A stretch of DNA of 24,547 nucleotides from a virus. This document shows, piece after piece, positions 1 through 24,547 of this stretch. The stretch lies in the IMG/VR virus record IMGVR_UViG_3300034073_002108, positions 1 through 24,547 of that record, one strand, 5' to 3'. The notes beneath the pieces are model-generated. The model had not been told where the DNA came from. It saw only the letters and a list, made by a program, of their open reading frames with translations, and did not search any database. The position numbers and the translations under genes were made by a program. Each line of letters opens with the position of its first letter. Position 1 is the stretch's first letter.

Positions 1-42
1 CACAAACTGCACGGCAATGCGATTCCAGGAGTCCTCAGACAT
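1..42 (-). CDS. Start of a small phage gene, cut by the left edge
   Basis: Only the first 14 codons are inside the window; they read MSEDSWNRIAVQFV and run off the left edge in frame. A strong ribosome site (GGAGGGG) lies just upstream of a double ATG, and the second ATG (42) has the better spacing. The start overlaps the stop of the preceding gene, as at the other junctions of this operon. The MSxx opening resembles the paralogous starts MSDIVERL and MSDFVDAL further right. Function unknown. Confidence 0.6.
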   Translation of the reverse strand, partial: MSEDSWNRIAVQFV

Positions 43-232
43 CATCCCCTCCAGTTTTATTCCTACATCGACACCGCAACCATTTCTGCTTGGGCCACCA
101 ATAGTACCATCGACCACAGACTTCGCAGCGAGTGGAAACCGTGTGCGTTCGTCGCTGCATCCAGGGCTGCGGAATCAGCGACGCGCAAAACGATGACACC
201 GTGCATACGTGCGATTTACTTGGGAGTTTCAT
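35..232 (-). CDS. Small cysteine-rich, probable zinc-ribbon phage protein
   Basis: About 65 residues. The C-terminal half has CEVCG followed by CRCRNK, a CxxC plus CxC pattern of a small zinc ribbon. The chosen ATG (232) overlaps the stop of the upstream gene by 17 nt, the same overlap seen at the 725/709 junction, but no good ribosome site precedes it, so the start is uncertain; a later ATG (MQRRTHTV) is possible. The end, GGDDV-stop, is part of a junction sequence repeated several times in this operon. Role unknown; DNA, RNA or protein binding are all possible. Confidence 0.5.
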   Translation of the reverse strand: MKLPSKSHVCTVSSFCASLIPQPWMQRRTHTVSTRCEVCGRWYYWWPKQKWLRCRCRNKTGGDDV

Positions 233-509
233 GGTGATGCAACTGCTCAATCAACTGCGCGATATTGTCGTCGCGTCGGCGAATAACCTCTTCCATATGA
301 GGAACCACGGTGTTACGCAAATAGCTGCGTTCTTCCTCGCACGATTGATACGCAGCTTCCCACTGGTCAAGCGTTGCCAGATCACGCTGTGCACACTCCA
401 GGCATCGTCCTAACAGTGAGATGTGCCTGGGCAGATCTTTGACTCCACATAATGGACACGGCTTCAAATGCGATTTCAGGACAGGGGGAGTCCAATGCAC
501 TGGAAACAT
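216..509 (-). CDS. Small zinc-ribbon protein with helical C-terminus
   Basis: 97 residues. An N-terminal CPLCG and later CLEC form a CxxC...CxxC zinc ribbon at about residues 18-39. The remainder is charged and helical (EEVIRRRDDNIAQLIEQL), a likely short coiled coil. AGGAG sits about 7 nt before the ATG at 509. It lies 3 nt downstream of the preceding gene and overlaps the next by 17 nt, so it is part of one polycistronic unit. No specific family recognised. Phage early operons often carry such Zn-ribbon peptides of unknown function. Confidence 0.65.
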   Translation of the reverse strand: MFPVHWTPPVLKSHLKPCPLCGVKDLPRHISLLGRCLECAQRDLATLDQWEAAYQSCEEERSYLRNTVVPHMEEVIRRRDDNIAQLIEQLHHHETPK

Positions 510-512
510 GTC

Positions 513-725
513 TCAGCTCCTGTTCTCGTCGTGTTTCCGCAGCCAGTCATCAGCATGCGCACGAAACGCAGTCAGGATTGTCTTGGCACTGGCGTTCTGG
601 CAGCTCTCGTTATCCAGCAACTCTCGCAGCCGTTCGATCTCGTCATCTCGCCAACACACGTCACAACGTTCATGCTCCGGGTCATCGTTGATCGCGAACG
701 AGCCGCATTTACAAATCGTTCTCAT
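513..725 (-). CDS. Zinc-knuckle plus EIERLR coiled-coil small protein
   Basis: 70 residues. CKCG near the N-terminus and CDVC at about residues 21-24 form a zinc knuckle, followed directly by DDEIERLRELLDNE, the start of a short coiled coil. The ATG at 725 overlaps the upstream stop by 17 nt. It shares the EIERLR(E)L segment with four other genes in this operon, which suggests tandem duplication and reshuffling of one module. Function unknown; oligomerisation through the coil is likely. Confidence 0.65.
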   Translation of the reverse strand: MRTICKCGSFAINDDPEHERCDVCWRDDEIERLRELLDNESCQNASAKTILTAFRAHADDWLRKHDENRS

Positions 726-906
726 CGTCCACGCCCTCTAGTCCTTGCAGTTTGGCCACCTCCGACTCCATGAGTCGCAACTGCAGTTTCGTCTCACGCA
801 ACTCCTCACGTAACCGCTCAATTTCACACACAGTACAATACAACCACAACTCTGATCTATCGTCACGATGCCGCAGATAGCGTTCTTCATGCGTACACTT
901 ACTCAC
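709..906 (-). CDS. Zinc-knuckle plus EIERLR coiled-coil small protein, GTG start
   Basis: I place the start at the GTG at 906 (VSKCTHEERYLRH), because GGGAGGGG lies just upstream and the arrangement matches the other junctions in this operon; a longer upstream reading would overlap the previous gene heavily. The protein is about 65 residues: a C/H-rich first half ending in CTVC, then CEIERLREELRETKLQLRL, a coiled coil. It is a paralogue of the gene at 513-725 in domain order. Function unknown. Confidence 0.6.
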   Translation of the reverse strand: MSKCTHEERYLRHRDDRSELWLYCTVCEIERLREELRETKLQLRLMESEVAKLQGLEGVDDENDL

Positions 907-1222
907 TATCCCCTCCCATCGCCCTCGCGACTTCGTCGCGCCATCGCGATGTAACTCGAATGCCGCGCTGTGTGTCACTACCGTCATAAGTACGACTCGC
1001 CTCATCTGACTCGTTATATCGAACTATAATATCCCGCAGCAGACGACGACACGCATCTCGCTCACATTCAAGTTCGTAACGCTGCCGCATCAACACGCGT
1101 TCATGTTCACGCAATTGCTCAACCTCACCCTGCAATGACTCTATTTCATCGGCAGCGTACTCCATTGCCTCTGCCCAATTGTTGAAATTGTGCTCGCGAA
1201 GAGCGTCTACAAAATCACTCAT
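899..1222 (-). CDS. EIExL coiled-coil phage protein
   Basis: About 107 residues beginning MSDFVDALREHNFNNW. Two ATGs are adjacent (1225 and 1222); the second is better spaced from the GGGAGGGG ribosome site. Residues 20-60 contain AADEIESLQGEVEQLREHERVL, a clear coiled coil, and the C-terminus is Arg/Asp-rich. The opening and coil resemble the protein at 1421-1756 (MSDIVERLREWNRR...AADEIERLRDSL), so the two are probably paralogues. The stop overlaps the next start by 8 nt. Function unknown; such D-x-x-x-x-LR...EIERLR proteins are common hypotheticals in phage early regions. Confidence 0.65.
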   Translation of the reverse strand: MSDFVDALREHNFNNWAEAMEYAADEIESLQGEVEQLREHERVLMRQRYELECERDACRRLLRDIIVRYNESDEASRTYDGSDTQRGIRVTSRWRDEVARAMGGDSE

Positions 1223-1446
1223 CATCCCCTCCCTTCCAGCTCTTTGACGAACCGTTCCAGCTCACCAGGTGGCACGCGATCCGCCACGACCATCGCCATC
1301 AGCCGCGTGAGCGGGCTGGCGATTTCATGCGAAATAGGACCATCACACGAGAACGTGCCGCCGCTCTTGCATGCGAAGGCGAACAGAGCTTGCCCAGTAT
1401 CTGCGGCGATCTTAGCCTGCTCACGAGTTGTTTGTGCTTTGACCAT
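1222..1446 (-). CDS. Small phage protein of unknown function
   Basis: 74 residues, MVKAQTTREQAKIAADTGQA... The start at 1446 is set by GGAGG 5 nt upstream; the longer reading of this frame overlaps the neighbouring gene and is not needed. It contains two cysteines (ACKSGGTFSC) and ends in VPPGELERFVKELEGRG. The stop TGA overlaps the double ATG of the next gene. It overlaps the previous gene by 26 nt, more than usual here. No recognisable domain. Confidence 0.55.
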   Translation of the reverse strand: MVKAQTTREQAKIAADTGQALFAFACKSGGTFSCDGPISHEIASPLTRLMAMVVADRVPPGELERFVKELEGRG

Positions 1447-1756
1447 CACTTCCTCCAGACACAAACCACGGATAATCCTCCGCGAGAGCCTCGAACAGGT
1501 ACAGACGAGAATCAGCATCGTGTAACAGCCCATTCCTCGCTTTGACAGCCGCCTCCACGGCCTCGTCCCGCTGTGTCTCTGCCATAAACGTCTCGGCTTG
1601 GATGTCAATCGCCGCGTTGACTCTGCGAGTCTCAATCGCCAGAGAATCACGCAGCCGCTCGATCTCGTCAGCGGCATCTTTCAACAATGCCATCCGCTCC
1701 TTGCCATCATTCATCCGCCGATTCCATTCTCGCAATCTTTCTACAATGTCACTCAT
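1421..1756 (-). CDS. EIERLR coiled-coil phage protein
   Basis: About 111 residues. It opens MSDIVERLREWNRRMNDG and continues AADEIERLRDSLAIETRR, a long coiled coil over roughly residues 5-60. Of two adjacent ATGs, the one at 1756 is 5 nt from GGAGG. The C-terminus (DYPWFVSGGSDGQ) is not coiled. Its N-terminal half resembles the gene at 899-1222, consistent with duplication. Function unknown. Confidence 0.65.
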   Translation of the reverse strand: MSDIVERLREWNRRMNDGKERMALLKDAADEIERLRDSLAIETRRVNAAIDIQAETFMAETQRDEAVEAAVKARNGLLHDADSRLYLFEALAEDYPWFVSGGSDGQSTNNS

Positions 1757-1916
1757 CATCCCCTCCCGCCTTCTCAGCGTGATCTGTCCTGCTACACTCC
1801 TCGCACGTCTCCAGCTCTCGCGGTGTGTATCGCAGCTCAACTGTGCCGCTGATGCGGCTCGTCACGCAGTATCGCGTGCGGCATCTGCCGCAGCACACCA
1901 CTGTCGTGTCATTCAT
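1749..1916 (-). CDS. Tiny zinc-ribbon protein
   Basis: About 55 residues starting MNDTTVVCCGRCRTRYC; a second pair, CEEC, lies near residue 43. The CxxC...CxxC arrangement fits a zinc ribbon. The start overlaps the upstream stop as ATGAATGA, so translation is probably coupled. The C-terminus GGDDE-stop is encoded by the same GGAGGGGATGATGAG junction that serves as ribosome site and start of the next gene. Confidence 0.6.
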   Translation of the reverse strand: MNDTTVVCCGRCRTRYCVTSRISGTVELRYTPRELETCEECSRTDHAEKAGGDDE

Positions 1917-2196
1917 CGGCACTCTTTTCCACATACACCTGGTTGATCCATGGCCACAATGCTAACGCCTGCATATAAAGCCGCCCATCTCCCGTGTGAT
2001 TTAGCGCATCACAGCAGTGCCGTGCAGCAAACCTCGCCTCATTTAGCTCAGCCCGCAACCGCTCGATCTCAGCCTGCATCTCCCGCAAGTCGCTGGCGAC
2101 TTCTTCCATGTCCATTGGCTCGCCGTCCTTAGTGATCCAAAGATGCGATTCGCCAGTGCGTTCGTTCTGTGTGCCGCGGAGTTCGTAGGCGTTCAT
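1909..2196 (-). CDS. EIERLR coiled-coil phage protein with WITKDG motif
   Basis: 95 residues. The N-terminus (MNAYELRG...SHLWITKDGEPMDMEEV) could form a small beta unit; the middle, DLREMQAEIERLRAELNEARF, is a coiled coil of the type repeated in this operon. ATGA overlap with the gene upstream. Function unknown; it is the rightmost member of the EIERLR group. Confidence 0.65.
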   Translation of the reverse strand: MNAYELRGTQNERTGESHLWITKDGEPMDMEEVASDLREMQAEIERLRAELNEARFAARHCCDALNHTGDGRLYMQALALWPWINQVYVEKSADE

Positions 2197-2423
2197 TTTT
2201 CTGTCTCTTCTTTCGCGTGTAGTTCACACAAGTAGATTCTCGTCCACACTTCGTGCTCTTCACCGTTTGGATGCGTTCCAGTGTACCCAAAGCGAATGCC
2301 GGGTAGATCAACACCACACGTCCCGTCCCGCCCACATAACCCGATCCGGCACGTATGCGGGCCAAACAACAGACGCTCACGGATTACTGCCTTCCTCTTG
2401 TCGCGTTTCCTGTGTTTGTACAT
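2193..2423 (-). CDS. Small cysteine-containing phage protein
   Basis: 76 residues from the ATG at 2423 (MYKHRKRDKRKAVIRERL). The start is supported by TGATG overlap with the rusA stop and by GGAGG upstream; the much longer reading of this frame is a shadow of rusA. It has a very basic N-terminus, then HTCRIGLCGRDGTCGVDLPG and a final YLCELH, giving four cysteines that could bind zinc. Ends with an ATGA overlap. No family recognised. Confidence 0.6.
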   Translation of the reverse strand: MYKHRKRDKRKAVIRERLLFGPHTCRIGLCGRDGTCGVDLPGIRFGYTGTHPNGEEHEVWTRIYLCELHAKEETEK

Positions 2424-2851
2424 CACTCCACCTCCACCACTGTAATCGTAGCCTTCGGTTCCTCGCCGCCTGCCGTGTACCGCTTTTCGACGTAGAGCTG
2501 GCACACCTGGCTGTCGTCGTGCCAAGCCAGCCCATTGAGTGCATCCTTGATCGCCTTGATGAGGTTGTCGGCGTCTGGCCTCTTCACGTGCCAGAGCAGC
2601 ACGCCCAGCCACTTTTTTGCCAGATACTTTTTCGGCCTGGGCATCTCGAAATACACCTCCAGCCGCACTGGGCCTGCCAACGGTTCCTGGTGCAGATCGT
2701 GCCAGGCGAAGACGACGCGTGCCTTCCATTGCTGGACGGGATGCTGCGATGGCGTGTAGTTGATGCCAGTCCTGGTGTAGCGTTGGCGAGGCTGGGCGAT
2801 GGGGACGCCTGGAACGGTGAAGGTAACGGGCTGGGTGAGTGTAACGGTCAT
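2423..2851 (-). CDS. rusA: RusA-family Holliday junction resolvase
   Basis: 142 residues, the normal RusA length (about 120-140). RusA is a homodimeric, metal-dependent endonuclease that cuts four-way junctions formed during recombination and replication. Visible hallmarks: an N-terminal beta strand (TFTVPGVPIAQPRQRYT), then KRPDADNLIKAIKDALNG at about residues 90-107 with the acidic residues D93, D95 and D103 and K99, followed by WHDDSQV. These match the family's catalytic Asp/Lys pattern. It lies at the end of the replication module and overlaps its neighbours by ATGA and TGATG. In this setting it probably resolves branched phage DNA before packaging. Confidence 0.93.
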   Translation of the reverse strand: MTVTLTQPVTFTVPGVPIAQPRQRYTRTGINYTPSQHPVQQWKARVVFAWHDLHQEPLAGPVRLEVYFEMPRPKKYLAKKWLGVLLWHVKRPDADNLIKAIKDALNGLAWHDDSQVCQLYVEKRYTAGGEEPKATITVVEVE

Positions 2852-3447
2852 GGCAACACATCTCCCGTCAATTCCGTTGCCTGCGGAAGCACATGCCGTG
2901 CAGCCTCACGTTCGACGATCAATGCAGCCTCCCACATGTCGACGTGGTTCTCCGAGGCGTAATCCAGTACATCCTCGTAGCGGACGAGGTTGGCACTGTT
3001 ACTCCATTTTGGTAGTCGGGTGTATTTTCGCCCGGCGTCGCAATTACACGCCACGGCACACGTCATCAATCCGTGGCTGCTGTCACCAGCGTGCATGCGT
3101 TTAAGCGTCGCTGGAGACAGGACACTGACGCTGCCATAATCCATGCATCGCCAGCAGCGTGCCGTAAGGTGATCGTCACGCACCTCCGGGCCAGTTGGCT
3201 GCGAATCGCCAGGGCCTCCTGACTCGCTGATGATCTGGCGAATCTTGCGGGCGTGCTCGCCGTAGCCACGTGGCTGATCGTCCAGGGCGTAAAGGCGATC
3301 TGTGGCTGACTGCAACTGCGTGATGCCGTAGGGTTCCAGCAGTCGCCGCATGAAGCGTACTTGATCTGGGTTGTCTGTGATCCACTTACCAAAACCGGCA
3401 TAGGCTTCTGTGTGGTATTCGAGCCACCTATCAAAATCACTTAGCAT
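2848..3447 (-). CDS. Zn-binding replication-module protein, possibly helicase-loader related
   Basis: 199 residues from the ATG at 3447, preceded by AAAGGAG at good distance; the stop of the upstream gene lies inside this start (11-nt overlap). The first half is helical (MLSDFDRWLEYHTEAYAGFG...). C98, C101 (CWRC) and later C130, C134 and C136 (CAVACNC) suggest a zinc-binding middle domain. The position between an initiator-like gene and rusA is where phages often keep a helicase loader or accessory replication factor; that role is an inference from position only, and no Walker ATPase motif is visible. Confidence 0.6.
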   Translation of the reverse strand: MLSDFDRWLEYHTEAYAGFGKWITDNPDQVRFMRRLLEPYGITQLQSATDRLYALDDQPRGYGEHARKIRQIISESGGPGDSQPTGPEVRDDHLTARCWRCMDYGSVSVLSPATLKRMHAGDSSHGLMTCAVACNCDAGRKYTRLPKWSNSANLVRYEDVLDYASENHVDMWEAALIVEREAARHVLPQATELTGDVLP

Positions 3448-4243
3448 TAGCCCACTCCTTTTCACGCTCAGCGGATTTCCTCAATGCCTCGGCGACGTAC
3501 TCGGCGCTCGTTTTTTTGTGGGGCTGGCCGTTGCCGGATGACTTCTTGGCCAGCAAAGATGTGAACTGCTTCCGCAGCTTGGCAGGCGAGAGGATATTCG
3601 GGCACCAAAACGGATCCTGATGCGCCCACGCGAAGACTTCGCGGATGGCTGATATCTGGCGCTTATCCACCTCGCGCATCAGGCGAATCGTATTGGCCCA
3701 GTCGTCCAGATTGGCCTTGGCGTTTTGGTCTGTGTCGTTCTGTATGGTCTGCAACATCCATGTCGCACATTCCATATCCTCGCCAGAAAATCTCTTCCGT
3801 GACTTACTATTATCTACTTTAGTAGATATATCTTCTCTTCTCTTCTCTTCTCTAGGTAACGCTGCTGGCGTTACCTTTGCGTTACCTTTGCGTTGCTTGC
3901 ATTCGCTGACTCGTTTTGCCGTAAGTGCCCGCCGCTTAGCGGTTTGCCCGTTGTGTCTTTCAAAGTTAGGAAACGCGAAACCGCCGTTTTCATGCGCAAT
4001 CAACCATTTCACGCGAGGTGAAAGCAGCGCTTCCGCCAATCCGGTAACGCCTGAGTGACGATCTATTGCGCATTTGGTAACGCTGTGAGCGTTACCATCG
4101 ACGGTCTGCTGATCTGCCCAGATCCACAGCCTAACCAGCCCACCGAGTACATCATTCACACCCACATTCAGTAGTTCAGCCAAGACGTCGATTTCCGGCT
4201 TGTTGGGCGTGGTTAGCTCTATCTTGATCCAGTCACCAGCCAT
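3437..4243 (-). CDS. λO/DnaD-like phage replication initiator (putative)
   Basis: About 268 residues from MAGDWIKIELTTPNKPEIDVLAE (ATG at 4243, GGAG 9 nt upstream); an upstream extension of the frame has no ribosome site. Residues 1-90 look like a winged-helix domain common in phage replication proteins (pattern KPEI..LAELL..........GGLVRLWIWAD). A basic linker follows (RHNGQTAKRRALTAKRV) and a low-complexity acidic/basic stretch (LPREEKRRED), then a helical C-terminal domain. The gene contains six copies of GGTAACGC/GCGTTACC and an adjacent AT-rich and TCTTC-repeat stretch, the arrangement of the λ origin inside gene O. The initiator role is inferred from domain look and this context. Confidence 0.65.
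   Translation of the reverse strand: MAGDWIKIELTTPNKPEIDVLAELLNVGVNDVLGGLVRLWIWADQQTVDGNAHSVTKCAIDRHSGVTGLAEALLSPRVKWLIAHENGGFAFPNFERHNGQTAKRRALTAKRVSECKQRKGNAKVTPAALPREEKRREDISTKVDNSKSRKRFSGEDMECATWMLQTIQNDTDQNAKANLDDWANTIRLMREVDKRQISAIREVFAWAHQDPFWCPNILSPAKLRKQFTSLLAKKSSGNGQPHKKTSAEYVAEALRKSAEREKEWANAK
3811..4096. other. Candidate phage replication origin (iterons, AT-rich segment, palindrome)
   Basis: Within the initiator-like gene are six exact copies of GGTAACGC or its complement: 3855, 3868, 3879, 4043, 4076 and 4089. Three 11-bp units starting GCGTT lie in tandem at 3868, 3879 and 3890 (the last degenerate). Two pairs form inverted repeats: 3855-3875, and 4076-4096 (nine-base arms, 3-nt centre). 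Next to them is an AT-rich stretch (3801-3831) with the palindrome TATCTACT-TT-AGTAGATA (3811-3828) and four TCTTC units (3831-3850), giving strong strand asymmetry. λ ori has the same parts in gene O. Inference; not experimentally shown. Confidence 0.5.
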
Positions 4244-4358
4244 GGTGCGACACTCCCATCGGCCCACTGTCCCGCGTCTGCCGGTTGCTGAGGAAATCCA
4301 CCCAGATCGGGTCGAATTCACCAGCAGACACGGGACAATAGACCGAATAGGTTTTCAT
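4233..4358 (-). CDS. 41-residue small ORF upstream of the initiator
   Basis: Reads MKTYSVYCPVSAGEFDPIW... and ends SHHGW. GAGGG lies 4 nt before the ATG at 4358, and the stop overlaps the initiator start by 11 nt, the same coupled arrangement used throughout the operon. It fills most of the only gap between the initiator and the RecT-like gene. No family recognised; it could be a leader that couples translation of the initiator, or a small functional peptide. Confidence 0.45.
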   Translation of the reverse strand: MKTYSVYCPVSAGEFDPIWVDFLSNRQTRDSGPMGVSHHGW

Positions 4359-4408
4359 GATTCCCTCAGCGCCGCAGATCATGTGCAATAAAAACGACAT
4401 TCGTCAAC

Positions 4409-5332
4409 TCAATCCACGACACTCGCCCTGCTGCCCCTGCTCTCCCGTATCATCTCGCGTCGCCAATCGCACCATTCCGCCAATTTCGCGTGCTCCTCGT
4501 CCGTGCGACACAGCCCCATGGCGTGGGCCTGGTATTGATTCACCGCCAGGATCTCGTCCATGGCCTCCAGGACGCTCTGGATGCCATCCAGCACGCTGGA
4601 TTGCTCCGACTCATCTTCCTGCATCGGTTCATCCACCACAGCCTCAGCCACCGCCTCGGGCTCCTGCACGCTCACCACGTCCTCGTCTGGCTCGTCCGCG
4701 GCCTCTGCCTCCAGCCACGAGGAACCAGTGACGCGTCGGTAGATCCTGGCGTAGAGCTTCCGATATGCCTTCCCCAGGATCGCATCGACGCCCATACCGG
4801 AGTTCACTCGCACGGCAATCCGGGCGTCACCAGCGTCTGTCTTGAGGCACTTAAGGCTGTCGCGTCGTCCCGCATGCACCCAGGTTGCCTCCATGCCAAC
4901 CAGGGCACCGCCTCCTGTGCTGTGCGGCACGTGCTCGATGACGCGTAAGTCATGCACGAGGCCTCGCACCTGCCGCTCATAGAACTCCTTGGTGAGATAG
5001 CAGCGTCCCGAGATGATGTTGAACTCGTTGCCCACCACACTGCCGCCTCGTAGTAGGCAGTGGATTACCGCATCTTTCACGGTGGCCACGTCGTACTTCT
5101 GCCCTTTTTCGGCGCGATCCGTCTTAAAGCCCAATGGGCTATCGCACAGCTCCATGATGTCCCGCATGAACTCATCATTGACGAGTTCGCGCAGTTGTTT
5201 CATGGCCTTAGCCAGTGTCAGTCCTCGTGTGAATGTGGGCAGGTGCTCGATGGCTGCCAGGCCATACTCACCCACTACTTGATCGATCTTCGCCATTCGC
5301 TGTTCGGTTTTTATCAGCTCATTGTTGGCCAT
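4409..5332 (-). CDS. Phage recombination protein, possibly RecT-like
   Basis: 307 residues, MANNELIKTEQRMAKIDQ..., preceded by GGAGGT 9 nt upstream. The central region (about residues 85-215) contains LLRGGSVVGNEFNIISGR, then CYLTKEFYERQVRGL, and later VNSGMGVDAILGKAYRK. The order of an N-terminal helical part, a GNEF...G.CYLTKE strand-helix block and a conserved A.LGKA..K helix is reminiscent of RecT-type single-strand annealing proteins, but this is from overall pattern, not a decisive motif. The last ~90 residues are acidic (ADEPDEDVVSVQEPEAVAEA) and probably disordered, a common single-strand-binding-partner feature. It lies two genes before rusA-linked replication functions. It may instead be a conserved phage protein of unknown role. 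Confidence 0.5.
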   Translation of the reverse strand: MANNELIKTEQRMAKIDQVVGEYGLAAIEHLPTFTRGLTLAKAMKQLRELVNDEFMRDIMELCDSPLGFKTDRAEKGQKYDVATVKDAVIHCLLRGGSVVGNEFNIISGRCYLTKEFYERQVRGLVHDLRVIEHVPHSTGGGALVGMEATWVHAGRRDSLKCLKTDAGDARIAVRVNSGMGVDAILGKAYRKLYARIYRRVTGSSWLEAEAADEPDEDVVSVQEPEAVAEAVVDEPMQEDESEQSSVLDGIQSVLEAMDEILAVNQYQAHAMGLCRTDEEHAKLAEWCDWRREMIRESRGSRASVVD

Positions 5333-5348
5333 CGCTTATACCTCCACA

Positions 5349-5738
5349 TTAAAAATCGACAGTTACACTATCCGCATCAATGCAGTAATCAGCCTGAAAC
5401 CGCACTGTTCCAGGAGGAAAGATCGCTGGCACCCATTCTGGTGCTGTAGCTTTAATCCAACATGCACCCGTCTTGCTGCCATGATGTGTTGGCACGAGCT
5501 TAAACCCGAGCGTTGCATCAGGTGTCCTGCTACACCTTAGCAACTTCGATTCACGATCCAATTCAAGTACGATGCAATCTCCTGGCTTCCATCGACACTT
5601 CCGCATAATGTCGCCTGCAAAGCGAACACACAAACATTTGTGTTTCTTGCTTCTGTTTGCTGACGTGCACGACAATAGCACACCTTCAACAGTTCCATGT
5701 GTGCCACGTCTTTTTTTCAGTAATTGTTCAAATGCCAT
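5349..5738 (-). CDS. Conserved-looking phage protein of unknown function
   Basis: About 129 residues from MAFEQLLKKRRGTHG (ATG 5738, AGAGGA 9 nt upstream; an ATG at 5747 is too close to it). A predominantly beta composition (VEGVLLSC, WKPGDCIVLELDRES, TLGFKLVPTHHG, GTVRFQADYC) suggests a compact beta-barrel-like domain. The gene overlaps the one upstream by 11 nt and lies just before the RecT-like gene. No family assigned. Confidence 0.6.
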   Translation of the reverse strand: MAFEQLLKKRRGTHGTVEGVLLSCTSANRSKKHKCLCVRFAGDIMRKCRWKPGDCIVLELDRESKLLRCSRTPDATLGFKLVPTHHGSKTGACWIKATAPEWVPAIFPPGTVRFQADYCIDADSVTVDF

Positions 5739-5997
5739 CGCTCTCATTCCTCTGAATTAGTGCCAGTGCTTCTGTAACGTACCTGCATCTCCCGATACCG
5801 TGCGCGCAGTGCCCGTCGTCCCATGGCCCGAGGCAATCGCTGCACTCGTACTGCGCAATCCGCTGCTCTCGGGTGCAGCGCGTCAGTGTCCGCAAAATCG
5901 CCATCTCGCTGGGACGGATCGTGCGTCCGTCTACCTCCCATGCGCCGTCCCAGCGAGTGGCTAACTCACGGGCCTGGATCACTTCCTCCTCCGTCAT
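5728..5997 (-). CDS. Small protein with C-terminal Cys/His cluster
   Basis: 89 residues from MTEEEVIQARELATRWDG. The start is decided by the ATGA overlap with the upstream stop and by TGGAGGACGGA before it; the longer frame upstream is not needed. The C-terminal half has YECSDCLGPWDDGHCAHGI then GRC, a likely zinc-binding CxxC...C.H...C cluster. Helical N-terminus. Function unknown. Confidence 0.6.
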   Translation of the reverse strand: MTEEEVIQARELATRWDGAWEVDGRTIRPSEMAILRTLTRCTREQRIAQYECSDCLGPWDDGHCAHGIGRCRYVTEALALIQRNESDGI

Positions 5998-6233
5998 TCC
6001 GTCCTCCACGCCCGTAAGTATTTCAGGTATCCAATCCGTTCCCGCATCCGCATGCGACGCCGCAGTCGTGTGCACAAGACGCGGAACTCATGCTGATCGT
6101 CAGACAGGTGGGCCGCAGCTTCGATCGTCGCTTCCATGGCCTGGGGCAGTGAGTGGCAGAGTTTAACCACGGTCCCGCGGCGGGTGGTGACGCGGAAACA
6201 TTGATCAAGTGGATTCCATTCGCTGCGGTACAT
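5994..6233 (-). CDS. Small basic phage protein
   Basis: 79 residues, MYRSEWNPLDQCFRVTTRRGTV.... It is the first gene left of the large GTCNN tract and ends with an ATGA overlap. Its ribosome site (AGGA, about 10 nt upstream) is weak. The first 30 residues look like a small beta sheet, and the C-terminal part is Arg-rich and helical (LCTRLRRRMRMRERIGYL). Function unknown; nucleic acid binding would fit the charge. Confidence 0.55.
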   Translation of the reverse strand: MYRSEWNPLDQCFRVTTRRGTVVKLCHSLPQAMEATIEAAAHLSDDQHEFRVLCTRLRRRMRMRERIGYLKYLRAWRTE

Positions 6234-6260
6234 GCTGGTGCGTCCTGCTGGTGGTAATGG

Positions 6261-7000
6261 AGTCTTGTCGTGTCCCGTCGCGTCCTGTCAAGTCCTGTCA
6301 AGTCCTGTCGCGTCCTGTCCTGTCCGGTCCTGTCCTGTCCGGTCACGTCGGGTCTAGTGCAGTCATGTCTAGTGCAGTCGAGTCCAGTAATGTCGCGTCA
6401 CGTCGTGTCGCGTTTTGTCAAGTCATGTCATGTCGCGGTGTTTCGTCTCTTCTCCAATCGCGTCTGGTCTTGTAGCGTCTCGTCCAATCAAGTCACATCG
6501 CGTCGGGTCGAGTCGTGTCATGGTGTTCCATCTCCCATCTGAATCGAGTCTTGTCTTGTTGCATCTGGTCGCGTCTCGTCACGTGATGTCATGTCATGTC
6601 TCGTCACGGTGTCTCGTCTCTCCTTTGACTCGAGTCTGGTCTTGTCGAGTCCGGTCCTGTCGCGTCGAGTCAAGTCCTGTCCGGTGTCGTCGTGTCGCGG
6701 TGTATCGTCTCTCCTCTGAATCGAGTCTGGTCTCGTCACGTCATGTCGTGTCTTGTCGAGTCATGTCGTGTCTTGTCGAGTCACGTCGTGTCCGGTGTCG
6801 TCGTGTCGCGATGTATCGTCTCTCCTCTGAATCGAGTCTGGTCTCGTAACGTCCCGTCTTGTCCGGTGTTGTCACATCGAGTCCCGTCGGGTCAGGTCGC
6901 GGTGTCTCGCCTCTTCTCTGAATCGAGTCTGGTCTTGTCTCGTTAGGTCTAGTTGCATCCTGTCTTGTCCAGTCCTGTCATGTCGATTCTTGTCACGTCT
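6261..7000. repeat. GTCNN pentamer tract I with higher-order ~85-111-bp units
   Basis: About 740 bp without a credible gene. From 6261 to 6435 the sequence is 35 consecutive 5-base units, nearly all NGTCN. Beyond that, blocks of GTCNN alternate with a conserved core of about 36 bp beginning CGGTGT(A/C)TCGTCTCT and containing TGAATCGAGTCTGGTCT. Cores begin at 6436, 6521, 6607, 6698, 6809 and 6900, so spacings are 85, 86, 91, 111 and 91; the last four differ by multiples of 5. Phase is kept inside each block and shifts at cores. The plus strand stays open in several frames at once because the unit rarely makes a stop, so long ORFs here are an artefact. It lies between early genes whose neighbours otherwise overlap. 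Confidence 0.95.
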
Positions 7001-7009
7001 CACAACCAC

Positions 7010-7573
7010 CTAGAGTTGTTTCCACGTCATCTTTTCGACGCTGAACCTGCCCCAGTAACCGTTGTTTCTCGGTCTGAAGTACCCGATGCCAATGAACTGC
7101 CCAGCGTCGATCAAGTGCTGCTCAAAAACATCGTTATCGATGATCTCATCCAACACACAAAACTCGACGTCTGCGGTCCACTCATCGACAAACGGGAACG
7201 TCTTCCAGACGCGCTTGCCACCACCGCGCTTACCATCTGCGGGAACGTGCAGCCGCAGCCCTTGCACGTCGTCGATGTGTACTCCAAGTGGCACGGGCTT
7301 TGTGCACAACACACCAGCCTCGAAATGCTTCGTGTATGTGCTTTTACCCTTGCCAGGGATCTGGATGCTCTTGTACTTAGCAGCTTCACTCAGGCAGTTC
7401 TTAAACGCCGTGGGCGGGATGAACACCAGCCCATCTTTACCTACGTGGCATCGCTGTTTCCACGTCCGCTCCTCGAACTGGTCGTGCGTTTCGTCTCGCG
7501 ACTTTTTTTCGAGAATCGCCTTGCTCTGCCCGTAGGGTGACGCACTCGCCAGTTTCGCAATCGCTACTCTCAT
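7010..7573 (-). CDS. Phage protein of unknown function with possible Cas7/RAMP-like features
   Basis: 187 residues, GGAGGT before the ATG at 7573. Visible pattern: N-terminal strand (MRVAIAKLASASPYGQS), then GLVFIPPTAFKNCLSEAAKY at residues 48-67, a GKGKSTYTKHF segment, and a C-terminal glycine-rich IGIGYFRPRNNGYWGRF at 161-177. RAMP/Cas7 proteins often have an IPGSSLKG-type turn-helix and a C-terminal G-G-x-R-x-x-G-x-GRF loop, so a related RRM-like fold is conceivable. This is only a pattern resemblance; I also associate this sequence type with uncharacterised phage early genes. The gene stands alone between two GTCNN tracts instead of overlapping neighbours, and is preceded by a 36-bp leader identical to that of the next gene upstream. 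Confidence 0.7.
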   Translation of the reverse strand: MRVAIAKLASASPYGQSKAILEKKSRDETHDQFEERTWKQRCHVGKDGLVFIPPTAFKNCLSEAAKYKSIQIPGKGKSTYTKHFEAGVLCTKPVPLGVHIDDVQGLRLHVPADGKRGGGKRVWKTFPFVDEWTADVEFCVLDEIIDNDVFEQHLIDAGQFIGIGYFRPRNNGYWGRFSVEKMTWKQL

Positions 7574-7578
7574 CTTCT

Positions 7579-7614
7579 TACCTCCGTTAGTGGTTGTGAA
7601 ATGAAATCAGGTCT
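7579..7614 (-). repeat. 36-bp leader with ribosome site, copy A
   Basis: Exact 36-bp copy of the segment at 8265-8300. On the minus strand it reads from the end of the GTCNN tract through TTTCACAACCACTAACGGAGG to the ribosome site of the 7010-7573 gene. The identity covers the Shine-Dalgarno sequence and the first tract bases, which suggests duplication of a tract-leader unit. Confidence 0.93.
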
Positions 7615-7746
7615 TGTCTTGTCGCATCACGTCACGTCATGTCATGTCTGGTCCAGTGTGGTCCTGTCCGGTCTTGTCACGTCGTGTCGTGTCATGTCAC
7701 GTCCGGTCTTGTCATGTCCTGTCCAGTCCTGTCACGTCACGTCTCG
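7610..7746. repeat. GTCNN pentamer tract II
   Basis: From 7611 to 7745 there are 27 uninterrupted 5-base units in one phase; 25 begin with GTC (the exceptions are ATCAC and GTGTG). No conserved core is present, unlike tract I. The right end runs into the 3' end of the gene at 7737-8261 and supplies its stop codon. No gene is visible in it. Confidence 0.95.
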
Positions 7747-8261
7747 CCATTCGTCACATGGAATAATCGAAATAGCGACTTAGTGGGGATCTTCTCACTG
7801 GCCTGAGCCACCGCGCCCTCGATCTTCTTCCGACTGCTGCGGTTGTTCATCAGCCGCACTGCACCAAGGATCGATGCGTTCAGGTTGTGTGTGACTTTCT
7901 GTGACTCGTCCAACGCCTCGTACTTCACCACCGCCATCTTTCGTAATGATCGCGTCGCTGTCCGCACAATCGACAGCCTTCCACTTTCACCTTCCGCGCT
8001 TGCCTCGTGCGGTGTGGCCAACTTAATACCCTCACGCCACACTGTGGCAAACCAGGCGTTGGCCTCCCGCAGACAGATGTTCCGAGCTGTCTGCACGATG
8101 CCTCTTTTCACCCTAAGATCGCACCCAGCAACTTTGCTGAGTTGTTCGTAGCTCAACACTGTGTCGAAATTCTGCTTAGCCGCATGGGCGATCAGGAAAT
8201 CCGCCAACTGCCTCGCCTCCATCGAGCACTGGAACGCTGGGGTTACTGAGTTTCCAGCCAT
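7737..8261 (-). CDS. Phage protein with likely winged-helix domain
   Basis: 174 residues, MAGNSVTPAFQCSMEARQL..., with GGAGGT 5 nt before the ATG. The segment TVLSYEQLSKVAGCDLRVKR followed by GIVQTARNICLREANAWFATV has the look of a helix-turn-helix/winged helix (YEQLS..AG.D......I..AR..L). The C-terminal half is basic and helical (TRSLRKMAVVKYEALDE, NNRSSRKKIEGAVAQA). Proteins of this pattern occur in phage early/replication regions, but no biochemical role is known to me. The last codons and the TGA stop come from GTCNN units of tract II. It lies between tracts II and III. Confidence 0.65.
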   Translation of the reverse strand: MAGNSVTPAFQCSMEARQLADFLIAHAAKQNFDTVLSYEQLSKVAGCDLRVKRGIVQTARNICLREANAWFATVWREGIKLATPHEASAEGESGRLSIVRTATRSLRKMAVVKYEALDESQKVTHNLNASILGAVRLMNNRSSRKKIEGAVAQASEKIPTKSLFRLFHVTNGET

Positions 8262-8264
8262 GGC

Positions 8265-8300
8265 TACCTCCGTTAGTGGTTGTGAAATGAAATCAGGTCT
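8265..8300 (-). repeat. 36-bp leader with ribosome site, copy B
   Basis: Identical to 7579-7614 over 36 bp, including TAACGGAGGTA, the ribosome site for the gene at 7737-8261. It joins tract III directly to that gene. Confidence 0.93.
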
Positions 8301-8476
8301 GGTCTGGTCGTGTCATGTCACGTCCGGTCCTGTCTCGTCACGTGATGTCATGTCATGTCACGTCGCTGTGTCTCGTCTCTTCTCTGGATCGAGTCAGGTC
8401 ATGTCCCGTCTCGTCGCGTCGGGTCTGGTCTGGTCGAGTCAAGTCGCGTCGTGTCCAATCGGGTCTGGTCCAGTTG
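8296..8476. repeat. GTCNN pentamer tract III
   Basis: About 180 bp of GTCNN units with one degenerate copy of the tract I core (around 8364-8400, GTGTCTCGTCTCTTCTCTGG). The 23-bp stretch at 8331-8353, starting GTCTCGTCACGTGATGTCAT, also occurs in tract I near 6574, so the tracts share ancestry. The stretch 8477-8530 to the next gene shows nothing further. Confidence 0.93.
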
Positions 8477-8530
8477 TCTTCAAAATCCAGCCCGCCGTAG
8501 CGGAAGTTACAGTGGGCTGGGGTTCGCCAG

Positions 8531-8725
8531 CTACGAGCTGACGTGGGAACGTTGTTTCTCTTCCTCTCGCTTCTCGCGCTGTTTCGCCACCCAGCGTAAA
8601 AACGAATCAAAGTCCACCGTCTCGTCCGCCTCCAGGATCGGTCGCCCAGGTTCATCGGGCAGGTACAGACGATGGCGGTTGGTGATCGGGTCCAGGTGGA
8701 CATGCAGGCGTGACTGGGGGGTCAT
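8531..8725 (-). CDS. Small phage protein
   Basis: 64 residues, MTPQSRLHVHLDPITNRHRL..., with ATGA overlap to the methyltransferase stop. The first half looks like a beta hairpin (VHLDPITNRHRLYLPDEPG); the second is a charged helix (LRWVAKQREKREEEKQR). It is the last gene before tract III. No function assigned. Confidence 0.6.
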   Translation of the reverse strand: MTPQSRLHVHLDPITNRHRLYLPDEPGRPILEADETVDFDSFLRWVAKQREKREEEKQRSHVSS

Positions 8726-9684
8726 CGGTGGTGCTCCTGGTCTTCGACGACAATTGCTGACGGCGACGCGATGCCGCCACGTTCGACGTGTTTGCGAATA
8801 CTCGGCATGGAGTCAAACAGTGAATATTGTCTGTAGGTGTCGGCGGCAGCCCGAGCCAGATTGCGACAGGCCGCTTCGTGGTAGGATTGCTTTAGCTCAA
8901 TCCCATAAAACCTCCTACTTTCTGTAATGGCCACGTAGCCCTCCGATCCGATCCCAGTAAACGGAGAGAACACGATCTCGCCTGGATTGGTGTACAGTTT
9001 GACAAGGCGTCGAATAACTTCGAGCTGTAATGGGCAGATGTGCTTGGTGTCTTTCTCGTCTCTGCCTTCAGCCACGTTGAGCGTGTCCGTGTTCTTTATC
9101 TGCCGCCAATCCCATACTCCCTCGGCCCATGCAATCCATTCGTTGCGACTGACTTGCCCTTTCGAATCGACTGGCACTTCGTTGTCTCCCGGCGTGTTGA
9201 ATTTGAGGATGTAATCGCTCAACGCCGGCCTGCTCTTGGCCCGGTCGCGTTCCAATCCCGCAAACTGCAACTCGCGACTGCGAGTGCGGATCGCCTGGCT
9301 CTGCGGGTTCTTGGTGATGGGGATATCGTTTCCAAATATCAGACCGGCCCGCTCCGCCAATCGAATATTCAGACCACGGAAATCATACAGCCCGCTACCA
9401 CTAGATCGCTTCATACGAGGGATCTGCATCACATGCACACAGACAGCCCGCCCAGGCTTCACAAGTCGCACCAACTGATTGTAAAACCAGCTCAGATGCA
9501 GCTTGGCGTCTCCTGCGAAATTCTCGCTGTTGCCGATATCGCACTCGCTGTCGGTGTAAGCGTAGAGCGATGGAAACGGCGGGCTGAACACCGCGAAATC
9601 AACGCAAGCCTCGGGCATCTCGGGCATGTGTTCGATGCAGTCACCACGTTCAATGTGCCACTGCCTGCCAGCTAGGATGTCCAT
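8722..9684 (-). CDS. Site-specific DNA methyltransferase (β-class order, N6-A or N4-C)
   Basis: 320 residues. Motif IV, FSPPF, is at residues 33-37 and the SAM-binding motif I region, IVFSPFTGIGSEGYVAI, is near the C-terminus at about 243-259; this IV-before-I order is that of β-class amino-methyltransferases. Also visible are GRAVCVHVMQIPR and TESRRFYGIELKQSYHEAA. Such enzymes methylate adenine N6 or cytosine N4 at short target sites. AAGGAG precedes the start, which overlaps the helicase stop by 13 nt. No restriction endonuclease is seen nearby, so it is probably a solitary methylase protecting phage DNA from host restriction or marking it; the target site cannot be read from sequence. Confidence 0.88.
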   Translation of the reverse strand: MDILAGRQWHIERGDCIEHMPEMPEACVDFAVFSPPFPSLYAYTDSECDIGNSENFAGDAKLHLSWFYNQLVRLVKPGRAVCVHVMQIPRMKRSSGSGLYDFRGLNIRLAERAGLIFGNDIPITKNPQSQAIRTRSRELQFAGLERDRAKSRPALSDYILKFNTPGDNEVPVDSKGQVSRNEWIAWAEGVWDWRQIKNTDTLNVAEGRDEKDTKHICPLQLEVIRRLVKLYTNPGEIVFSPFTGIGSEGYVAITESRRFYGIELKQSYHEAACRNLARAAADTYRQYSLFDSMPSIRKHVERGGIASPSAIVVEDQEHHR

Positions 9685-11159
9685 GACAGCTCCTTAAATA
9701 ATCGCTCTTGTTCCTCGGTGTCGTGTTGAACTCGCTTTGCTTTGCGTAGCACGTTGGCTACCATGGGCTCCTCGATGTCGGTCACGGGAATGTGCACATG
9801 GAGGGCTCGCTTGGAACCGATGCGGTTGGATCGCTTCACGGCCTGATAGTAGGACTCGTAACTGTCCTGCAATCCCGAGAACACCTGCCGCGTGGCCACT
9901 TCGAGATTGAGGCCAAATCCCAAGATCTTTGGCTTCGTGATGAGAGTGCGGAGTTGGCCGGCTTTGAACGCAGCGATCAGTTCATGTCGCTGCTGAATGG
10001 GAGTGTCGCCGGCAATCGTGCCAGCATCTGGCAGCTCCCTCTCCAACCGCGATTGCTCCTCGTTGTAGATGCACCACAGCAACGTGCTTTCGTGTTGTTC
10101 CCATGCGGCGATCAGCTTAGCGATAAACCGCGGTTTCAGCGTTTCGATGTGCTTTGTTTTGTAGCAGCCTTTGGCGATCTGGCCGTAGGCAGCCCGCTTT
10201 GAAATCCCACCCAGATCAACCGTGAACAGTGTGCTATCCATACTGGAAACTAGGCGTCGCTGCTCGTCGCTCAATGGCACTTCGTGGATATGTACGTGGA
10301 TCGGCGGCACGGTGCCTGCGGTGTTGTTCTGCCAGCCATAGGTAGCTGGATCAGTCAGGAAGATGCACCAGTGCGACAGGGCTTTGTAAAAGGCGCCGAG
10401 TGCATGCTCCTTGAGCACCCACCGCTCTTGGGTTTGCCCACGATTAACAAAGAAGGTGGACAGAAACGCGTTGACAGTTGGGAACGCATCGAGAAACACT
10501 GCGTGATTGGCGTATTCGATGCGATCATTCGGAGCTGGTGTGCCCGTCAGGCACAGCTTCCATTTCAGGCCCTTTCCCAGCTCGATCAGCTTCGTGCCCC
10601 ACTTTCCATAGTGGCTCTTGAGTAAACTGGATTCGTCCAGAGCCAGTCCGCCAAGGCGTCCTGGAACCAAATCGTCACGGATTGCCTCGTAGTTGGTGAT
10701 GGCGATTTCACCTTGGCAGTGGTTGAGCCAGTCCTGGAGTTTCGCTGCCTTGATGTAAGGCGGTGCGAATCCGTAGCGTGCTTCACATTCACCCTGTGTC
10801 TGCGGCACGACCATCAGCGGGGAGACGATCAGGAAGCCACGACCGTTGCGAGCCATTTCCTGGCGGGCCGCCTGGGCGAACTCCAGCATGATAAACGTCT
10901 TTCCGAGTCCGCAGTCCGCGAACACCGCATACTTGCGTTTGCGAATGGCCATGGTGGTGATGTCACGCTGGTAGTCGTAGAGGAAAGGAGATGGCGTCCA
11001 GTCAACATCGTGGTACTCTGCTCTGCGGCCGAGGATCTGTTCAGCGTATTCATCAGGGAATTCGGCCAGTCGCCCCTGGATCTTCCAGGACGGCAGCCTC
11101 TTGATAGCTAGAAACTGGTGATAACTATCAATGCTTTTCGGGTCCAGCAATACGTTCAT
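9672..11159 (-). CDS. SNF2-type superfamily 2 helicase/ATPase
   Basis: 495 residues. Motif I is FADCGLGKTFIMLEFA (80-95, Walker A), motif II LALDESSLLKS (172-182; DESS instead of the more usual DEAH), motif III LCLTGTPAPND (202-212), and motif VI YYQAVKRSNRIGSKRALHVH near residue 440, typical of SNF2/SWI2-like proteins. These ATPases translocate on double-stranded DNA. The gene is coupled to the methyltransferase after it (13-nt overlap) and by ATGA to the small HTH-like gene before it. Phage helicases of this type are often placed next to recombination or modification genes; the exact role (replication, recombination, remodelling, anti-restriction) is open. Confidence 0.9.
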   Translation of the reverse strand: MNVLLDPKSIDSYHQFLAIKRLPSWKIQGRLAEFPDEYAEQILGRRAEYHDVDWTPSPFLYDYQRDITTMAIRKRKYAVFADCGLGKTFIMLEFAQAARQEMARNGRGFLIVSPLMVVPQTQGECEARYGFAPPYIKAAKLQDWLNHCQGEIAITNYEAIRDDLVPGRLGGLALDESSLLKSHYGKWGTKLIELGKGLKWKLCLTGTPAPNDRIEYANHAVFLDAFPTVNAFLSTFFVNRGQTQERWVLKEHALGAFYKALSHWCIFLTDPATYGWQNNTAGTVPPIHVHIHEVPLSDEQRRLVSSMDSTLFTVDLGGISKRAAYGQIAKGCYKTKHIETLKPRFIAKLIAAWEQHESTLLWCIYNEEQSRLERELPDAGTIAGDTPIQQRHELIAAFKAGQLRTLITKPKILGFGLNLEVATRQVFSGLQDSYESYYQAVKRSNRIGSKRALHVHIPVTDIEEPMVANVLRKAKRVQHDTEEQERLFKELSWTS

Positions 11160-11419
11160 TGTGTCAGCCTGTAGACAGTGAGACCTCTGTGTAGACGCTC
11201 GCAGGTAACCGTGTAGCCTGCGGCACGCAGATCTGAGATTCTCGACGTGTATTTGAGGGACAACTCCGCCATCTCGTTGTTCGTCGCTGGGCCGCTTCGC
11301 AGCCTGGCCAGGATTACGGCGTTCTGGCCGGAGAGACGGGGGACGTCCTCACTGTGCGTGTTTGGGTCACGCGGAGCGAGTGTACGCGGGGCGTCGAAGA
11401 GGGAGAGCTGATGTGTCAT
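11156..11419 (-). CDS. Small winged-helix-like phage protein
   Basis: 87 residues: MTHQLSLFDAPRTL at the N-terminus, then SGQNAVILARLRSGPATNNE, MAELSLKYTSRISDLRAAGY and a short beta tail. The pattern ...ILA.L..GP.T..E.A.....Y.SRISDLR..GY.V fits a winged helix-turn-helix of the type in small phage DNA-binding proteins. QLSLFD resembles a β-clamp-binding motif (QL[SD]LF), so an interaction with host DNA polymerase clamp is possible (inference). ATGA overlaps on both sides. Confidence 0.7.
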   Translation of the reverse strand: MTHQLSLFDAPRTLAPRDPNTHSEDVPRLSGQNAVILARLRSGPATNNEMAELSLKYTSRISDLRAAGYTVTCERLHRGLTVYRLTQ

Positions 11420-11844
11420 GCGACATTACCTTCCTCATCCTCCCAATTGAATATGAGCGTAAATTGCGCCTCGCCCTTCTTCCGCTCCGCATTGAGCGTC
11501 TCCCACATTGCGACAACCGATTGCCGATACTGCACCACGCGATGTGCCTGCTCGTTAAGAAACGCCTGGCGTAACGTCCAGTCGGCATCGCGTCGATCGG
11601 CCCACAGTCGTAGCTGATGAACTTTCGCGTCAATAAACGTGCGAATGCCGTCATCATCCTTGGCCACACGTAGGGCATCAGAGAATTGTTTGCGGGCAAT
11701 CTTGAATGTATCCTGCTGCGACAATTGCCATTTCTTCGTGTCAATCGCCCACTTAACCAGCTCGTCAAGTTGGTACTGCGGTGAAGCTGCCGCGGCGTAT
11801 TCTCTAGCCACATCCTGCAATTGCTGACTGTAGTTCTTAGACAT
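11416..11844 (-). CDS. Helical phage protein of unknown function
   Basis: 142 residues from MSKNYSQQLQDVAREYA; the start overlaps the ParB stop by 8 nt, and the longer frame upstream lies inside that gene. Almost entirely helical with many Gln, Arg and Asp (LRLWADRRDADWTLRQAFLN). It ends in EAQFTLIFNWEDEEG, a short acidic tail. No recognised domain; conserved-looking position between the ParB-domain gene and the HTH gene. Confidence 0.6.
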   Translation of the reverse strand: MSKNYSQQLQDVAREYAAAASPQYQLDELVKWAIDTKKWQLSQQDTFKIARKQFSDALRVAKDDDGIRTFIDAKVHQLRLWADRRDADWTLRQAFLNEQAHRVVQYRQSVVAMWETLNAERKKGEAQFTLIFNWEDEEGNVA

Positions 11845-12619
11845 ATTGCTTGAATTCCTTTCGTAAGGACTGCAGGGTTTTAATGCACTCATCGCAATAG
11901 CGAATTGCCATGTCGTTACAGGCAGGGTTCCAGTCTCGGGAGTCCAGCATGGTCTTTACCGACCGGCCGTAGCGAGCGAGGAGCCCGTCCTTGACGCCAG
12001 CCAGATTGAGCATGTATTGCTCGAACCTTTCCCACGCGGGAAACTTGGGTTCCTTTGGGGGCTTCTTCGCCGGGTAGATCTTGCCGTCCTTGCCGACCAC
12101 CGTCTCCTGTTCGGCTGGCTCGTCGTCTTCAGCGTCGTCAAGTAAGGCAGGTTGTGAGGTGCCCCTACTTTGGGAGGTTGGAGATTCTCCAACCTGATCC
12201 TTGACATCTGCCACCATGTGATTGCTCACTCCCGCCTTCTCGGCGATCCACGCCGCAGACCGCTTGGGAAACATCGACAGCAACGTGCGCACCGCCTTTC
12301 GCTTGTCCTCATTGGTCCGCCGCAGCCCGTTGGTGGCGTTCGCCGCGCAGGCAAATACGATCGCGTCCTTGCGGGTTCCTTTGTGAATGATGCAGTCCAC
12401 GCTCTCGTAACCGAGCGACACGTGAGCTTCGTAGCGATGGAACCCGTCAGCTAGAAACAGCCCATCTGCGGACTCGAATACATCGACGGGAGGAAACACA
12501 TGGCCCGCCTCGTAGTCTGCCGTGTACTCGTTCACGGTAGCCATATTGAGCCCGTCGGCTCGTTGTTGAATGGCGGGATCGACGATGATCTCGTCGATGG
12601 AAAGCGTGCGAACCTCCAC
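11837..12619 (-). CDS. ParB/Srx-domain DNA-binding protein
   Basis: 260 residues. AAGGAGG lies 6 nt before the GTG at 12619. The N-terminal ParB/sulfiredoxin-like domain carries LADGFHRYEAHVSLGYESV (residues 57-75), matching the nucleotide-binding/DNA-proximal motif of the fold; a helix-turn-helix follows at about 121-142 (SAAWIAEKAGVSNHMVADV). No ParA is near, so plasmid-type partition is unlikely. Phages use such proteins as regulators, nucleases or replication/modification accessories. It is the first gene of the early operon, downstream of the promoter at 12748-12776. The C-terminal 100 residues include an acidic linker (DDAEDDEPAEQE) and a helical domain. Confidence 0.8.
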   Translation of the reverse strand: MEVRTLSIDEIIVDPAIQQRADGLNMATVNEYTADYEAGHVFPPVDVFESADGLFLADGFHRYEAHVSLGYESVDCIIHKGTRKDAIVFACAANATNGLRRTNEDKRKAVRTLLSMFPKRSAAWIAEKAGVSNHMVADVKDQVGESPTSQSRGTSQPALLDDAEDDEPAEQETVVGKDGKIYPAKKPPKEPKFPAWERFEQYMLNLAGVKDGLLARYGRSVKTMLDSRDWNPACNDMAIRYCDECIKTLQSLRKEFKQYV

Positions 12620-12747
12620 GCAAAGCCTCCTTGCCCCTGCGAATCCATTCCGGCAACCGCCGTGTCATCCAGGGGCGAATCAGGTTATCGCTGCGTGCGA
12701 CTGCGGCTCAGAGGAGCCAGAAGTCGCTGTGATTTAAGGATGGCCTA

Positions 12748-12776
12748 ACGTTACTGCGTGCGATAGGGTTTGTCAA
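12748..12776 (-). promoter_or_regulatory. Early leftward promoter
   Basis: On the minus strand, TTGACA (12776-12771, perfect -35) is followed after 17 bp by TAACGT (12753-12748, 4/6 to TATAAT). It drives the ParB-to-left operon, with about 120 nt of leader. The spacer and first three -10 bases contain CTATCGCACGCAGTAA (12751-12766), closely matching the same position in the promoter at 13030-13058, so a shared regulator probably binds both. No regulator is identified. Confidence 0.7.
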
Positions 12777-12782
12777 CAGCAA

Positions 12783-12804
12783 AGCCCGGATTTTTTTCCG
12801 GGCT
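12783..12804 (-). terminator. Hairpin terminator after the excisionase-like gene
   Basis: AGCCCGG - ATTTTTTT - CCGGGCT, a perfect 7-bp GC-rich stem with an 8-nt loop. It lies 12 nt after the stop of the 12817-13023 gene. Only a short T run (TTT) follows on the minus strand, so efficiency is uncertain. It separates that transcript from the early promoter. Confidence 0.65.
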
Positions 12805-12816
12805 ATTTCTACTGCA

Positions 12817-13023
12817 TCAGCGAGATTTCGCGGGGCGTCCTGGCTTGGGCCGATTGTCAGCCAACCGCTGAACGTCTTTTTTGTCAATCAACCACGCCAT
12901 GCCGTGCAGTTTCTTTCCAGGCAATACCTTGGCGCGTAGCATCTGCCTGACGCGACCAGGCGTGACCTGGATAACGACCGCCGCTTCGTCCACGCTCATG
13001 AATTTGTCGATCATCGTTGACAT
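12817..13023 (-). CDS. Excisionase-like / MerR-type helix-turn-helix protein
   Basis: 68 residues. FMSVDEAAVVIQVTPGRVRQ (8-27) is a winged-helix motif of the excisionase/MerR class, followed by MLRAKVLPGKKLHGMAWLID and a basic tail ending GRPAKSR. Proteins of this size and pattern bend DNA as recombination directionality factors or act as small regulators. It sits next to the integrase block, so Xis is likely but unproven. Its promoter places transcription start close to the ATG at 13023, so the mRNA may be nearly leaderless; starts at 13014 or 12999 are alternatives. Confidence 0.75.
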   Translation of the reverse strand: MSTMIDKFMSVDEAAVVIQVTPGRVRQMLRAKVLPGKKLHGMAWLIDKKDVQRLADNRPKPGRPAKSR

Positions 13024-13029
13024 GCCCTT

Positions 13030-13058
13030 ATCTTACCTTGTACGATAGCATTTAGCAA
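13030..13058 (-). promoter_or_regulatory. Promoter of the excisionase-like gene
   Basis: TTGCTA (13058-13053), 17-bp spacer, TAAGAT (13035-13030); each box matches 4/6 consensus bases. CTATCGTACAAGGTAA (13033-13048) in the spacer resembles 12751-12766 in the early promoter at exactly the same distance from the -10, evidence for co-regulation. TATC...GATA also forms a short inverted repeat here. Confidence 0.6.
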
Positions 13059-13107
13059 GAGACAACGGCGGATGTCCTACGGCTCACAGCGTGGCCGTCC
13101 GGTCCTT

Positions 13108-13125
13108 GCGGATACCGGCATCCGC
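13108..13125. other. Short palindromic hairpin beside the tRNA
   Basis: GCGGAT-ACCGGC-ATCCGC, a perfect 6-bp inverted repeat 5 nt beyond the 3' end of the tRNA-Leu gene on the minus strand. It could stabilise or terminate the tRNA transcript, or be part of an attachment region. No T run follows. Confidence 0.4.
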
Positions 13126-13130
13126 CGAAG

Positions 13131-13214
13131 TGCTCCGAGCGTGAGTCGAACACGCACCCCCTTTCGGGGACATGGCCCTCAACCATGCGCGTCTACCAAT
13201 TCCGCCATCGGAGC
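13131..13214 (-). tRNA. tRNA-Leu (anticodon GAG)
   Basis: Complete 84-nt tRNA. Acceptor stem GCTCCGA/TCGGAGC with discriminator A, D-loop GGCGGAATTGGTAGACGC typical of leucine tRNAs, anticodon stem CATGG/CCATG with loop TTGAGGG giving GAG, a long class II variable arm (TCCCCGAAAGGGGG), and T arm GCGTG-TTCGACT-CACGC. CCA is not encoded. It reads CUC/CUU. It lies between the excisionase-like gene and the integrase, so it may be phage-carried or be the reconstituted attachment site. No clear promoter upstream. Confidence 0.95.
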
Positions 13215-13258
13215 CCGTGAAACGCGCGAGGCCCTCAATTCGGCGCGACAGTACCACC

Positions 13259-13272
13259 TAACCCATCGGACG
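13259..13272. repeat. 14-bp direct repeat, left copy
   Basis: TAACCCATCGGACG, exact match to 13846-13859. The pair brackets the two small plus-strand genes just upstream of the integrase; possibly an integrase arm site or the trace of an insertion. Confidence 0.8.
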
Positions 13273-13290
13273 TGGCAAGAAAGGCAGACG

Positions 13291-13563
13291 ATGATGAACA
13301 GGTTTCGTGAAGGATGGGAAAACTTGGAAATTCCAGATCTATCGAACGACTTGGCTAGAGCCGAACAGTATGCATCTGGGCTCGAATCCCATATTTCCAA
13401 TTTGGAGCGCGACAATGAGTCCCTGCGATTGGAACTCGCGGAAACCATCAAAGCGCTTGAGTGGGCAGCATGGAATTTAATGTTTGGGGACAACAAGAAA
13501 TTTGGTGAGCTGTTTCCGCAATTCAGAAAGTATGTATGGACTCCAGATGATATGAAGGGCTAG
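13291..13563 (+). CDS. Small coiled-coil protein
   Basis: 90 residues from MMNRFREGWENLEI (AAAGG about 7 nt upstream). The frame is open back to 13072, but that part is the tRNA antisense and has no ribosome site, so it is excluded. LARAEQYASGLESHISNLERDNESLRLELAETI is a strong coiled coil (about residues 20-53, quoted in part by its E/L heptads). The C-terminus is aromatic (FGELFPQFRKYVWTPDD). First gene of the plus-strand block. Function unknown. Confidence 0.6.
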   Translation: MMNRFREGWENLEIPDLSNDLARAEQYASGLESHISNLERDNESLRLELAETIKALEWAAWNLMFGDNKKFGELFPQFRKYVWTPDDMKG

Positions 13564-13566
13564 CCC

Positions 13567-13848
13567 GTGTGCGTCTCGACAAACCCACAAATACCTTTGG
13601 TCAAAGTGATCGACGGCCCTTACTTCGACGACGATGGCTACCAGCGAGCCACCCGCATCAACGGTGCCTTTGTGTGTCCGGACTGCTGTCTCGTGTGGCC
13701 GATGTACGAAGATGTCTGTGCATGGCGCAAGTATCCAGATGGGAAGTACCATGCGATTGAATGGGACATGGGCCACGGCGAATGCGAGATTTGCGGAGTC
13801 GTGGTCTTTGAGGGATTCGACGAAGACTACGTCTTTAGGAACAAATAA
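13567..13848 (+). CDS. Zinc-ribbon protein upstream of integrase
   Basis: 93 residues from a GTG at 13567, AAGG 8 nt upstream, 3 nt after the preceding stop. FVCPDCCLVW and GECEICGVV supply two CxxC pairs about 37 residues apart, a zinc-ribbon arrangement; the surrounding sequence (KVIDGPYFDDDGYQRATRI) is beta-rich. It may be co-transcribed with the integrase. Function unknown. Confidence 0.6.
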   Translation: MCVSTNPQIPLVKVIDGPYFDDDGYQRATRINGAFVCPDCCLVWPMYEDVCAWRKYPDGKYHAIEWDMGHGECEICGVVVFEGFDEDYVFRNK

Positions 13849-13859
13849 CCCATCGGACG
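13846..13859. repeat. 14-bp direct repeat, right copy
   Basis: TAACCCATCGGACG, identical to 13259-13272. It includes the stop codon of the zinc-ribbon gene and lies 14 nt before the integrase ATG. Confidence 0.8.
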
Positions 13860-13872
13860 GGTGAGCTAGATT

Positions 13873-14697
13873 ATGGCGGGAGAACCGCCTATGCTCGCCA
13901 CCGACATCCTGCAAGCCTACCTCGATCGCCACCCCTACGGGGTTGCCGCTTCCACGGAAGCCCAGCTCCGCAGCACCTGGCGCGTCTACCTCCGGTCCTG
14001 CCGATCGTCCGGGTTAGACGCCTTCGACTGCGCACGGGCGAACGACTGGCTGGACAGCCTCCGCGAAACCCACCGGCCCGACACAATCCGCACTCAACGC
14101 GGCAACCTCCTGGCCGTCTGGTGGTGGGCGTACCGGGAAGAACTCGTAGACGAGCCACCGCTGCGGCTGCGGCGACTGAGACCCATCTCCCGATCCCCAG
14201 AGGCCTGGACGCTGGAAGAAGTCCATAGGCTCACTGAGATGGCGGACACAGCCAGCATCTGGTGGGGCAGTCTTGTGCGAGTCGGCTATGACACCGCTGC
14301 CCGGCTGGGCGATCTTCTGCGGCTGCGGGTGGCTGACGTGACTGGAGACGTGATTTCCTGGCGGCAGGGCAAGACGGGCCGTGCCACACGAGCTAGGATT
14401 CGCCCAGAGACGCGGGATAAGCTGGAGGTGCAATGCAGGGGGAAGACGCCCGAGGCCATCATCTGGCCGCTGTGGGGCAGGAGGGAGGCATTCTACCGGA
14501 GGTTCCGCAGACTCGTGGAGGTGGCGGGAATCAGGCGTGGCACGTTCCGCTGGCTCCGCCGTGCGGCTGCCACCCAGATGGAGCGGGTGGCTCCAGGCCG
14601 CGGGACCGAGCTGCTCGGCCATCGCAGTAGAACGACAACCGAGCAGTGGTATATTGATCGGGGGCAGTTATCCGCGGCGCCGCTTCCGCCGTGGTAG
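13873..14697 (+). CDS. int: Tyrosine recombinase (phage integrase)
   Basis: 274 residues, a compact integrase. The N-terminal core-binding domain spans about 1-105 and the catalytic domain 110-274. Catalytic residues: R144 in AARLGDLLRLR, K167 in RQGKTGRA, R229 in RWLRR, H250 in LLGHRS and Y260 in QWYID. The usual HxxR box is R-W-L-R, i.e. the first His is Arg. It catalyses site-specific integration, with the excisionase-like protein as likely partner. A start at 13891 (MLATDILQAYL) has a better ribosome site (GGGAG). The gene is visibly more GC-rich than its neighbours and lies next to a complete tRNA-Leu, a common integrase target. Confidence 0.92.
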   Translation: MAGEPPMLATDILQAYLDRHPYGVAASTEAQLRSTWRVYLRSCRSSGLDAFDCARANDWLDSLRETHRPDTIRTQRGNLLAVWWWAYREELVDEPPLRLRRLRPISRSPEAWTLEEVHRLTEMADTASIWWGSLVRVGYDTAARLGDLLRLRVADVTGDVISWRQGKTGRATRARIRPETRDKLEVQCRGKTPEAIIWPLWGRREAFYRRFRRLVEVAGIRRGTFRWLRRAAATQMERVAPGRGTELLGHRSRTTTEQWYIDRGQLSAAPLPPW

Positions 14698-14707
14698 GAG
14701 GTGTGAC

Positions 14708-14953
14708 ATGCACGAGCCGCCAGTGATCAGAGATTTCCAGCCAGCAGTCCCAGCCAGTGCGCGGCCGATTCTCAGATGCCGAGCCGACAACCTCCCGCCG
14801 GGCGAATGCTTCAAGCGTGGCTTTTACGGAGGCTTGGGACTGTGGCTGGCTTTCGTGGTGTTGAATATCGTCGCCCTCGTTTTATTCCTCCTGCTCGGCA
14901 TGCTGCTAGGAGGCACGAGTGCGTTTCTTAAAACTCTTTTTGGGTGTGGATGA
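14708..14953 (+). CDS. Small single-span membrane protein
   Basis: 81 residues; AGGAGG 7 nt before the ATG, 10 nt after the integrase stop. A polar Pro-rich N-terminus (1-35) is followed by one hydrophobic segment at about residues 44-68 (LGLWLAFVVLNIVALVLFLL). Possible roles include a holin-like or superinfection-exclusion protein; neither can be read from sequence. Its stop lies 12 nt from the converging late operon, with no terminator seen between them. Confidence 0.6.
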   Translation: MHEPPVIRDFQPAVPASARPILRCRADNLPPGECFKRGFYGGLGLWLAFVVLNIVALVLFLLLGMLLGGTSAFLKTLFGCG

Positions 14954-14965
14954 AAATACGGACAG

Positions 14966-15667
14966 TCAGCGTTCCAGGAGCAGGGCGACGTTGAGGCCGT
15001 TTCCCCAAGCTAAGTCAAACACTACTTGCCACCCGTAATCCGTCGCTTCTCGCAGCAGTCGCCGGTACGAATAGACTTGATGCATCGCCGCATACTTGCA
15101 CTGCTGCCCCATCTCTGACTCTGGCTTAACCCACTCTGTGCCGAGCCTGGCGTTCCAGAATTCTTCCACAGCATGCCGCATCTCAGGAGTGCAGTCCGTT
15201 AACCGCATGCGTCCACGATCCAGTATCCAGTGAGGCACCGCTATGGTGTGAATGACTAGTCGCTCACGCACGATTTCAGTGAGCTTCGCCCACAGCAAGT
15301 CTGGATCTGGAAAGTGATAGATTACACCAGTGCACTGACACACATCAAATGGCGGTCCAGCGTACTTCAGTACGTCCATGGGATGGTACTCGCAACTGAT
15401 CCCCATCCCGAGTAGCTTATCCCGTACTGGTGGCCACCAGTCTATTACAGGATCAATGATCGTAAGTTGCCTGGTGTACTTTGCCGCCACCGATATAGTT
15501 TCGCCGAACCCAAGTGTGCCGTCTCTCCAGAGTGCCCCCACGTCAACATACCGCTTTCCGTAAGTGCCGATCAGATTCTGTTCAGCCAGCCATTTCTTAA
15601 CGTTGCCGTGACAATGCTTACCACGAACAATCAAATCGTCGAATGAGCAATGTTCGTTCGTTGTCAT
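14966..15667 (-). CDS. SAM-dependent methyltransferase, late region
   Basis: About 233 residues from MTTNEHCSFDDLIVRGK (GGAG 7 nt upstream). Rossmann-type signs: YVDVGALWRDGTLGFGE at 40-56 (motif I region, with a weak GxG), IIDP at 70-73 (acidic, motif II), and PFDVCQCTGVIYHFPDP at 106-122 (motif IV, like bacterial small-molecule or sugar methyltransferases). No DNA methylase SPPY/DPPY box. It follows a sulfotransferase and a glycosyltransferase gene, so O-methylation of a glycan is the most likely use. Last gene of the late operon. Confidence 0.75.
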   Translation of the reverse strand: MTTNEHCSFDDLIVRGKHCHGNVKKWLAEQNLIGTYGKRYVDVGALWRDGTLGFGETISVAAKYTRQLTIIDPVIDWWPPVRDKLLGMGISCEYHPMDVLKYAGPPFDVCQCTGVIYHFPDPDLLWAKLTEIVRERLVIHTIAVPHWILDRGRMRLTDCTPEMRHAVEEFWNARLGTEWVKPESEMGQQCKYAAMHQVYSYRRLLREATDYGWQVVFDLAWGNGLNVALLLER

Positions 15668-15683
15668 CCTTCCACTCCGCAAC

Positions 15684-16265
15684 TTAGACAACTGGTGGCA
15701 CGTATCCGAAACGCTCAATGTCATCCGCGCAAATATCTGCGACTAACTCCACGGCAGCGGATGTCCACAGAGGCTTTTGTCCCTCCGACTGATTTACTAC
15801 TGGTACTTCCATTGGGCAATCCAACCGTGAACTGATTGCAGTAAATGGCTGGTCATCATACTGGTACACGTCCACTCCATCACCGGCATAGGTCGCCCAG
15901 AATCCTGGGCGTTTGCATAATGTGCCGTGCTTGGCGATAACTTCCAAGCCTTTCGTAAATCCAGCATTTACTACGGAATGGCAATAGTCTTCAATTTCGT
16001 GGGCTGTCCTCGTAAAATTATGCCAGTGCATCAAGGCACACCAACGGTAGTGGCTCATAAAAATGTCCCATGGCGACCGCATAATGGTAAAAAACGAGAA
16101 TGAGGGGAACTGCGGCTGCAGCTCTAAGTACGTTGCATGGATGCGTGATTCCCAAAAGTCCACTGTGGAGCGCACGAAATATTGCTCAATCGCCTGAGAC
16201 AGTGCCATGCCGCCGGTTCGCGGAATATGAATAAATATCGTGCTGCGATCCCAGATGATTACCAT
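15684..16265 (-). CDS. PAPS-dependent carbohydrate sulfotransferase
   Basis: 193 residues. IFIHIPRTGGMALSQAI (10-26) is the 5'-phosphosulfate loop of carbohydrate sulfotransferases (consensus HIPKTGG). FTIMRSPWDIFMSHYRW (59-75) matches the 3'-phosphate site (RxPxxRxxSxY, here with F in place of R). The C-terminus DDIERFGY fits the family's (D..(Y/F)..FGY) ending. These enzymes move sulfate from PAPS to sugar hydroxyls. It overlaps the glycosyltransferase upstream and is followed by the methyltransferase. Phage-encoded carbohydrate sulfotransferases are rare; a role in decorating host surface or virion glycans is inferred. Confidence 0.85.
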   Translation of the reverse strand: MVIIWDRSTIFIHIPRTGGMALSQAIEQYFVRSTVDFWESRIHATYLELQPQFPSFSFFTIMRSPWDIFMSHYRWCALMHWHNFTRTAHEIEDYCHSVVNAGFTKGLEVIAKHGTLCKRPGFWATYAGDGVDVYQYDDQPFTAISSRLDCPMEVPVVNQSEGQKPLWTSAAVELVADICADDIERFGYVPPVV

Positions 16266-17716
16266 TGGGACAACCTCTCGGCTAATACCATTCGTCGATG
16301 TGGTTGGCAGTTAGCCAGATGAATGACGTGTGCGTCTCTTACCATGCCCCAAAATTGCGGCATCCAGAATTGAACATTCACGTTCGTCGGTAGGTAATGA
16401 ATATCGTACTCCATGGCTACCGCATCCACCCAGAACTGCTCCGAACAATGCGTGGGTTGAAAACTCATTTGTGGTGGTCTCCAGATGTCCGCCGTTGTCT
16501 TATCGCACACTACCAGCCCAGTATTCAGAATAACTCCGCTGTTTCTGTACGGCTTACCCTGCGATTCGCACATATATCGCCAATCCGGCTCAATCCACTG
16601 CGTGTACGGCAAATGCGGCAAATCGTCGTGCATTCCGATTCGTCCTGGTGGCACCATATCAAACAAGTTGGGTGCATTGCTGCGAATAATGATGTCTCCA
16701 TCGACAAATAGCGTGCGTTCGTATCTCTGTGCGAAGTGATGTACGCGAAACTTTTCCAGTCCCCACCAGTTTTGCGTGGTGTTCGTAAGTGCGTAGTAGT
16801 CAGCGTTACAGCGTTCCGCATAGGCTGCAATTGTTGGTCCTGTGATATTTAACAGTTCGGTAAAATGACTTCCAGTAGCGACAACAACTACAGCACGGTC
16901 ACTGCGTACAGCAATCTCGTCGTCTACGGGCCTCCACTGTGCTAACCACTTACATTGAGGGCAGCGTGGAACTTCATCCTGCCACGCACGGTAATAGCAG
17001 ATAGGGCATCCATTGTCGATCTGCGCGCATCCACCATAGGTATAGTGCTCGCATGACTGGCAAATGACTTTGCGTTCCAATCGAACGCCCTTAATTACCA
17101 CTCTGCCTGGCTGCTGTATCACTCCATGACACACCACAGGCGTTGACGTGATCCATTTGTTTTCGGGACACCGCACGCGGGGATCAAACATAACCTTTCG
17201 TAACGACGCGTGCGGCAACTTACTGCATCTGTCGCCGACATAGTTGTGACAAGTCGAACATACAGCAGTTCGCCTGTCAGCATCTCCACGCGACACGACT
17301 GACAACTGTGCACCATTTACGACAGACCACTTACCTGCTGGGCATGTGCCATCGGGCAACCTAATCCTGGCCATGAGCTTATGACTGCACCCAAGATCAA
17401 GCAGTTTACATCGTAACCGAGACGACCGCATCACGTGTTCGCACGTGGCACACGTCGCCATGCGTGTATCAATTGTCGCTGAGTCGGCCAGTGCTATGCT
17501 GCTGGTGTGCTTGTCCCCGCACCGTTTCTTCCGTTTCCTCGGCTTGCCGTTGCCACTCGCCTTGACGTTGCCTTTTTGCCCCGGCCCCTTGCCGCTCTCC
17601 CACAGCGCGAAGTAATCCTCCCGCGTCTGGCACAGCTTCCACCATGCCTCGGTCTTGACGCACCCATGACGTTCGCAATAGCCAGGTGTCTTACATGTAC
17701 AGCCTGTATGATTCAT
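16259..17716 (-). CDS. Zinc-ribbon-repeat protein fused to a GT-A glycosyltransferase domain
   Basis: 485 residues. The N-terminus has CTCKTPGYCERHGC (6-19), a basic Gly/Lys linker (GQKGNVKASGNGKPRKRKK), then three Cys modules: CATC...CPAGKW (89-130), CSTC...CPENKW (153-188) and CQSC...CPQCKW (219-257). Residues ~272-485 are a nucleotide-sugar transferase domain: VVVVATGSHFTELL, WGLEKFRVHHFAQRYERTLF then VDGDIII with the DxD metal site (339-341), and NSGVILNTGLVV (392-403), typical of GT8-like folds. It probably transfers a sugar to a protein or glycan. It is coupled by ATGA to the Cys-rich tail gene and overlaps the sulfotransferase. The Cys-module/GT combination suggests a planctomycete-associated lineage. 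Confidence 0.8.
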   Translation of the reverse strand: MNHTGCTCKTPGYCERHGCVKTEAWWKLCQTREDYFALWESGKGPGQKGNVKASGNGKPRKRKKRCGDKHTSSIALADSATIDTRMATCATCEHVMRSSRLRCKLLDLGCSHKLMARIRLPDGTCPAGKWSVVNGAQLSVVSRGDADRRTAVCSTCHNYVGDRCSKLPHASLRKVMFDPRVRCPENKWITSTPVVCHGVIQQPGRVVIKGVRLERKVICQSCEHYTYGGCAQIDNGCPICYYRAWQDEVPRCPQCKWLAQWRPVDDEIAVRSDRAVVVVATGSHFTELLNITGPTIAAYAERCNADYYALTNTTQNWWGLEKFRVHHFAQRYERTLFVDGDIIIRSNAPNLFDMVPPGRIGMHDDLPHLPYTQWIEPDWRYMCESQGKPYRNSGVILNTGLVVCDKTTADIWRPPQMSFQPTHCSEQFWVDAVAMEYDIHYLPTNVNVQFWMPQFWGMVRDAHVIHLANCQPHRRMVLAERLSQW

Positions 17717-18804
17717 GGACTCTCGACAACAGTAATATAAAACTCTTCACTACACTCACACCCAGTGTCTCCATCAGCGTGCCACAGCCGATATGGCCCG
17801 AATTTCAAATTCAACGGCAAACATGTACAGTCATTGACAACTCCTGCCGTCTGCTCCGCATAGTCCGTGTCGCAGTCAGTGCAACTCACGCACGTCACCT
17901 TCAACTGGAAGTCGTCACAACATCCACCGCTGACTGTCCCCTCTCCTTCTTCAACTTGTGGACAGGTCATCTCTAACTCCAATTCGTAAGTCACTCCGTC
18001 ACCACAATTGAATGACAGATTACTCGCGCTGTTCCATATGCGACACACACTATCATCGTGTGTCAACGTTGCGTCTGCACCTTCCATTGTTCCTGGGCAG
18101 GGGTCTCCGTCTGGTCCATTGACTGTTGCCAGCAATGTGGGGTCTGCTGGATCTTCCAAGTTCGTACAGCAACACTCTAACAGTCTCTCGACACGAATTG
18201 TGATTGTCGTGGGCCACTCACAATCACAGCCGCAGAGATAGTAGGTGGTAGGTGGATCACCAGAGCCGAGTTGCGGAAACCCATCCAAGGGAATATCCGC
18301 AAATTCGAGAAAAAACCCTTTGCCTGACTCGCCGCACGAGCAGCTCGTGGCGCAGACTATCTGTGGTTCGCTGTTGCACTCGTAGGCACGCAAGACCAGA
18401 TAGTATCGCATGCAGCCTTGGGCGTCCGGGCAAAACTCCCTGTCGTTGTCGCAGCAGATGAGCGAGGGCAGGTTTGGCTCGCCTGGATTCAAGATCAGGC
18501 AGTCGCCGTAGCCATAGCCGCTGTCTTGCATAAATGTCCAGCAGCCATTGCCTTCGTGCGTGTCGCCCTCGCCGACGATGAGGTATTTAACCAGTCCATT
18601 AAGATCCTCGCATGGACTGGTGATCGTGGCTTTAAGAATCTCACCCTGCCGCAGACATGACTCAAATTCCGGACAGCCGCAATCGCACGGGCAGCAATTG
18701 GTATCAACACCGGCGCCTTGCCAGTCGCCTGGATTGTTCGACGTGCCCCAGACCTGGATACCGTTGCCCTCGTCACCCTTTTTGATTTGAATGCCCTCGC
18801 CCAT
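17713..18804 (-). CDS. Extremely cysteine-rich probable tail protein
   Basis: 363 residues with about 36 cysteines (10%), spread in clusters such as NCCPCDCGCPEFESC, CSC, CGCDCEW, ECCC and CVSCTDCDTD. It is acidic and beta-rich between them, with no signal peptide or membrane span. AGGAG precedes the ATG at good distance. The position after distal tail genes suggests a tail tip or fibre protein in which metals or disulfides stabilise the fold. I recognise no named family. The next gene, the glycosyltransferase, is translationally coupled and is also Cys-rich. Confidence 0.65.
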   Translation of the reverse strand: MGEGIQIKKGDEGNGIQVWGTSNNPGDWQGAGVDTNCCPCDCGCPEFESCLRQGEILKATITSPCEDLNGLVKYLIVGEGDTHEGNGCWTFMQDSGYGYGDCLILNPGEPNLPSLICCDNDREFCPDAQGCMRYYLVLRAYECNSEPQIVCATSCSCGESGKGFFLEFADIPLDGFPQLGSGDPPTTYYLCGCDCEWPTTITIRVERLLECCCTNLEDPADPTLLATVNGPDGDPCPGTMEGADATLTHDDSVCRIWNSASNLSFNCGDGVTYELELEMTCPQVEEGEGTVSGGCCDDFQLKVTCVSCTDCDTDYAEQTAGVVNDCTCLPLNLKFGPYRLWHADGDTGCECSEEFYITVVESP

Positions 18805-18813
18805 CAGCGACTC

Positions 18814-19230
18814 CTAGCTAGTGGGGCATTCGGTGAACTGCCACGGCTCCACGATCCACTCGTTTTCGCTGTAACTAGGATCGGAGGCGACGTAGTTCCA
18901 GCCAGGGTATTTCGTCCAACGCACTTTCCAGGTATCTGGGATTTCGACGTCATGCGGATTCAGGACGGTGAAACTTTCCGTCGTGGCACTCCAGCATTTC
19001 GTATGGCGAATGGCCGTGCCCGACCCACAGCCAGTGCTGGTGGCCGCACTGATGGCACCGCTGGCTTTGCCAATGTACATTACTTGCGCCGCGCTTGTGC
19101 TCGGATCATCCAGTTCGCAACGGAACGCACTCAGCCGCCGCCGGAGATTCCAGATCTCCTGCTGCATGCGCTGGACCTGACCGGACAGCACACGCAATGA
19201 GTCCGGATGGATGATCGGATATTTGGCCAT
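18814..19230 (-). CDS. Small tail-region protein with N-terminal coiled coil
   Basis: 138 residues. LRVLSGQVQRMQQEIWNLRR (12-31) is a short coiled coil, a common trimerisation element in tail proteins; residues 50-138 are beta-rich with three cysteines (GCGSG, KCW, TECPTS). It starts 1 nt after the preceding stop. Structural role inferred from position. Confidence 0.6.
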   Translation of the reverse strand: MAKYPIIHPDSLRVLSGQVQRMQQEIWNLRRRLSAFRCELDDPSTSAAQVMYIGKASGAISAATSTGCGSGTAIRHTKCWSATTESFTVLNPHDVEIPDTWKVRWTKYPGWNYVASDPSYSENEWIVEPWQFTECPTS

Positions 19231-19231
19231 A

Positions 19232-19618
19232 TTAGTCTTCTAGCCAGCGATAATGTACCTTGCAGCCGCCAGCACCTGCCGTGCATTTGGTGATGATGCC
19301 CGCAGTGCCAGCGGCCGTCGTGGTACGCACTACGGCGAATTCGCCGCTGCGCAGCTCAGCATACATCTGGCCTGTGGTAAATCCCCATGAGCAGATTTTG
19401 GCGGTCGAGGACTCCACGTTGCGCAAAAACAGCACGCCAGGATCAGTCAGCCCAGTAGCCGCGATAGCGTTGTTCTCGCTGGTGGTAGCGGTGTGGATGC
19501 CCTCCACGGCACCTTGGGCGGACTGATCGATATTCAACCCAGAGATACTGATAGCACCAGGCTTGTACGTGCCGTTTTCCACATTGAAACGCAGATTGAA
19601 ACTGATTTCATCGGACAT
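19232..19618 (-). CDS. Small structural (tail tip/adaptor) protein
   Basis: 128 residues from the ATG at 19618, overlapping the upstream stop as TGATG. Beta-rich and Gly/Ala/Thr-rich: MSDEISFNLRFNVENGTYKP, GVLFLRNVESSTAK, AELRSGEFAVVRTTTAAG. This composition suits a small jelly-roll or virion-decoration protein. No family named. Confidence 0.6.
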   Translation of the reverse strand: MSDEISFNLRFNVENGTYKPGAISISGLNIDQSAQGAVEGIHTATTSENNAIAATGLTDPGVLFLRNVESSTAKICSWGFTTGQMYAELRSGEFAVVRTTTAAGTAGIITKCTAGAGGCKVHYRWLED

Positions 19619-20694
19619 CACACCACCTCTTCAAAAAAGTTAAACGGTATAGCTGGATAGATGAAGCTCGCTTCGTAATCCTTGCGCCATTTAAAAGAGT
19701 AACCCTCCACCCAGCGATCGTCCGATGGCAGCAGCGGATAGCCTTTACCGTCGAAGTTTACCAACTCAGGAACTCGCCGATCGTCTGAGTCCAGCGCCGG
19801 ACCAACAGGCGCAGTCCCCTCAGTTAACTGCCGCGGATCGGTGCCTGTGGATTTAGGGAATTGCGTTATACCTCGATCCAGCACGTCTTCATTCCACCCG
19901 ATCCAGCGATAGCGAAACTCCCAGTTCCACTCCCAGTATGGTATGCGAACCTGAAAGCCCTGCTGCTTGTATTCGTAGACTCTTGAGATAGCGCTGGCAT
20001 CGGTGCATTTCAAGGTGTTCGTGAGAAATGTATGCGTGGATAGCTGGTGGACGTTGCGAATGTACGCACTCCAGCGAACCGCGTCATTATTGATGGTTCC
20101 CATGTACGTGTACGGATATAACATATCCAGCGTCAACGAATAAGTGGTGATCCGGATTACCGTGTCGAACATGTCACGCATCAAGGGAGGATCAAGTACA
20201 ACATTGGCACTATTCACCACAGGGCCATAAGTGCCCGAGGTTCGCGTGAAACAATCCCACGCGGCTGTGCCAGTTTGATACGGATGCGGAAATGGCGTTT
20301 CGTTATAAGCGTTCCACACTGCCTCCTGCCAGGTGGCATACCCCATGTCGATCTGCCATCGCCAGTTGGCAGGCTCGTCAGACGGGTTACCGTCGTCGTC
20401 CTGCATCTTCTGCGGTGGGCCGTAACTGACTGTCGCTTCCCATTCCGTCGTGGAGCTGGGAATTCGCCGCACCTGGATGCCATCGCAGAACGTGCCGATA
20501 TCGCTGTCGTTGGCGAAATCGTAGCTGATGCCCCACATGATGCCCTGTGATTCCAGGTACATCAGCACCTGCTGCGGCCCATCCCCGGCGCTGCTCATGC
20601 TGACACGGTAATATACCGTGTAATGTATCTTGCCTTCGGCATCGACAGAGGCCTCTGCCGCGCGATGCATCGTGCTTAATGCTGTGCCGCTCAT
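19618..20694 (-). CDS. Distal tail/baseplate protein (putative)
   Basis: 358 residues, first gene after the tape measure, coupled by ATGA. Aromatic-rich and mostly beta (YTVYYRVSMSSAGDGPQQVL, WEWNWEFRYRWIGWNEDVL). Its length and position match distal tail or tail-associated proteins of siphoviruses, but no motif proves it. Many Trp/Tyr residues could support host-surface binding. Confidence 0.6.
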   Translation of the reverse strand: MSGTALSTMHRAAEASVDAEGKIHYTVYYRVSMSSAGDGPQQVLMYLESQGIMWGISYDFANDSDIGTFCDGIQVRRIPSSTTEWEATVSYGPPQKMQDDDGNPSDEPANWRWQIDMGYATWQEAVWNAYNETPFPHPYQTGTAAWDCFTRTSGTYGPVVNSANVVLDPPLMRDMFDTVIRITTYSLTLDMLYPYTYMGTINNDAVRWSAYIRNVHQLSTHTFLTNTLKCTDASAISRVYEYKQQGFQVRIPYWEWNWEFRYRWIGWNEDVLDRGITQFPKSTGTDPRQLTEGTAPVGPALDSDDRRVPELVNFDGKGYPLLPSDDRWVEGYSFKWRKDYEASFIYPAIPFNFFEEVV

Positions 20695-21998
20695 AATTTC
20701 ACCGGCGCCAGCACCAGGCTACTGGCTCGCACCGCCTCCTCGATTCTGCGATACCACTCAATGGATTCTTTGTGCCGCCTGTCGTCGTCTTCCCGCTGAC
20801 GCTTGCTCTCCTGAAAGGCTGAGAATCCTGCGGCGCTATTGCGTGTCACGGCACCAATCGCTGGCGTGTCGTAGCCCTGCAGTGTATCTTTGCCTTTCTC
20901 CATTTCCTCGACAGCCTTGCGGACGCCGCGGTTATACGTGTCCCAGGAGATGGCACCTTTTTCAACGAGCATATTTAGTTCAGCGATCGTATCCCGATAA
21001 ATCTCTACGGGCGTGCGCAGGCTCGTGGAAATTGACTCGCCACGGCTTTTGATGGATTCAGCCGCTCGGGCCATTTCCTCTTCCATGACACGAGCTGCTT
21101 CCGCTGCTGCCTCTTTCTCTTTTTCTGCCAGGGGATCGGCGATACTGATCTTCGTGACAAGGTTGCGGTATTTTTTGGCTTCGCCAGTGGCACCTTGGGC
21201 ACGTCCCATGAGGCGATTAAACCATCCGAACACCGTGGCCAGCGCGTCGGCAATTGCCTCCAACGCCGGAGCCACCGCAATGGCGATCTGATTGACGATG
21301 CCACCCCAGGCGAGCTTCATCCGGTTCACAGCATCTGCGGCTTCGTCCGCATCTGCCCGTGAATCGCCGAGCAGAATCCCCAGTTCCGCTGCCTTTGCGC
21401 TGTACTCACTCAGTCCCTCGGAGCCGCCTTTGAGGATCGGTATCAGATCGGCACCGGAGCGGCCGAATAGATCCATCGCCAATCTGGTAATGTCCGACTC
21501 GTTGGACACGCCCTGGATGGCGTCGGCGATTGCTGCAAACTGCTCGTCGGGCGACATGGCCATCATGTCGGTCACCGACAGCCCTAATTCCTGAAGTGCC
21601 TTGGCACCCGCGCCAGTTCCCTGTGCGGCCTCCGCGACGCTGTTTTTCATCTTATCCAGCGCCGACACCATACCATCGGCAGATGAGCCGGCCTGATCGG
21701 CGGCGAACTTCAGCGTCTCTAGGGCATCCTCGGTAATGCCCAATCTCGCCGCCATGTCGGTAGACTGGCCCATTGCTTGCATGGCGGACCAGACGGACGC
21801 GACGGCGCCTTGCACGGCATTGAGGGCCGTCTGAACACCAAACAGCGCGGCGTTGAACATGGCCATGCCTTTAGCCACGCTGCCAGCCATCGATCCGCTC
21901 AGTCCGTTGATGGCCGCCTTCGCCTCGTCGAATCCCTTCTTCAGCGTGGCGGTCTGCGCTTCGAGCTGAATCGAAATCTTGGCGGCGGTCTTAGCCAT
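20691..21998 (-). CDS. Tape measure protein (short)
   Basis: 435 residues from the ATG at 21998 (GGAG 8 nt upstream; the GTG just before it is less likely). Tape measure proteins set tail length and fill the tail tube. Seen: N-terminal coil (SIQLEAQTATLKKGFDEAKA), a hydrophobic Ala/Gly stretch (MAMFNAALFGVQTALNAVQG), LGITEDALETLKFAADQAGS and LFGRSGADLIPIL, all typical of TP901-type tape measures, and a second hydrophobic helix (IAVAPALEAIADALATVFGW). At this size the tail would be unusually short, roughly 60-70 nm if the usual ~1.5 Å per residue applies. Confidence 0.88.
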   Translation of the reverse strand: MAKTAAKISIQLEAQTATLKKGFDEAKAAINGLSGSMAGSVAKGMAMFNAALFGVQTALNAVQGAVASVWSAMQAMGQSTDMAARLGITEDALETLKFAADQAGSSADGMVSALDKMKNSVAEAAQGTGAGAKALQELGLSVTDMMAMSPDEQFAAIADAIQGVSNESDITRLAMDLFGRSGADLIPILKGGSEGLSEYSAKAAELGILLGDSRADADEAADAVNRMKLAWGGIVNQIAIAVAPALEAIADALATVFGWFNRLMGRAQGATGEAKKYRNLVTKISIADPLAEKEKEAAAEAARVMEEEMARAAESIKSRGESISTSLRTPVEIYRDTIAELNMLVEKGAISWDTYNRGVRKAVEEMEKGKDTLQGYDTPAIGAVTRNSAAGFSAFQESKRQREDDDRRHKESIEWYRRIEEAVRASSLVLAPVKL

Positions 21999-22572
21999 CA
22001 CTTCTGCTCCACTGCGGCGCGTAACTCGTCGGCGCTAAACGGTTCCTCGGTGTAAGGCCATTCCGCCTGCACATCTTTAGCGTAGGGTGCACACGCTGAC
22101 ATGAACGAACGCCAGTCCGCTCGCTGATCCCCCCACGGATCACACTGATAATACAACCACCAATCACCCAGTTCGTCCTGTGTTAAGTGCTCAGTAATTC
22201 TGCCGGGATGCACAATGCGAAACTGCAAACACCACCGATACAGGAAATGCAGCCACGGCTGTTCCGCTAGTTTTTTTTTACCTTCTCCGCGGCCTCCTTC
22301 GTGGTCGTCGCCAGCACCTTATTGCCGAGATGCATCAGCGTTTCGATGGTTACCTCTTTCCATTCGTCCGCCGTGGCCTGCGGGTCCACGATCCCCATGG
22401 CGCAGATCTGGCTCATGGTGGCGATCTGCGCGGCCTTGTCGTCGGCGTTCGCATCCGTCATGGCACCCATCACCTGCGCGAACTGACCAGCCGACAGCAC
22501 GCGGAATTTCACCACGCGCTGCCAAGGCTGGTATTCGTACTCGATTTCGGGCCTGTCTAAGTCCTGCAACAT
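21998..22572 (-). CDS. Tail assembly chaperone G-T fusion by programmed -1 frameshift
   Basis: Translation starts at 22572, slips back one base at 22270-22276 and continues in the -1 frame to the TGA at 21998, giving about 191 residues. The added part begins LAEQPWLHFLYRWCLQFRIV and includes LTQDELGDWWLYYQCDPWGD, a GpT/DUF4035-like pattern (tail T protein). There is no convincing independent start for this second frame, only a TTG. In λ the short G and the fusion GT both escort the tape measure during tail assembly. The location directly before the tape measure fits. Confidence 0.8.
22250..22276 (-). promoter_or_regulatory. Slippery -1 frameshift site with downstream hairpin
   Basis: The 0 frame reads GTA AAA AAA AAC TAG: heptamer A AAA AAC (22276-22270) immediately before the stop. 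Eight nt further on, CAGCC-GT-GGCTG (22261-22250) forms a small perfect hairpin, the usual spacing for a stimulatory structure. The -1 frame is open on both sides of the site. Confidence 0.8.
22267..22572 (-). CDS. Tail assembly chaperone (λ G-like)
   Basis: 101 residues, AAGGAGGT before the ATG. Mostly helical: QPWQRVVKFRVLSAGQFAQV, ANADDKAAQIATMSQICAMG, TIETLMHLGNKVLATTTKEA. It ends in KVKKN encoded by the slippery run. The short product is the normal partner of the G-T fusion. It lies between the major tail protein and the tape measure, the standard siphovirus location. Confidence 0.8.
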   Translation of the reverse strand: MLQDLDRPEIEYEYQPWQRVVKFRVLSAGQFAQVMGAMTDANADDKAAQIATMSQICAMGIVDPQATADEWKEVTIETLMHLGNKVLATTTKEAAEKVKKN

Positions 22573-22591
22573 AGATACCTCCTTATCGTGG

Positions 22592-23023
22592 TTAACTGCT
22601 GACGCTGTGCGTGATGGCGCTGGTGCGGTGCACCTGCACTTCCCACGTCACCGGATCGTTGCCCGTGAACTGCTGCGGACGAATTGCCGTGACGTAGCCT
22701 TTGAATTTCGTCGTCCACATCTGCTCGCCAATATAGCGCCGGACGTACCAGTTCTTTTCCGTGTGGGCGCCATAGGCGGTAACGATCGCCGCGTCTACCG
22801 TGTCTGTGCTGGCCTGCAGCGCCGTAAATGTAAACACGCTTTCCTGCTCCAGACCTGGCCGGACCACCACGTAAGTGTCTTCCATTCCCGTGCAGTCGAT
22901 TGCACCTTTCTCCTGCGGCGGGGGCGTAATACTCCTTGCCAGCCCAGCCGGCGTGAAACTGCTGTTGCTCGTGCTGTAGGTGCCCACCACGGCACCGCGC
23001 CCCGTCCATCTCGTTTTGGCCAT
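22592..23023 (-). CDS. Major tail (tube) protein
   Basis: 143 residues, AAGGGG before the start. Strongly beta-stranded (EDTYVVVRPGLEQESVFTFT, MWTTKFKGYVTAIRPQQFTG, PVTWEVQVHRTSAIT) with a glycine-rich N-terminus. Fold pattern and position between terminator and chaperone fit phage tail tube proteins, which stack as hexameric rings around the tape measure. Confidence 0.75.
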   Translation of the reverse strand: MAKTRWTGRGAVVGTYSTSNSSFTPAGLARSITPPPQEKGAIDCTGMEDTYVVVRPGLEQESVFTFTALQASTDTVDAAIVTAYGAHTEKNWYVRRYIGEQMWTTKFKGYVTAIRPQQFTGNDPVTWEVQVHRTSAITHSVSS

Positions 23024-23034
23024 GTTGGCACCCC

Positions 23035-23448
23035 TTAAACGTTACACACTTCCACATCCAAACTCACGACGTGCAGCACCTCATCGGCCTGCATGTTTCT
23101 TGGCACATAATCATCCGACTGATCGCGGACATCCACCCAGTTGTAGACGGTGCCAGTGCTGCCCAGTGCGCCGCGAGCACAATGCAGTCGGGCACGCACA
23201 GCGTCCGCCACATCCTCTGCCTCTTCCATCGTTTCGGACACGCACTCGATATCGAAGAACTCCCGCCAGGGCTTTGTTTCCGTTTCCCCGAGGCAGTTAA
23301 GGTATTCGACACCTCGGCGCCGGAACCACACGAACGGCAGCGTTCCCACATTGGGCACATGGTTCTGATACACCCTACTGGCCACGTAGTAATAGACGCC
23401 CGTCGTGTCCGACGTGAGGTAATTCCGAATGTCTACGCTGGCGCTCAT
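23035..23448 (-). CDS. Tail terminator protein (DUF3168-like)
   Basis: 137 residues, AGGAGGT upstream, ATGA overlap. Shows the family layout: N-terminal helix (SVDIRNYLTSDTTGV), RVYQNHVPNVGTLPFVWFRR strand region, FFDIECVSETMEEAEDVADA and a final strand (VLHVVSLDVEV). Terminators cap the tail tube and join it to the head. Confidence 0.8.
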   Translation of the reverse strand: MSASVDIRNYLTSDTTGVYYYVASRVYQNHVPNVGTLPFVWFRRRGVEYLNCLGETETKPWREFFDIECVSETMEEAEDVADAVRARLHCARGALGSTGTVYNWVDVRDQSDDYVPRNMQADEVLHVVSLDVEVCNV

Positions 23449-23942
23449 CGCAGCGATACCTCCTCCTCCACCTTGGCACCGAATGCCGTGGTAAACGCAG
23501 CAATCGCCTGCTGGGCGCTGGCTGTCATAGCCCGCTCCATAAAGGGATTTGGCCTGGAACCTGGATGCTGCGACACGTAGGTGTAAGTGCCGCCGATCTT
23601 GACGCGGCGATTGATGGCATGCGGCCGAGTGCCGCCGTGCACCATGTGCGCGTAATAGGCCGTCTGGCCGCGTTTCGTCATGGCTTTCGTGGCCTTGCCG
23701 GCGTAAATGGTGCCGATAACGGTGCCCGTGGCCTGATCCATATTGACGGACGCGTTGATGCTTTTGCGCAGGGCGCCAGTCTTGGCAGGTGCCTCACTGC
23801 GTGCCCTGGTACGCAAAATCTTGTTACCGGCCCGCACGCCGGCGGTGACTGCCCGCCTTCGGGCAGTGCGCTCGATGCGAGAGAGTGCCGCCACGGCCTG
23901 CTGCACGCCTTGTAACTTGATGCTCACGCTGGCTTCCGCCAT
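23445..23942 (-). CDS. HK97 gp10-like head-tail protein
   Basis: About 165 residues from MAEASVSIKLQGVQQAVAAL (ATG 23942, TGATG overlap); the longer frame upstream belongs to no gene. Family signs: LRKSINASV, GTIYAGKATKAMTKRGQTAY YAHMVHGGT (the Y-A..VEFGT-like turn) and NPFMERAM. HK97 gp10-type proteins sit at the head-tail joint. Neighbours agree. Confidence 0.85.
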   Translation of the reverse strand: MAEASVSIKLQGVQQAVAALSRIERTARRRAVTAGVRAGNKILRTRARSEAPAKTGALRKSINASVNMDQATGTVIGTIYAGKATKAMTKRGQTAYYAHMVHGGTRPHAINRRVKIGGTYTYVSQHPGSRPNPFMERAMTASAQQAIAAFTTAFGAKVEEEVSLR

Positions 23943-24271
23943 CACACTACCTCCGTGCACAATAGCTTGAGCACTGCGTTGCGTTCGTCGATGTTGGCCA
24001 CGTGGCCCACATGGAACTTGCGATCCCCAAACGCCAGCCGCGTGTCGATGTTGACTCCCGTGTGGTAGCGCATCCAGATCACGTGCGTCGCCTCGTGATA
24101 TAACTGGTTCACGATATCCGCATCCCGCGGGCCGACCGGCGAAATGGAACACCGCAGATAGGCGACATCCTCCCAGGAACCGACGGGATGGCCGCGGTCG
24201 TCCGTGCTGGACTGCACGAACCGTTGCAGCGTTACCTGATGACGTAGTGAACCAGACGGCAGGCTAACCAT
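23942..24271 (-). CDS. Head closure protein (head-tail adaptor family)
   Basis: 109 residues: SGSLRHQVTLQRFVQSSTDD, then RGHPVGSWEDVAYLRCSISP, then ATHVIWMRYHTGVNIDTRLA and LKLLCTEV. This matches the family pattern G.LRH.V..Q......D..G....W......A.....R....I.Y...I.......C.E. SPP1 gp16-like proteins close the capsid exit channel. Overlaps the connector by 8 nt. Confidence 0.88.
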   Translation of the reverse strand: MVSLPSGSLRHQVTLQRFVQSSTDDRGHPVGSWEDVAYLRCSISPVGPRDADIVNQLYHEATHVIWMRYHTGVNIDTRLAFGDRKFHVGHVANIDERNAVLKLLCTEVV

Positions 24272-24547
24272 AGCGTTCGATCATCTCCGGTGCCACCAAG
24301 GCCAGGAAACCTAACGGTACGTCCTGCATTGATTTATCCGACATCGCCTCGCGGTTGTTGTACCAATGGCCCACGAGCATATTGACGGCATGCTTCACGG
24401 TGACTGGTGTAGCCGTGGTGCCTACCGTATACGTGACAGTGACGTCATTCTCATAGTTCCTCGTATCAGGCCACGTGGCACTGTAAGCCTCGGAAATGCA
24501 GCTCGGGTTGTCGCGGTAACTGACGATATAGTCGCTGCTGGAGAGCG
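24264..24547 (-). CDS. gp6-like head-tail connector protein, 3' part
   Basis: The 5' end is outside the window; at least 94 codons are read to the TAG at 24264. The visible C-terminus includes SDYIVSYRDNPSCISEAYSA, VKHAVNMLVGHWYNNREAMS and FLALVAPEMIERYG. The segment A...LVGHWY.NREA is the typical mark of HK97 gp6-type connector proteins, which form a ring below the portal. The capsid and portal genes should lie to the right. Confidence 0.85.
   Translation of the reverse strand, partial: LSSSDYIVSYRDNPSCISEAYSATWPDTRNYENDVTVTYTVGTTATPVTVKHAVNMLVGHWYNNREAMSDKSMQDVPLGFLALVAPEMIERYG

What the first reader, a model, noticed from the sequence alone, without database searches (positions are those of the whole stretch)
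6261..8476. Three long GTCNN pentamer tracts interrupt an otherwise overlapping early operon
Directly seen: 6261-7000, 7610-7746 and 8296-8476 are built of 5-base units GTCNN (35 consecutive units at 6261-6435; 27 at 7611-7745, 25 of them exactly GTC). The NN bases vary, so this is not a simple microsatellite. Elsewhere genes overlap by ATGA and there is almost no spacer. Two units make about one helical turn, so the tracts present GTC on alternating faces of DNA; the minus-strand transcript would be a GAC-NN ladder. A protein-binding array, origin or packaging element, recombination site or structured RNA are all possible (inference). I know of no described element with this form.
Basis: partly seen in the sequence, partly recalled or inferred. 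Interest (0 to 1): 0.85.

Follow-up and report, generated by a model that had tools for sequence, protein, structure and literature searches.

The report
Phage RNA-guide arrays with GAC code
The odd five-letter repeats are almost certainly guide-RNA genes of VIPR, a newly described virus-borne relative of CRISPR that reads DNA two letters at a time, here in a variant whose fixed letters are GAC instead of the GGC/GGU emphasised in the only paper on it.

Summary
The GTCNN tracts are real. On the minus strand, the strand of the flanking genes, they read GACNN. Degenerate GTCNN arrays make up 66 of 108 array hits in IMG/VR, against 0 of 72 for the reversed pattern CTGNN. Across these contigs the arrays flank the same two genes. 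One (window 7010-7573) is a confident Cas7/Csm3-like RAMP that matches the 'SUSP1 Vipr protein' in the PDB (E 2e-14). The other (7737-8261) is a winged-helix protein resembling vap genes. The window therefore holds a VIPR system (preprint PMC13142463): guide RNAs of constant-triplet/NN pentamers whose NN alone specify target DNA, with every third target base skipped. The tracts resolve into ten guide blocks and seven 25-26-nt tails. Independent support: near-identical phages keep GAC and tail but replace NN; NN composition fits codon positions 1+2; tails in a relative show compensatory pairing. New relative to the paper's main text: the triplet is GAC, and within this one Vipr clade it has switched repeatedly (GGC, GGT, CGC, GAC, GTC, GTT, CTC), with GAC tracking loss of an Arg and a Tyr in the RNA-binding G-loop. 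No target was found; expression is untested. Verdict: a new variant of a known, very recent kind.

The parts
7010..7573 (-). vipr gene (187 aa): single-RRM RAMP (Cas7/Csm3-like) protein, glycine-rich loop at residues 158-177 (GQFIGIGYFRPRNNGYWGRF)
   Evidence: Profile A1 vs PDB 36pp 'SUSP1 Vipr protein' E 2.1e-14; AlphaFold2 mean pLDDT 95.7; Foldseek/VIA best hits type VII Cas7 and Csm3, Z 12.4; phrog_4652 in 35/35 members
7737..8261 (-). vap-like accessory gene (174 aa): N-terminal winged helix, C-terminal helices; predicted DNA-binding
   Evidence: In 33 array contigs, always next to an array; AlphaFold2 mean pLDDT 91.8; weak wHTH matches; hhalign to the gene after vipr in Pseudomonas phage LESphi2 E 8.6e-6, to tootiki vap 2e-4, control methyltransferase 0.26
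8391..8470 (-). vrRNA block 1 (array 3): 16 GACNN units
8365..8390 (-). 26-nt inter-block tail GATCCAGAGAAGAGACGAGACACAGC
8295..8364 (-). vrRNA block 2 (array 3): 14 units, running into the vap leader
8262..8294 (-). leader GATTTCATTTCACAACCACTAACGGAGGTAGCC with Shine-Dalgarno GGAGGT, in front of vap
   Evidence: same 30-nt element as in front of vipr; seen directly
7609..7743 (-). vrRNA block 3 (array 2): 27 units (25 exact)
7574..7608 (-). leader GATTTCATTTCACAACCACTAACGGAGGTAAGAAG in front of vipr
6925..6999 (-). vrRNA block 4 (array 1): 15 units
6899..6924 (-). tail
6834..6898 (-). vrRNA block 5: 13 units
6808..6833 (-). tail
6723..6807 (-). vrRNA block 6: 17 units
6697..6722 (-). tail GATTCAGAGGAGAGACGATACACCGC
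6632..6696 (-). vrRNA block 7: 13 units
6606..6631 (-). tail
6546..6605 (-). vrRNA block 8: 12 units
6520..6545 (-). tail
6460..6519 (-). vrRNA block 9: 12 units
6435..6459 (-). tail (25 nt)
6260..6434 (-). vrRNA block 10: 35 units with defects, no tail seen after it

Best explanation
The locus is a VIPR (Viral Interference Programmable Repeat) system of a tailed, probably temperate phage, in a GAC/NN variant. The three tracts are transcribed on the minus strand as guide RNAs (vrRNAs): about ten blocks of GACNN pentamers, seven of them followed by a conserved 25-26-nt tail. The neighbouring Vipr protein, a minimal Cas7-like RAMP, would line up along the RNA with one subunit per pentamer, holding each GAC through its G-loop and thumb and presenting the NN pair. 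The NN of successive units would base-pair with double-stranded DNA with one target base skipped between pairs, usually the codon wobble position, so a 14-unit guide reads 28 of about 42 bases. Binding would repress genes of rival phages or satellites, helped by the winged-helix accessory protein. Shown here: arrays, their strand, partner genes, RAMP fold, homology to a named Vipr, guide turnover, codon-position composition, RNA-level constraint on tails in a relative. Inferred from the preprint's experiments on GGY systems: guide processing, dsDNA targeting, skip rule, repression, purpose. One subunit per pentamer is my own inference.
For: Vipr homology and RAMP fold. Two partner gene families in 44 and 33 array loci, nearly always next to an array; no other family is shared by more than 8 loci. 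Most arrays are co-directional with flanking genes: 102 of 125 upstream and 89 of 123 downstream neighbours. Known GGY Vipr phages LESphi2, DSL-LC04 and tootiki carry GGY pentamer arrays just upstream of vipr. Of 80 relatives collected by Vipr sequence alone, 57 carry NN pentamer arrays on the vipr-sense strand at score >= 15. Guide turnover: L329 vs L330 have vipr 99.1% identical, GAC 100% and tails 92-100% conserved, but NN only 15-31% identical; L336-L339 have identical vipr and tails but 16-26% NN identity in the first array in five of six pairwise comparisons. NN composition fits codon positions 1+2 best in 34/51 and in 31/41 loci, two partly overlapping sets. L123 tails: 11 of 15 pairs show compensatory changes. 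Block sizes (12-17 units in 8 of 10 blocks) plus tails match the published 9-16 units plus tail, about 100 nt (PMC13142463).
Against: The triplet is GAC, not GGY, so the biochemical rules measured on GGY systems are carried over. No target was found in any of the searches tried. The window's own tails show no conserved fold. Blocks of 27 and 35 units exceed the published 9-16. No sigma-70-like promoter was found by a crude scan. No expression data.
Confidence: 0.88

Rival explanations
1. A VIPR-like RAMP-RNA complex, but acting on RNA (as type III/VII Cas7 complexes do) or on the phage's own genes, rather than repressing rival DNA.
For: The closest folds are type VII Cas7 and Csm3, which bind RNA targets. 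No DNA target of any kind was found. The accessory protein could be an ordinary regulator.
Against: SUSP1 Vipr, a homologue, binds dsDNA and represses from either strand (PMC13142463). NN composition fits codon positions 1+2 best when both strands are mixed, as expected for strand-indifferent DNA targeting. Guides are replaced between near-identical phages, unlike self-regulation.
Confidence: 0.08
2. A DNA element: an array of sites for a DNA-binding protein (iteron, centromere, origin, packaging or recombination site), with GTC read on the double helix every half turn.
For: Period of about half a helical turn; the accessory protein is a predicted winged-helix DNA binder; the phage also has a ParB-like gene.
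Against: Arrays mostly follow the transcription direction and lie between co-directional genes. Tails in L123 are constrained as RNA hairpins. NN bases carry codon-like composition and turn over while GAC is fixed. The partner is an RNA-guide-binding type of RAMP.
Confidence: 0.02
3. Low-complexity or slippage satellite, or assembly artefact.
For: Some arrays show duplicated unit strings, as in L336-L339, so slippage or unit shuffling does contribute to change.
Against: The reversed pattern CTGNN gives 72 hits, none degenerate, whereas GTCNN gives 66 degenerate of 108. Identical multi-block arrays recur in separate records (L033, L066, L108, L135). Slippage alone would make NN uniform; they are nearly random.
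Confidence: 0.01

Closest known systems
VIPR type II, Escherichia phage SUSP1 and P. fulva prophage (PMC13142463; PDB 36pp)
   Same: Phage-borne; RAMP Vipr homologue; one small DNA-binding accessory gene; intergenic arrays of pentamers with a constant triplet and hypervariable NN; blocks followed by a conserved tail; sense strand same as vipr.
   Different: Triplet GAC instead of GGY; about ten blocks in three arrays around both genes; blocks up to 27 and 35 units; vap precedes vipr, with an array between them; Vipr of another clade (profile match E 2e-14, long branch in the tree); window tail shows no predicted fold.
Pseudomonas phage LESphi2 and phage DSL-LC04 loci (L314, L315)
   Same: Vipr homologue with a 9-10 unit GGY array upstream; for LESphi2 the next gene resembles this accessory family.
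   Different: One short GGY array each in the stretch read; about 26-31% Vipr identity.
Class 1 CRISPR Cas7/Csm3 effectors
   Same: RAMP fold, with matches spanning the whole model; glycine-rich loop.
   Different: No cas gene found beside it among the window proteins scanned, no repeat-spacer array; single-domain RAMP; pentamer guide instead of spacer.

Membership tests
VIPR | Vipr protein: minimal RAMP (RRM core, G-loop) homologous to described Viprs | tested here: met
   Profile match to 36pp E 2.1e-14; Cas7/Csm3 fold, Z 12.4; conserved glycine-rich C-terminal loop
VIPR | Guide RNA genes of pentamers with a constant triplet and hypervariable NN, intergenic, on the vipr strand | tested here: met
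VIPR | Triplet GGY 'or a related consensus' (the preprint's own wording) | tested here: met
   Strict GGY is not met: the triplet is GAC. But the window Vipr's sister in the tree, L319, and other 60-70% identical Viprs carry GGC arrays. Whether GAC is in the preprint's fig. S17 could not be read.
VIPR | 9-16 repeat units followed by an invariable 3' tail | tested here: met
   8 of 10 blocks have 12-17 units and two have 27 and 35; seven conserved 25-26-nt tails
VIPR | Minimal locus: vipr plus a vap gene | tested here: met
   Two-gene cassette shared across contigs; relationship of the second gene to known vap genes moderate by hhalign
VIPR | 1-nt-skip recognition of dsDNA targets | tested here: inconclusive
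   NN composition fits codon positions 1+2; no target found
VIPR | vrRNAs expressed and co-purifying with Vipr; repression of rival elements | not testable with these tools
   Needs RNA and functional experiments
CRISPR-Cas | Array of identical repeats with unique spacers, and cas genes | tested here: not met
   No such array by repeat search of 6200-8500; of 20 window proteins scanned none matched a Cas family by sequence

The most novel reading that the evidence does not exclude
The fixed triplet of the guide is an evolvable identity tag: related Viprs switch it again and again (GGC, GGT, CGC, GAC, GTC, GTT, CTC), matched by changes in their G-loop (Arg165/Tyr174), so that co-infecting VIPR phages load only their own guides. 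VIPR would then come in mutually orthogonal codes, changed by a few residues.
Probability: 0.3. Interest if true: 0.8.

Novelty: new variant of a known kind. Interest (0 to 1): 0.66.

Why it matters
VIPR is a months-old discovery (one preprint held) proposed as the ancestor of CRISPR, with a gapped guide code. This locus shows that the scaffold half of the code is not fixed: a clade of Viprs 49-70% identical to the window's uses at least seven triplets, and GAC users have mostly lost two G-loop residues that all GGC, GGT, CGC, GTC and GTT users sampled keep. That makes 'how does a RAMP read its guide scaffold, and can it be re-coded' directly testable. The near-identical phage pairs with swapped NN are independent evidence that the NN bases are exchangeable guides.

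Tried and rejected
Rfam found nothing convincing: one sub-threshold hit outside the arrays, no hammerhead. INPHARED blastn of the tract found nothing. A literature search for planctomycete pentanucleotide repeats found nothing. TRAP-like binding of RNA triplets with 2-nt spacers was considered from memory and dropped once the RAMP partner was found. Targets: all guides against all held loci under skips 0-3 gave no excess for any skip; in the first of these scans reversed-order and swapped-NN controls scored the same. Exact 9-10 unit scans of viral contigs for five guides gave one nine-unit hit (L399) that does not extend into the neighbouring units and is about what chance would give. A Geobacteraceae guide found nothing in its own genome or in 277 genomes of its class. 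The first search for related loci alignment was too diverse and was replaced by a closer one. Tail folding in the window gave no structure.

Full report
OBSERVATION. The tracts exist as described: GTCNN pentamers on the + strand, exact runs up to 19 units against a maximum of 4 in 100 Markov simulations, lag-5 identity 0.59-0.72. NN is nearly random and neighbouring NN are nearly independent, while in-phase defects of the triplet are mostly transitions. On the minus strand the tracts are blocks of GACNN separated by a conserved 25-26-nt element, about GATTCAGAGGAGAGACGAGACACCGC; the last units before it (..GACCAGACTC) are also mostly constant.

NOT CHANCE, NOT A MICROSATELLITE. A scan of 2.9 million viral contigs for nine GTCNN units gave 108 stretches, of which 66 are degenerate (NN entropy above 2 bits); the reversed control CTGNN gave 72 stretches, none degenerate. 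In bacterial and archaeal genomes (13 units, scan truncated at 119) only two hits are clearly degenerate; the Geobacteraceae one carries both partner genes. The degenerate form is therefore mainly viral, within the limits of a truncated scan.

PARTNER GENES. ORFs from 69 array loci were clustered without prior assumption. Two families stand out: one in 44 loci and one in 33, nearly always adjacent to an array; the next family reaches 8 loci. Some of these loci are near-copies of one another. In the window the two genes are 7010-7573 and 7737-8261. The first is a confident single-domain RAMP: pLDDT 95.7, best folds type VII Cas7 and Csm3; its profile hits PDB 36pp 'SUSP1 Vipr protein' at E 2e-14. 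The second has an N-terminal winged helix and resembles, moderately, the gene after vipr in LESphi2 and tootiki (control 89).

IDENTIFICATION. The preprint PMC13142463 describes VIPR: phage-encoded Vipr plus vrRNAs of 9-16 YNNGG units (GGY/NN) with a 3' tail. In the experiments reported there NN pairs with dsDNA with one skipped base, giving programmable repression; natural targets are mostly rival prophages and satellites. I confirmed that GGY loci look as described: GGY arrays stand just upstream of vipr in tootiki (a Felixounavirus whose protein resembles SUSP1 Vipr), LESphi2 and DSL-LC04. The window shares every sequence-level feature, except that its triplet is GAC and its arrays are larger and more numerous.

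INDEPENDENT TESTS OF THE GUIDE IDEA. (a) Turnover: L329 and L330 come from phage contigs L043 and L050, which align over about 9.7 kb at 95.7-99.6% identity. Their vipr genes are 99.1% identical, every GAC is conserved and tails are 92-100% identical, yet NN agree in only 15% and 31% of units, and the constant last units account for part of that. Four contigs, L336-L339, with identical vipr and tail differ in the same way, partly by duplication of unit strings. (b) Codon phase: the NN of GAC arrays fit the dinucleotide use of codon positions 1+2 of the same phages, both strands mixed, better than 2+3 (+63.6 bits, bootstrap P 0.02) or 3+1 (+369 bits). A second set chosen by protein, overlapping only in its GAC members, gives +49 bits (P 0.0002) and +206 bits. 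This is what copying of coding DNA with the wobble base skipped would leave; a general dinucleotide bias could contribute. (c) RNA constraint: seven tails of phage L123 form a long hairpin in which 11 of 15 pairs have compensatory changes. The window's tails do not fold.

WHAT IS NEW. Relatives fetched by Vipr sequence alone (80 loci, 49-70% identical to the window's) show, by unsupervised triplet choice on the vipr strand at score >= 15, GGC 30, CGC 12, GAC 8, GTT 2, CTC 2, GTC 2, GGT 1 loci before dereplication. On the Vipr tree the triplet needs at least 21 changes among 72 labelled proteins, and GAC against the rest at least 11; starred branches alone force 4 for GAC. The window (GAC) is placed as sister to L319 (GGC), support 93. 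After dereplication, 32 of 32 proteins of this clade with GGC, GGT, CGC, GTC or GTT arrays have Arg165 and Tyr174 in the glycine-rich loop (the two CTC proteins do not), whereas 25 of 31 GAC proteins have lost the Arg and 23 of 31 the Tyr; the window has Tyr165 and Trp174. In the subset not chosen by array, GAC has lost Arg in 5 of 7 against 0 of 22 for GGY (Fisher P 2e-4). Only three well-supported independent contrasts exist, about two in this direction and none against, so this is a lead, not a proof. The preprint says all types use GGY/NN 'or a related consensus' (its fig. S17, which I could not read), so I do not claim that GAC itself is unreported.

MECHANISM AND LIMITS. Most likely: transcription of the cassette gives vrRNAs, Vipr coats them one subunit per pentamer, NN pairs with rival phage DNA with a skipped base, and transcription is blocked. 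For the window only the anatomy, homology and code statistics are shown; expression, binding, skip rule and target are inferred from GGY systems. Every target search failed or stayed at chance, which is unsurprising for an environmental phage with unknown host but leaves the targeting claim open. The phage itself looks like a temperate tailed phage: integrase, tape measure, tail-completion and replication-initiation genes.

Noticed in passing
L123, inter-block tails at about 442-2516 on the GACNN strand: Seven inter-block tails of one phage form a long hairpin with compensatory changes in 11 of 15 pairs; a good model for a structured guide tail.
   Followed up: yes
L031, L038, L049, L051, L072, L093, L103: GAC arrays punctuated by single 4-, 7- or 9-nt units (e.g. 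GACT, GGCACTC) instead of long tails; in L072 every 34-39 nt over part of the array. Possibly the 'staggered arrays' of the preprint.
   Followed up: no
window 8722-11159 (-): Adjacent N6/N4 DNA methyltransferase and SNF2-type helicase genes directly upstream of the VIPR cassette; both match parts of the same large phage family (phrog_16).
   Followed up: no
window 13130-13214 (-) and 13873-14697 (+): A tRNA-Leu (gag) lies about 660 bp from a phage integrase gene on the opposite strand; possible attachment site.
   Followed up: no
window 8484-8520 (-): CCAGCCC...GGGCTGG inverted repeat followed by ATTTTG just upstream of array 3; may be a terminator separating the cassette from the upstream gene.
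   Followed up: partly
L313 2357-3121; L318: Divergent Vipr homologues in an Azospirillum oryzae plasmid (next to a DNA methyltransferase) and in a genome of the Geobacteraceae set, with no pentamer array detected nearby.
   Followed up: partly
L336-L339: Phages with identical vipr genes differ by duplication and deletion of strings of pentamer units, suggesting guides diversify partly by unit-wise recombination or slippage.
   Followed up: partly
window 15684-16265 (-): Sulfotransferase-like gene (phrog_3347, E 4e-9) in the phage.
   Followed up: no
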